Below, one piece after another: positions 1 to 64,000 of a stretch of DNA of 64,000 nt. Position numbers and translations under genes: made by a program. The notes beneath the pieces were generated by a model. It was not told the origin of the DNA and did not search any database. It saw only the letters and a program-made list of their open reading frames with translations. Position 1 is the stretch's first letter; every line of letters begins with the position of its first letter. Source of the stretch: Dendrophyllia cribrosa (taxonomy: Eukaryota; Cnidaria; Anthozoa; Scleractinia; Dendrophylliidae); assembly GCA_024195265.1 (NCBI GenBank), contig JAJLRJ010000010.1:33202176-33266175 (forward strand), read 5' to 3'.

Positions 1-2109
1 AAATGCTTAAATAACTAATTGTATTAAAAAATGATTTGAATTCATAATGGTCAAAGGAGGTCTCCTATTGGCTCCTAGTAGAAACAGATAAAAGATCTTC
101 CTTCGTTCTTCCTCTTCCATGCAAAACAGTACGCGTAGTTTACGGTGTATTTAGTCAAAAACGACTATCGCGCAAATTATCGTTAATATTTTATGACAAA
201 CTCAAAACGGTTGGGAATACGTTTATATTCACGCAAAACTTAAAAATATCGGAATTTACTTAATTTACTTGATTTAAATGCAGTCGAATTCAACTACAAT
301 GAAGTTTTAAAAGGCGAATTTGAAGACTATTGCAACATCCATGAAAATAAGGCGGGCCGGCAAACTTAAAATGGAATCACTGTGGGGTATATATTCTATT
401 GACAGTAACAACTCGCTTGTAAATATTGGATGAACCGCCGGGTTTTCGAGTGAATAAATAGTAATTAGAGACCTTGAAACATCGAGAATGCATGTTGATG
501 CGGCATGGGCGTAATGGGACAAATGGATCAACAACAGGAATCCATTGTTTATCTTCTGCTTGTTTTGACGTAACCATGCAAAGCTACAGACATCAAATGG
601 CTAGGAGTCGAATTTAGGGGCGGACCATTAGAATAGTGATGGGGGGGGGGGAGGGGGGGGAGGGGGGGGGGGGGGGGAGAATACAAAAAAAAAAATCATG
701 CAAGAGAAATTGTCAGGAAAAAGAATTCCTGCAAACAAGAAGGCAAAGAAAAAAATTCGCAGCAGAAGGAAAAGTCCTATTGTGGTCTTCATTTAATATA
801 TAAAATTCTGCCAAAGTGCCTATTACAAATATCTCTCTTGGTCCTTAATAGTGTTCGTTGAAGTGTTTTCCTTACACTGCATGAAATTTCCCATGACAAC
901 AGAAGTAAAAGGTGAAGAATTCATATTTTTCAATAGCCGAAAATGTCATTCTGAAATAATCAATATTGCCAGGCACAATAGGTTTCTTGCGGTTTCGAGT
1001 CGCTTCTGATTGGTTGCTGCACAATGGGAAATGTCAAAATCAAATCAAAGTGTTCACGGTTTTTGGATTCGCACAGTAATATCTTGTGATAAGTAGTAGA
1101 AAAGCGCCAAAGGAGAAAAATATCGACTTCTTGTTGCCCTCCGCAATATTCTCGTTGTTTAAATATATAAAGGGACGAGAATATTACTAAATTAACTGGC
1201 ACATTAGAATCAGCCGCTTACGCGAAAAATAAATAATGTTCAGTGACACCTGTTTGTGGGACTAATTAGCTAACTGAAGATAAAAGCCGGGGAACGGTGA
1301 GATAAAAACCATTTTGGTCTATGCATAAACATTAAATTATAATCTGGGCGAGATCCGTCGTATATAAAAATAAAGTAATATATCAATAATTTTGCAAGGC
1401 ATAATCATTGTTCGACAAAAGGAAATTCTGAAAGGAAGCCGCGGTGCTAGCAACATTTTCTACATAGTCGTTGGAATTTACTATCGTGGTGAAGAAAAGT
1501 AGATATCTATGAAAAGCCGTTATGTAATTTACTAAAATCCTAAAGACCTAAAATAAGCCATTTTACAGAATGTCAATACAGTACACAGGGTCCAGAGGAG
1601 CTCTATTTGCAGGTACGCACGTGCGTACGTGCGTACGTGCGTACAGGTAACTACGCCCCTGATTCCCATTCCTAAACATCTCTATTAATTGTTTTACTAC
1701 AAGACGACTATAAAACTAAAATAGTACTACTGTACACAGGGTACAGAGGAGCTCTATTTTATCGTACAAGACGTTATTTTTTTGGAATTGTCGCCGTCTT
1801 GAAAGTTAAACTGATTGCGTTACACAAAATATGTACCGCGGGCCAAATTACTACGGGCTCGGAAGCTGCGAAATCGGTGTACAGTAAAGAATACGGAAAG
1901 GGAGGAAACTGATTTCGGCATATTTTTTCAAATCCCTTTAACTCAGACGAAATTCAATAAAAACGCCTCATTTTAAGTATGTGATCTGTAATTTCCATAT
2001 TCTAATGAAATATCGAAAAAACCCATCCAAAATAGTCGGTAAACCTACATTTGCGGCGACCGAAATTTACGGCTTGAAAGCATCGCTTTCGTTCAATGTG
2101 CACCGCAAC
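1..2109. other. gene-free left edge
   Basis: No exon or conserved protein is visible. There is an impure poly-G run at about 641-677, a short palindromic (gcgtacgt) run near 1613-1644, and a direct repeat with core acagaggagctctatttt or close variants at about 1580 and 1735. All reading frames are short and composition-driven. Confidence 0.6.
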
Positions 2110-2118
2110 ATCTGGTGA

Positions 2119-3296
2119 AAAGGAGGATATTACCATCTTCCCGGCATGCACTGCATGCAAACTATATTATCAAACGGCGGCGACCCGCAAGCAGCTCATT
2201 TTACACAGACACCATTGAGGTTGGAGGTCAGTTCGATGGTCGGAGCGGAAACCTTTCAAAAGAAATCTACGTTAACCTATTTATTCTATTCACCTTTACA
2301 GAATATTTTCCATTTCGGGTTTTCATTACAGTTTGCTTTAAGGCCGCTTAACTTCCCAGACGGGCCGAATCCCGCGATATTAAAGCGTCGCGTGGTAGAC
2401 GCTTGAAATATCGATCTTCACAGATTCATGGAATCAATAAACCGTCTCTCCATTTCAAAACAATACCGGCTTATATTAGAAGAAATATCCGTATATTTGC
2501 TTGCTTTGACTTATTGAACCTAACACTGGTGAACAGAGCCGGTGAAATAATTCCCGCTAACCACTGCTAAAAAAACATGAAAATATAAAACAACAGCTAC
2601 TCACTCAGCACGCGACTGTCCTGCTGTGTTTGTTTACGGTTGTGTTATTTTTAGTTCAAAATCGATCTTCACTTTTCTCGCTTTTTTCTGACTTTTCTAT
2701 GGTACCAGCACTAATTATTCAACTTCATTTCATTTTATATTTTGCTGTGACCAAAATTAAACTCGAATCGGTCCACAGATGTTAATAGATCATCTCACAA
2801 CGACGCGCCACTTGGAGCTTGCCGGATGTAGACACTTTCAATTCAACGCCGATAAAAACAAACAGCCGCCGAAATAGATCACTTTCAACTTCAAAATTTA
2901 GGATGAAATCGTGGAGTCAATTAGGTTTTTGAGAAAGTTTATGCCTTATATGACTGGAATTGGGTATTATTTGGCTTTTGACTCGCCTTTTTTGAATCGA
3001 TCCAACCAATTTAAAATATGCAATACTGATGACTACAAACAGACAAGGACGACAACAGTCAAACTACACCACTATAATTTTTTTCATCGGATCCACTCCA
3101 CTTTAAGAAAAACATTTCCTGGCACATTATTAATAGAGGAATAAGGTAGGTATTGTTTTATTTCCAAGCCTTTACATTAAAGCGAGGAAATCCATGTACA
3201 ACTTTGACTAAAATACGTGCGTTCTTCGGTTCCACCGGAAGTCATTCACACGAATTTTACCCAAAGCACGCTGGGAAGATGGTAATATCCTCCTTT
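2119..3296. mobile_element. 1.18-kb non-autonomous TIR DNA transposon with 9-bp TSD
   Basis: The outer 24 bases at 2119-2142 (starting AAAGGAGGATATTACC) are the exact reverse complement of 3273-3296. The element is flanked on both sides by the 9-mer ATCTGGTGA (2110-2118 and 3297-3305), which is a perfect target-site duplication. TIRs and TSD are seen directly. A 9-bp TSD is typical of Mutator-like elements and also occurs in Merlin-like ones, so superfamily is an inference. The interior (short ORFs at 2115-2406 and 2911-3144) resembles no transposase I recognise, so it is probably a deletion derivative moved in trans. Perfect TIRs and TSD suggest recent insertion. Confidence 0.88.
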
Positions 3297-3305
3297 ATCT
3301 GGTGA

Positions 3306-5405
3306 CGGAAATGACGCCATCAGGTATTGTGTGCATGATCGGAAGTTTTTTCAGTCGTTGTCGCATCCACCGAAGGTTATGATTCGATTGCCCGTGTGCA
3401 GTTTCGCGGAATTTTAAGATGTAAATCTTGAGAAGTCTGCTGAAATTCTTCACAAATTCTACTGTTTTAGTGTAAAATGGGTATTTTACATTTAGCCGTT
3501 TGTTAAGAAGGATTTTGGTGTAGACTGGGTTTTAAAACCTTTCAAAGCCGCGTGCAACGGACCCGGCAACGGACTAGAGGTCAAGTCTGTCGGTTGTGGT
3601 TTTCCGTGGTGTTGCGCTTGTAGTTTTTGACCTCATTTTAGCCTCCCTTTTTGCCTGGCAGTTGGTGTGTTGTTTTCGCCACTAATATTGGCATGTAGAT
3701 TTTTATGTAAGAAAGCCGTTTAAATTTCTTTAACTTTTCTCTCTGAACTACCGGACATGACAATCTGAAATTATCTGTTGGCGTGAATGTCTTTCCTGCT
3801 ATTCGTAATGTCACGCTGGGGGCACGCTGGGCCCAGCTATTTTAGTTTTGTCTTTGCAGGATTTTAATTTTCAGGATCCAAGCTTTATAGCAGAGAGAGC
3901 TGTAGCTTAATAAGCTATTCAACTTGTAGAGAGTTGAAGTTTGTTTCAGTCAAGGTTGTAATTTTAGCTTCCATTCGCTACGCTTTTTAGCTGCGTTTAG
4001 GGCCCATTTTTATTCCGTTGCTAAGTAATGCGGTAGCTATGCAGAGCTAAATCAAGTACAATTTTACTTCCGGTGAAAGTGAGAGGCAGCTTCGCGCGAT
4101 TTTTCTCCCTGGAGTCCGTACAAATTCAAAACTGTCCTAAACAATGCAAAATTTGAAGTTCGTCTCGTTCAACTCCTGAATTCTTGGTTAGTACTTAAAC
4201 TTATTTGAAGCTGGATATTTTTCTCTGGAAAGATTCGTCTTGGACAGTTTTCTGAGCTGATTCAAAACGTAGAAATAAATGAAAGAGTATTAAAGATTTT
4301 GTCACCAAAATTGTCTTGTAAGGATCAACTCATTGAAAGCATAAAATTGTGCCCCCTCCTTTTTATGATGTAGTTGACCACCCCTATAATTTTTGGAATT
4401 TTTTTTCTGAGTACATCCATAGTCTAAGACATGTGCCACATTAATCTATGCACTGAGAGCTGCAAAATAAGCTATAGTTTAGGGGTATACCTAACACATA
4501 AAAATAGTACGACATTATTTAACGTTTTTATTTTTGTGTTTTAAACTCATTTCTGTGAAAGCCATAACTTCTTTCACAAATGCTGATATGATTTATGAAA
4601 TACCCTGATGAATAGTATGTCATACATGGGGGCAGAGTTTGTATTTATCAATTTGGAAAAAAATGACATTTGCCTTAGGGCTTAAAGGGTTATTAAATAA
4701 AGAAATATTAACTACCAACAGGTCACTGAGAACATATTATTATAACGGATGAGTTTGGTACCATAATTTGGTGCCTTATTGTTATAGAGAGACAGTAATG
4801 CATGTTCCTTATTCCCCCAAGACTTCAATATTTCCTGTCTGAAATAAAGGTGTGAGTTCACTGTAATAATATTTTTTACAGAGGCTGTCATTGAAGGGAC
4901 ACAATCCTGCCAAAATATCAAATTTTTTGTGAACCTTAATTTCCATGTTTTATCGTCAAATGCCACCAAATATATAACTAAATTGAATAAGTAGATTCTA
5001 TAGTGCAAAACAGCAGTAGTTTGGTAAAAAAAGTGTAGGAATACAAGGATGGAAGTGGATTACAGTTCATCAATTTTGATTTTGTGACAGGCGATCAAGA
5101 AATCAAAGTTTCCATTTTGATGGAATTTCATGTTTTTTAATCCTTATTTTGTCTTTTTAGTTCATATTTCTTTGCAATTTTCACTTTTGGTTATTTTTTC
5201 TTTTCATTTTAAGATAATAAACCAAGCTTGACGCAAGCTTCTGGCCATAATCATGAAAACACGATATATCAGCCGGACACTGTCCCTGAAGAAGCTGACT
5301 TCACAAGGAAAATAGCCAGTCATAAAACAAAGAATATCTCCCATAATAATATATAGTCTTACGGGCGAATCTTTGCTCGTCATTGTTTACATTTTGCTTC
5401 ATTGG
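3306..5405. other. gene-free intergenic stretch
   Basis: AT-rich DNA with only short ORFs (longest 98 codons, at 4712-5008 on the minus strand). None resembles a known family and no phased splice sites frame them. I see no gene here. Confidence 0.5.
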
Positions 5406-5552
5406 CAGGGACCGCGGAGGGGGAGGGGCTGGTAGGGCCGCGGCCCCACCACTTTTTTGCGCCCCCTCCCCCACTTTTTTTCGATTTTCAATATGAAAAT
5501 ATTATTTTCAATTGTCAGCCCTCCCACTTTTCACCTTGCTCCGCGGTCCCTG
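5406..5552. mobile_element. 147-bp MITE with CAGGGACCGCGGA termini
   Basis: The left end CAGGGACCGCGGA is exactly inverted at the right end (TCCGCGGTCCCTG). Between them lie C/G-rich and AT-rich blocks with no coding potential. The compact size and perfect 13-base terminal inverted repeats mark a MITE. No clear target duplication is seen. Confidence 0.75.
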
Positions 5553-6160
5553 ATTAACATACGAATCTGCATAGAGAAAGCATCATGCTAAATACGAATT
5601 GACTTCAAATGTTGAAAGAGCTTGTTAAACTTAGTAATCTATGCAATTTTCAGCTTTTTTCATGCAATATTTGAGGAAATATCTGCTATCAAAAACTGCA
5701 AAATTGTTGGGTGGCAAAGGCGCTGCGCCATACATTCTTTGTAAAATTGTTGAGTTTTTAATACAGCACTGCATGAAGTGTATCAAGTATATCGGGCTCA
5801 AATTTTCAGAGAAAGCTAATTGTGCTATGCCCTTTCAATATTCAGAGTTGATTTTTTGTAGGTAGGTTAGAAAACGAGTCGCATATGCTAATGAGGCAAA
5901 CATGGTAAACAAAGATTCCCCTATATTGCACACATATCACGTCTTCCATGCTTATTGTCTTTTAGTCATTTTCGAACATTGAGCCATAATAGACGCTTGC
6001 CGGCTAGTAATTTACAACAAAAAGGATTTTACATTTTTAAGAAAGATGTAATATTCAGCCTGTCACAAGCATGGAACAAAGAAAACCTCTGAAGAGAATC
6101 AGGATTTTACATTAATTATTAACACACAGAGTAAAGACAATGATTTAAAATGAAGCATGC

Positions 6161-6166
6161 TTTATT
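6161..6166 (-). terminator. UQCRH polyadenylation signal
   Basis: AATAAA on the minus strand about 200 bases beyond the UQCRH stop codon. It is the first canonical signal in the 3' UTR, so the transcript probably ends just below it. Confidence 0.5.
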
Positions 6167-6366
6167 TATCAAGCACATTACTGTCCAGACAGCTGTAAGT
6201 TATTCCTGGCATTAAAATAAATGGTGTTTCACAAAAAGATGAAAAGAGAAACATTAATCATTGTTCCCAATGTACATTTTCAAAATCTTTACAATCAAGC
6301 TGGAATATGAAGTGTAGGACATCACGGCATCCTTCCAAACTTTCAAGACACTTGCGTGAAGGTTCA

Positions 6367-9258
6367 TCACTTTAGTTTTGAAAACAAATTATGTGCAAGC
6401 TGAAAATAGAAAGAGACAAGATTAACAAAGAAATTAATGCAGAACAAAAACAAAAAGTTTGGAGGACTTCATTCTACAGTACGATGCGCCTTACAGTGAG
6501 CGGCAAAGAAACTTTTTTGCAAGTTTTGTTTACAAGTTTTGTAATTAACTTTACACTCCTGTGATAAACACAAAGCGACAAACGATCAAATGTAATGTTC
6601 TTGCTTCGTGTTTATCACAGAGTGCAAAGTTAGTTACAAAACTTGTAAAAAAAAAAAGTTTGTTGGGTGCCCACAAAAGGCATGTCGCACTGTAATGGCT
6701 ATTCACATACAACCTGTACATCTAAATACCATCTATATGTGACCTTGCAATTTCTACTGTAATATGGTGAGATATGACACAAATTTCCATCAAGCAAAAC
6801 ATCAAAATTACCCTGCGAGCAGTGGATTCTCCTACGCCGAGCTACGCCGAACGAGAGAGAAACCACTGCGAGCATCCGTTTGCTTTTCCATCAAGCATGT
6901 GCAGCCACGTCACGCCCCACGTGATGCATTTGACATTGTTTCACGGGAAAGGTGTAGCGCGTGCCGTTGTTTCGTGGCAAAAATGTCTTCATCACCTTGG
7001 ACGCCATTTTGATTGTTACATAGCAGGCTCACTTAAATGCAGCAGTTACGTGGATAAGTGCATGCGCGAGAGGCTAAACAAGTTTGCAAACTTGTTTTAC
7101 CGGTTCAAAGTTAATTTATTCGTCCATGGCGCTGGACGGCGGCTCGATCAAAGGAACTAACCGATGCTCGCAGTGGTTTCTCTCTCGTTCGGCGTAGCTC
7201 GGCGTAGGAGAATCCACTGCTAGCAGGGTACATCAAAATGAGACTGCTTTTGGGTATTTCTTAGTGTTACAGAAACTATTGTGTTGTGGTGTTGGTATTG
7301 TTTAGTGTTTTGAATCATTGGTGTTATGTCATTTGGTGATCACAGGGCTCAACCTTAACTTTTGTTATCAGTAGGCTCATGGCTAGTAAAATGGTAGTTC
7401 TCACTAGCCAAAGAGCTCTTTCTACTAGCCATAAAAATTTCAGTTAAAGTTACGTAAAATACCTTAGTTTTTTACATTTAGTATCAAATCACACTTACGA
7501 AAGAAAAATGAAAATTTGAGGACGCAAAAAAGCCTCTTATACTGAAGATCGTTGAAACATGCGAACAAGATGGTGTTCACTTGCCATCGAAGTGTGAGAT
7601 AGGAACATTCAGCTCCAGTCTCTAGCTAAGTATGGCTTCGTTGTGGAGCTGTACGTGTTTTGCTTCGTTCTTTTTTCTTTCTGCATAACATTGTGCTACA
7701 ATTGCGTCAGCACTAAATTTATCTTTTGCAGTTGACAAAGAAATTTGCCTCCATAATTTTGGTAGTCAATATGGCTAGTAACTAAGGGAACTTCACTAGC
7801 CAAAACTGAAAATCCAGTGGAATTTGGCAAGTTGACCACCACCAAGGTCGAGCCTGGATCACAACTTCCATGATACCAAGAAACTGCCATATTTTTTACG
7901 TATGTCAAGTTTTCACCAGTTTGACTGCATTGCTACGACAATAATCGTATCAATAACAAAATTCTTGATTGTGATTGGTCATCCACATGCTTATTTCTTA
8001 CATAATTGGCATGTGGTCATGTGGGTGTCCAATTGCAGTTTTCCAATTACAACTTTTTGTAATAATTGGATAGCTGTAATGAAAGAGTTACCAGTAATCA
8101 ATACCTGTGTTATGCGCAAAGGATTCTGGGATCACCAGGGGGAAAACATTGCAAGTCATGAGAAGGAAATGTACGGTGTAAAGTTGTTTCTTCATCAAAA
8201 ACTTCGATTTTGGGAAGAGAATACCACTATTTCGCAGTTATTTTAATTATCAGAAATGGAGTTGAGCAATGTTAATACGTGGAAAGTGTAAGTTTTTGTT
8301 TGAATAAAGGATAAAATCTATAGACTAACACAACTTACACATTTATCATGACACTCTAGGAAATCAAACAACTCCTGGACGCACGTCTCTTCTGTATTTG
8401 ACCTGCTGTTTACTCGCTGATTGCATATCTCCAATTCTTGTTTAAGTTTAGCACATTCTGCATGCTCGGCACATGCTTCTCGTACTTTATCCCCAGGATC
8501 TTCCAACTCCTCTTCATCTTCATCGTCGTCGTCATCACCTCCACCCCCTGGGGACTCCTCATCCTCATCTTCAGGGTCAACGGAATCATCATTCTATGGG
8601 AGGTAAAGGGAAGACAGTCAAGGCCTCTATTAACTTCATAACAGACTCGCCAAGTTTTTTTTAATAGTAATGTTAGATCTCAAGAGTATATGTTGTCTTT
8701 GGCTACAGATCCACACAAGACTGCAAAAGCTTGTACAAGTTCAAAGGTTGACAAACATGTTGGGGCTGTTTACAGTCATTTAGTCCCCAAATTAAACATG
8801 CTTTTAGAATGAGGAATATACATGACATATTCCAGTTTGCTTTTGCACAACACGCTTTTTGAATGAGTAATAATCATATTTGAAGGCGAGTAATATTGAT
8901 CCCTAATCGGCTCAATATAAAGGCAAGAATTCTGTTTAATTATTTTTATAGTTAGCAGCTCAACAGTGATTTAATAATAATACAAAGAAATGTAAAGCCG
9001 TTGTTGCTCTGTCCTGTTTGAATTTAAAACCTAAAGCGTAAAGACTAAGTCTTGCATAAGCTCATAAATATAATTTGCGAATTGCTGGTCACTTGTCTGA
9101 AAATTTCAGACAATCAACAGAGGTATGAATGCCTTCGTGTACCATAGTTTAACACATATTTGGAATTTAATATAACAAAATACATAAATAAAGACAATTT
9201 TAACCTGCTCGACGACAATTTCCTCGCCTAAAAGCGCTTTTTCTTCATCTAAACCCAT
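6367..9258 (-). CDS. UQCRH: Cytochrome b-c1 complex subunit 6 (hinge protein), 3 exons
   Basis: Acidic hinge subunit of mitochondrial complex III, which sits by cytochrome c1 on the intermembrane-space side and helps cytochrome c docking. Exons run high to low: 9205-9258 (MGLDEEKALLGEEIVVEQ), 8339-8593 and 6367-6399. Both introns are GT-AG and phase 0. The joined frame is 113 residues plus stop. Exon 2 starts with an Asp/Glu-rich run with a Gly cluster, then the conserved core VREACAEHAEC, QELEICNQRV, SRSNTEETCVQELFDFLE. The last exon gives LAHNLFSKLK, close to the vertebrate C-terminus. The regularly spaced cysteines fit the family's disulphide-linked helical hairpin, with one extra Cys (LEC). 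It is longer than the roughly 91-residue human protein because of the acidic segment. The 2-kb intron 2 carries MITEs and a dispersed repeat. Identification is secure; the start is the only in-frame ATG ahead of the acidic region. Confidence 0.93.
6475..6694. mobile_element. 220-bp MITE (TACAGT termini) in UQCRH intron 2
   Basis: The imperfect terminal inverted repeat begins TACAGTACGATGCGCCTT and ends AAGGCATGTCGCACTGTA. The interior also folds back: a segment with acaagttttgtaattaac is mirrored by gttagttacaaaacttgt. It lies just upstream of UQCRH exon 3, about 75 bases from the acceptor. Confidence 0.7.
6809..7230. mobile_element. 420-bp MITE with ~68-base inverted arms
   Basis: Arms at about 6811-6880 and 7162-7228 are near-perfect inverted copies (core agtggattctcctacgccga). 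The outer ends TACCCTGC and GCAGGGTA suggest a TA target. The unpaired middle has no coding signal. It lies in UQCRH intron 2. Confidence 0.85.
7575..7860 (-). repeat. dispersed repeat copy, related to 52744-53045
   Basis: The minus strand closely matches the plus strand at 52744-53045, including the segment read as FSVLASEVPLVTSHIDYQNY here and [20 protein letters not shown] there. The shared open frame is a by-product of a repeat family; no start, splice sites or domain support a gene. A partial third piece (ggctagtaaaatgg) lies near 7380-7440. Confidence 0.75.
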
Positions 9259-9873
9259 CTTCGGTCACGAACCGCCGCTACAATAATCTCGTGTAACTTG
9301 CTTAGCGGCCAAGCCTTCCGGTAAATTGGTAGCCACGCCAACTAGCAATGGTTTCTGGGAAAGCAATAAAGTAGGCACGAAATGCGTACAGGACAGCTGG
9401 TGCGAGACTAATTAAAATTCATTTGTTCTTGTATTTTTAAATCCGAGTTACACTTTCAGTGGGGTAGATAGTTATCTTCTTTTTTACTAGCAAATCCTAA
9501 TAAATGTTAAGGTAAAATTTTAAAGTATTTGAAAAGAAGATTACAATGTGCAATTTAGGAGAGAGGAAAGGAAAATAGCGAAACAAAAATTAAACAGTGA
9601 AAAATCAACTGATTTGCTCTGACGTCTGATTTTTAAAGCTGAATTTCAGTCTGTACTGCGCAATCCCGGGGTTTGTTTTCACTTTTTGTATTGAATTTGT
9701 TGATATGTTAAACTTTGGTAATAACATACATGGAGTAGATGGGAGTAAACCGTCAGCCGCCACTTACGGCCGTTGTGTTTACGAATGCTCGATGAGCTGA
9801 AACGTCGGTTTGGGAAAACTTTGGGGTTCTTTTACTTGTTATTATTGTTTGGCAAGGATATCTGACGTTAATA
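9259..9873. other. intergenic, UQCRH upstream region
   Basis: Holds the UQCRH 5' leader and presumably its promoter. No TATA box is obvious. The far end may hold the promoter of the putative plus-strand gene that starts at 9874. Confidence 0.35.
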
Positions 9874-11068
9874 ATGAAGGAAAAGGTAAGTTTGTCCCGT
9901 AATTTTCATTTTCGCTAGTAAACGTTCCTTGTTTGTGAGTCTCACAAACATTGCCGAGCTGAGATTGCGCAGTACGGACTGTAATTCATCTTTAAGGGCT
10001 AGCGTTCGAAACGTCAGCTTTTAAACCAAATTTCCTTTTTCACTCCCCCACCGACGTAGCACCACAGATTCTTCAGAAATTTTAAAATCCCTTTCAGTGA
10101 AAAGACAAGTGAGGTTGCATAAATCATTGATTTTTTGGGCCAATTTCGGGTTCCGGTATCGCCAAATAACTGTTCCACAGTGGAGAAAAATAATCAGTTG
10201 GGCGGGTAGATATATCAGTAAATTTTCAAACGTAACACTGGGAGAGCGCTATCCCTTTCACTCCCAGAGTCAACAATGAAGAGCATGTTATGTAGTTCTA
10301 ACTTTTGAGTCTGTCAACGAAATCCTATGGCGTGACCATTCAAATGAAACCTCTTTAGCAATACTTTTGCGTGGTACCATTTGTTTTTCAATATATTACA
10401 AAATGAAATTTGGGATTTTTCTTCAATTTTGGTGCTTGGCACTCATAGGAGTCTAAGGGTTAATGGGTATCATAAAGAATATAAAGATTAAGTTGACTTT
10501 ATGGTTGATCAGATATGACAGAACTAAAATGAGCTCCCGCTAAAAAGGATACAGATTACGCAAAAGCATTTTAGATCATTTCAGATAAAAGCTAAATACT
10601 TTTTTTAAAAAAGCTTTTTAATATGCTTAAGATTCGAAGGTGTTAGTGTGTTTGTTTGAATTACCTTTTTTTATGTCTTTTCTTTTTTTGAAACTCAAGG
10701 GGTGCAAAGTGGACTTCTCATCCGGGTCCCATAATAGAAACGAAACAAAGACAATTCAAGCAGATGATATCTTTTTGAAAGACTCCAAACAATCTGAAAC
10801 AGCACAGATGGCTATCTTTCAACAAGAAATGTCGGATAAACAAATTGTATCCTTTTCGGATATCAACTTTCCTCCAGCATTCACAATTGTATGGATATCG
10901 CACAAGTGCGATAAAGTTCGCACTTCACGATGTTCTGAAAATTACGACTTCGTGAGAACAACACACCTGGGCAAACTCGAAGTTTTAGTATACACAAGCT
11001 CACTGAAACGATTTCAAATCGTTTGTTGTATATCCTACAGCCTTGCTTTGGACCAAAGTCAAATCTAA
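9874..11068 (+). CDS. hypothetical two-exon gene (tentative)
   Basis: Proposed exon 1 is 9874-9885 (ATG AAG GAA AAG) followed by GTAAGT. Proposed exon 2 is 10700-11068, preceded by a T-rich tract and AAG acceptor. Joined in phase 0 they give 126 residues and a stop, including KDSKQSETAQMAIFQQ and INFPPAFTIVWISHKCDK. There is no signal peptide, membrane segment or domain I recognise. A 142-codon ORF starting at 10640 covers the same frame. The intron would contain PLE debris and a MITE. It could be a small lineage-specific gene, a 5' part of the downstream discoidin gene, or chance. Confidence 0.28.
9988..10080 (+). repeat. Penelope-type terminal repeat remnant
   Basis: Contains gctagcgttcgaaacgtcag followed by a poly-pyrimidine stretch and caccgacgtagcaccacag. 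The reverse of the same motif pair occurs at 13360-13490. The CGAAAC core resembles half of a hammerhead-like motif found in PLE termini. It is degenerate. Confidence 0.45.
10250..10463 (+). mobile_element. single-copy MITE of the 88-bp satellite family
   Basis: Begins near tatccctttcactcccagag and ends near aggagtctaagggttaa, imperfect inverted ends of a TTAA-type element. The centre (gtctgtcaacgaaatcctat and what follows) is the monomer that is amplified at 15.7-16.6 and 53.8-55.4 kb. Confidence 0.75.
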
Positions 11069-12039
11069 CCTTAAGGTAAGTCTTAAGACTTGAGCGAAAA
11101 AATGGCCCTTATGCAGATTTAGAACTAAGACGGAAGGATATCGATCGAACTTAAACTCCCATCAAAAATGTTTGAAGGCAGAATGCTGTATTTATTTTGG
11201 TACGACATGGCTGACTGATTTGACCTTTTCCGTATAGACTGGAGTTCGTATAATTGTTTTCCTATGCAGGAAGAGAAATTGTGTCTGTAAGATTGTGTAA
11301 ACTATGAAAACAACATTTCATTTCAGTTTCAGTGAAAATAACTCGGAGAAAATTTTACTCTCTGATTGTTTTGGATTTAGAATTACGTAGGTCATTTCAG
11401 TGGATGGTTCAAGTGGGGAAGAGTTTTGTTTTTTTAAATAAATTTTCTGTAGTTTCTGATTCGTTCTTGGGTCTAGAAATGTCAAGGTTGAGCCATCTTG
11501 GCCATCATAAGATGCAAAAATGTCTTGAAAAGATAAATATTTATTTCTATCACTCAAATTCAAATGAAAGTTTTTAAAAGCGGCTATCAGTGTCACAATA
11601 TGTACAATTATAGTAAAATCATAGTTAGTCGAGGGACTGGTTATGAAACCTTGCAGACTTCAATGCCGACTAACAATGGAGCTACATCTCTTTGTTTTAC
11701 GATCACATCCTATGACTGATGTATATGAGTAACTTAAATGAAACATTTCTATTGGTTACTGAGTTGGATTGGGCCAGTCAAGGCCGAAAAACGCTACCTA
11801 AAGATGGTAGGTTAAAGTATTGACCATTATGCTTCACGCGTCTCTGAACAATAGAAGCCTCGCTCCTGTGCAAAACAAAACAATAACAGAGGCGCGTGTA
11901 GCATAATGGACAATACTTGGCTTTTAAAGGCGAACCTGCGGTATAAAAGGGCAAAGCCCCACGCCGAATCTAATGCAAATGTGCAAGAACAATACATTTT
12001 GCTCATTTGCTTGAGTTGGACATCCAGCCGCGTTTGGCT
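11069..12039. other. gene-free stretch
   Basis: Overlapping short ORFs on both strands at 11318-11596 have no family resemblance. Nothing else is recognised. Confidence 0.4.
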
Positions 12040-12332
12040 TTAAGTCTTCACAGGCTCACAACTGTCAGAGCGTATAACGCGGTTTCGGTAGCATGAAGCG
12101 ATTGAGATAATTACCACTCCCCCCTGGATGGGATGCTAGACTATCGCAAGGTTAACCCCCAGCATTATGTCGCCGGTACCCATTTTTACACCTGGTTGGA
12201 GAGAGACAATGTGGAGCAAAGTTTCTTGTCTAAGGAAACAACACGACGGCAGAGACCAGGCGCGAACCATCGCCCTTTGTTTGAGAGTTTGAGAGTTCGA
12301 CGCGCTAACCACTAGACCACCGCGCCTCCACC
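12040..12332 (-). mobile_element. tRNA-derived SINE (copy A)
   Basis: Read on the minus strand, the head contains a tRNA-like A box (TGGTCTAGTGGTTAGCGCG) and B box (GGTTCGCGCC) within about 70 bases of 12332. These form an internal RNA polymerase III promoter. A conserved body follows (tttccttagacaagaaactt; gtaaaaatgggtaccggcga) and the tail reaches about 12040 (atcgcttcatgctaccgaaa). A broken relative lies at 37255-37838. The head will not fold as a true tRNA. Confidence 0.85.
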
Positions 12333-12449
12333 TACCTAAAACATAGAACAAAGAATTTTTTTAGGTTTTATAACCATTGCGCTTTATTAACTATGGTAAA
12401 ACTGAATGTAAAGACTTAACAATTTTCTCTGTTTGTTACGCAGACCAAT

Positions 12450-15218
12450 ATGTCAACAAAGGTTCTCATGACCCATCTCCTGATGTGTTTTGTGGAAATT
12501 ACAGCTTCGAGTGAGTGCCGTTCATTCGAGTCGATTTACGATCACGCCCTCTTCAGGCATATCCACAAGCTAATATCCGGGATACGCTTTGAAACCTGCG
12601 CTGCTAGATGTGACGCAGATCCGTTTTGCTACAGCTTCAACTACATCGTTCCCGATAAGGCTTGCGAGCTTAACAACGCCACACGAGTGACGGATTCAGA
12701 AGACTTTCTGCGCAGGCTCGGTGCGGTGTACTTTAATAGACTCAAAGCACCTCATGACTTTTGTGAAGCATCTCCTTGTAAAAATAACGGAACGTGTAAG
12801 GTTCTTAACCGTGCGCCTGGGTTTGAATGTTCTTGTCGCAACGAATATAGCGGAGAAACATGCGAAAGTAAGTAAATGAGATGTGTGTTTTAAGGCCCGT
12901 TTACACAGGCGATTTTTTGTGCAATTTTTGTCGCACTTGTCGATGCAATTTTTGTTGCGCGCAAGTTGCATCTTCAAATCGCATGTGTAATGAAACGGGC
13001 AGCGATTTCAGTGCGATTTGGGCGCGATTTGTCGCGCGATGTCGTAGAGGTTTCGAACATGTTCGAAACCTGATGCAACTTGGCGGCGATTTTTGGGAAA
13101 TCACAGCAAATCAAAGCAAATGTCGCACCTGAATCTCGCACAGGAAATCGCCGCTAGTTTACACTTGCGACAAAAGTTGCATTGGAGAGCGCGACAAAAA
13201 ACGCATCAAAAATCGCATGTGTAAATGGGCCTTTAGCGGAGTCAATAAATAAACCGTCAACTGAAAATAAGGCAATTTTCAACCTCAATAAATTAAATGG
13301 TAAAAATGTAGTTTTAGCAACTGAGTTGATAAGGTTAATTGGCCACCGAAAAAAAGATTCAAAAGCTGACGTTTCGAGCGCTCGAATCGTTCTGACGAAG
13401 GGCTTGCGCTCGATATATCCCTTATCGAATTTACGTTATGAAAACAAATTTTCGCTTATCACTTCTCACCGACGCAGCACTACTGCAGTTTCTCATAGTT
13501 AGAAACTAACCCCTTTATTCAATTAGAAAGTGATCACTTAAAAGTTATCAAGCGACAAACGATGGAAATTTTCACTATCGAAAAAAAAGGAAAGTTTTCA
13601 AGGGTGGAGTAAAACTTTATATATCTACTGGTATATAGTGAACCACTAAAGTCAACCAAATATTATTTTTTGACTGTAAAAGCCTTATTATGTCTCTCGT
13701 CCCCACTTCCCATCCTCGAAGACCCAGGGGCAGATAAACAGGGCGGGGAGAAGATAAAACGGGCAAAATCGCTGCATGCAAACGTTTATTGCCCGTTTCA
13801 GCAAGCTTCCACGTCCACCGATTTCGACCGTTTTATCTTCCCCTGGGTCTTCGTGGATGCCCCAGTTCCTTCTGATAAGAATAAAACGCAGGGAGTCCTG
13901 AACTCAATTTCGGGTCGTTTGGGATTGCGAGAAGAGGAATCTGAAATCAAAGTGTTCATAATTCGTAGTTACCATGAAGTGGCGCTACCTAGAAACGAAA
14001 TTCTTCCCATATTACTAGGGTGAAGCCCCGCCTTACCTCAACCCCGTTAAAGTGCCTATCACCCCTAGAATGTTATTTTCAGAATCAACTCTATGTACAT
14101 TGAATAGTTGAATGGTAAAATATTTCTGGTTTTGAACGTCGCGTTTGTGAGTTATAGAGATTTGAATCTACAAAATGCTAATTAGATGACGTCAACCCGG
14201 GAATTTGCCATTATTTCTACACCAATTTACAATGCGCAGTTTGCAGCTTGAGGATAATTAATTTGATAAATACTAAAAATAAACTGCGGATAGTCGATTG
14301 ATTCGTAAAAAAAATTACTTGGAGGTGAAAACAAGTAGTTGTATAATAAATGATTCCCGGGTTGACGGAAAACATTCAAAACCAGAAATATTTTACCATT
14401 CAACTATTCAATCTACATAGAGTTGATTCTGAAAATAACTTTGTAGGGGTGATAGGCACTTTAATGTATCGTACAGTATCGCAAGCATCAGAGCGTATTA
14501 GAGCGGTTTTCAATTGAGTATCGGAAGTAATTTCGCAATTGCTTTGGTTTTCAAACGAAAACGCATTAGTGTGGACGGGGCCTTGCTCGCACGCGTTTTC
14601 CCGAGCTTGGCGCCGGCTACCTGTATTTGCTTCGAGCTCTGATTGGTTCATTGGATTGTCTGCGTCTGTTGTGATTGGCCAGAGTAATTATTTTGGTTTT
14701 GATTTTGCTAAATTCAAGTTAAGACCGCTCCAAAGCAAAACCAAAGCAAACGCATATCACTTTTGACATTCAATTGAAGACCGCAATATCTGCTAAATAA
14801 TCAATTATGTCTTCAGTTTGCAGTCCTTCCCCTCTGGGCCTCAGTAACCATGAGCTGCCTGATCAAAACTTCAACGCCTCGTCCAGCTTCAGCACATTCT
14901 TACCCAGTGATGCACGATTACGTGCAAATAACTCCTGGGCCAACGAGGGGCTGTTAATAGACCAGTTTCTACAGATTACTTTCCAGCCTCTTACCAAGCT
15001 CATCACAGGCGTGGCTACTCAGGGAAATCCTCATAATGATTGGTGGCTTACACGTTATTATCTTATGTACAGCTTGGATAGTGTGACGTGGTCGTACTAC
15101 GAGTATGCAAGATATTCCGGGTCACGAAAGGTGAGATCATGTGAGCCAACTTGTGAATCAAAAAAGCCTTCGGACCTTCCCCTTTCGTACGCGCCTTGCT
15201 TCACCGGTCTCCCCCCCC

Positions 15219-15308
<90 letters not shown>

Positions 15309-16837
15309 TAGGCCCCTGCGTCAAACTCCCTCCCCTCCCTCCAACGCAATCCCCATGGGTAAGGCAGGTGACAATAATCCGGTCAAAATATATGCGCAAG
15401 CCTTATGTACTGGTCAGCGGAATTACCGAGAAAAGAGGTAGGTACTTCATATATGACATACTATTATGTACCGTAATATATTCTGTACTCTCTTACTTGG
15501 CTTATATACTATTTTGTACCGATATATATGCTGCCCTCTCACTAAGAGTACAGAATATAGTACGGTACATAATAGTATATCATATATGAAGTACCTACCA
15601 GAAATGTTTACAGCCGTTGGATGGAAGGAAGGAGTGAAAATTTGCTTCGCGTATTCACGAGTTAAAAATGTTGGTTAAACATCTCCTAACACTGATGGGG
15701 TGTTAACCTTTTCACTCCCAGAGTCAATTATGGAAACATGTAGTGTAGTTCTAACTTTTGAGTCTGTGGACGAAATCCTATGGTGTGACCATTCAAATGA
15801 AACCTCTTCAGAAGTACTTTCGCATGGTACCATTTGTTCTAACTTTTGAGTCTGTGGACGAAATCATATGGTGTGACCATTCAAATGAAACCTCTTCAGA
15901 AGTACTTTCGCATGGTACCATTTGTTCTAACTTTTGAGTCTGTGGACGAAATCCTATGGTGTGACCATTCAAATGAAACCTCTTCAGAAGTACTTTCGCA
16001 TGGTACCATTTGTTCTAACTTTTGAGTCTGTGGACGAAATCCTATGGTGTGACCATTCAAATGAAACCTCTTCAGAAGTACTTTCGCATGGTACCATTTG
16101 TTCTAACTTTTGAGTCTGTGGACGAAATCCTATGGTGTGACCATTCAAATGAAACCTCTTCAGCAGTACTTTTGCATGGTACCATCTGTTCTAACTTTTG
16201 AGTCTGTGGACGAAATCGTATGGCGTGACCATTCAAATGGAACCTCTTTGGCAGTACTTTTGCATAGTACCATTTGTTCTAACTTTTGAGTCTGTGGACG
16301 AAATCCTATGGTGTGACCATTCAAATGGAACCTCTTTGGCAGTACTTTTGCATGGTACCATTTGTTCTAACTTTTGAGTCTGTGGACGAAATCCTATGGT
16401 GTGACCATTCAAACGAAACCTCTTCAGAAGTACTTTCGCATGGTACCATTTGTTCTAACTTTTGAGTCTGTGGACGAAATCCTATGGTGTGACCATTCAA
16501 ATGAAACCTCTTCAGAAGTACTTTCGCATGGTACCATTTGTTCTAACTTTTGAGTCTGTGGATGAAATCCTATGGTGTGACCATTCAAATGAAACCTCTT
16601 CAGCAGTACTTTTGCATGGTACCATTTGTTTTTCAATATTTTACAAAAAGTTCTAATTTAACACTGCTTTACAGGTGTATTGCTTTTATGTTTTAGGAAT
16701 TCAATGCTAACATCGATAGCAATAGTGTGGTAACGAACCACCTCCAGCCCCCCATCAGAGCAATGTACCTCAGGATCGTGCCAAGCGCCTGGGTAGGAAA
16801 GATGGCCTTGAGAATGGAAATGTACGGTTGTAGCTGA
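12450..16837 (+). CDS. secreted PAN/apple + EGF + F5/8 type C (discoidin) protein, 3 coding exons
   Basis: Exons 12450-12867, 14817-15130 and 16697-16837 join in phase (1, then 0) to 290 residues plus stop. A hydrophobic N-terminus (VLMTHLLMCFVEITAS) is a likely signal peptide. About residues 23-98 form a PAN/apple-like module (FETCAARCDADPFCYSFNY). About 104-138 form an EGF domain with six cysteines (CEASPCKNNGTCKVL and CSCRNEYSGETC). The rest is an F5/8C domain opening ICSPSPLGLSNHELPD and closing ALRMEMYGCS, with the usual framing cysteines. Architectures like this occur in secreted or matrix adhesion proteins related to lactadherin/EDIL3, which bind lipids or glycans; a role in adhesion or mucus is inferred. 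The base run just before the ATG looks like an acceptor (ttgttacgcag), so a 5' UTR exon may lie upstream. Intron 1 holds three mobile elements; intron 2 holds a CA microsatellite and an 88-bp array. Confidence 0.88.
12892..13233. mobile_element. 340-bp MITE (GGCCCGTTTACACA termini) in intron 1
   Basis: The left end AAGGCCCGTTTACACAGGCG is mirrored on the right by catgtgtaaatgggccttta. The interior repeats the motif GCGATTTnnTG/CGCGACAAA on both strands, giving long imperfect fold-back. It begins only 25 bases past the exon 1 donor. Confidence 0.85.
13355..13500 (+). repeat. Penelope-type terminal repeat remnant
   Basis: Contains agctgacgtttcgagcgctc, then ttctgacgaagggcttgcgc and accgacgcagcactactgca. 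The CTGACGA core is intact but the expected CGAAAC partner downstream reads CGATAT, so any hammerhead-like fold is broken. Confidence 0.45.
14051..14460. mobile_element. 410-bp MITE with ~85-base TIRs and TTAA target
   Basis: Bounded by TTAA (14047-14050 and 14461-14464). The termini AGTGCCTATCACCCCTA are inverted at the right end. Near-identical arms run to about 14133 and from about 14375, with core gaatagttgaatggtaaaat. Terminus and TTAA match the 1.9-kb element at 57460-59349. Confidence 0.9.
14490..14800 (+). mobile_element. MITE-like repeat (ttcaattgag family), copy 1
   Basis: Left end agagcggttttcaattgagt, right end acattcaattgaagaccgc. The interior carries acgcgttttcccgagcttgg and gattggttcattggattgtc, shared with copies at 18600-18962, 22791-23055 and 55478-55645. 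Its right edge abuts the acceptor of the discoidin gene's exon 2. Confidence 0.75.
15211..15304. repeat. C-run plus (CA)n microsatellite
   Basis: About 25 C followed by about 33 CA repeats in intron 2 of the discoidin gene. The long HTHTHT/CVCVCV frames over it are artefacts. Confidence 0.97.
15702..16650 (+). repeat. 88-bp tandem array (about 10 copies) inside a MITE
   Basis: The left flank ttaaccttttcactcccaga is the terminus of the MITE seen complete at 45843-46078. From 15749 the 88-base unit (starting ttctaacttttgagtctgtg) repeats at exact 88-base spacing (15749, 15837, 15925 and on) to about 16640. The element's distal part then resumes (ttttcaatattttacaaaa) but its right terminus is missing. 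The array sits in the last intron of the discoidin gene. Confidence 0.95.
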
Positions 16838-17584
16838 AGGAGATAAGGGTGGAGGAAGTACACGTTTGGCTTGACAGATGGACAGGATGAAATTGGTTTA
16901 CAACCTGAAAACCTGGGCCAACGTTTTCATTTTCTGCCACTGACCAAAATCACGTAGAAGTAAATATAGTTTTCTCTACTTTCAAAAATTAGCTGAATGC
17001 TTTCCCCTTTTGTTCTAAAAGCATTTCGTGTGAAAAAGGGTACTTATCAGTTATCAGATATAGATTTAACGCGGATTCGTCAAAAAAAAAAAACTCAGCA
17101 AATCCACGTAATACCGAGTTAGACTGGGCGTGTGCGAATAAAAGAGAGAGAGCTGTGAACTCCGTTTAGGTCAGTCGTCGTTTTCGGCATATCCGAATTG
17201 ATCCGACGCTGTTAATCCAATGAGTAAATTACACGAGAGCCTTGTGTGCTTGCCGAAGGTTGCCGAAGGTTGTCTCGTGGCTTATCGTTATTGTTTGCAG
17301 TTAGCAATCTATTTGACTAAAACCGTTGGCTTAGTTTTTTGCCGGTTTGACGACCCAAAAATAATTCCTGTCCAAGCGAGTGAAAATGTACAATCAAGTC
17401 CTCACTGAAAGTTGCACTCTTTATAGTTCATTGTGATCTTTTCAGTAAATAAATGACAATAAACTTTACACCAACTTTTGCAAGTTACGAAATTACGGAG
17501 TATTTACAAGTCTATTTACAAAATTAACTTAGGCTGAAAAGAAAATTGAACGAATACCAAAGACACTATAATTAAATGGGCGAT
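16838..17584. other. convergent intergenic region
   Basis: About 750 bases between the discoidin stop (plus strand) and the CCDC39 stop (minus strand) hold both 3' UTRs. A 62-codon ORF at 17220-17408 looks fortuitous. Confidence 0.5.
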
Positions 17585-20500
17585 TTAACGTCGCTCGGTG
17601 CTTCGCCGACTGGCCGCGCTGCTCGCTCGAGAAGAGGCTTGGGATCCAGCTGTGGAGCCAGGCCTGGAACTTGACTTCTTTCCCCGCGCACTGCCAGTAG
17701 GAGAGACGCCTGGAAACGAGTAAAGTAATGTTATAAAGTTATATAAGGACGTAGACAATGTATTTAGTAGCAGGGCTATGAATCACAAGTCAATGTACCT
17801 CAAAAACGTAACACATTTTGCAAATCTGCCAGTCAAGACCCCTTTATATATCTTGTACCCAAAGTATAAGCGTGTAATAAGAATAAAAACCACTTTATTT
17901 AGGCGTCAATGTATTTAGCAGTAAAGTACCAATTGAGGACACTGTTTTTACGTCCCATACTGGAGACTGGTCCGCCATTTCTACGTGGTCATTCGAGCCA
18001 CGTGAAGGTTCAACCTGTTTGTTATAGCACGGGTTATGGACCTCAAGTCGGAGTGTCGGTCCGGCCGGAGATCGAGTCCGTGAACTCCCGCTCAGCTGAC
18101 CAGCGCTCTAACTGAGCTAATCCTGCGGCGGTTGAAGGGGGAAAAAGGGGGTAAAAGGGGGGAAAAGGGGGGGAAAGGGGGGGAAAAGGGGGGAAAGGGG
18201 GGGAAAAGGGGGGAAAGCGGGGAAAAGGGGGAAAAGAGGAAAAAGGGGGAAAAAGGGGGAAAAAGGGGGGAAAAAGGGGGGAAAAAGGGGGAAAAGGGGG
18301 GAAAAAGGGGGGAAAAAGGGGGGAAAAAAGGGGGAAAAAGGGGGGAAAGGGGGGAAAAGGGGGGGAAGGGGGGAAAGGGGGGAAGGGGGGGGGGGGGGGG
18401 GAAAGGGGGAAAAAGGGGGGAAAAGGGGGGGAAAAGGCGGAAAAACTATGCACACCTGGTTTGGGACTTCCCGCTCCAGTAGGACGGCTCGCTGCTCCAG
18501 TGAGAGCCAAAGCCCCAATGTCTACCGTACCAACACCGCGGCGACTTCCGGTAGATACATCAGATCTGTAACGCGATCGTACATCCAATCAGCATTGTTA
18601 GTTTACTAAAGCCGCTACGTTTTTCCAACACGGCAACGTATCTCAACCATTTTTGAGCGATTTGTTTGCATTGCTATGCATTGTGATTGGCTAAAAAATC
18701 TCGCGCCACTTGATCAACCAATCAGAATTAAAACCAAAACCAATCGTGACTTGCTCGCACGCGTTTTCCCGCGCTTGGCGCCGGCTACATGTATTTGTTT
18801 CGAGCTCTGATTGGTTCACTGGATTGTCTGCGTCTGTTGTGATTGGCCAGAGTAATTATAAAGCAAAACCAAAACCAAAGCAAACGCATATCACTTTTGA
18901 CATTCAATTGAAGACCGCAATATCTGCTAAATAATCAATTATGTCTGAAGTTTGCAGTCCTGCTCTAAGATGACGTCAGTTATTAAAGTGATACGAAAGC
19001 GCACTTTTAAATTCGCGTTATAAGGGAGGTGCAACGGTGACTGAAACAAGATTTTCTTTTTCTTTACCTAAATCGGTGTATTCTTGGTTTGCAGTTGCGT
19101 CATATCATGCCATAACAAACTTTAGAAGCATTCAAAAACAGATTTCGATTCCAAAATGTTTATGAAATTGTAGAGAGTTCAAAACTACATATCTGGGCCA
19201 AATTTTGAAGCGCCAGAGCATTTCGTTTAAGAGTTATATACGAACGAGTATTAGACAATTTTAGTAAAAATGCATGGAGCGGCCATCTTGGTGTGCCATT
19301 TTGGTACACTAACATGGCGGCCAAAACTTCAAACTCATAATTTCGCAAAAAATCTCATCACAAAGGATTGGATTCATTATAAGTTACATTATATCGGCTT
19401 ATAAGCATCTATAATGCAAAAATAACTTAAAATAGCGTGACGAATTACGTGACACTTTTCAACTCTTACAAATCGGAAGCAAAACATCGTTAAAACTTGA
19501 AACGTTTGGTGAAAGATTGTGACACTGGTATCTACATAACACGTTAGAAACAGCTTTGTAGGATGTAAAGTTTAGATTTTTGAATTTCTATGACGTCATG
19601 TGCAAGCCAAGAACAGTGTCAAATGGGTTTAGAAAATGACAGCTTCTGAGATGTTTGTCCGGTATATGGGATTTTTATCACCATCTAATCTTTATTCAAC
19701 TTACCTAGCCGAGGAAAGCGTTCCCGAGCTCCTGGAACTACGTGATGATGTAGGCCGAGAGGCCCCGGGACCTGGCGACGGAGGCATAGGTAACCCGGCC
19801 TGGCTGAAATAAATCTGGACACTGGGAGCAAGATCCGGGTAACTGTGCAGTACCTCGCCCATCTGTTTCATGGTGCGAGTGTTAAACTCTCTCAGCTCCC
19901 TTAAATCCATATCCTTCTCCTCGTGAAGCTCCCCTGGACTTTTCTTCGCGCTTCTCACAGCGCGAGCTATTTTAGCGGCCTCACGGGCAGCCCTGTCCTT
20001 CTTTGTTTTCTGTTCGTCCAGTTCTTTTTGTAAGTTTGTTGTCTTGGCTTGTTTCTCAGTGATCACTTCAACCAAGCCTCCTTCGTCCGCGGTCAAGTTG
20101 TCCAGCGTGCTCTGCATGGAGCCCAGATCCTCTTGTAGTTCACGAATTTGTCGCCGTTTGTATTTGTACTTGTCCATCACTGCTCGCATCTGTTCTTCCA
20201 AGCGCTGCTTTTCGTCAAACTCCTCACTCATCTCATCGACTTTGTTAAAGCTTTTCCTGTAAGTCTCGTTACGGCCGTTCATCAAACGTAATGTGTTCTC
20301 CAGCGCCCTTGAAAACAAAAGAACAAACACATAATTAAATAACCGTCTCGGTACCACACTAGAAATATTGAAGTTTGAGAATAAAGGATATTAAAACATC
20401 TACTGGCCAGTAAGTAGTCTGAAGTGTCAACCGCTTTCCCGCCCTACCCCCTGTGGGGTGGGGGATCAGACTAACCAATGAGGATCAGAAATAAGGAGGT

Positions 20501-23500
20501 AAAGAGAAAGGCAAACATGGCGGCCATTAGTGAGCATTTATGTTGTTTTATTATTTGTAGGTTTAAGTCGGTAGAGAACAGCTTTGTATTGATAGCGTTT
20601 TTTCAAAAACTGAAGTGGTAATCCTGTATAAATTATTAAGTAACTTTACTTCGTTATTTGGAAATAAGAACACTGTCTGACCTGATCTCCTTTTCAGCTT
20701 TCCTTATCTTAGCGTCTAGTTCATCTCCTTCGCGCTGCAGCTCCTCCTTCTCTTGGGCTGCCTTGATGACGTAATAAGCTTGGGATCTCTCCTCCTCCCC
20801 CTCGGGGGGCGCCATGGAGATCATCAGTATTTCATACCTGGTGTAAGCAAACATGAAGTATCTTGTGAGCAATAAAAAGAATGACAACCGCGTTACCCTT
20901 GCGGGAGAAACTGTAGAATAAGTTCCAGTTCCTGTTTTCTCTCTAGGACAATAAAGCGACAAAAGAAAGAAACGAGCGGATGCGACGCAAATTTTCCTTT
21001 CGTATACGGTCGCTGCCATTTTAGCGGCACTTAGAAAATTTTTCACCAATTATCCAATTTTTTTCCATCAGAGAAAGGAAAATGCAATTAATAACCTAGA
21101 ATCGAACCCGGAACCTGTTGCATGCAAGCATCCCTCCTTCATCACTATAGAGAGACCACTAAAATATGTTTTTCATAATGATACATCTATAACGTGTGAC
21201 CCTATCTCAAAATCCAGCGTGAATCTAGCTTAGGTCTAATAATCGCTTTACCTAGGCCTAATTATATCTAAAAATGATAGCCTATTTTCGTCCCAATCCA
21301 GGCATAAACTAGAGAGAAATGACATCGACCTTTACAAAAGGTTTGTTTACTAATGAATGTTAATGATAGCATCGACCGTTGAAAATGACATCGACCGTTT
21401 GCGAAAGGGAAATCAGCGGACGCGACAATCAACGCGGGGGCCCGATGCACTGGAAGTATGATTTCGCCCGGTGGGTGTCTTCTACTTCTCGACAATCCCT
21501 CAGAGAAAGGAGGAGTTACTTCGACAAGACAAGAAGGACGAGATTCAAGGAATGGAGAGTGGCCATGGTCGTTGTGTTTAGCCTGTTCCTGATGTTCAGA
21601 TAGTGGGTAGCCTGTTCCTGGTGTTCAGATAGTGGGTAGCCTGTTCCTGGTGTTCAGATAGTGGGTAGCCTGTTCCTGATGTTCAGATAGTAGGAAGCGA
21701 AGGATAAGCGGCACGCAATTAAAAATATTGCGAGTGCTGACAGAGGGGATTTCCTTCGTGTCGTCGATCCCCTCCATCTGAACGCCTGGAACAGGCTACC
21801 TTGTGTTGTGGTCTTTGATAAAACTGCGGGGTACGCCTGCGATGAACAAGTATCAATCATTCGAGGGAAGAATGAATCCTCGGTTTATTGAACTCTCGAT
21901 ACAAAGAATTCCTTTAAATGCTGACATTTTGATACCGATTTTATATAATTTTTAAATGATATCATAAATTTTATTGTAAAGTTTTTACGCAATTTAGCCT
22001 TTCAGCTGTAACAGTATGACTGAAAAAACTACCTATCTATCTTTCTATCTCTATCTATCACTATCTGTCTAGAAAACAATACCCAGATCACCCGGTAATA
22101 TATACCTTTTCCTTAATTTGTCGATCTTGGATATTCGTTCATGAAGCTCAGAGCTGCAAGGTAAGGCAAAATTAAAAACATATTTTTTAATCTAGGGAGT
22201 ACAAGATAAAAATCAAACATGGTACTCAAAATGACAACAAAACTGCCGATGTGGCGTCGTTTGCAACTTATTTTACGGACTAGGGTTCGCACCATTGACA
22301 ATTCGCAACCAACGAGTTCGCTCCCACCTGATACGAGTTCACTCTTAGATTACGAGGTCGCTTAGAACCAGAAATATCCATGTATACCATAAACCTTTCG
22401 TATAACTCGCATTTAGAACGAGGAATATCCATGTACTTCATTAACCTTTCGTGTAACTCACGTTTAGAACGAGTAATATACATGATTACACCAGCTACCG
22501 AACTCCATAATCTTGGAGCGAACTCGTATTAGGTGGGAGCGAACTCGTATTAGGTGGGAGCGAATTCGTTGGTTGCGAACTCTCAATGGTGCAAAACCTC
22601 CGGTTACCAGCTATAATCAATAATGAGGGGCACAACAGAAGCTATCTCCTCAAGCATTTCGTGATGATCCGAGATGTGTCCAGGATTTAACATACATACA
22701 TACAAATGAATGAACGGCTTAGTTTCTTAAGAAACAGTGGCGCTGCATTGGTAGGAAAGTGAAACTTTGGTTTTATCAATTGGGTTGATAGAGCTTTTTT
22801 CAATTGAGTGTCGAAAGTAATTACACAATTGCTTTGGTTTTGCATTGCTACGCTTTGTGATTGGCTAAAAAGTCTCGCGCCACTTTCTCGACCAATCAGA
22901 AGTAAAACCAAAACCAATCGTGACTTGCTCCCACGCGTTTTCCCGCGCTTGGCGCCGGCGACATGTATTTGCTTCGAGCTCTGATTGGTTCATTGGATTG
23001 TTTACGACTGCTGTGACTGGTCAGAGTAATTAGTTTGGTTTTAAAAAAAGCTCTATTGTACCTGTTGTCTTACAAAATGCTGTTTTACTCCTGGCTCCAC
23101 ACTGTACATACCTGACAGTCTGCCTTTCTTCCTCAGATGACTTGATCTGTGCTCTTAACATGTCTTTGTGTATGTCAATTTCATGACGACGCTGCTGCAT
23201 TGCCTATAACAGAAAAAAATGAAAAGGGCTGTTAGTTTAACTATAAAGCCACGAGAAACGAACGACAACACAAGAAAGTAAAGTCAACTCCCGTCTGCGG
23301 ACACTTCGCTATAGAAAGAAAGAAAAGGAAGGAAAAGTTGAAATACTTACCGTTTCCAACTGCAGTTTTCTCTTCTCGAGGTTGAGCACATTATCTGCTT
23401 TATTGCTGAGAGTTTCTCGGAGTCGTTTGATCTCCAGCTTCAAAATGTTCTCATCCACCATCAGATCCTATAACAAATAATAAAAACAAATTGATTATGT

Positions 23501-26500
23501 TTTCAAAATAGGCATGACTCTGACATGTCTTTTAGGAAATGCGGGTGACAAGGGGCGATAAACCCCTTGCATGTCGCGATTCAAAACAATAGAGCAGACT
23601 GTGTAAAAGTCAGTGCAAGACTTGCTTCAAAATGGATTTCATAGCCTACAACTAACAAAACTGTTTCATAACTAATATTCTCCACTATGGCATAAATGCA
23701 GGCGTTCACAATAGAACAGACTGTTAGAAGTGCTTTTTAGAAAAGTTATAGCGAGCTAAGTTCATGCGCGTGTGACTAGCTCACCCACTCAACTATCCAG
23801 AATAGGAACTGCTAGCAGTCTCATGTGAGAAGAGGGGATATCAATAATGATAAATTCAATGAAAAGAGATGGTTTGCGGAATGAAAAACAAACCTGTTTT
23901 AAGGCTACAACGTTTTTTCTTTCTCTCTCTGAACTGTCATTGTGAAGATTCAACTCCTCTGTGGAAAATTAAAGGCAAAACGCACATTACGAGGCCTGGC
24001 TTTAATTAATGATTTGCTACTCTTTCCCAAGGGGAAAAGGGACAGTGCAAAAAGCTAACGTTTTTAATTGAGGGATTCAGAGGCGTGCGTGTGTGTGTGT
24101 GCAAGGGGGGAGGTGGGACTTAGGTTAGCATTGGGTGGGGGGGGGGGGGGGAGGGTGGAGTATGGAAATTTTCTAGAACGACACAATGGGGTTAGCGATC
24201 AACCGGTAAATGAAAGGATTTTTTTACCATCAACTGTCAACAGTTTGCAGTTTGTATCCAGAAGCTATGACTTCATGTTTCAGAGAATAACTTACCAATT
24301 TTGCTTGTAAGGTTTTTCATTTCATCTTTCCCTTTGTTCAAATCTCGGTTAGCACGTCGAAGATCGTCCTGGAAAAACAGAAGCATGGTGATTTAAAAAA
24401 CAAAATCGGAGGTAGAACAATATTTTCTTTTCTGAACTGTGGTAAAACCACCGCAACAGAGAGTCAACATCTCCTCTCCTTTAGTTGGTTGTTGGAGCAC
24501 GTTCAACGCCAAACCCATGCAGAAACAACCCGTTTTTAACCCGTGAATACGCGTAGCGTAATGAACGGGTTATCGGAGACGAAGGCAAATTCACTAACTC
24601 GCTCGCTCGACCCATCACTCAGATGTAAACGTTTTCCGCATATCTACGTTAAAATAACTAAATTTGGCCTTGGTGCATGATTAGCCAAATCCTAGGTGCT
24701 AGAGCCGGAGGGAGCTGAATGACGAGTTCATATCTCGTTCATGACGGATTTTTTTTTTCTTTTTTTTTTTTCAAACTGAAAATTACCGTTTTTTTTTTGC
24801 GTTCGTCAAAAGTCGTTACCATTTAATTCCCCCCCAAACCCGCAATATTGCGTTACCGTTCGCATTTCGTATTCGCGGGTTGGTTCGCAGGAGCCTTTGA
24901 TTTACTCTTTCACTGAGACTCAATTATGAAGACATGTAGTGTAGTTCTAACTTTTAATTCTGTCGACGAAATCCAATGGTGTGACCATTCAAATGAAACT
25001 TCTTCAGCAGTGCTTTTGCATGTTAACATTTGTTTTTCAGTATTTTACGAAATGAAAATTGGGATTTTATATGAATTTTGATGTTAAGTAATGATCCGCA
25101 TAAGAAGGAAAGTGCTGAACGGCAATACACGATGGAATGTCAAATTTTTTCATTGTTACAACTAGTGATCTCATTGGTGAAGACTCAAAAACCGGCAGGG
25201 GTAATTTGCCGAACGCCAAACGCCGAATGTCTGTCAGCGGTTAATCTTGTGAAACATGTGCTTCACCATGGCGGAGCGAATTGTCATTTCGAGCAGGCGT
25301 TAAGTCTTGTACTACCATTAAAACAACATTTAACTTGTAATTCTAGTAACCTCACATATATGATCGAATGTAAAAAACAGTATATAGGGGAAACCAAACG
25401 CACGATTCGTGAACGCTTCACAGAACACAGACAAGGGACAAACAACCCACATCACGCCAACTCCACAGCAGCGGTCCCTACACATTTCAACTTACCAGGC
25501 CACTCTTCCGCGGACATGAGACTCATCTCGCCTGAACTGCAGCTTACCATCAATGCTTCCCGTCGAAAAGCACGCGAGGCCTTTTTAATTCATAGAGGGA
25601 ACACTTTATCGACAGAAGGCATTAGGAACGAACGCTGAACTCAGTTTTGTATCATACACTTTATATTATTTTTATCTTATGTTTACAAGTGCGCTGTCTA
25701 CATGTCATGTATTAGCCATGTATTTTTCAAATTTTAGGAGCCGTTACAATGTTTTCTTTCAGTATATCCCTGGCCCTGAGGAATACTAGTTCTATTAGTC
25801 GAAATATTGGCCATTTAACAAATCTGCCCAACCAATCTGCCCTTTGCCGTAGTGCCAGCCTTCCATTCAGCTTTAAATTTCAGTGAATTAACTCTCGCTG
25901 ATGTATGCGATGTATTCACCTTCACCTCCCGATTCATCGCTAAAACGGCAAATGTTATTAACTAGATAGGGCAGACTCCACAAAAGACGAATGTAATGCG
26001 AAGTGTCCTAAAACAATTGGGTAGTCAAAATATAAAGCTGAATGCAAGGCTGGCACTACGGCAACAGGCAGATTTATTATTAAGATGGCTAATATTTCGA
26101 CTAATAGAACTAGTCTTCCTCAGGGCCAGGGCTATACTGAACATCGCCCGGAATGCCATTCGTCTGTCTGTCTTTCGCGACATGTACTTACAGTGCCCAG
26201 TTTCTTGATGCGCAGCATAATTATTGGCATATACACAACCAGTCGGTTGTATTTGCTCAACAGAATAAGCTTTGGGAATACTCTAGTCTCTAGTCTCTAG
26301 TCTCTTGGCGGATTCAACCGCTGTCAATTACACGGTTTGATGCGTGATGTAAATCCCAAGGTGTTATAAACAATCGTGTTGTAATTAAAGGCGGGCCGCG
26401 CTCGTTTCAAAACATTTTGTCAACAAATTCGTGTGCGGCAAGATTTAATTATTTTTTTTAATCTTTAGATTCGCAATGGTAAGAGCGCGATGGCAAAAAC

Positions 26501-29500
26501 ATTTTCCGCAGAACATGGTTTTCAGTTAAAAGCTTTGCCAAATAGCGAGCGCGATGCGCGGGTCACTCGCTTGTTCGTTACGCTTTTTTACTCGCGCTCT
26601 TTACAGAACTTTAATATGGCGGACGACTGAAGAGGCTCGAAGACCGAAATTTTTTTCAAACTACCGCGTTTCAACAGTGTTTAGATCGGTTTAAAGTTAT
26701 TTTAAGTGCGTCGTTTGTCTATGAAAGACGTGATGTCTTATTCTTCTCGCTCTTTACAGAGCGCTTCTTCAACAAATTCGTGTGCGGCAAGATTTTCATT
26801 TTGAATCGTTAGATTCGCAATGGTCAGAGTACGATGGCAAAAACATTTTCCGCAGAACATGGTTTTCAGTTAAAAGCGTTGCCAAATACCGAGGGTGAAT
26901 CACGGGTCACTCGCTTGTACGTTGCGCTTTGTTTCTCGTGCTCTTTGCAAAGCGTTTTGCAGTCCAGATCTAGACGCGCTCTTTTACTCGATCGGTTAAC
27001 GTAGTTTATACCTAGAGTATATTAACTGAGGTTTTAAAAAATAATATAGGCCTTTCTATTTGCCGGACAATGAGAAATGTGAAATAAATGATGGCTTCTC
27101 TTTGAAATCCTAACTTGAACAAGCGAAAAGCAAGCGCCCGCCTCTCACGACTGAGGGAACATTGTTTGTATTGAGATAATTATTCAAATTTGAATCCGTT
27201 TGCCGGTCTCGTAGGAGTTCGTCGGAAGACATTTTGGAGCGCTATTTTTAGTTTACGGAACACCTTCTATAAAATAGCGCTTTGATACTATTTCCACGCA
27301 TCGTATTAAATCCAAACTTCGCCAATCTTTTGTTTAGACACGAGGCCAACATTTCCCGGGTGAACCTTAGTTAGCAAGTCCTTTCTTGAAGAGAAAGACC
27401 ATCCTGAATATCAATGCGGTGTTTTTTCCATACTGAAATCAGCGAAAAAACCGAATTTTAGAACGCGATTCGATAGAATAAAAAGGGTCTTAAATGATTC
27501 CTTAACACCTCTTCTGAAAAAGCCAGGGTGAACCTAATCGCCAAAGTACTTAGTTTTTTGTTATGGAGTAAAACATACACCTTGTTTCGCCATTTCCCCC
27601 CATTTTCTTTGATATTTGGCTCTTTTGTCAGACGGAAGCTTTTCAAATTTAGCGCTCTGGGCCGTAAGAAGGTCCCGGATATGTCGCTGTATTCTCGGCG
27701 ATGACACTTAGTGATGCCAGTCATGGAGTAGCGTGCACCCCACAGAACACTTTGTGATGCCAGTCATGGAGTAGCGTGCCACCCCTCAGGACACTTTGTG
27801 ATGGCAGTCATGGAGTAGCGTGCACCCCCTGAGGACACTTTGTGATGCCAGTCATGGAGTAGCGTGCCACCCCCCAGGACACTTTGTGATGCCAGTCATG
27901 GAGTAGCGTGCAACCCCCTAGGACACTTTGTGATGACAGTCATGGAGTAGCGTGCACCCGCCTAGGACACTTTGTGATGCCAGTCACGGAGTAGCGTGCC
28001 AACCCCAAGACACTTTGTGATGCCAGTCATGGAGTAGAGTGCAAACCCCTAGGACACTTTGTGATGCCAGTCATAGAGTAGCGTGCACCCGCCCAGGACA
28101 GTTTGTGATGCCAGTCATGGAGTAGCGTGCCACTCCTTAGGACACTTTGTGATGCCAGTCATGGAGTAGCGTGCCACCTTCCCAGGACACTTTGTGATGC
28201 CAGTCATAGAGTAGCGTGCACCCCCCCAGGACACTTTGTGATGCCAGTCATGGAATAGCTTACCATCCCCCAGGACACTTTGTGATGCCAGTCATGGAGT
28301 AGCGTGCACCCCCCAGGACACTTTGTGATGCCAATCATGGAGTAGCGAGGCATCGCCCTGAATGCCATTGTCTTTTGCGAAGTTCGCGACATGTACTTAC
28401 AGTGCCCAGTTTCTTGATGCGCAGCCTAATTATTTGCATATACAGAACCAGTCGGTTGTGTTTGCTCAACAGAATAAGCTTTGGGAATACTCTAGGCTCT
28501 AGTCTCTTGGCAGATTCAACTGCTGTCAATTGCACGGTTTGATGCGTGATGTAAATCCCAAGGTGCTGTAATTAAAGGCGGGCCGCGCTCGTTTCAAAGC
28601 ATTTTGTCAACAAATTCGTGTGGGTGATGGAAGCTTTTCACATTTAGCGCTCTGGACCGTTAGAAGGTCCCGAATATGTCGCTGTATTCTCGGCGATGAG
28701 GAAACATTGTAACGGCTCCTAAAATTTGAAAAATACATGGTTATAAATGATTGGCTAATACATGACATGTAGACAGCGCACTTGTAAACACAAGATAATA
28801 ACAATAATAATAACAACAAATATTTAAACAGGGTAGCCACTTCAGTTATACAACTGTTATCAGTGTGGGCCCTGTAAAATAAAACTAAAATAAGAAATTT
28901 ACAGAAAACTTTTATATACAATTGCGGATAAAAATTTATAAATCTTAGTCTATAAAAACACTTGCTACGGATCAGAATTTAAGAATTAAAAAGTGCCGCA
29001 CCCTTATAAAATAACGCACGTTTTGAAATCTCTAACTTAATTTTTTCTATAAAAAGATCATTACTGTGCCTAGTGTAGTGCGAATGGATGTCACAGCGTT
29101 TCGTATTAAAATAATTAGTGAATATATCTGGGACACACCCCTGAATGCATTTGATAACTAATTGTTTTACGTGTTCCTCTCGTAGCTTTGATAATGTCTT
29201 CCATCCCAGACGACTAATAATGGCATCACTTGATAGGTCCCACGAGTTTTTGAGGATTATTCTGCCAGCTCGTCTTTGTAATCGTTCAATCTTTAGTTCG
29301 TTTTCCTTGCTGCAGCCATGCCAAGTTACGTCACAGTATTCTAGAATGGGTAGAACGTTCGTTCCTTCGGTTAATGCCTTCTGGTGATGAAGTGTTCCCT
29401 CTATGAATTAAAAAGGCCTCGCGTGCTTTTCGACGGGAAGCATTGATGGTAGGCTGCAGTTCAGGCGGGATAAGTCTCATGTCCGCGGAAGAGTGACCTG

Positions 29501-32500
29501 GTAAGTTGAAATGTGTAGGGACCGCTGCTGTGGAGTTGGCGTGATGTGGGTTGTTTGTCCCTTGTCTGTGTTCTGTTAGACTTTCTCAAAGTCCGTTTTT
29601 GGTATTTTCGCGCTCGCTTTGCGCGACTTCGTCGCGCTCTCGGGGGCTTCGCAGTCGACTTGTGTGCAAGTCTAGTGTTCTGTGTTCGTGAAGCGTTCAC
29701 GAATCGTGGGTTTGGTTTCCCCTATGTACTGTTTTTTTTTTCATTTTTTACCAGTTCGATCATATATGTGAGGTTACTAGAATTACAGGTTAAATGTTGT
29801 TTTATTGGTAATACAAGACTTTATACCTGCTCGAAATAACAATTCGCTCCGCCATGGTGAAGCACATGTTTCACAAGATAAACCGCTGACAGACATTCGG
29901 CGTTCGGCGTTCGGCGTTCGGCGTTCGGCGTTCGGCGTTCGGCGTTCGGCGTTCGGCGTTCGGCGTTCGGCGTTCGGCGTTCGACGTTCGGCAAATTACC
30001 CCTGCCGCTCAAAAACCGCTAAAAAGTTAAGGTTCAAAGTGCATTTTGTCTAATTTTTTTAAGGTTTCAAGTAATTTGAGACCCAATCACACAACATGTA
30101 ATTTTTAAAAGATGTTGTATTTGGGAACTTCATCAAAGTCTGAGCAAAATTATTAGCTATTGTCTTCTGCTATTCTGATTGGTTAAGCACGAACATTTCC
30201 TAAATTTATTTGACGCAAATGGATTTTCTTAATTTTTATACTGAAATATAATTATGAAGCATCAGCCCGTCCTCTATTCTTGAAATCAAAGATATTCTAT
30301 GTGGGAAAGAGCCAATGCCGTAGAACAATGAAATTTACGGTAGTTCTTTATGTGGAGCATTACTTAAAGACCGCCGATTAGAGCCAGTAGGAGTAAGAAC
30401 AAATTAATAACAGACTTACATTTAAGTTCTTCATTTGCGCGCTGAGTAGTGTGTGCGTTGAGTTATGTTCGTCCATTTGCGACATCAACTCCTGCAATGA
30501 TTAAACAGAACTAGGTTTAATCTTCTTGGAAATCATACAATTCCATACCCTCAGTACTGTTTGGGTTTTGATAAAGATATAGTCACAATGGTAGTCCGCT
30601 TTGGTTATTTTATATAAATAGCATTATGTTGTAACTTCATCAATAAGTCTTGTCTTTTGGGGTCATTTAAAGGGTCACTGCAAAAAGTCGAAAAAAGCTC
30701 TTAACTTGCCCATTTTTTGTAGAACTGCGGATTTTTTTGTATGTTTAAACGACGTTTCTTCCAGAGGGCTAAATTTCTTAGAATTTAGTCACAGCAAATT
30801 AAAGTAACGGTTATTGTCAGCTTTGGCAAAATTCTTAGTAAAATTAGCCTTTTGCCAATAAAATCAGAACAGATTGATCAATGTTTAACATATAGATTCT
30901 GCATGGTATGCAAAAACTGGGCAAATTTTCAATTTCTTTTTTGGCCAAAATTATCAGTTATGCCCTTTATGCAGGAAGCCTTTCAAATAACACAAAATTT
31001 CTTTCTCTGTGCAATATTGTAACATTACCTTTATCCTGGCCTCAAGTTGCAGTTTCTCTTCATTGCTCCTCTCTCCCTGCATACGGCTTATTCTACGCTC
31101 CAACTGTTGCAGCTGAAAATCCTGAGATAGACAATACAAACAGCTATATGAGAAATCCAAACTGACCTCTTAACCCTTTAAGCCCTGAGAGTGATCAGCA
31201 TCAAATTTCTCCTTGTAATATCAATGCCTTATCAGTCAAAAAGGTCATGAGAATTAAGGACATGATCACACAAGATCAATTCTCTTGATATATAAACAAT
31301 TTCTCCCCACTTCTTTATAGGAAATGTATAGGGACAAGAAATGAGAATTTAAATTTTGATATTAGGGCTTAAACGGTTAACATCCACTCCCAGAACACTT
31401 TTCCCCACCCCCAGAATTCCAGAGAAATTACCTGTTTCAGTAAAAATCGTAACTTTTTCAAATTATTCAAACGTTTGATTTTTTTAAACTCACACTTAGT
31501 AGTAATTTTTCTTAGTTTCCTTCTTACCATACCACTCCATCCCATTCTTGGTGACTCCAGTATCTTTTCACTTTAGGCCAATGCAAACTATTATACGCAT
31601 TTTGTAATATTTTACCCCCTGTTTCTCTACCAACTTTTAAATGGTATCCCCCCCCCCCCCCAGTTTCTATGACCTTTCTCTCATAGTTCCTCCCTCTTTG
31701 GTCCAAGGTTCCTGCCACACCCCAACACCACAATCAAAAGTGTGTTACCTGCATATAAATGATTTCCTGTTGTTTTAATGATTCCTGATCAAGTTTGTGA
31801 AGTTTGCTGCTTAAGTTTCTACTGGCAGCACGAGCTCCCTGGACAGATCGAGAGAAAACAAGTTGACAAAAGTTTAATATAAAATCAACATTGAGTTTGG
31901 CACTAAATTTACAACAGCTTTTTACAGTGTATGTTACCTGAATTTCAGCAGCAGTATTGGTTTCCAATACTTTACATTGGTGTAGCTCTTCTGTTTTTCT
32001 GAACTAAAAAAAAAGAAAAATATATGTACAGTCCTTGCACGATTTAAAATGAATTACTTTGATTCTACTGCACATACATGTATTCTTGGTTTTCACATGA
32101 GGTCATAAAATCTAAAGTATACGTCATACAAAGCTGTTTCTAACATGGCATGTGGATACAAGTGTTATAATCTTTCACAAAAAGTTTCAGGTTTTAACGA
32201 TGTTTTGCTTACAATTTACAAAGGTTTTAAATGTGTCATACAATTCGCCACGCTATTTCAGATAAGCTGTGAAAATAAACAAAATTGAATCAGCTGAAAG
32301 TTATTGTTTGCATTATAAGTGCTCATAAGCCGAGATAATGGAGCTTATAGCAAATACAATATTTTTTGATTTGATTTTTGGTGTAATTAAGACTTTGAAT
32401 TTTGGCATTCCATACATTTCTTACTAAAAATGTCAAATACTTGTTCGCCTATAACCCTTGAACGAAATGCTTTTGCACTTCAAAATTTGGCCAAGATGTG

Positions 32501-35500
32501 TAGTTTTAAACTCTCTACAATTCCATAAACATTTTGGATTCGAAATCTATTGTTTAGTGCTTCTGAATTTTGATATGATGTAAGTGAAAACCAAGAATAG
32601 CAATTCAACACTTGGAGGGTAGATGGGAGAGGGATCAGGTGCCAATTTTTGAAATGATTTATACGGTCCCCCCCCCCCCCCATCCCCCCTGCTTCTACCA
32701 CTAAAAATGAATGTTACCTGTGTTTCCCGTAATCTACCCAGTTGTTTTTCCTCATCATAAATCCTAGCTTCCTCTTCCTTTAATAACATGTCCATCATCT
32801 GTGCCTTCTCCTCAGCAGTGAGAGTGTCATCTGTGATAATTTTCAACTGTTGTCGCAGATCATCTCGCTCCTTTTGGACCCTCTCAAGTCTAATAAATGT
32901 CAAAAGCAATAAACATGATTTAATTTACCAGTAGTAATCATAGATTATAGTGCGTCTCCTTATCCCGTGGCACCTCGTCTTGACCTAGTACCTCAGTTTC
33001 ATGAATTAATTCAGCCACTGTTTAAAGGGTCATGTCGCGAGATATGTCACGCAGGCAAAAACGTCGGGCCGACATCAAACAAATTCGCGCTATCGCCGTG
33101 GGATCGGGCAAAATCCTGCCGTGCTGTGTGCTCCGAAAGGTCTCAGATTTTTCCCACATATAAATAGTATATTAATGTCTTGATTTCATTTTGGTTATTT
33201 CTCCGATTCTGAAATCATACTCATCAGTACCTGTACTAATACCGGAACCGGAAATGAGAAATTTCTGAGAAAGCCTGAAAAAGTGCTCCGACCCGTGATA
33301 AACTTCTTGGACACCGCGTTTCTGGAGCATGAAATCGACGATTAAGTCACGCAACATTCAACGTGAATTTCGCAGGATTTTTCGGATAAAATTACAGCTA
33401 CCAGTTGCAAGTAAGACACAAGACTGTTGAATATAATTCCTTTATTAGCTAGACAAATTTTAGTCACAAAACTGCGAAATCTCTAGTCGCAAATGCGCCT
33501 GATACAGGCGCAATTTGGAGCACTGTAAAGTTAATCTGCGTTCGCCTGGCGCGGCCGGTCAGTGAATTATTGCTACAAGACATACAGCGAATTGCTCCAT
33601 ACCATAGAACATCGCGAAGAACGACGTCGGTATTTAGGTGAACGCTTCCCAAATCAGGCAGAGAACCACAGCAAAATCAAGATAGAACATTCAAAACATA
33701 CCAGAACAGTAGCAAGGAAAATCCGATAACTTCTGGCCTGCGAATACAGCCGCCTCTCATCGCTCCCGGCTGCTAGGGGTGTTCGCGCGAAACGCCCCTG
33801 GCGGCCGGGAGCGATGAGAGGCGGCTGTATTCGCAGGCTAGATAACTTCTTGCTTGATTCCAAAGAGACCCAACAACTTACTTGGTCGGGAGAAGAACCT
33901 TCGTCCAATTTTTCCACTGCGTACTTTTAGTAGGCATTGAAATATTGAGTCGTACGATTTCAAAATCGGGAAAATATCCGAAACTAAATCAAGACAAATA
34001 TTAAAAATTATTCACATGTGACATTTCGGAACCCCAGCTCCCCAGGATGATGCCTGATTTCCGCGCGCTGGGAATGCTGGATACCATTGTGACATTTCAA
34101 GATGGCGCAGATTTGGTACCGACACTTTTCTTGATTCGTTCCGCCTAGACGACGCGCTAAGCATGCTGGATACTATTGTGACGTTTCAAGATGGCGCAGA
34201 TTTGGTACCGACACTTTTCTCGATTCGTTCCGCCTAGCCGACAAGATTAGGAAGCGTCTCCTTCGTCGACGCAATAATTCCATTGAAAGTTAAAACAGAC
34301 ATGATTTTGTAAAAATGGCGAGGGTGCTTATTGCATGTGTGCTAAAATAAATGCATTTTAGTTACAAGAAGTTTATTTATCAGCTCATGGAATGCTTTCG
34401 ACATTGGTCACCTATTAGCAGTATGCAGGACACATGTCATATATGAACCATCACTAGACGATGTATTGTTACTGTAATGATTTGATTTAGCACCCAGGAT
34501 GCTTTAATTTACTTTTTGTACCTCAAGGGAGGGTGCTTATTGGAGAGGGAGTGCCTATTAGGAAGGGGGCACTTATTTCTTTTTTGACAAAAACATGCCA
34601 GCATGAAAAAGCACTTCAATGAACAATATAACAGAAAATGTACAATTTGTATAGTCAGAAAAACATTAACAACAGTTTGCATAGTCATAACATGTGACTT
34701 TCTTCGATATGATAGTTTTCTAGCATAGCATCTTCAACATCCGAAAAATGGGCGCTAAAAACAACACTCAGGGGGTGGGGGCACTTATTAGAAAGGGGGC
34801 GCTCATTAACAAAACGACACTCAAAGGGGGAGCTTGTTAGAAAGGGGGCACTTATTGGAAGGAGGGTGCTAAATCAAAATATTATGGTATGTTATCAGTA
34901 TTCTTTTTCATTTAATTGCCAAAAAATGTCCTTAATCAATAAAGGCAACAACTGCCTACTTTTCTATTCTGTTGGCAACTTCCTTCTTCAGTGCATTGTA
35001 CTTTTGCCTGGCACTGTCTAAATCCTTTGCCGTCCTGTCCACAGTATATTTCAAAGTGTCAAGCTGACAAAAAACAAGATAAAATAAGACAAAGTATTAA
35101 GATTATACACAAGGAAAGGCTACCAATATTATCTATCATCCCATGCTCATTTGGCACTAGAAATTTGGATTTTATCACCAAATTGATTAAAATAGACTGT
35201 CTTGTGTTCCAAATAGCCCTTATGCATGTTTACATCAGAATAGCTAATTTCACCCCAAGCCTCGCTTTCGAAGGATAAACCCATGACAATTTCAACAATG
35301 TATTCTCAAAGGTGCCAAGTTGAAAAGAATATCCACTCAAAAACAATGTGAACTTGTCAAAGGTTTGCAAGGAATTTTGTACGAATGAGGCTTGGTGGTG
35401 AATTGTGAGCTGGTGATGTCATCATGCATAAGGCCCATTGTGAGCACACAAGTTGGAACAAAAACCAAGAAATGCAAGATTCAGTGAGTGACATTTTAAC

Positions 35501-38500
35501 TTTAGCACTCTAATCTCAAAATTCCAAGATTCTATTCTCAAATGTCTGCAGCACCAAATTTATTTTGTTTGGACTACTCAGGGAAGGTATAAACAGCGTA
35601 AAAAGCCTCATAAATCTTCTTAATATTTAAATTTACCTCATCTTGGAACTGAATGCGAATCTGTTCAGAGTCCTGGTACTCAAGTCGCAGTTTAGCTGCC
35701 TGTCTCTCAGCTACACCAACCTTCTTTTCCTTTTCTTGATTGTTGGCAAGCTCACTCTCTAAGAATTTCTAAATGAAAGTTTTAGGAAACAAAATAATGA
35801 AGAAAAATTGTGACTTGTCTGCAGAAAAAAAACCAAAATGCAACAACAAAAGACAACATAGTGACTGAAGTAAATATTAAGTGAGAACAGAAGCTGTTAT
35901 GAGCTTCTGGTGAGAATTACCTGTTTTTCTTGGACTTGTTCCTCTCTGTCCCTTACTTCAAGCTTTACCTCAGCAAGTTTCTATAGAGAATGTAAGCATA
36001 ATTTACAGTTTAGAAGGTTGCCCATAAAAAATAATGCTGACCTACTTCTTTTGTAGGTTAATCATGTTTCTTACTGAGATCTCATGTGAAAGTCTGGTAC
36101 AGCGCTGGGAGTTTTCATAATTTTTATAATATTCATCATTTTCACAACATTGGCAATTTTCATGAACATCTCTCTGAAATTGCAGGAATTGTAGACTGTC
36201 AGGTAGCTCTATAATATAATTTTTTGTCATGAATTTTCATGATTTATGACACATTAGTTCAATCCTGGACATGAATGTATCTTGAACATACCACAGCCAG
36301 TTGGTCCATCTCTCTGTCTCTCTTCTGCATCTGTTCAATAGTATTCTCCCACTGCCTTAACAATTCTTGTCTCTCACTGTGCGCCTTGCGGAACTCCTCA
36401 GCTGTCTTGTCTAATTCAATCTAAAGCAGTAAACACACAAAGCCTGTGAACAACATAACTACAAAGACTACTCTTTGAACAAAGTGAATCAAATGCCCTT
36501 TATGGTAAAGAGGGGAGGCAGCAGGGAAGGTTCCGTCCCTCTGTCCTTGCCTGATTTTGGTCAGAATGGTGTGAGATGTTACTCTGGGGGGAGGGTGGGG
36601 GAGACCATGTTCGGTTGATTTTGCAACCCTATACTAGACTAGACACCAAAAATTTCTACCCTATCCCAGACTTGCTATTTTTAGAACTGTATCACCATAA
36701 CAGTCAAATATATGCTAATTAAAACAATATGTTACAATGTTGCATTTTCTTTCTCTTCCGAGTTTCAATTCCTATTCTAGACTTAATTCTTCATACCACT
36801 GATCAGTTGCCTGGTAAATGATACCCTATTCTGGACCAAAACTCTCTGATTTCTATACCCTATCCCAGACTAAACAGCTTGAAAACCATACCCTTTTACA
36901 GCGGCACATACCCATATGGCTTATATATGAGAGTACCCCCTCCCCCTCTGTAGCCAGGGGCAATAATAATTTATTTATTAATTTTCAAGTGTAAGAAACT
37001 AAGTGTAAACACAGCATTATTCTGTATTCTCAAAACTCACACCCAGCCCTTATACTTCACCATAAAGCACTACATACTTCATATAACTTTCATACCTGAG
37101 CTGTCATGGTGAGAGTTAGCTCATGCTCCAGTTCTCTCCTCTTCTTTGCAGCATCATCTGTCATTTTTTCCATTCTGAGTGTTAGTTCCTAGTCAGCAAA
37201 AAAAAAATGGTGTCACAAACTAAACTTGGTAAAAAGGGTAAAAAGTTTCACACATGTCACAGATGGGCCACAGGGCCAGAGCTTAATGCATTTTCTGTAG
37301 CATGAAGCAACTAAAAATATAAGTTGCTCCCCCACCCCACCCCCCCCCCCCTAAATGGGTTAACCCCAAGCACTATGTTTCCAGGACCCATTTATACAAC
37401 TGGCCCCCGGTTGTTCAAAAGGTGGATAGTGCTATCCATTGGATAAATCACCTTCAGTCAGTGGATAAGCATTGACGAAATACTTTGTGATATCTGGCGG
37501 ATAGTGATTTATCCGGTGGATAGCACTATCCACCTTTTAAACAACCGGGGGCCTGGTCGAAAGATATAATGTAGATTAAGTTTCTTGCCTAAGGAAACAA
37601 GGCGATGGCCGAGATCAGGGCCCGGTTGTTCAAAAGGTGGATAGTGCTATCCACCGGATAAATCGCTATCCAGTGGATAACACAATTGGTTTTGCTAATG
37701 CTTATACACTGGATAGTGATTTATCCGGTGGATAGCGCCATCCACCTTTTGAACAACCGGGGCCTGGCCTTGAACACTGACCTTCAGATCTGAATTCCAA
37801 CATGCTAACCACACTTCCCCACCATGCCTCCACTCATTATATAGTAACTGGATCTGGATCAGCTGTATTATTCAATACATACAATTTACAGGAATACTAA
37901 CCTTCACTTTGCCTTCGTCTGAACGAGTGTACTTTTGGAGTGTTAGCGCATCCTCATCTTTCCTGGCCGATTCCTCTAGCCATGCCTCCAAGGCCTTCTG
38001 ATCCCAGTTCATCTGGCTCTTCAAGTCTTCCAGACGTTGTGTGCTCCTGAAAATGTTGTTCTAGTATAACAAGAAGCAAAGATCAATATTCCAATGGTCT
38101 TAGTCATTTTAGCTTTATTTATACGTCTAGAACAAAATGTAAAATTATTGCGATTAATCATGTTTAAAATGAAGATGATTTACCCACTACATGTGAAAAA
38201 GGTTCCACATGCAGTCCAGATGATTTAATAGCCCATATTCACGATGTCAGCCATCTTTGCAGGTGCTTAGGTGTTGTCAGGAAAATATTAGGGTCACGTG
38301 GTTACTCAGGGGGCAAACGGCTGAAATCACGGTAAATTCGCAGTTGGTTGTGATGTAAACAATGCTTTGTTAAATCTGGTTTTCATGAATTTTTCATAAC
38401 AAATTCCAAAATACACACAGAATTCACTCTCCTGACAGCACAGCTTTGGGTTTCCACAATATCTGTCAAATTGGATTATCTAAAATAATGGGAGAAAAAC

Positions 38501-41500
38501 TCACCCGGCAAAAAAACTACATTCAGCGGTCAACACTCATTTTCCTTGTGTATGCATTGCAAACCCACAATGCATAAGGATCTTTGCTTGTTTTTTCTTC
38601 AGGCACACAGTGACAATGAATAAAACAGTATTTCACATCTGTACTGATGTGGTGAAATTTTACACTGTCTATGTGTTCCGAGCTCAATAAACTCTTTCCT
38701 TGCTTCATGGCCTTTGCTGACGGCTGCATATATGCTTCTACCTCATCCTCCATAACGTCGGGAAAGTTAAGACTGCCCTCTTCCCATCCTTCTTTAAGGC
38801 TTCTGGGAAAAGGAAGAATGACACCCGATTCTATGGTCAACTTTTCCCTTAGTTTTGTTGAGACATCGTCTTCTTCCTCTTGTGTAGTTTTAGCGACCTC
38901 AAGTTTTAGCTTCCACGCATAATATGCCTTTTCAGCTAGCTCTGCTTTTCTCCCCGACAAAACAACTCCTCTTTTTTCAGAAACATTTTCAACTGATCCA
39001 CCTTCCACCTAGAAAACAGCTGTATTGACATTTGGCTCGTCAAGACGTCCTCTTCGGATGCCATTTTGAAAATGTTTGCCCCCCAAGAGACCATGTGACC
39101 AAGCAATTATCCCATCATTCTCCGTGCGCGCGTAAAGATGGCTGACATCGTGAATAAGGACTATTATTCAAACATGCAAACTGGTTGACTAAAACCATTT
39201 GCAAGTGTTTCAGAATTTAGTAACTAAAATATTTGAACCAAGTCTCTCTTTTTATTTACACACTATGTGGTGCACATTTAAAACACATTTTATTTTCATT
39301 TTGTACAAGCTTGTTTGGTCCAAATGTTGTAATGTTGCCCTCCCTAGTGAAAAACCTCACAGGATCTTTAAGGCTGGTTTTCACTGGCAACGGAGTCAGA
39401 GTCGGAGTCGTAGTTGGAGTCGTAAGAGTGCTTCTGACCGAGTGAAAATCGAAAATCAGAGTCGTAAGCGGAGTCATTAGCTCGACGGAATCGGAGTCAG
39501 AAGAATCATAACGGTTCCATTTTCTTCCGATTCCGCTTATGACTCCGTAATCTTCTTCCGATTCCGTCGGTTTGATTTTCACTAGATCGTAACGCTCTGC
39601 ACTTCTGATTGCGACTCCGACTCCATCGTTAGTGAAAAACAGCCTTTAAGGATCTTTAAAGATCTTCAAAGACCTGCAAAAGATTCTCAAAGATAAAGAT
39701 CTTTCAAGGATCCTTTAATGATCTTTGAAAAATCTTCAAGGATCTTTCATTACAAAATTACTTGTAAAGATCCTTAAGTAAAAGACAATATTATCTTTTA
39801 AAGATCCTACTGAAGATATATTATATACTTGCAAAGATTTTTGTAAGGATCCTTTAAGATCTTTAAAGATCTTAAGAGGATCTTTATAGAATCTTGAAAT
39901 ATTCCATTGTTTTTTTCTTTGTTCATGTCCACCTGCATGTGAACCAAAAAACTGATTTTCAACCAATACTATTTTCTAGGTTTGGACTTGATGTTTGTTC
40001 CATAACAATGACAGTAAGTACTCTCTGTACTTATGTTTTTTCTTACCTCTAGGATATTCCGTTTCTCAGTCAAATCTTTTATTTCATTGTTTACTCTCCT
40101 AATTTCATTATTAAGTCTTCCCTCTTCTCGTTCAGCTAAAAAGGAATGTCAAATAAAATGGAGTATTTTTAATAACTTACTCATTACAACATAAATGAAT
40201 CCCGATTACAGTTTGCTTCCAAAATCACACCTAAGTTAACAAAGTCAGTACCGGTAAGTGATAAAAAAGCATTTAAATACCTATCTGTTTCATGTGATTT
40301 TCAGTCTCTATTTCTCTCTTTCTTGCATTTAGCAAATCCTGTGTATCATTAACAAAGAATGACATATCAGAAAAGGAATAATAATTATATAAATTATTAG
40401 GATAAGTCTGATTGCAATAAATGAATCAAGAACTCCTATTTTCATCATCGTCACCATCATCCTAGCAGTGCCTTATTGGCACATAAGGGTTAAGCAACTC
40501 TTCTCCACTCCTTCCGATTGACACATTATTTTGACCTGCCTTGCAGACACCATGCTATAATAATTATAATACACACCATTATTATTGTGCCAAAAGAATA
40601 ACATGCAAGAGTTAGCCTCATCAGCCACAATAGAGAATTACAACGAAACCAAAACTTGAGTGACATTGCAGATGCAAACTAACATCTATGCAACTAATAA
40701 AAACAAATATCATGATAATTTTTTTTCACCTGTGTATGCTGTAGTTCCTGTTGTACATTTCTGAGATGTTCACTCATAGCATAGATTCTATCCGAGTGTT
40801 CATCAAGCTGTTCTTTGTACGATGTTATATTCTTCTGAGTGTCAGTCACCTTGGAAAGGAAGAAACATTGATTTGAATTACAAACTACATACTGCCTTGG
40901 ATGACAAATAGTAACTAGTCATGAAAATGGAAAATGAGACAACTACATGTAGACCTAAGATGACATGCAAATTGAAATCCTTATGCAAGTGATTGACAAT
41001 CTACATGTACGTGGACATTTTTTCAATACAAGTGACAGTACAAATTAGTTACCAATTATTATAAGCCAATCATGAAGTGAACTTCATCTTTAGTTTACAT
41101 GTTGTATTAAATGTTCTATTGTGGTAGACCATGAACACCTCACTCACACAACATTAGACAAACACACATTCACATGTGGGATATTTCAAGGTAAACCACA
41201 AGAAACACCATATATTAACAAGTATTTATTTATGTGTGAAAATTATTTATTAGTGTTAGCATTGTGCATTAGTACTGTATGGCATAAGAATTGCTGTTTA
41301 TACACATGTCAATTCTTGTTGCAACATGCAACACAATGCTGTTTCATGACAAGTTGTGAAAGAAATAGCATACTCCCCCCCCCCCCCCTTTTACAAAAAT
41401 ACTAAAATACTAACTTATATGTATGTACGTGAAAGTTATTTATCAGGGTTATATGACATGTATATTAGCTTACTTATAAGATGCTGTTACAAACTGAGAT

Positions 41501-41669
41501 GGAGACCAAATTTGAAACAGATCTTCTTTTGCTTGTTATTCTAAAAAGTATTTATTACTTCGTTGATCAATGCAAATCTTACCTCACTCTCCAGCTGTTT
41601 GTTCGCCAGATTTGCTACTGGCATGGCAATGCCTTCATCGAAGTTCAACTCACTCACAATGTCCTCCAT
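17585..41669 (-). CDS. CCDC39: Coiled-coil domain-containing protein 39 (axonemal 96-nm ruler), 24 exons, complete
   Basis: With CCDC40, sets the 96-nm repeat of motile-cilium doublets and positions inner dynein arms and the nexin-dynein regulatory complex. Exons, high to low: 41583-41669, 40730-40849, 40281-40338, 40047-40135, 37902-38060, 37096-37188, 36292-36420, 35921-35980, 35637-35768, 34960-35063, 32718-32889, 31938-32003, 31749-31838, 31029-31121, 30420-30491, 24296-24368, 23894-23958, 23351-23467, 23112-23203, 22106-22153, 20682-20837, 19705-20307, 18456-18565, 17585-17709. All introns are GT-AG; phases match; total 2913 nt, 970 residues (human about 941). Recognisable blocks: [11 protein letters not shown] near the N-terminus, [73 protein letters not shown], then a Ser/Arg-rich tail ending SRRSTERR. 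Nearly all of it is predicted coiled coil. The intron before exon 16 is about 6 kb and full of repeats. Start chosen by N-terminal homology. Confidence 0.96.
17890..18125 (-). mobile_element. tRNA-derived SINE (copy C, second family) in CCDC39 intron 23
   Basis: The minus-strand head at about 18124 reads GGATTAGCTCAGTTAGAGC (A box) and GGACTCGATCTCCGG (B-box-like), as in elongator tRNAs. A non-tRNA body follows (accgacactccgacttgagg; ggtccataacccgtgctata). Its sequence differs from copy A, so it is a separate SINE family. Confidence 0.75.
18134..18446. repeat. 300-bp polypurine (GGGGAAAA)n-type satellite
   Basis: The plus strand is almost pure G and A (variable GGGG(G)AAA(A) units); the minus strand, which is the transcribed sense of CCDC39, is pure C/T. 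It starts about 10 bases below the CCDC39 exon 23 donor. Proline/glycine-rich frames across it are artefacts, except that one begins inside the real exon 23. Confidence 0.95.
18600..18962 (+). mobile_element. MITE-like repeat (ttcaattgag family), copy 2, with extra flank
   Basis: Shares gattggctaaaaaatctcgc, the acgcgttttcccgcgcttgg block and the terminus acattcaattgaagaccgc with copy 1. It continues about 50 bases past the terminus, matching 14780-14828 with two mismatches, up to and into the start of the discoidin exon 2. Confidence 0.8.
19140..19600 (+). repeat. dispersed repeat, inverted partner of 32100-32545
   Basis: The stretch around gggccaaattttgaagcgcc and the later gtgacactggtatctacata correspond, inverted and diverged, to 32545-32100. 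Both copies are in CCDC39 introns. No protein is encoded. Confidence 0.7.
21584..21700 (+). repeat. 29-bp minisatellite, about 4 copies
   Basis: The unit agcctgttcctggtgttcag plus atagtgggt repeats four times with few changes. A reverse piece (ctgaacgcctggaacaggct) occurs at about 21778-21799. Confidence 0.85.
22283..22604. mobile_element. 320-bp inverted-repeat MITE in CCDC39 intron 19
   Basis: The left arm (gttcgcaccattgacaattc, then gcaaccaacgagttcgctcc) is inverted at the right (ggagcgaattcgttggttgc, then gaactctcaatggtgcaaaa). The interior holds about three copies of a 55-60-base unit with acgaggaatatccatgtac. Confidence 0.85.
22791..23055 (+). mobile_element. MITE-like repeat (ttcaattgag family), copy 3
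   Basis: Starts agagcttttttcaattgagt, contains gattggctaaaaagtctcgc and cacgcgttttcccgcgcttg, ends near ggttttaaaaaaagctct. It has the terminal symmetry but not the extra flank seen in copy 2. It lies about 60 bases below CCDC39 exon 19. Confidence 0.75.
24900..25075 (+). mobile_element. truncated single MITE of the 88-bp family
   Basis: Begins tttactctttcactgagact and runs through one core monomer (gtcgacgaaatccaatggtg) to ttttcagtattttacgaaatg. The right terminus is lost. Confidence 0.7.
25195..26130 (+). mobile_element. Penelope-like element 3' fragment with GIY-YIG domain (PLE copy 1)
   Basis: The ORF to the stop at 25638 ends in a GIY-YIG endonuclease segment: [51 protein letters not shown]. 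That is the C-terminal nuclease of PLE retroelements. The reverse transcriptase is absent, so it is not autonomous. A terminal motif (CTGAGGA 25776-25782, CGAAA 25800-25804) recurs inverted at 26095-26123, with inverted flanks around gtagtgccagccttccattc. The 5' edge (gcaggggtaatttgccgaac) is the same as in copy 2. Confidence 0.85.
26416..26960 (+). repeat. ~200-bp segment present twice
   Basis: The block with caacaaattcgtgtgcggca, gatggcaaaaacattttccg and cagaacatggttttcagtta occurs at about 26420-26620 and again at about 26767-26950, about 345 bases apart, with moderate divergence. Confidence 0.75.
27700..28350. repeat. 43-bp minisatellite, about 15 copies
   Basis: The unit gacactttgtgatgccagtc-atggagtagcgtgc plus a C-rich spacer varying in length (42-44 bases) repeats from about 27700 to 28346. 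On either side, segments are duplicated: 26190-26420 resembles 28398-28620, and 27625-27706 resembles 28624-28700. Confidence 0.95.
28800..29355 (-). mobile_element. LINE reverse-transcriptase 3' fragment nested in PLE copy 2
   Basis: The minus strand reads [20 protein letters not shown], then [13 protein letters not shown] (with IERL at the junction), [18 protein letters not shown] and [10 protein letters not shown] followed by stop. This is the C-terminal end of a non-LTR (CR1/Jockey-like) ORF2. The 3' tail is a TTATTATTG-type simple repeat. It is 5'-truncated at the junction with PLE sequence (gaacgaacg). Confidence 0.8.
29576..29673. mobile_element. 98-bp MITE with 9-bp TSD inside PLE copy 2
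   Basis: The insert begins TAGACTTTCTCAAAGTC and ends GACTTGTGTGCAAGTCTA (imperfect inverted ends). It is flanked by GTGTTCTGT on both sides. The middle is G/C-rich with a cgctcgctttgcgcgacttc fold-back. Copy 1 provides the uninterrupted site for comparison. Edges are good to a few bases. Confidence 0.8.
29898..29992. repeat. (GGCGTTC)n heptamer run
   Basis: About 13 copies of a 7-base unit at the 5' edge of PLE copy 2. Copy 1 has only two related units at the same place, so the run expanded after the copies separated or differs between source elements. Confidence 0.95.
32100..32545 (-). repeat. dispersed repeat, inverted partner of 19140-19600
   Basis: The minus strand aligns with 19140-19600 through ggccaaattttgaagtgcaa and the distal gaaagattataacacttgt region. 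Situated between CCDC39 exons 11 and 12. Confidence 0.65.
33734..33840. mobile_element. 107-bp near-perfect hairpin MITE with 9-bp TSD
   Basis: The arms (cctgcgaatacagccgcctc, continuing tcatcgctcccggc) are exactly inverted after a 27-29-base loop. Flanked by GATAACTTC at 33725-33733 and 33841-33849. Ends read TGGCCTGCG / CGCAGGCTA. It lies in the long intron between CCDC39 exons 10 and 11. Confidence 0.92.
34070..34235 (+). repeat. ~85-bp tandem duplication
   Basis: The segment with tttcaagatggcgcagattt and ggtaccgacacttttct occurs twice back to back with few mismatches. Confidence 0.85.
34320..34890. repeat. G-rich 'gcttattggaaggggg' repeat region
   Basis: Several short variants of gagggtgcttattgga and agggggcacttatt are scattered here. 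The reverse motif (ccaataagcccccc) recurs at 50770-50850 and 61017-61260, so this is a related C/G-skewed repeat family. No coding capacity. Confidence 0.5.
37403..37555. mobile_element. hairpin MITE of the 85-bp satellite family, copy 1
   Basis: Left end ggcccccggttgttcaaaag, right end ttaaacaaccgggggcc. It contains gtggatagtgctatcca and gatttatccggtggatagca, each palindromic. This is the ordinary, unamplified form of the element at 43071-45367. Confidence 0.9.
37619..37765. mobile_element. hairpin MITE of the 85-bp satellite family, copy 2
   Basis: Ends ggcccggttgttcaaaaggt and ccttttgaacaaccggggcc. The interior has gctatccaccggataaatcg and ctggatagtgatttatccgg. It lies 63 bases from copy 1 within the same SINE. 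Confidence 0.9.
38226..39165. mobile_element. 940-bp TIR element carrying a SAP-domain ORF fragment
   Basis: The left end AATAGCCCATATTCACG, continuing atgtcagccatcttt, is mirrored by aaagatggctgacatcgtga plus ataaggactatt at the right end. That makes TIRs of about 32 bases with two mismatches. The only coding content is the broken minus-strand ORF at 38523-39064. No transposase is present. Target duplication not clear. Located between CCDC39 exons 4 and 5. Confidence 0.75.
38523..39064 (-). pseudogene. SAP-domain protein N-terminal fragment, frameshifted
   Basis: Reading starts at ATG 39062-39064 ([19 protein letters not shown]), then [12 protein letters not shown]. It needs a one-base shift in a run of six A (about 38972-38977) to continue [20 protein letters not shown], a typical SAP DNA-binding helix pair. 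The second frame runs on through [20 protein letters not shown] and [12 protein letters not shown] to a stop at 38523-38525. The pattern resembles the N-terminus of cnidarian SAP + SWIM (+ YqaJ-type nuclease) proteins, recalled from family knowledge; the SWIM and nuclease parts are absent. An intact frame from an internal ATG (39006-39008) exists but would lose the first SAP helix. Pseudogene is most likely. Confidence 0.65.
39366..39650. mobile_element. 280-bp MITE (AAGGCTG-TTTTCACT termini)
   Basis: Left end aaggctggttttcactggca, right end ttagtgaaaaacagccttta. The interior repeats cggagtcggagtcgta and its complement. Inserted in a degenerate gatcttTAAaga repeat that continues to about 39900. 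Confidence 0.85.
39650..39900. repeat. degenerate AAAGATCTT-type short repeat
   Basis: Many imperfect gatctttaaagatct/caaggatctt units in both orientations, interrupted on the left by the MITE at 39366-39650. Confidence 0.7.
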
Positions 41670-42036
41670 TTTGAACGCGTTTCCAGGGAACAATATAAAC
41701 TCTTGATCAGAACGCTGGATAGCTTTTCACACGCACTAACACGTGTATAGAGGACTAAAACGTATTTCCCACAAATCTTTTTAGAATAAAATTTGTGAAT
41801 TCTGCTCAATCAAAGTTGTTGTGGAAACGGCAAAACAACCCGCGCCAGCGCTCTAAAAAAGAACATTCAGCGGAAACTTTTTCGCAGCTGGTCCCGGATG
41901 TTAAGGAAAAACGCATGATTTTAGCCAGAGCTCCGCTGACTGAAGAGCCTGCAAAAAAAAAAGCGACAAAACACGTGAATTTATACTTCGTTTACAGCGA
42001 AATCTAAAGGCTGATAAACCAAAATATTTTAGGAAA
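41670..42036. promoter_or_regulatory. bidirectional promoter region, CCDC39 / NOL7
   Basis: The CCDC39 and NOL7 start codons lie head-to-head 367 bases apart, so both promoters must lie here unless 5' UTR introns exist. No TATA box is evident. A 70-codon ORF at 41795-42007 (plus strand) lies in the NOL7 leader, in a different frame from NOL7. It could be an upstream ORF if transcription starts early, but shows no recognisable domain. Confidence 0.6.
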
Positions 42037-42798
42037 ATGAAGACTAGAAGTACAAAGCGTACAACCAAATCAAGTCAAGGAGGAGGCGAACTAGTCGATC
42101 AGAACGCTGAATCATTGGTCTTGGATGAAAACTCAGATAGAGTTCAGATAGAGTTTGTTCAAGATGAGATGGTCGAAGCAGTCGAAGAAAAACACATAAA
42201 GGATAATACAGAACGTGTGATTGCCGTGATAGATATGAATCCGGCTGAAGGGAGCAATGTAGAGGATGATAACGACGATGATATTCCAGAAGATGTTTCT
42301 TGGAAGGCCAGCAAAGAAACTGCCATTCGAGGACTGACCAGAGTGAAAGAGAGCCTTCTTGATAGTAAACGAAAGGAAAAACAGATGAGAATGGAGAGAA
42401 ATGAAAGGCTGCGAGAGCAGAAGGAAAGAAAAAGAGCGAGAGAGTTCTCCAGACTACCAATAGAGGTACTCCAACATGTTGCTAAGCAACAGGATTTCCA
42501 GAAAAAGGAGGAGGTGGTAACCCAGACAGTTGCTACTGGAGATCATGTGACATTTGATAGTTCAAGTGAAGATGAAGAAGAGGAAACTGAAGAAAAAGAA
42601 GAAGAACCAGCAGTTAAAGTTCTTGTGTTGTCAAGAGAAACAAAGAAACCAAAGAAAATTCAGCAATCAGCAAGTCTATTTTTACAAGAGCATTTGTTTG
42701 GAGATAGAATTCAGCGCATTTCATCCACAAAACACTCAGATAACAGAAGAAAGACAAAAGGTTTTGCTCCTGCCATGAACTTTTCCAAAAAGTCCTGA
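42037..42798 (+). CDS. NOL7: Nucleolar protein 7 homolog (UTP16-like), single exon
   Basis: 253 residues. NOL7 is a nucleolar protein linked to the small-subunit processome and early 18S rRNA maturation (family knowledge). The N-terminus is basic (TRSTKRTTKSS), then acidic (EDDNDDDIPEDVSW). A long charged helix follows (LLDSKRKEKQMRMERNERLR, EQKERKRAREFSRLPIEVL) corresponding to the human segment before ILEKL. A second acidic stretch at about 175-190 precedes the conserved C-terminal block SASLFLQEHLFGDRIQR ending APAMNFSKKS, which matches the family's FxxxxLYG...F pattern. No introns. Poly-A candidate ATTAAA near 42902. The ATG is the first in frame. Shares its promoter region with CCDC39. 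Identification rests on domain order and pattern, not an alignment. Confidence 0.78.
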   Translation: MKTRSTKRTTKSSQGGGELVDQNAESLVLDENSDRVQIEFVQDEMVEAVEEKHIKDNTERVIAVIDMNPAEGSNVEDDNDDDIPEDVSWKASKETAIRGLTRVKESLLDSKRKEKQMRMERNERLREQKERKRAREFSRLPIEVLQHVAKQQDFQKKEEVVTQTVATGDHVTFDSSSEDEEEETEEKEEEPAVKVLVLSRETKKPKKIQQSASLFLQEHLFGDRIQRISSTKHSDNRRKTKGFAPAMNFSKKS

Positions 42799-43070
42799 AA
42801 GTTTTTAAAAAGCTAAAAAAAATCCAATTAATAGATAATTCATGTACTGATGGTCTGAAACACTGTTCCTTTTTTGGAAATGTTTCCTTTAGCTTTTCTG
42901 TTATTAAAGCCTTACAACACCATTTTTTAAATTTTGGTATAAGACAAGGAAGATATGAAACAAGAATATATCTTTTTATTGTCTTACTTTAATTTGCTAT
43001 ATTTATTGTCAAGAAAGAAACGATGTGAAATCTGAGAAGTCTCATATTCACTCACACTCTGTGCCATTCT

Positions 43071-45367
43071 GGCCCCCGGTTGTTCAAAAAGTGGATATCG
43101 CTATCCACTGGGTAACTCACTATCCAGTTGTTAAGTATTTACAAAACCTATTGCCACTGCCTAGCAATTTATCCGGTGGATAGCACAATCCACCAGATAA
43201 CTCACTATACAGTTGTTAAGTATTTACAAAACCTATTGCCACTGCCTAGTGATTTATCCGGTGGATAGCCGTATCCACCGAATAACTCACTATACAGTTG
43301 TTAAGTATTTACAAAACCTATTGCCACTGCCTAGCAATTTATCTGGTGGATAGCCCTATCCACCAGATAACTCACTATACAGTTGTTAAGTATTTACAAA
43401 ACCTATTGCCACTGCCTAGTGATTTATCTGGTGGATAGCCCTATCCACCGGATAACTCACTATCCAATTGTTAAGTATTTACAAAACCTATTGCCACTGC
43501 CTAGCAATTTATCCGGTGGATAGCCCTATCCACCGAATAACTCACTATACAGTTGTTAAGTATTTACAAAACCTATTGCCACTGCCTAGCAATTTATCCA
43601 GTGGATAGCCCTATCCACCGGATAACTCACTATACAGTTGTTAAGTATTTACAAAACCTATTGCCACTGCCTAGCAATTTATCCGGTGGATAGCCCTATC
43701 CACCGGATAACTCACTATACAGTTGTTAAGTATTTACAAAACCTATTGCCACTGCCTAGTGATTTATCCGGTGGATAGCCCTATCCACCAGATAACTCAC
43801 TATACAGTTGTTAAGTATTTAAAAAACCTATTGCTACTGCCTAGCAATTTATCCGGTGGATAGCCCTATCCACCAGATAACTCACTATACAGTTGTTAAG
43901 TATTTACAAAACCTATTGCCACTGCCTAGCAATTTATCCGGTGGATAACCCTATCCACCGGATAACTCACTATACAGTTGTTAAGTATTTACAAAACCTA
44001 TTGCCACTGCCTAGCAATTTATCCGGTGGATAGCCCTATCCACCAGATAACTCACTATACAGTTGTTAAGTATTTACAAAACCTATTGCCACTGCCTAGC
44101 AATTTATCCGGTGGATAACCCTATCCACCGGATAACTCACTATACAGTTGTTAAGTATTTACAAAACCTATTGCCACTGCCTAGCAATTTATCCGGTGGA
44201 TAGCCCTATCCACCAGATAACTCACTATACAGTTGTTAAGTATTTACAAAACCTATTGCCACTGCCTAGCAATTTATCCGGTGGATAGCCCTATCCACCG
44301 AATAACTCACTATACAGTTGTTAAGTATTTACAAAACCTATTGCCACTGCCTAGCAATTTATCCGGTGGATAACCCTATCCACCGGATAACTCACTATAC
44401 AGTTGTTAAGTATTTACAAAACCTATTGCCACTGCCTAGCAATTTATCCGGTGGATAGCCCTATCCACCAGATAACTCACTATACAGTTGTTAAGTATTT
44501 ACAAAACCTATTGCCACTGCCTAGCAATTTATCCGGTGGATAACCCTATCCACCGGATAACTCACTATACAGTTGTTAAGTATTTACAAAACCTATTGCC
44601 ACTGCCTAGCAATTTATCCGGTGGATAGCCCTATCCACCAGATAACTCACTATACAGTTGTTAAGTATTTACAAAACCTATTGCCACTGCCTAGCAATTT
44701 ATCCGGTGGATAGCCCTATCCACCGAATAACTCACTATCCAGTTGTTAATTATTTACAAAACCTATTGCCACTGCCTAGTGATTTATCCGGTGGATAGCC
44801 CTATCCACCGAATAACTCACTATACAGTTGTTAAGTATTTACAAAACCTATTGACACTGCCTAGTGATTTATCCGGTGGATAGCCCTATCCACCAGATAA
44901 CTCACTATACAGTTGTTAAGTATTTACAAAACCTATTGCCACTGCCTAGTGATTTATCCGGTGGATAGCCCTATCCACCGAATAACTCACTATACAGTTG
45001 TTAAGTATTTACAAAACCTATTGCCACTGCCTAGCAATTTATCCGGTGGATAGCCCTATCCACCGGATAACTCACTATACAGTTGTTAAGTATTTACAAA
45101 ACCTATTGCCACTGCCTAGCAATTTATCCGGTGGATAGCCCTATCCTAGCAATTTATCCGGTGGATAGCCCTATCCACCGAATAACTCACTATACAGTTG
45201 TTAAGTATTTACAAAACCTATTGCCACTGCCTAGCAATTTATCCGGTGGATAACCCTATTCACCAGATAACTCACTATACAGTTGTTAAGTATTTACAAA
45301 ACCTATTGCCACTGCCTAGCAATTTATCCGGTGGATAGCCCTATCCACCTGTTGAACAACTGGTGCC
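43071..45367. repeat. 85-bp hairpin satellite array (about 26 copies) inside a MITE
   Basis: Begins with the MITE terminus ggcccccggttgttcaaaaa and ends with cacctgttgaacaactggtgcc-type terminus, as in the copies at 37403 and 37619. Between lie about 26 units of 85 bases (acaaaacctattgccactgc recurs at exact 85-base steps, e.g. 43141, 43226). Each holds a palindrome, ttatccggtggatag-CCC-ctatccaccggataa with variants. Variants recur in a five-unit order over 43.95-44.37 and 44.37-44.80 kb (425-bp higher-order repeat). One unit near 45121-45180 has a 30-base internal duplication. Intergenic, between NOL7 and the AP-1 sigma gene. Confidence 0.96.
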
Positions 45368-45842
45368 TGAACGTGAACTGAAGCATACTGAACATTGCTG
45401 TGAACACAGTAGAATGTAAACAAACATACTGTTTCATAGTGCTGTTACGGTGTACGTTTTTGCATGGGATCCCGTCTGAGAATCTACCACAAAGATGAAG
45501 TGGTGATGCATTTCTTTGCAGATCTTAGCTGTGGTTGTGATTGGTAGAGGTAGCGTTACATTCCTGCATCCAAAGTACTATACCGTATGTAAGTTTTACA
45601 GTGGTATCTTCAGACATCAACCTGCTGTAAAAACATAGCATACAACAAAATGTCTGTTTTGTCAGACTTTCAAGACAGCAAATATTAGTTAAAATAGATG
45701 ACAATCCTGGTAATATAACAATGTTGCCTTCCAAAGTTGTTGCCTCTTTAGATGTGTAAGTTATGGATATTGATATCACTTGTTCGGGACAGAACTCCAA
45801 GAACACTGTTAGTATCAATAAATAAGTTTGAATTCAGACTTG
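45368..45842. other. intergenic, nothing recognised
   Basis: A 97-codon minus-strand ORF here (45525-45818) has no family resemblance, and no repeats are obvious. Confidence 0.4.
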
Positions 45843-46078
45843 TTAACCCTTTCACTCCCAGAGCCAATTATGGAGACATGTAGTGTAGTTTTTACTTTTG
45901 AGTTTGTGGATGAAATCCTATGGTGTGACCATAAAACAAATTTAAAATAAAACCTCTTCTGCAGTACTTATGCATATTGGTACTATTTGTTTTTCAATAT
46001 TTTACAAAATGAAATTTGGGGTTTTTCTTTAATATTATTTTTTGATATTTGCTACTCTTGGGAGTTAAAGGGTTAAAA
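45843..46078 (+). mobile_element. complete single-copy MITE of the 88-bp satellite family
   Basis: TTAACCCTTTCACTCCCAGAG at the left is mirrored by ctcttgggagttaaagggttaa-type sequence at the right, with TTAA at each edge. It contains one core monomer and the distal tract (ttttcaatattttacaaaat). This is the reference form for the two arrays. Confidence 0.9.
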
Positions 46079-46505
46079 CTGTCCTTGGTCAATAAAATCA
46101 CCAGTCACAGTATTGAATCATATTCTTACCAGTTCTGAAATTAACACCCAAAATAATAAGCACCCTTTCATCAGAACAATAATTTATGATCAACCATCTA
46201 TCCATCTAAACCCTGTAAGCATTTATTAAAATAAACGTTTTACTCTCATTGGACTCAAAGCCCCCCCCACAGAGACATAAATACCCAGCTGTGTATTCAA
46301 AAGTCTACCAAAGACAATTTCACAGACTATTTTGATAACTTGCCACACAACCCTGTGGAATACCTGCCTTGTCCATGTAGCTTCCATCTAGATGTAGCCT
46401 GCGTGGCAGGTGTAAACGGGGAGAGGGCAGGGGGCACGAAAAAGGAGAGGGGAGAAGGGAAGGAACGCCTGCCATAACAACTGCTCTATTCACACTACAA
46501 CCACC

Positions 46506-46673
46506 AATAGACCAATTCCGATATATTAAAATTCATACTTGGCTCCGAGGCTTAGGGGAATAAAACAAAAGAAATCACATCGAGGTTCAGGTATGAATAA
46601 TTTATTTCTTTTGTTTTATTCCCCTAAGCCTCGGAGCCAAGTATGAATTTTAATATATCGGAATTGGTCTATT
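46506..46673. mobile_element. 168-bp MITE with ~65-base perfect TIRs
   Basis: The left arm aatagaccaattccgatata through cggagg/cttaggggaataaaac is exactly inverted on the right (gttttattcccctaagcctc ... ggaattggtctatt). A decayed relative is at 63415-63480 (cttattcccttaaacctctg). High arm identity suggests recent insertion. Confidence 0.93.
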
Positions 46674-46884
46674 TCCTTATAATCGAATTACGTCAACTCT
46701 CAATACGTTCACCAATCAGGCTGGCATGCGCTTTTTTGCATGGATGACTTCACGTGGGAATTTACTATGTTTACCACCCAGCGCGAATTAGCCAATCAGA
46801 ATTCTGTGGCCGCCAGTGTCCACAGAAATGAACAAATGGGGGTCTTTATTGCAGGCATCCTTTCCCTCGCTCCCCAGTGGGCTA

Positions 46885-47219
46885 TACGGGGATGCTCCGC
46901 CCGAAAGGGGTACCTTTTTTAGGCTGGAGGTATATGAAAGGGTCGGGATTTCACGAGTTGAAGTATGTGAAAGGGTAGGGATTTTACGAAGAAAAGGAAA
47001 TGGTAGCGAAAACACGAGTTGAAGCATAAAAAGGCAGCGAAAACTGCCATTTAAGTATTATAAAAAAGGCCTTTCAAAATATATCAAACAGACGCACGTA
47101 AAGGCTATATGAAAGGGGTACCATTTTCAATGAAAGGTATATGAAAGGGGTACCTTTTCTGTCAAAAAACGGTATATGAAAGGGTAAGGGTTTGGACTTC
47201 GGGGCGGAGCATCCCCGTA
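46885..47219. mobile_element. 335-bp MITE (TACGGGGATGCTCCGCCC termini)
   Basis: The left end tacggggatgctccgccc is inverted as gggcggagcatccccgta. The interior repeats gtatatgaaaggggtacc-like units. No coding frame. Confidence 0.88.
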
Positions 47220-47493
47220 CAAAACTTTGTTGAGTACCCCCTCCCCCGGGCTTCTCCCCTAATCTAGATGGGGTAATGCGCCCCTTCCCTCCCATCATCA
47301 CATAGGAGGGACATAGACAAAAAAGGCATTTTGTTTGTGTTTAAATATAACCGCGATAAAAACAATAAATTCTTCATTGCGGTTGCGTGACGTGTCGTGC
47401 GTGAGAGAAAATCGAGAAGCTCTGAGTCACCCCCACGTGTTTGGTAACAACTGCTGGTTCTCAGTGAGCCCGCATTAGCCCTTGAAAATCAAA

Positions 47494-48641
47494 ATGGTGA
47501 GCTTTGACTATATTTCCCTTCGAAGAATTCGCGAAATCTTGTCTCTTTTTATTCGATACAACGCTTAACACTACGAAATAATGTTTTTGTTTTATTTTAG
47601 TTTCAGTTTATGCTGCTGTTTAGCCGTCAAGGCAAACTTAGATTGCAAAAATGGTACACTGCTTCGAGCCAGAAAGAAAAGAAGAAAATAACTCGCGATC
47701 TTATTACCACTGTTCTTGCTCGAAAACCAAAGATGTGTAGTTTTTTGGAGTACAAGGACTTAAAAGTTGTGTATAAAAGGTAAGTAAATATAAAATCATC
47801 CCAATCTTTGCTTTTGCCTAACGGAATAAAAATGTAAAAACAAGATAATGTAGTGATCATGAGGTGTTTAAGCTTATATTCAGCTTTTTATTATAAAAAC
47901 AGCTGGCATGTATAATACTCGGTATAATGGCCGCAGCTTGTTTAAAGTCCAATAAACAAAATATTTATTTTGATTAAAAGTCAACCAAGATTTCAAGGGA
48001 TTGCCATTGCCATTGCCATAACATTTGACATTGGAGTGATTGAAGAATACCTTGCAACTCCTGACAACTTCATTTACACGTGTCGAAATGCTTTGTAGAA
48101 CGAGGCAAAACACAAAAGGCACTTTTTTTATTCAACAACATTAAAATAACCTGCGGGGTATTCTGCCAATAACCCAGGGGAAAAAGTTAAGGGGAAACTG
48201 ACCCGAGGGGGACTCCCATACAAAAATGATGGGGTCATGCTCATGTACCTTTTAGAGGCCTATCAAACCAGATTGTAAGCAAAAATCCATGAACACTGCT
48301 GGAAAGAAAAAATAAATAAAAAAGCATGAAAAGAGTTCTGCAAATTCAGAAAATTATACAGACGTGGGACGCAAAAAATTTACCATCTCCATACAAACAT
48401 GTGTAAACTTTTATCATTGGGTTACTACATTTTATGGCATCAATAAATTTTGCTATTTCATTTCTCAGATATGCAAGTTTGTATTTCTGTGTGGCAATAG
48501 AAAAAGATGACAATGAACTCCTCACACTGGAAATAATTCACAGATATGTGGAGCTTCTTGACAAGTATTTTGGGAGTGTAAGTAACATCTCTAATTTCAA
48601 AACTTACATTTATTTATGCACCTATCAATGTTAAACTTGTT

Positions 48642-48679
<38 letters not shown>

Positions 48680-51600
48680 GGATATGTGGGGTTTTTGACT
48701 TTTCAGAAGAATTTTTGGTCAAATTCCTCACCCTGGGCTTGTAAAGAAAATGAACTTTCCTATGCGTTGTCTCTCTCCATTTCGGTGTATTTATGTGTAC
48801 CATTTACACACAATATTGGGGGTGACCTTGTAAGGGTGTACCAATACATCAAACTATCAATATATTGTGATAGTTGGTGTCACAAGAAAGAGCTATTGAT
48901 AGTAAAATCAACCATCAATAACAATCGCAATAGTTTGGTCTGACAGTTTCAATAGTGGGAAAAAAAAACAAATGCATTTTTTACTGCATTATGCTTATTG
49001 TATCCTTGATTGAAATGTATAATGAATAAAATAAAATTGTCTGTTTGTATCATACATTGCTATACGCTGAGGACAACGCAACCCATTAGCACCATTTTCG
49101 TTTCTATGTCATACAACATAAATTCCCTAGAGCATGGGGGCGGGAGAGGGCTACTCAATGAGATCACATGGGCACCAAAACAATCATGGCAGGCGAAAAA
49201 GTGAGTCTTCCCAAGTCTGGTTTTTACTTTTTACTATTGCAATACTATTGCAATACTGATCCAACTATCGCCATAATATCACAATAGTGCCCTAGCTATC
49301 CCAATAGTATTGCAATAGTAAAATTTTACTCAATAGTCAACCTTAATAATGGACTACCATTCCATCCACGCTCGCCAAGTGGTAGAGCAAGGAGTAATGC
49401 CTATTTATCAGTTGTAAACTATTAGTCTTATACCTAAACTTTATTATCAATTAATTGCTATATGATGTCATATGTTGTCTCAAAAGCTGTCAGGTGTGAT
49501 AAGAATGAAGGCAACCAACTCTGCCTGCAAAACATTTTCCTTGTTATGAAACACATTTTTACTTTGCCATTGGCATAATTTTGAATGTATAGCATTGTTT
49601 CGTTTCTTAACAGGTTTGTGAGCTAGACATCATTTTCAATTTTGAAAAAGCTTATTTTATGCTTGACGAGCTAATACTTGGTGGAGAGATTCAAGAAACA
49701 AGCAAGAAAAATGTTCTGAAGGCAATCTCAGCCCAAGATCTTCTACAGGAGGTATGTAAAATCATTCATTAATCTCCTGTCATGATCATTTTGAAAGTAT
49801 TGTTTACTATCTAATAAATTGTACCTCAATGAAAGAACAGGAGATGTCTCTTGAATGGTTGAAATCAAAAGTATAACAAGGGATGTGTCTTTCACTACTA
49901 TGGGTCAGACTAGATTTCTGGAAGGGACAAGCAATTGCAAAAAGAGTTGAGACATTGTGTACTGTAGTGCATATTTCGAGGCTAACATGGTTTTCAACAA
50001 GTCCCCATCCCCTCCCCCATTATCAATGTTGTACCAGCTCAAAAATGCCATTCAAACTAACAGTCATCAACATTGTAAGGGGGTGGGGGGTCAGTAGCAC
50101 ATGGCATTGATTTCATTTGTGTTACGCGGTCGCTTTTATATGGAATGGACATTTTTTTGGAAAGTGTCTCAACCTTTTTGCAACTGCTTGGAGGTTGTGT
50201 GAAATTTTATTGTTTTTTGTAATTTTTTTAACTGCAAAAATTTGATGTTGGGAAAAATAAATTTGCTTATTTATTATAGACTGTGCGTGATAAAGAATCC
50301 ATCCCAGCTGAAAAAAAGAGACAACTTTATCTGGCCTGGCTGACTTTCTCTGTAACCATTTAGGGTTCTTTCTGTGTGTACCGGAGCACAGATGACGTAA
50401 AACAAAAGGAACAAAGAACGACAATAATACAAATGCAAAACAAGACCAAAAACAATACCTCACAAACAATAGAAGACAATGAGTACTGGTACACGCAGAA
50501 AGACCCCCATTTAGTTATGTTGCTACCCAGAATGGCTCAAGAATTTTCCAATTTCATCATTGCGGCTAATACTGAAAAATACCTCACACCCTGGGGTGAA
50601 CTTTTTTCAGTCTGTAATATTTTCACTCTGTCCCCCCCTTCCCCCCCCCCCCCCCTTCCTCCCGGAGACCCCCTTAAAATGAGTCTGGATCTGTCACTGC
50701 TGTGCCTACCTCACTGTTCTTTTCCCCTTTTCTCTGTTATTAAATGAAAAGTTGTCTGTTTTCTTATGTACCGTAAATCCTCTATTAAGCCCCCCCCCCC
50801 TTTTGGAGCAAGAAATTTATTAAGCCCCCCCCCCCCCGCTCTTTCCTTCACAACCAAAACAATAAACAACAGACTGTATTACTGGTCCATTTGTAATTTA
50901 ATTTAAAGGCCATTAGCAGACATTTTATTAACAACTGCTAATACTAATTAATTTATTTCAATGCATGTTCACTAATAAATGTTGCAGAATCAACTGACTG
51001 AAACCGTAAACTTCATTGAATATGGCAATTTTTTTATATATTTTTTAAATTTTATTAAAAAAATAAAATTATTTAAAATTATTTTAATAATAATTTTATT
51101 AACTTCATTATTTTTGACTTATAAATTATCATTTATAACAAACTACTTTAACTTCTTTCTTGATAATCATTCACTAAATGCATATTTCATAGTTCAGCTG
51201 CTGTATTAATGCATCTTTGCCCCATTCTCTGTATCTATGTTTTTCACTCTCACATACATACAAATTGACTGGGCTTGCTTAGTTCCTTTCCCCCAGGTGG
51301 GAAATAGTGCCAGACAAATTCACTGCATTGAACATTTTTATTTTCCGTAATGGACATGGTCAAAGATGTAAATCACATGTAGTCCATTTACCAATAATTC
51401 TCTGGTTTAACAATGATATACATTGAAAATAAGCTCACTGCAAATTTGTTTGTCAACTTTCCATGAAGTATGAAGCAAGAAACTTCATTGTCTTTTCAAT
51501 TTTTTTACTTAAAATTTGAGGCTTGATTTAGTCAGGCTTCAAAGTTAGCGATGCAGCTTATACACGTTCACCAGTGACATTCTCTCTACATTCTCTTGTA

Positions 51601-53656
51601 TATCCTGATGTCAAAAAACAAATTATTTGTTCTGGTAACTTTTCATACATTTCTACAAAACAAATGGGCAGAAGCAGTCATTTTCTGCACTTTGCACTGA
51701 CATACAGGGTTATGTTGAATTACAAATTCTCCCTAATGGTCACTATACATTTCTTATATTTGCACTAGGGAGAGTTTATTCACATCTTGACATCTCTGCC
51801 TGCAGTTTGCACTCACATTCAGGGTTACGTCAAAATACAAATTTTCCTTAATTGTCACCATATATTTCTGTTATTCACAGTAGGGAAAAGTTAATTACAT
51901 CTTGACATCTGAAGACTGTTCATAACTCCTCTGCTGATGAGCATGCTTGCTAACCATTCCTCTCTTAGCCTCCTCTCTGCCTTCCTTTCATACTTTTCAC
52001 AGGAAGCTGAACTACGCAGCGCGTTGGAGGAGATGGGTCTTGCCTGAATTCTTTCGTCTGTAAATCATTGTTTGTACCTCTTCATCTCCTTTTGTTCTAC
52101 AGGAAGGGGAACTCCAGCGCACGCTGGAAGAAATGGGCTTGGCCTGAACTGTCTCCTCTTAGAATCCTTCTTCGACATCTCGTCATAATATCTTCACTTC
52201 TACAGACCAAGAAGACCAGCTCTTTACTTTGGAGATTTTCTGTATTATATCTTGTTTTTATTAATATTGTTTTATTTTAACTATAACACAAACCTAAAAT
52301 TGAGTGTTTTCATCTGATGGTAGAAAAAAAATTATAAATTAAACTTACTGTGTGGCATGAAATTTTTGTGGGATCTAATCTTCGTGAATTTCCCACTAGT
52401 GAAAAACAAAATCCACAAAACTTTACTCCATATATTCAGATCAATGAAATTCAATTTAATTGATTGCAAACCCTTCTTTACAACTGCAACTTATAGCAAA
52501 GTGGTAAACTTGGTAACTCTAGACAAGGTGACCATCTCCTGCTTAAAAACAAACAATCAATGGCTCCAGTACATGGGAACTGTTCAGTTTGTAGAAATGG
52601 GTCGTCCAAAGGGACACCACACAGCTGTACTAGAAGGGTTGCTGTTCATGAAGTTGTAGAATTAATCGAGCAGACATCTTGGGGTACATACGTGAAATAT
52701 TGAACAGGAACTTGCCTGAGATGCAAATAAATATGTCCCAGCAGGGCTCAACCTTGGCGGTGGTCAACTCGCCAAACACCACTGGATTTTCAGTTTTGGC
52801 TAGTGAAATTCCCTTAGTTACTAGCCATGTTGACTACCAAAATTATGGAGGCAAATTTCTTTGTCAATTGCAAAAGATAAATTTAGTACTGACACAATAA
52901 TGTGGCACAATGTTATGCAGAAAGAAAAAAGAACGAAGCAAAACACGTACAGCTCCACGATAAAGCCATACTCAGCTAGAGACTGGAGCCGAATGTTCCC
53001 ATCTCACACTTCGATCGCAAGTGAATACCATCTTGTTGTTCACAATTTAAACTCATGCAAAAATTTCATGCCGTTCGGTAGTTAGAAGCTCTAATGGTAG
53101 ATGAAAAAAAACTCAGCTGCCAACATAGATGAAAGAATTCTAATGTAATTCTAATATAATAATATAATAAATATAATATTTCTCGAAGAAAACTTCATAA
53201 TTATAGAATGTACTTAAAAAGCAATCTAAAGTTGTAAAACTATTTACTCATTTTGTATATTTGTCTTCAAGCTCTTTGTAGCTTATACTAAAAAAATATA
53301 TATAGTATTACAAGAAACTAAAAGTGAACTTTGCAAAAATCTATATGTTCAAGAATAACCTCTTAAGTGCTTTGAACTTGAAGTTTAAGATAGTGTTAAT
53401 TTTGCATGAGTTAACCTACAAACCTGCATGGTTTTAGAACAAAGGGCCTGACCGGGTGTGAATAACAAGAGTGAGACTGGGGAGAAGCTGGCTTGTGTGG
53501 CTCCCGCGCAAAATCTGTGCTTTGCTCTCCTCTCCCCCGCCCCAGAGTTTTAGACCAAAAATAGTGACTGAGAGCTTTATTGTACTTGATGTGGTTTTGT
53601 TTGTTTGACAGGAGGGTGAACTACAGCGAACACTGGAGGAAATGGGGCTGTCATAA
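47494..53656 (+). CDS. AP1S: AP-1 complex subunit sigma, 4 constitutive coding exons plus alternative last exons
   Basis: Small subunit of the AP-1 clathrin adaptor, which sorts cargo between trans-Golgi and endosomes; sigma helps gamma bind dileucine signals. Exons: 47494-47496 (ATG only), 47601-47779, 48469-48577, 49614-49751, then one of 52003-52047, 52103-52147 or 53612-53656. Phases fit (0, 2, 0, 0) and each version gives 157 residues, the family length. Exon 2 reads [20 protein letters not shown] and [20 protein letters not shown]. Later exons read [40 protein letters not shown] and [20 protein letters not shown]. This is the full longin-like sigma fold. The vertebrate paralogue (AP1S1, 2 or 3) cannot be assigned. 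Introns hold a poly-G run (48643-48677), C-rich repeats and fold-backs. The three tails are described separately. Confidence 0.95.
48643..48677. repeat. poly-G tract
   Basis: About 35 consecutive G in AP1S intron 3, about 65 bases past the exon 3 donor. Homopolymers of this length are prone to sequencing error. Confidence 0.95.
50280..50363 (+). other. possible extra AP1S terminal exon (weak)
   Basis: After an ATTATAG acceptor the frame continues from exon 4 as [20 protein letters not shown] then LTFSVTI and stop, in phase. It does not resemble the other tails, and the pyrimidine tract is poor, so it is probably fortuitous. Confidence 0.15.
50770..50900 (+). repeat. C-rich 'ctattaagcccc' repeat, copy 1
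   Basis: Shares accgtaaatcctct, ttggagcaagaaattta and ttccttcacaacc with 61017-61262. Both carry long C runs. Confidence 0.7.
51691..51917 (+). repeat. ~115-bp tandem duplication before the AP1S tail exons
   Basis: 51691-51805 and 51806-51917 align with scattered mismatches: ctgacatacagggttatg against ctcacattcagggttacg, and shared ttcacatcttgacatct / attacatcttgacatct. It ends about 85 bases before the first tail exon. Confidence 0.8.
52003..52047 (+). CDS. AP1S: AP1S alternative last exon A
   Basis: Acceptor ttttcacAG, then [14 protein letters not shown] and TGA. Most diverged of the three tails. Joins exon 4 in phase 0. Confidence 0.85.
   Translation, partial: EAELRSALEEMGLA
52103..52147 (+). 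CDS. AP1S: AP1S alternative last exon B
   Basis: Acceptor gttctacAG, then [14 protein letters not shown] and TGA. It starts only 55 bases after exon A ends, too close for efficient splicing of A to B, so A and B should be mutually exclusive. Confidence 0.88.
   Translation, partial: EGELQRTLEEMGLA
52744..53045 (+). repeat. dispersed repeat copy, related to 7575-7860
   Basis: Same repeat as 7575-7860 but in the opposite orientation, with about 90% identity by eye in the shared FSVLASE...VTSH region. Located between AP1S tail exons B and C. Confidence 0.75.
53612..53656 (+). CDS. AP1S: AP1S alternative last exon C
   Basis: Acceptor gtttgacAG, then [14 protein letters not shown] and TAA. It differs from tail B only in the last residue (Ser for Ala) at protein level, with several silent changes. 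Confidence 0.88.
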   Translation, partial: EGELQRTLEEMGLS

Positions 53657-53793
53657 GTACAAGTTGCATGCTGCTGGGAAGGGAAAATTGATATTGTTAT
53701 AAGTTAGCTAGTTACATATGAACTTTACATTAAGAATTGACAGAAGTTTAAAAAAAATAACTACAGGCACAGGTTCCTCTAGTTATTTTTTAG

Positions 53794-55385
53794 CCCCTTA
53801 ACTCTCAAGAGTGCCAAAAATCAAAATTCAAGAAAAATGACAAATTTGATTTTGTAAAATATTGAAAAACAAATGGTACCATGCTAAAGTGCTGCTGAAG
53901 AGGTTTCATTTGAATGGTCACACCATAGGATTTTATTGACAGACTCAAAAGTTAGAACAAATGGTACCATGCTAAAGTACTGCTGAAGAGGTTCATTTGA
54001 ATGGTCACACCATAGGATTTCATCAACAGACTCAAAAGTTAGAACAAATGGTACCATGCTAAAGTACTGCTGGAGAGGTTTCATTTGAATGGTCACACCA
54101 TAGGATTTCATCCACAGACTCAAAAGTTAGAACAAATGGTACCATGCTAAAGTACTGCTGAAGAGGTTCATTTGAATGGTCACACCATAGGATTTCGTCC
54201 ACAGACTCAAAAGTTAGAACAAATGGTACCATGCTAAAGTACTGCTGAAGAGGTTCATTTGAATGGTCACACCATAGGATTTCATCAACAGACTCAACAG
54301 TTAGAACAAATGGTACCATGCTAAAGTACTGCTGAAGAGGTTCATTTGAATGGTCACACCATAGGATTTTATTGACAGACTCAAAAGTTAGAACAAATGG
54401 TACCATGCTAAAGTACTGCTGAAGAGGTTCATTTGAATGGTCACACCATAGGATTTCATCAACAGACTCAAAAGTTAGAACAAATGGTACCATGCTAAAG
54501 TACTGCTGGAGAGGTTTCATTTGAATGGTCACACCATAGGATTTCATCCACAGACTCAAAAGTTAGAACAAATGGTACCATGCTAAAGTACTGCTGAACA
54601 GGTTCATTTGAATGGTCACACCATAGGATTTCGTCCACAGACTCAAAAGTTAGAACAAATGGTACCATGCTAAAGTACTGCTGAAGAGGTTCATTTGAAT
54701 GGTCACACCATAGGATTTCATCAACAGACTCAAAAGTTAGAACAAATGGTACCATGCTAAAGTACTGCTGAAGAGGTTCATTTGAATGGTCACACCATAG
54801 GATTTTATTGACAGACTCAAAAGTTAGAACAAATGGTACCATGCTAAAGTACTGCTGAAGAGGTTCATTTGAATGGTCACACCATAGGATTTCATCAACA
54901 GACTCAAAAGTTAGAACAAATGGTACCATGCTAAAGTACTGCTGGAGAGGTTTCATTTGAATGGTCACACCATAGGATTTCATCCACAGACTCAAAAGTT
55001 AGAACAAATGGTACCATGCTAAAGTACTGCTGAAGAGGTTCATTTGAATGGTCACACCATAGGATTTCATCAACAGACTCAAAAGTTAGAACAAATGGTA
55101 CCATGCTAAAGTACTGCTGAAGAGGTTCATTTGAATGGTCACACCATAGGATTTCATCAACAGACTCAAAAGTTAGAACAAATGGTACCATGCTAAAGTA
55201 CTGCTGAAGAGGTTCATTTGAATGGTCACACCATAGGATTTTATTGACAGACTCAAAAGTTAGAACAAATGGTACCATGCTAAAGTACTGCTGAAGAGGT
55301 TCATTTGAATGGTCACATCATAGGATTTTATTGAAAGACTACAGTACATGTCTCCATAATTGACTCTGGTAGTGAAAGGGTTTAA
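53794..55385 (-). repeat. 87/88-bp tandem array (about 17 copies) inside a MITE, with 436-bp higher-order repeat
   Basis: Same MITE family as 45843-46078 in reverse orientation, with both ends present (ccccttaactctcaagagtg; ggtagtgaaagggtttaa). About 17 core units lie between. A variant unit (gaggtttcatttgaatgg with catccacagactc) recurs at about 54072, 54508 and 54944, and another (ttttattgacagactc) at about 53932, 54366, 54802 and 55238. Spacing is about 436 bases, i.e. five monomers. The three 115-166-codon minus frames repeating YFSMVPFVLTFESV are artefacts of the array. Confidence 0.96.
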
Positions 55386-55477
55386 CTTCAATCTGTCAAT
55401 TCTTAACCTCCAACAAGTACACATCTGACTGAAAAAAATCTAAAATCCCCATCTTGGAAAAAACAATTTTAAAAATA

Positions 55478-55645
55478 GTATCAGTAGTATCAATCAGAAG
55501 TGCTGCTCAAGTCAAATGGTTTTGGTTTTACTTCTGATTGGTTAAGAAAGTGGCGCGAGAATTTTTAACCAATCACAAAGAGTATCAGTGCAAATTGATC
55601 AATCACGAATTTACTTTCACTCGAGTGAAAACCACTCTAAAATGC
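55478..55645 (-). mobile_element. short MITE-like repeat (ttcaattgag family), copy 4
   Basis: Contains ggttttacttctgattggtt, agtggcgcgaga and the end ctttcactcgagtgaaaaccactct, an internally deleted relative of the copies at 14490, 18600 and 22791. Confidence 0.6.
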
Positions 55646-56127
55646 AGTACTTCATTAGCACTAACTGTAGGAACTTTAAAGGGGCTCTGTCACCATTTTT
55701 AGTGTTTCTTTAAAAAGCCAAAAGACATCTTTATATCAGTGAAAACCCAAAAATAATGGTCCAGGTTTGTTTCAAATTATTCTACAAGAAAAAATAAGTG
55801 TTTTGGGCTGCAGATGGCCTGGATGGAAATGGATTGCATCTTGAAAAAATTCGGCTTATTTTTTCAAGTTTATCGCTTGTGTCTTGGAAAACTCGCTAAA
55901 ACCCTGATCATGGTTTATTTTCTCTTCTAAAATTCACTTGATATCTTCCTGTTAGTGTTCTATAAGCTTTCTGTGTACGACAAAGGTACTTAGTTTTAAT
56001 CTGGGGCAGTTTGACCCAAAACCCTCAAAATCACCATGACATAGCTCCTTTAAATGACCAAAGCTGTAACGAGAGTGGTTTACTTAGTGAAAAGATGCTG
56101 TTACACGAATCAATGTTTTCCTGCAAA

Positions 56128-56450
56128 TTGTAACGCAACGCTGACGAGAGCATTGCGCTACAAGTTCTGGATGAATTGGGCGTGACTAACACTCCCTCTT
56201 AACAACTTGTCTCCGTGTTGCGAGTTGCAGAAAGAGTTAAACAATCTTCTACTTTCTCCCGTCTTGCATACTACAATCTCATCCAAGTTGTCCTTTGCCT
56301 TTTGTTTTTCTTTCAATTTCAATCTTCCTCGAGCTTCTGCGCTAATATGAACGCGCTATCGCTTTGCTTGCGTAAAATGTTACGACTGGCATCGGACAGC
56401 CCCGAGCAACTTGTCCCGCAATGCTCTCGTCAGAGTTGCGTTGCAAGTTA
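56128..56450. mobile_element. 320-bp inverted-repeat MITE
   Basis: The left arm ttgtaacgcaacgctgacga plus gagcattgcg is inverted at the right as cgcaatgctctcgtcaga plus gttgcgttgcaa. The middle has an 80-codon ORF with no recognisable domain. Confidence 0.75.
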
Positions 56451-56814
56451 TACATAAAAAAAATTGTCCCGGTAACAGCGCTTTAAGAGTCCATGGTTAT
56501 ATTATTAGCATAATAAGCTATGCTGGGTAAAACAGCAAAACAGAAAAATCCTTTCCAATTTTACAGAGATCTTGTTCATGTAAAGACTGAGTTAATCACA
56601 CGTACTTGTTTATGTCAGGTAGACTTAGCACGCGGAAACGTTGTAAAATTATTCCGAAATGCGTAGCATTAAAACAGTATGAAATAAATGTTTCGCCCTT
56701 TTTATTGAATTGTGTGTGCAAAATTTTACCTGAAGGCGCCATCACATGACAAACTAAAATTGGAAAACTGGTGTTGGGTATATCCGGAAAGTTGGCAAAC
56801 TCGTGTTTTCATAC

Positions 56815-57130
56815 GCCCAGGGTCAATTATGGAGACATGTAGTGTAGTTCTAACTTTTGAGTCTGGATGAAAACCTATGTGACCATTCACCCTGTGAAAC
56901 GAGGTTGTACATATTGAAATTGCCGCAAATGTTCACACGTGAACGCCAACTCAAAAATGTTGGCGAAAACGTTGGCAAGAACAGAAATAAGTTCTATTTG
57001 TTGGCGACAACGTTGGCAAGAATAGAAATGAGTTTTATTCAGTAGCCAACATGTTTGCCAACTGTTGATGTCACGTTTACACGCGCCAACTTTAGTCTAG
57101 TTTGCCAACAGATTACCCTAAAGCTGGCTG
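56815..57130. repeat. 'gttggc' repeat cluster and MITE scrap
   Basis: A short remnant of the 88-bp family (tagtgtagttctaacttttg) is followed by several acgttggcaagaa/gccaact units in both orientations. Probably nested MITE debris. Confidence 0.5.
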
Positions 57131-57459
57131 CCATATCAGATCTCCAGCCATCGCAAAAGTCGAGGCAAGCAATTTAGCCATAAAAGGAGACCATTAGACA
57201 AATGAAGAAGGCCAAACCAGATTAATTATATGGGCTTTTATCACGCCCCCCCATTTCGTATAAAAACAAAAGATTTACCCCCCAAGCCTCGCAGTGAAAA
57301 AGACGAGAACGAGGTTAAGCAGAGGAAAACAAAGCATTTTATTCTCCTGGGAATCAACATGGCCGCCGCGTGATAAAGGCCCATTGAAACAATAGTCGAG
57401 AAAAAAAAAACTTGTGGCATGAGACAATGCATAGGAAAATAACTTGAATCTGGTTTTAA

Positions 57460-59349
57460 AGTGCCTATGAAATGAATTTTTTTTCTTCGTTTTTCATTAG
57501 TTTATTATGTCCAAAGAACGAAAACAATAATCATTTCCCGAGGAAAAGAAAGAAAATCGGTTTTTTAGCCCCTCGAAGATGCGTCACTTCGGTTGAAAAG
57601 TGGCTCCAATTTTTGGAGAGCCTGGGGGCGAGTGGGCGTGCGTGATGACGTGAATTACGTAAATAGTATGACACATTGGTTTGTTTACGCTATAATTCCC
57701 TTGGAATCCTTTAGCGTGATGGTCATTTTGCCAACGTTTTTGGCTGTACAAATGTCAGACAGCGCCTAATTTGTTTCTTTACTGTCCTCTGAAGGTGAAG
57801 AGGATCAGTTTCGGATCACTCTTGATCAACTGAAATGATCGTGTCCACTGTAGTTTTGCCGTAGCGAGACGAACCGACTGTGCCGCTTGAGCGAAGGAAG
57901 TGAACATGAAGAAGACGGACTTTGATCATTTAGATTATTGAACGTGAAAGGTATACATTTCAGTAGCACAGCGTCTCAGTGGTTCGCCAGTTGAGTTGTA
58001 AGCTTATTGAACGCAGAGGCGTTTTTGTTATTTCTTTTTAGTGGCTCGTTGACTAGCGTTTATCGAACGCGAACGATATATTTGTAGTACAAACAATCAT
58101 GATATTAGCGCATTAGCGACACGGCCGGTCTTCTCTGAAGTTCATTGATAGCGCGTGGAGGTTATGAACTTATTTTATCGGCTTGGCAATCCGCTCGTCT
58201 ACTTAAAGTTCGTTTTTCAATGCGAAGGATATGTCTTGGCGGCTTGCTAGTTGAAAGTTTCTAAATTATACTGATATGTTATGCATATCCGAGGTGGTGT
58301 TTTTCAGGCGGCTTGCTGAATTGAATGTGAATGGTGTATTTTTAGCGGCAAGGTGCCTTGATAGCGTATTTTTTATTTATTTATTCAAAATGTTTGAACT
58401 CAAGTATATACGTAATAATTATGCTTCTTAGTTCAGTGTCTTGCCAGCGATTGATCGTTTCTGGAAATTTTAACCACTTGGCGGCTTGTAAGTGAGTTCA
58501 AAGTATCGTGTTTACATTCATGTCTGATTTATATTTCATTGTATAAAAATTGATCTGATCGAACACGCAATGATTCAGCGATGTATTTTGTTTCGAATAG
58601 CATTTGTACGTGTAGATTTTTGATAGATGTTCTGTAGAATAGACGCCTTCCAGTGAACACTTGCGTCGCTGCACTTTGAATTTTATAATTCGGAATACGG
58701 TATAAACGTACATTTATATTACTCGCCAGTCAGTGCCGATCGAGTCAGTATATTTTTGTAGGCCTCACTGACTTCGACGGCTCTCCAGTCGAGCCGAGGC
58801 TTGAAGGAACTTCCAAACAGGATATGGATTGGAAAAATTATGCTTGATTAAACGGCCTCACCGGCCGGAATGTTATTTTCTTTTGCAAAATAATATTAAT
58901 CTTAACAATAAGCGCTTTCATTGAAAACAACATCGCTTGACGTACCCTTTCCGATGTCGACGAACAAATTTCGTGTATTTCGCCGGCCTATTTTCCTCTG
59001 GAGCAAAATAAAGCTTTGTTACACCCTCTGTTATCGAAGAATTCTAATATCTCGTATGTTTGAGGCCGCTCGCCACATAATATTGGTCCACCTCTAGCGA
59101 CGTCTCTTGTCAGCTCTCTTGTTCTCTATATTCCCGCAGCAGTTTGTACAACTATTTACGTCACAGTGTAATATGACACTGGTTTTGGCCGCGCACAAAT
59201 TGGAGCCACTTTTTAGCGCCAACAACCTAACTTTGAGACCATAAAAAAAGCATTTCGCACCGTCCCTAACACTTTAAACCTTTTATTCCAAGGTCTAAAA
59301 AGGTGAAACTTTCGATACATCAAAAAATAAATTTCATTTCATAGGCACT
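57460..59349. mobile_element. 1.9-kb TTAA-flanked TIR element
   Basis: TTAA at 57456-57459 and 59350-59353. The TIR AGTGCCTATGAAATGAATTT is inverted at the right (aaatttcatttcataggcact). The inner ends are A/T-rich and the interior has no ORF above about 71 codons, so it is non-autonomous. It shares terminal AGTGCCTAT and the TTAA target with the MITE at 14051-14460. TTAA targeting fits piggyBac- or Kolobok-like transposases; which one is unknown. Confidence 0.88.
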
Positions 59350-59639
59350 TTAAATTAAATTGAAAAACTACAGTTTTATATACAACACAATACAACTAAC
59401 ATACCGGCTATACTAGAATATTGTATATTATAATGACTACGTAAAAAACTACTGTATCTGTGAGTGACTTTCTTCAGACCGTAAAACAGTTTCTAGTAGT
59501 TAGTGTATAATAGTCAAATAGACACAAAAGAAAACAATGGAAATAAGATCTACTAACCTCTATTAGTGTACTAACTATTTCACGGTCTGAGGAAAATCAC
59601 TCTAGACTATTATAAAAACTACTGTATACTGTAAGGAAA

Positions 59640-59945
59640 TATAAGTAGCCTGCTTTACATGAATGCCGCGTTTAACTACTCTAGCTGGTGAAACGGATGA
59701 GAACAATTGCTTGCAGCTAGCGCGGAACGCTCCAAGAGAATTTGCCAGCCGCAGATCAACGGGTAGGCTATTCCAAAGAACAGCCTCTGAATAACTGAAA
59801 CTTTTTTAATACAATTTGTCCCAGGCAGGGAATTTCTGCAACAATTGCGCACTGGAACGATGCAATGCCATTTTCGTCCAAGCATTACGTAGACAAACAT
59901 CCAGCCATTCCTCACAATGCCTCGTACCAAAACGCCATGCAATGG
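59640..59945 (-). mobile_element. LINE ORF2 C-terminal fragment
   Basis: The minus strand reads FSYSEAVLWNSLPVDLRLAN and SLGAFRASCKQLF, the classic end of a CR1/L2-like non-LTR reverse-transcriptase ORF. It is broken by a frame change and a stop upstream. Confidence 0.75.
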
Positions 59946-60394
59946 CGCAATAAATCTAAGATAATAAGTCCGGGCAGAGAAGATAAAATAGCAACTTTAT
60001 AGATGGATAGGTTGCGAGCAGTTTACACGGGGAAACGGGTTGATCTACAGTTTGTGTAAATGAGATGCAAAACCGGTAAATGGAAATTCCGTTGTAAATT
60101 CGGTACTGTGTACTACTCACTCAACTTTATTCAAAACGCCTGGAAACGGCATTTAGGCAATATTTGGCCTAGGAAATGGGATTTATATCTCCAGCCCCCA
60201 CCTTTAAGACCCTCGAGTAAATTTCAGCAAAAGGCACACGACAGACGCCTATCGCTCCTGAAAATAATAAATTTGGAACGCAATGTTCACTGTTTACGGG
60301 TTTTGCGTTCCATTTACAAAAACTGTGAATCACCCGCTTTACCGCGTCCAACCCGGCATTGCTGGCTCAGGCAAAAATTGGGCTGTGCAACGTA

Positions 60395-60514
60395 TATACC
60401 TAATTCAATAAAGGTTGCTTTGGTCATTGGTAATTGGGCATTGGAAAGCTATTGTTTGGCGGTCACTCAAGCAAATGACCAACTGCCAAAGCAACCTTTA
60501 TTGAATTAGGTATA
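60395..60514. mobile_element. 120-bp hairpin MITE
   Basis: tatacctaattcaataaagg plus ttgctttgg at the left is exactly inverted at the right (ccaaagcaacctttattgaa plus ttaggtata). Confidence 0.88.
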
Positions 60515-60699
60515 AACGTGTTTTCTATTCCCAATTTTGTGTTTGAGATTTCCAGTTCCAGTGACCCAAATCCCACTCTCAGTGACCTTAATCTCATTTT
60601 CCAGTCTAAAAATAGGCAAATTACCCCTCCAGGGCCCTTTTACTCGAAACGCCTGGAAACGAGTTAAATGTACTAAAAAATGTACTAAAAATGTACGCT

Positions 60700-60790
60700 G
60701 GCCCTGTGGAAGACTAGTTCTACTTGTCGAAATATTGGCCATTAAACCTGCCATTAATTTCCGTTGTACTAGCCTTGCATTTTAAACGTT
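60700..60790 (+). repeat. Penelope-type terminal motif remnant
   Basis: CTGTGGA (60704-60710), actagttctacttgt and CGAAATATTGGCC (60728 on) parallel the PLE terminus at 25776-25812. CTGTGGA departs from the CTGANGA core, so the motif is decayed. Confidence 0.55.
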
Positions 60791-61016
60791 TATCTACACT
60801 TTGGGTGACGTCTAGTACTCGCATCCCAGGAGATCCGGAAAGAAAGTTACCACTATTTATCGTAGTGTTGAGTGGTCCTCTGCATTTAAACGTTTTATTC
60901 AAATGTACTGTAACATGAATAAGCAAATTAATATTCCCCTCCGTCAGTTCTCGCAATATTTTCCATCTTGTTCGCCCTATCCTTCACTCCCCAGAATCTG
61001 ATCGCCTGTAAGGGCT

Positions 61017-61262
61017 ACCGTAAATCCTCTAGTAAGCTCCCCTCTCCAATAAGCCCCCCTCCCCTCTCCAATAACATCCCCCTCTCCAATAAGCCCCACC
61101 CCCCCCCCCACCCCCCTCCTTCTCCAATAAGCCCCCCTCTTTTTGGAGCAAGAAATTCATTAAGCCCTCCCCCACCTCTGTTAAGCGTCCCCAGTTTATT
61201 TCCTTCACAACCCAGACAATCAAAAATAGGCAGCTGACTGTATAACCGGTACATTTGTAACG
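61017..61262 (+). repeat. C-rich 'caataagcccc' repeat, copy 2
   Basis: Repeated ctctccaataagcccc units, then ttggagcaagaaattcat and ttccttcacaacc, as at 50770-50900. Confidence 0.75.
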
Positions 61263-61397
61263 TTCCAATCCGAGCACGAATTCACATACACAGCCTCGCG
61301 AGCTTTGGAAAAAAAATAACCGGTAGTTGTATTAAAAATGATCAGACATAATTTACGGTACGTAGTCAATGAGTGATGAACTGCTTGTATTTCACGA

Positions 61398-61720
61398 AAT
61401 TGTAATAGATAGATAGATAACTTTATTTATACACGGTATTTCCATCAGCTTAATTTATCATAATCAGCTAGCTACCTAACTTCCCAACTACAACTACAAT
61501 GGCGACATAGTTTTGTCTTAAATTCGCTTAAGGAAGACGCTTGTCTTAATTCTGTGGGTAAGTTGTTCCACAACTGAGCTCCACTGTATGAAAAACTCCC
61601 GGCTTTTTTGATAATCAGTGCGAGGTTGTGGAAGAACTAGTTTGTTTTCGGTATTCCTTAAACGATAAGCATTCGCGTTATCGCGATAAACAAATCTTGA
61701 TCGTAGGATAGAGGATTTAC
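61398..61720 (-). mobile_element. LINE ORF2 C-terminal fragment with (GATA)n-type tail
   Basis: The minus strand reads YRLRNTENKLVLPQPRTDYQ, then after a frameshift KAGSFSYSGAQLWNNLPTEL and RQASSLSEFKTKL, followed by a stop. The 3' end is an AAATAAAGTTATCTATCTAT-like tail. A CR1/L2-type relic, different from the one at 59640. Confidence 0.8.
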
Positions 61721-61768
61721 GGTACTTGAGGATTTTGGGCTCAGTTCTCCAGACAAATAAAATAAAAG

Positions 61769-62311
61769 GCCGATCGTACAGTTTAGGAAGATATTTTTTA
61801 ACCGATTAATTTCGCCGTTCTTCATCAGGGTGTAACCGTACTAACAGAAAAAAACGTTACATATTTGGATATGAATTTAAAACCAGCGGAAACATAAAAT
61901 TACATATACAAGATGAAGCGATAAAAATAGACGCTAAAATTAAAATAAGTGTTAAGTTTCAGCGCGTCTGTTTAACCCTTTGCGTTCTTGTGTTTGGCCT
62001 TTTTATCAGTATTAGATAAGCCATGGCGATGGGTACGCGCAAAGCTCGAGAGGTTTATCTTATTGATAAAGGCCAAACACTAGAGCCCAAAGGGTAAAAC
62101 AAACGCGATGAAATTTTATACTTATTTTAATTTTTGCGTCTATTTTTATCGCTTCATCTTGTATATGATTAAATTTTATATTTTCCGCTTTAAATTCATT
62201 CATATCTGTAACGTTTTTCTTTTACTACTAACCCGAAAAAAGAAGAAGAACGGCTGTGCCGTTCGAAACTAATCGGGTAAAAAATATATTCTTAAACTGT
62301 ACGATCAGTCT
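61769..62311. mobile_element. 540-bp foldback element with a nested hairpin
   Basis: Arms of about 200 bases: gatcgtacagtttaggaaga and tacaagatgaagcgataaaa at the left are mirrored by ttttatcgcttcatcttgta and aaactgtacgatc at the right. Inside, about 61974-62097 is a second hairpin (ttaaccctttgcgttcttgt / agcccaaagggtaa). Confidence 0.8.
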
Positions 62312-64000
62312 TTCATTTTTTTTTTGTTTCATATTGTTTCTGCTCATCAGATCCTTCCAAGGATCCATATCCGGTCATCAGTCCTCCAGTGCTTTTTGTC
62401 GAGTGGACCTTCCATTTACAATTTTTTTTCTCGATCAAAACGTCCCGTTTATTTCTGGGAATTTACTATATATTCGGGTAAAACAAGTTAGTCTTAACAT
62501 TTACCAGTTCCAACTGAAAATTCCAGAATTTTGGTATAAATGGTAAACAAGCCTTTCGGATCCATGCCGTTCACGAACGCGCGCGGAAATCACGCGAGGG
62601 AGCGAGGAGGCGTGATCCTGCTCACGCGATCAGATTGAACACACGACTGTCGAGTCGTCGTTGAATGCGATGTCAATGAACATCTTTGGAAAACTTAGTG
62701 GGGAGGGACGGGGAATGCGGGATGGTTGACAGGAACTGGAAGTAAGAGGCGAGGCATGGAAATGGCAAACAGCACCGGTATCTCCCTATGGCTTAATGTG
62801 TGGCCGGGAAATTTCAGTGAAAACATCGGCGAGATCTTGAAATCGTATTAAAACTAACGCCCGCGTGTAAACAACCCTTAAGGCCTTATTTGCTTATTCT
62901 AAGTCGTGCAGTTGGAAGCATAAACCAATGACAACGCCTTCAATCAGGAGCTTATTAAGCTCTCGCTTAAATAAATTCTCTAAGCATATTGAATCACGGA
63001 CATTAAAATATTTCACATCAACCGGATGTTTACATCCAACGCCAAACGAATTTCTGTCAAATATGACAATCACTTTTTGGCTAATTTGGTAATTAAAGAT
63101 CCGTAATTGATCAGGCTTTGCAATGACGTATTGCATGTCAAAAACCACGGAACTCACGGGAGCACAAAACAAATATGTACGTTATTTTTCCTGCCGTGAG
63201 CCGGACATAGCGTCACATTCGTGGGTAGAAAGATGCATGCGTGAACGTTTAGGTCACGTCAAGGCATTGTAACCCGGTAAGAACGAAAAATATCATTAGT
63301 TTAAAGATAGCGTGTAGAGATAAGACAAAGACAGACGAATACTCATAAATAATTTATTAAATAAAACTATCATGCTTTCTTGAATTTCAATTACCTTTTA
63401 ACTCTCGAGACGATTTCTTGTCTTATTCCCTTAAACCTCTGAGCCAAGTTAGAATTTTAACATGTCGAAACAGGCCTATTGTCATAAAATATGTCGGAAA
63501 CAATTGGGTTTCGTAATTAGTCCAAGTGACAATATATTTAACACGTTGCTTTGATAAGCACATAGTGGTCGGATTGTATTAATAGCTCTACAGTTGTTGC
63601 ATAATATCTGAAGCAAATAAAATGTGTTGGAATGCCCAAGGCGTTTCGCTTTGTTTTCAGTTCAATTAGCAACTGCAGACTGTAAATAAACAGCCAGTTA
63701 TTAGCGCGGGGTTATCGGTGGAAATAACCGCGGATTAAACGCTCAGAACATAGTAACGAGTCAATAAAAGGGATAAACTTTGTTTGTTACACTGAATATC
63801 GTGCGAACTCAGCTGTTGTTGTATATGTACATGTTTGTCCCGACGCACTCGACCTTAAAAAGGGCATATCGCCGCCAACCCTTAGACTAAAAACAACAAT
63901 TGTTCTAAAAGTGACATTCTTTGCATTCGTTGAAGCAAATAAACTGCGTTTAGCGTTTGTTTTTTCCTTTCTTCTTTCCCTGCTTCTGCGAATCGTCTAG
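62312..64000. other. gene-free right edge
   Basis: No exon recognised. A decayed relative of the 46506-46673 MITE lies at about 63415-63480. Short ORFs (e.g. 62894-63172, minus) have no family resemblance. Confidence 0.5.

What the first reader, a model, noticed from the sequence alone, without database searches (positions are those of the whole stretch)
43071..45367. Satellite array born inside a hairpin MITE, with five-unit higher-order repeat
The outer ends are those of a ~150-bp MITE present twice nearby (37403-37555, 37619-37765), but the interior is about 26 copies of an 85-bp unit, each with a perfect or near-perfect 33-base hairpin. Variant units recur in the same order of five (aacc/ccgg, ag, aacc/ccgg, ag, gaa types) over two successive 425-bp blocks, as in centromeric-type satellites. 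That points to later unequal exchange of multi-unit blocks.
Basis: partly seen in the sequence, partly recalled or inferred. Interest (0 to 1): 0.8.

Follow-up and report, generated by a model that had tools for sequence, protein, structure and literature searches.

The report
Tandem array grown inside hairpin MITE
In a coral genome, a short hairpin-shaped jumping gene has multiplied its own middle part into a 26-copy repeat array; relatives with 2 to 15 copies elsewhere in the genome show how a satellite repeat can be born from a transposon.

Summary
In detail: 43071-45368 is a MITE whose interior is repeated as 26 units (85 bp; one interval 115 bp). The nearest named protein relatives are stony corals.

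The 627-Mb assembly holds 2027 terminal palindromes of this family and 251 palindromes of the between-units kind. Sampled relatives carry 1 to 15 units. Of 38 other multi-unit loci, 24 have both MITE ends, 12 one, 2 none.

Junctions suggest the mechanism. Each MITE end has a 20-bp palindrome, so left and right copies are also direct repeats. All 25 full internal palindromes are hybrids of right-end and left-end flanks, as exchange between the ends would leave. Orientation is uniform in 33 of 34 loci, favouring duplication over fusion of neighbours. One insertion in two segmental copies has 9 and 6 units. Against a purely local origin, in 16 of 31 loci units are on average no closer to each other than to the nearest outside unit.

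The "higher-order repeat" is one exact 425-bp block present twice; ten other arrays tested show no clear such period. The kind is known; the ladder and hybrid junctions are the useful part.

The parts
43071..43089 (+). left terminal inverted repeat of the array-bearing MITE (outer dinucleotide CT at 43069-43070)
   Evidence: exact match to the MITE terminus pattern at 43073-43089; alignment with MITE1/MITE2; terminus C[AT]GG seen at other loci
43090..43109 (.). left terminal palindrome: outer (TIR) flank on the left, inner flank on the right
   Evidence: flank scores 8/8 outer on the left, 7/9 inner on the right
43114..45349 (+). 26 tandem units (85 bp; one interval 115 bp) separated by 25 full hybrid palindromes
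43879..44303 (+). first 425-bp five-unit block (units 10-14)
   Evidence: identical to the next block; unit variants
44304..44728 (+). second 425-bp five-unit block (units 15-19)
   Evidence: identical to the first block; 437-bp exact repeat at shift 425
45115..45176 (+). 30-bp duplication inside a hairpin that makes one interval 115 bp long
   Evidence: TRF period 30, 2.1 copies, 100%; spacing 115; extra incomplete palindrome
45330..45349 (.). right terminal palindrome: inner flank on the left, outer (TIR) flank on the right
   Evidence: flank scores 8/9 inner on the left, 7/8 outer on the right
45350..45368 (+). right terminal inverted repeat (followed by TG at 45369-45370)
37402..37554 (.). 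single-unit MITE 1 of the same family (palindromes 94 bp apart)
37617..37767 (.). single-unit MITE 2 of the same family (palindromes 91 bp apart)

Best explanation
It is a non-autonomous hairpin MITE whose interior was tandemly multiplied where the element sits. Each end of the MITE carries a 20-bp palindrome (GGTGGATAG..CTATCCACC) just inside the terminal repeat. A palindrome reads the same in both orientations, so these inverted ends are at the same time direct repeats about 91 bp apart (85 bp in this copy). Out-of-register pairing between the right palindrome of one copy and the left palindrome of its sister (unequal exchange, slippage or break repair) gives a two-unit element. The new internal palindrome is a hybrid: inner flank of the right end, core, inner flank of the left end. 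Because those inner flanks are complementary, the hairpin grows from 20 to 32 nt. Once two or more units exist, ordinary unequal exchange changes copy number by one unit or by blocks, including the exact 425-bp five-unit duplication. SHOWN: unit structure, hybrid junctions, copy-number ladder with MITE ends, uniform orientation, closeness of the window array's units to each other, a three-unit difference between segmental copies, the 425-bp block duplication. INFERRED: the enzymatic route, and that the palindromes rather than other sequence start the first duplication. No host function is proposed; the array looks like a by-product of the element's architecture.
For: All 25 full internal palindromes have MITE-right-inner sequence on the left (7-9 of 9) and MITE-left-inner on the right (7-8 of 9), with outer flank only at the two array ends. 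Genome: hybrid pattern 251 sites, reversed-pattern control 0; terminal pattern 2027 sites, control 0. Ladder of 1, 2, 3, 4, 5, 6, 8, 9, 13, 15 and 26 parsed units over 52 loci; 38 other multi-unit loci: both MITE ends 24, one 12, none 2. Orientation uniform in 33 of 34 loci with two or more parsed units (one window unit undecided, a few loci are near-copies of others). 153 of 187 units have their strictly nearest relative in their own locus (30 label shuffles: mean 2.6, maximum 7); window-array units differ from each other by at most 8 and from every other sampled unit by at least 13. L012 and L054, 98.97% identical over a 1365-bp alignment that includes nearly 800 bp of left flank, have 9 and 6 units. 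Exact 425-bp duplication. Sample not chosen by array: 0 of 40 loci picked by a MITE end show a clear hybrid palindrome, so the single-unit form is the base state.
Against: In 16 of 31 multi-unit loci the mean difference between units is not smaller than the mean distance to the nearest outside unit, and units identical to ones at other loci occur in L015, L016, L023, L024 and L028: part of the family may have spread as ready-made arrays or by fusion. L022, L059 and L060 are the clearest (units differ by 7 or more on average, outside relatives at about 1-3). L050 has one unit in the opposite orientation. The single-unit parent of the 85-bp variant was not found: the dedicated search did not complete. 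Edge units are not generally more diverged than inner ones (7 of 19 arrays, p = 0.33), although in the window array MITE-like variants do lie towards the edges (p = 0.007, variants chosen after looking). Arrays are rare among elements, so the palindromes make duplication possible but not common. No target-site duplication was found.
Confidence: 0.68

Rival explanations
1. Fusion of neighbouring MITEs (the Hikosaka-Kawahara route): two separate insertions lie side by side, and a deletion between the right palindrome of one and the left palindrome of the next removes the terminal repeats between them. Repeated fusions build the array.
For: It leaves the same hybrid palindrome. Adjacent or overlapping MITEs are not rare: L074, L079, L092, L093, L095 and L096 in the sample of 40 (L092 and L093 have mirror-image spacings), and the palindromes of MITE1 and MITE2 lie 121 bp apart in the window. 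L022, L059 and L060 have diverged units, and L050 one reversed unit.
Against: Independent insertions should often lie in opposite orientation, but 33 of 34 loci are uniform. In six loci, the window array among them, every within-locus difference is smaller than any difference to other sampled units.
Confidence: 0.13
2. A multi-unit element transposed here from elsewhere; the array was born at another site and only changed length after arrival.
For: The second family in this window looks like this: 22 of 22 examined loci carry the same unit junction and only 50 of 150 units are strictly nearest to their own locus. Within family A, some loci share identical units (L015/L016/L024, L023/L028).
Against: No sampled array comes near the 85-bp unit (minimum 13 differences). 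The search that would list further 85-bp arrays did not complete.
Confidence: 0.13
3. Extrachromosomal circle route: recombination between the two palindromes releases a circle of one unit, which is copied by rolling circle and recombines back into a MITE palindrome.
For: It also gives hybrid palindromes, one orientation and locally uniform units, for example L017 with 15 unit interiors of only 2 types.
Against: Nothing here needs it; the 425-bp block and the 9/6 pair are explained by plain unequal exchange. Not tested.
Confidence: 0.04
4. Assembly artefact: the copy number or the 425-bp duplication was created by the assembler.
For: Exact 437-bp repeat; no reads could be examined.
Against: Many distinct unit variants, intact MITE ends and unique flanks; multi-unit loci recur on different contigs; the assembly has 22 long contigs.
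Confidence: 0.01

Closest known systems
Xstir MITE and its tandem arrays in Xenopus (Hikosaka & Kawahara 2004; seen only as described in passages of PMC12628747 and PMC8268682)
   Same: MITE, tandem array and composite forms coexist; the repeat unit may come from the MITE interior
   Different: The published model is stem-loop fusion of two nearby elements; here uniform orientation favours duplication of one element, at least for the window array
miDNA4 MITE satellite in Xenopus (Scalvenzi & Pollet 2014; seen only as described in a passage of PMC12628747)
   Same: Unit present once or as a variable array inside a MITE; short direct repeats proposed as the trigger
   Different: There the array is flanked by AT-rich direct repeats of 5 bp or more and the MITE is assigned to Tc1/mariner; here the direct repeats are the element's own 20-bp subterminal palindromes, and the superfamily is not assigned
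Tetris foldback element and TIR-220 satellite, Drosophila virilis (PMC4079207, abstract and passages read)
   Same: Hairpin/foldback element supplies tandem units that grow into satellite-like arrays
   Different: Tetris repeats lie inside each long TIR (unit about 220 bp); here the unit spans the whole interior from one end palindrome to the other
Tandem-repeat MITEs of the clam Donax trunculus (Satovic & Plohl 2013; only the reference seen, in PMC12628747; paper not held)
   Same: MITE with tandem repeats (from the title only)
   Different: Not compared in detail

Membership tests
MITE-borne satellite / tandem-repeat-containing MITE | terminal inverted repeats flank the array | tested here: met
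   window array both ends; 24 of 38 other multi-unit loci both ends, 12 one end, 2 none
MITE-borne satellite / tandem-repeat-containing MITE | repeat unit is homologous to the interior of single-unit MITEs of the same family | tested here: met
   alignment of unit and MITE1/MITE2; single-unit elements, mostly 91 bp between palindromes, elsewhere
MITE-borne satellite / tandem-repeat-containing MITE | unit number varies between insertions | tested here: met
   1 to 26 units; 9 versus 6 in segmental copies
MITE-borne satellite / tandem-repeat-containing MITE | short, no transposase gene | tested here: met
   no ORF of 100 aa or more within 43071-45368; MITEs about 150 bp
MITE-borne satellite / tandem-repeat-containing MITE | target-site duplication | tested here: inconclusive
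   C[AT] before and [AT]G after the ends in 30 of 40 loci, but the W letters agree in only 16 of 30; no longer duplication seen by eye
Higher-order-repeat (centromeric-type) satellite | multi-unit block reiterated many times | tested here: not met
   one 425-bp block, two copies; none of 10 other arrays tested shows a clear higher-order period
Higher-order-repeat (centromeric-type) satellite | long arrays at the centromere bound by centromeric histone | not testable with these tools
   array is 2.3 kb and starts 272 bp after an ORF conserved in corals; no chromatin data
A named transposase superfamily (hAT, Harbinger, piggyBac and others) | superfamily-specific termini, target-site duplication and transposase | tested here: inconclusive
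   no duplication found; two longer relatives, L101 and L102, showed no obvious transposase reading frame by eye (no profile search was run on them)

The most novel reading that the evidence does not exclude
The end architecture itself is a satellite generator. Palindromes inside inverted ends double as direct repeats, so every copy of such a MITE is primed for tandem duplication, and each duplication creates a longer hairpin (20 to 32 nt) that is more prone to breakage and slippage. This positive feedback would seed new satellites independently at many sites of one genome and could be general for MITEs with palindromic subterminal repeats.
Probability: 0.3. Interest if true: 0.65.

Novelty: new member of a known kind. 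Interest (0 to 1): 0.43.

Why it matters
How satellite DNA starts from a transposon is usually inferred from end products. Here one genome holds a graded series (1 to 26 units) of one MITE family, junctions that record the exchange point, and a pair of segmental copies caught with different unit numbers. A second, unrelated MITE family in the same 64 kb seems instead to spread arrays that share one junction. That makes the two routes (local birth versus riding on transposition) directly comparable in one genome.

Tried and rejected
Centromeric-type higher-order repeat: rejected (two copies of one block; ten other arrays without a clear period). Selection for a perfect hairpin: not supported; 22 of 25 stems carry at least one mismatch, and of 45 unit variants counted in units 1-23, 25 lie in the 32-nt hairpin, 12 of them CpG transitions. 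Edge units older in general: not supported over 19 arrays, though seen in the window array. A CWG target-site duplication: not supported (16 of 30 agree). Autonomous relative: two relatives with 1.5-2 kb between the ends showed no obvious transposase frame by eye. Other collections: MITE pattern, 0 hits in viral contigs and genome contigs; unit pattern, 0 in viral contigs; family B pattern, 0 in viral contigs; blastn of MITE1 against phages, none. Papers: none seen on this coral family in the listings; subscription journals are mostly not held. Corrections to my own steps: the first hybrid-junction score was out of register by 2 bases and was replaced; unit counts printed for family B are one too high where the first junction equals the left boundary; the family B lag test merged two units of the array at 53868 into one and is not relied on; my notebook says 5.8 kb for the L012-L054 distance, the computed starts are 5639 bp apart. 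Rows dropped: L027 and L043 as complex before the 38-locus count; L054, L058, L034 and L027 before the nearest-relative count; L035, L039, L043 and L055 gave no unit under the 80-100 bp spacing rule.

Full report
WHAT IS THERE. Tandem Repeats Finder finds an 85-bp array at 43091-45146 with a continuation to 45349. Twenty-six unit starts lie 85 bp apart, except for one 115-bp step caused by a 30-bp duplication at 45115-45176. The array starts and ends with the ends of the short hairpin MITE found twice at about 37402-37554 and 37617-37767. Those two fold as near full-length hairpins.

WHERE IT IS. An open frame (42037-42798) ends 272 bp before the array. It has 54 protein relatives at E 0.001 or better, the closest 84% identical; only four rows carry a name, from Oculina, Stylophora and Acropora, so the host is taken to be a stony coral. 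The window is C2:33202176-33266175 of a 627-Mb assembly in 22 contigs.

ANATOMY. Each MITE end has a 20-bp palindrome just inside the terminal repeat, and one unit is the stretch from one palindrome to the next. I scored the flanks of the 27 full palindromes of the array; a 28th, incomplete one belongs to the 30-bp duplication. The first has terminal-repeat flank on its left, the last has it on its right, and all 25 between have right-end inner flank on the left and left-end inner flank on the right. This is the product expected if the right palindrome of one copy recombined with the left palindrome of another. Only 3 of 25 stems are perfect, so there is no sign that pairing is preserved.

GENOME-WIDE. 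With at most one mismatch the assembly holds 2027 terminal palindromes and 251 hybrid ones; the reversed-pattern controls are 0. I fetched 53 loci: 39 from the array search (in which only 40 of 471 candidates were scored) and the 14 not yet fetched from the displayed part of the hybrid list. This set is enriched for arrays. With the window's three elements, 52 loci gave parsed units (four of the 53 gave none): 18 with one unit, 6 with two, 6 with three, 3 with four, 7 with five, 4 with six, 3 with eight, 2 with nine, and one each with 13, 15 and 26. A few of these loci are near-copies of others, and four of the 18 (L029, L030, L031, L046) also have a hybrid palindrome, so their count of one is a minimum. 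Of 38 other multi-unit loci, 24 have both MITE ends, 12 one and 2 none (L027 and L043 left out as complex). In a second set of 40 loci, chosen only by a MITE end with no mismatch and taken in order along C1 (one already fetched site skipped), 0 of 40 have a clear hybrid palindrome; two palindromes in L074 have an unclassified left half. Single-unit elements are therefore the rule and arrays a minority.

LOCAL BIRTH OR FUSION. Unit orientation is uniform in 33 of 34 loci with two or more parsed units (one window unit undecided); L050 has one reversed unit. Of 187 units in multi-unit loci (four loci dropped), 153 have their strictly nearest relative in the same locus, against a mean of 2.6 and a maximum of 7 in 30 label shuffles. 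In six loci, the window array included, every within-locus difference is smaller than any difference to other loci. This favours duplication of one element where it sits, most clearly for the window array. Against it as a general rule: in 16 of 31 loci the mean within-locus difference is not smaller than the mean distance to the nearest outside unit (a mean set against a minimum), and five loci hold units identical to units elsewhere. L022, L059 and L060 are the best candidates for fusion. Adjacent or overlapping MITEs, the raw material for fusion, occur in at least six of the 40 loci of the second set (L074, L079, L092, L093, L095, L096).

LATER CHANGE BY BLOCKS. L012 and L054 are segmental copies of one insertion 5.6 kb apart, 98.97% identical over a 1365-bp gapped alignment that includes the left flank, and 96.6% over a second one of 1044 bp that reaches into the right flank. 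They carry 9 and 6 units; most simply, L012 units 6-8 are absent from L054. The ungapped flank counts printed (389 of 600 and 418 of 500) are lower, presumably because of short indels. The window's 425-bp duplication is the same kind of event. In the window array, MITE-like variants (8 of 24 units, chosen after looking) lie towards the edges (p = 0.007), and units 9-19 differ less among themselves (1.75) than units 1-8 (4.14) or 20-23 (3.67), so the middle was probably renewed last. This edge pattern is not general: edge units exceed inner units in 7 of 19 arrays (p = 0.33). A five-unit order is not general either (10 arrays tested).

A SECOND FAMILY AS A CONTRAST. A different MITE in the window has single copies near 10248, 24897 and 45841 and arrays at 15748-16630 and 53868-55328; the copy at 45841 shows TTAACCCTTT-type inverted ends. 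The array at 53868 has a five-unit period of 436 bp in about 3.3 copies at 99% (unit types). Of the 39 other loci returned (40 of 590 candidates scored) I examined 20. All 22 arrays, counting the window's two, contain the same unit junction; within-locus (5.65) and between-locus (6.11) differences are almost equal, and only 50 of 150 units are strictly nearest to their own locus. This looks like arrays carried by transposition, unlike the window array of family A. The query contained the junction and the loci were its best matches, which may overstate the likeness.

COMPARISON WITH THE LITERATURE. The review PMC12628747 (passages read) describes the Xenopus Xstir and miDNA4 cases and the proposed mechanisms; Tetris (PMC4079207, abstract and passages) is a foldback parallel; PMC9659126 and PMC8268682 were read in passages and PMC11136912 in abstract and outline. 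The originals of Xstir and miDNA4 were not seen. The kind is therefore known. What I did not see in those passages is a junction inside the element's own subterminal palindromes that leaves a hybrid, longer hairpin.

VERDICT. Observation confirmed. MITE origin and block exchange supported. Centromere-like higher-order structure not supported. Mechanism: tandem duplication between end palindromes that act as direct repeats; the structural traces are shown, the enzymatic steps are inferred.

Noticed in passing
15748-16630 (+) and 53868-55328 (-); single copies near 10248, 24897, 45841, partial near 56800: A second, unrelated MITE family with 87/88-bp internal arrays; the array at 53868 has a five-unit (436-bp) period in about 3.3 copies, and all 22 arrays examined contain one and the same junction.
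   Followed up: partly
27703-28347: 44-bp array (14.7 copies) with a 175-bp four-unit period (3.7 copies); no flanking inverted repeats found within 250 bp.
   Followed up: partly
L074, L087, L092, L093, L096: Clusters of MITEs whose neighbouring palindromes lie 57 or 39 bp apart, as if elements insert into or next to each other's ends: a different kind of tandem that keeps terminal sequence between units.
   Followed up: no
L041 flanks: A single MITE flanked on both sides by the same sequence in inverted orientation (at least 26 bp), suggesting a larger foldback around it.
   Followed up: no
L101 (1049-2594) and L102: Longer relatives with about 1.5-2 kb between MITE-type ends and a partly shared interior, without an obvious transposase frame.
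   Followed up: partly
22289-22592: A 52-bp inverted repeat (92%) flanks a 51-bp tandem repeat: possibly a third hairpin element with internal repeats.
   Followed up: no
42037-42798: ORF of 253 aa with mostly unnamed relatives (four named rows, all from corals, one as a transcriptional regulator ATRX homolog) ends 272 bp before the array.
   Followed up: partly
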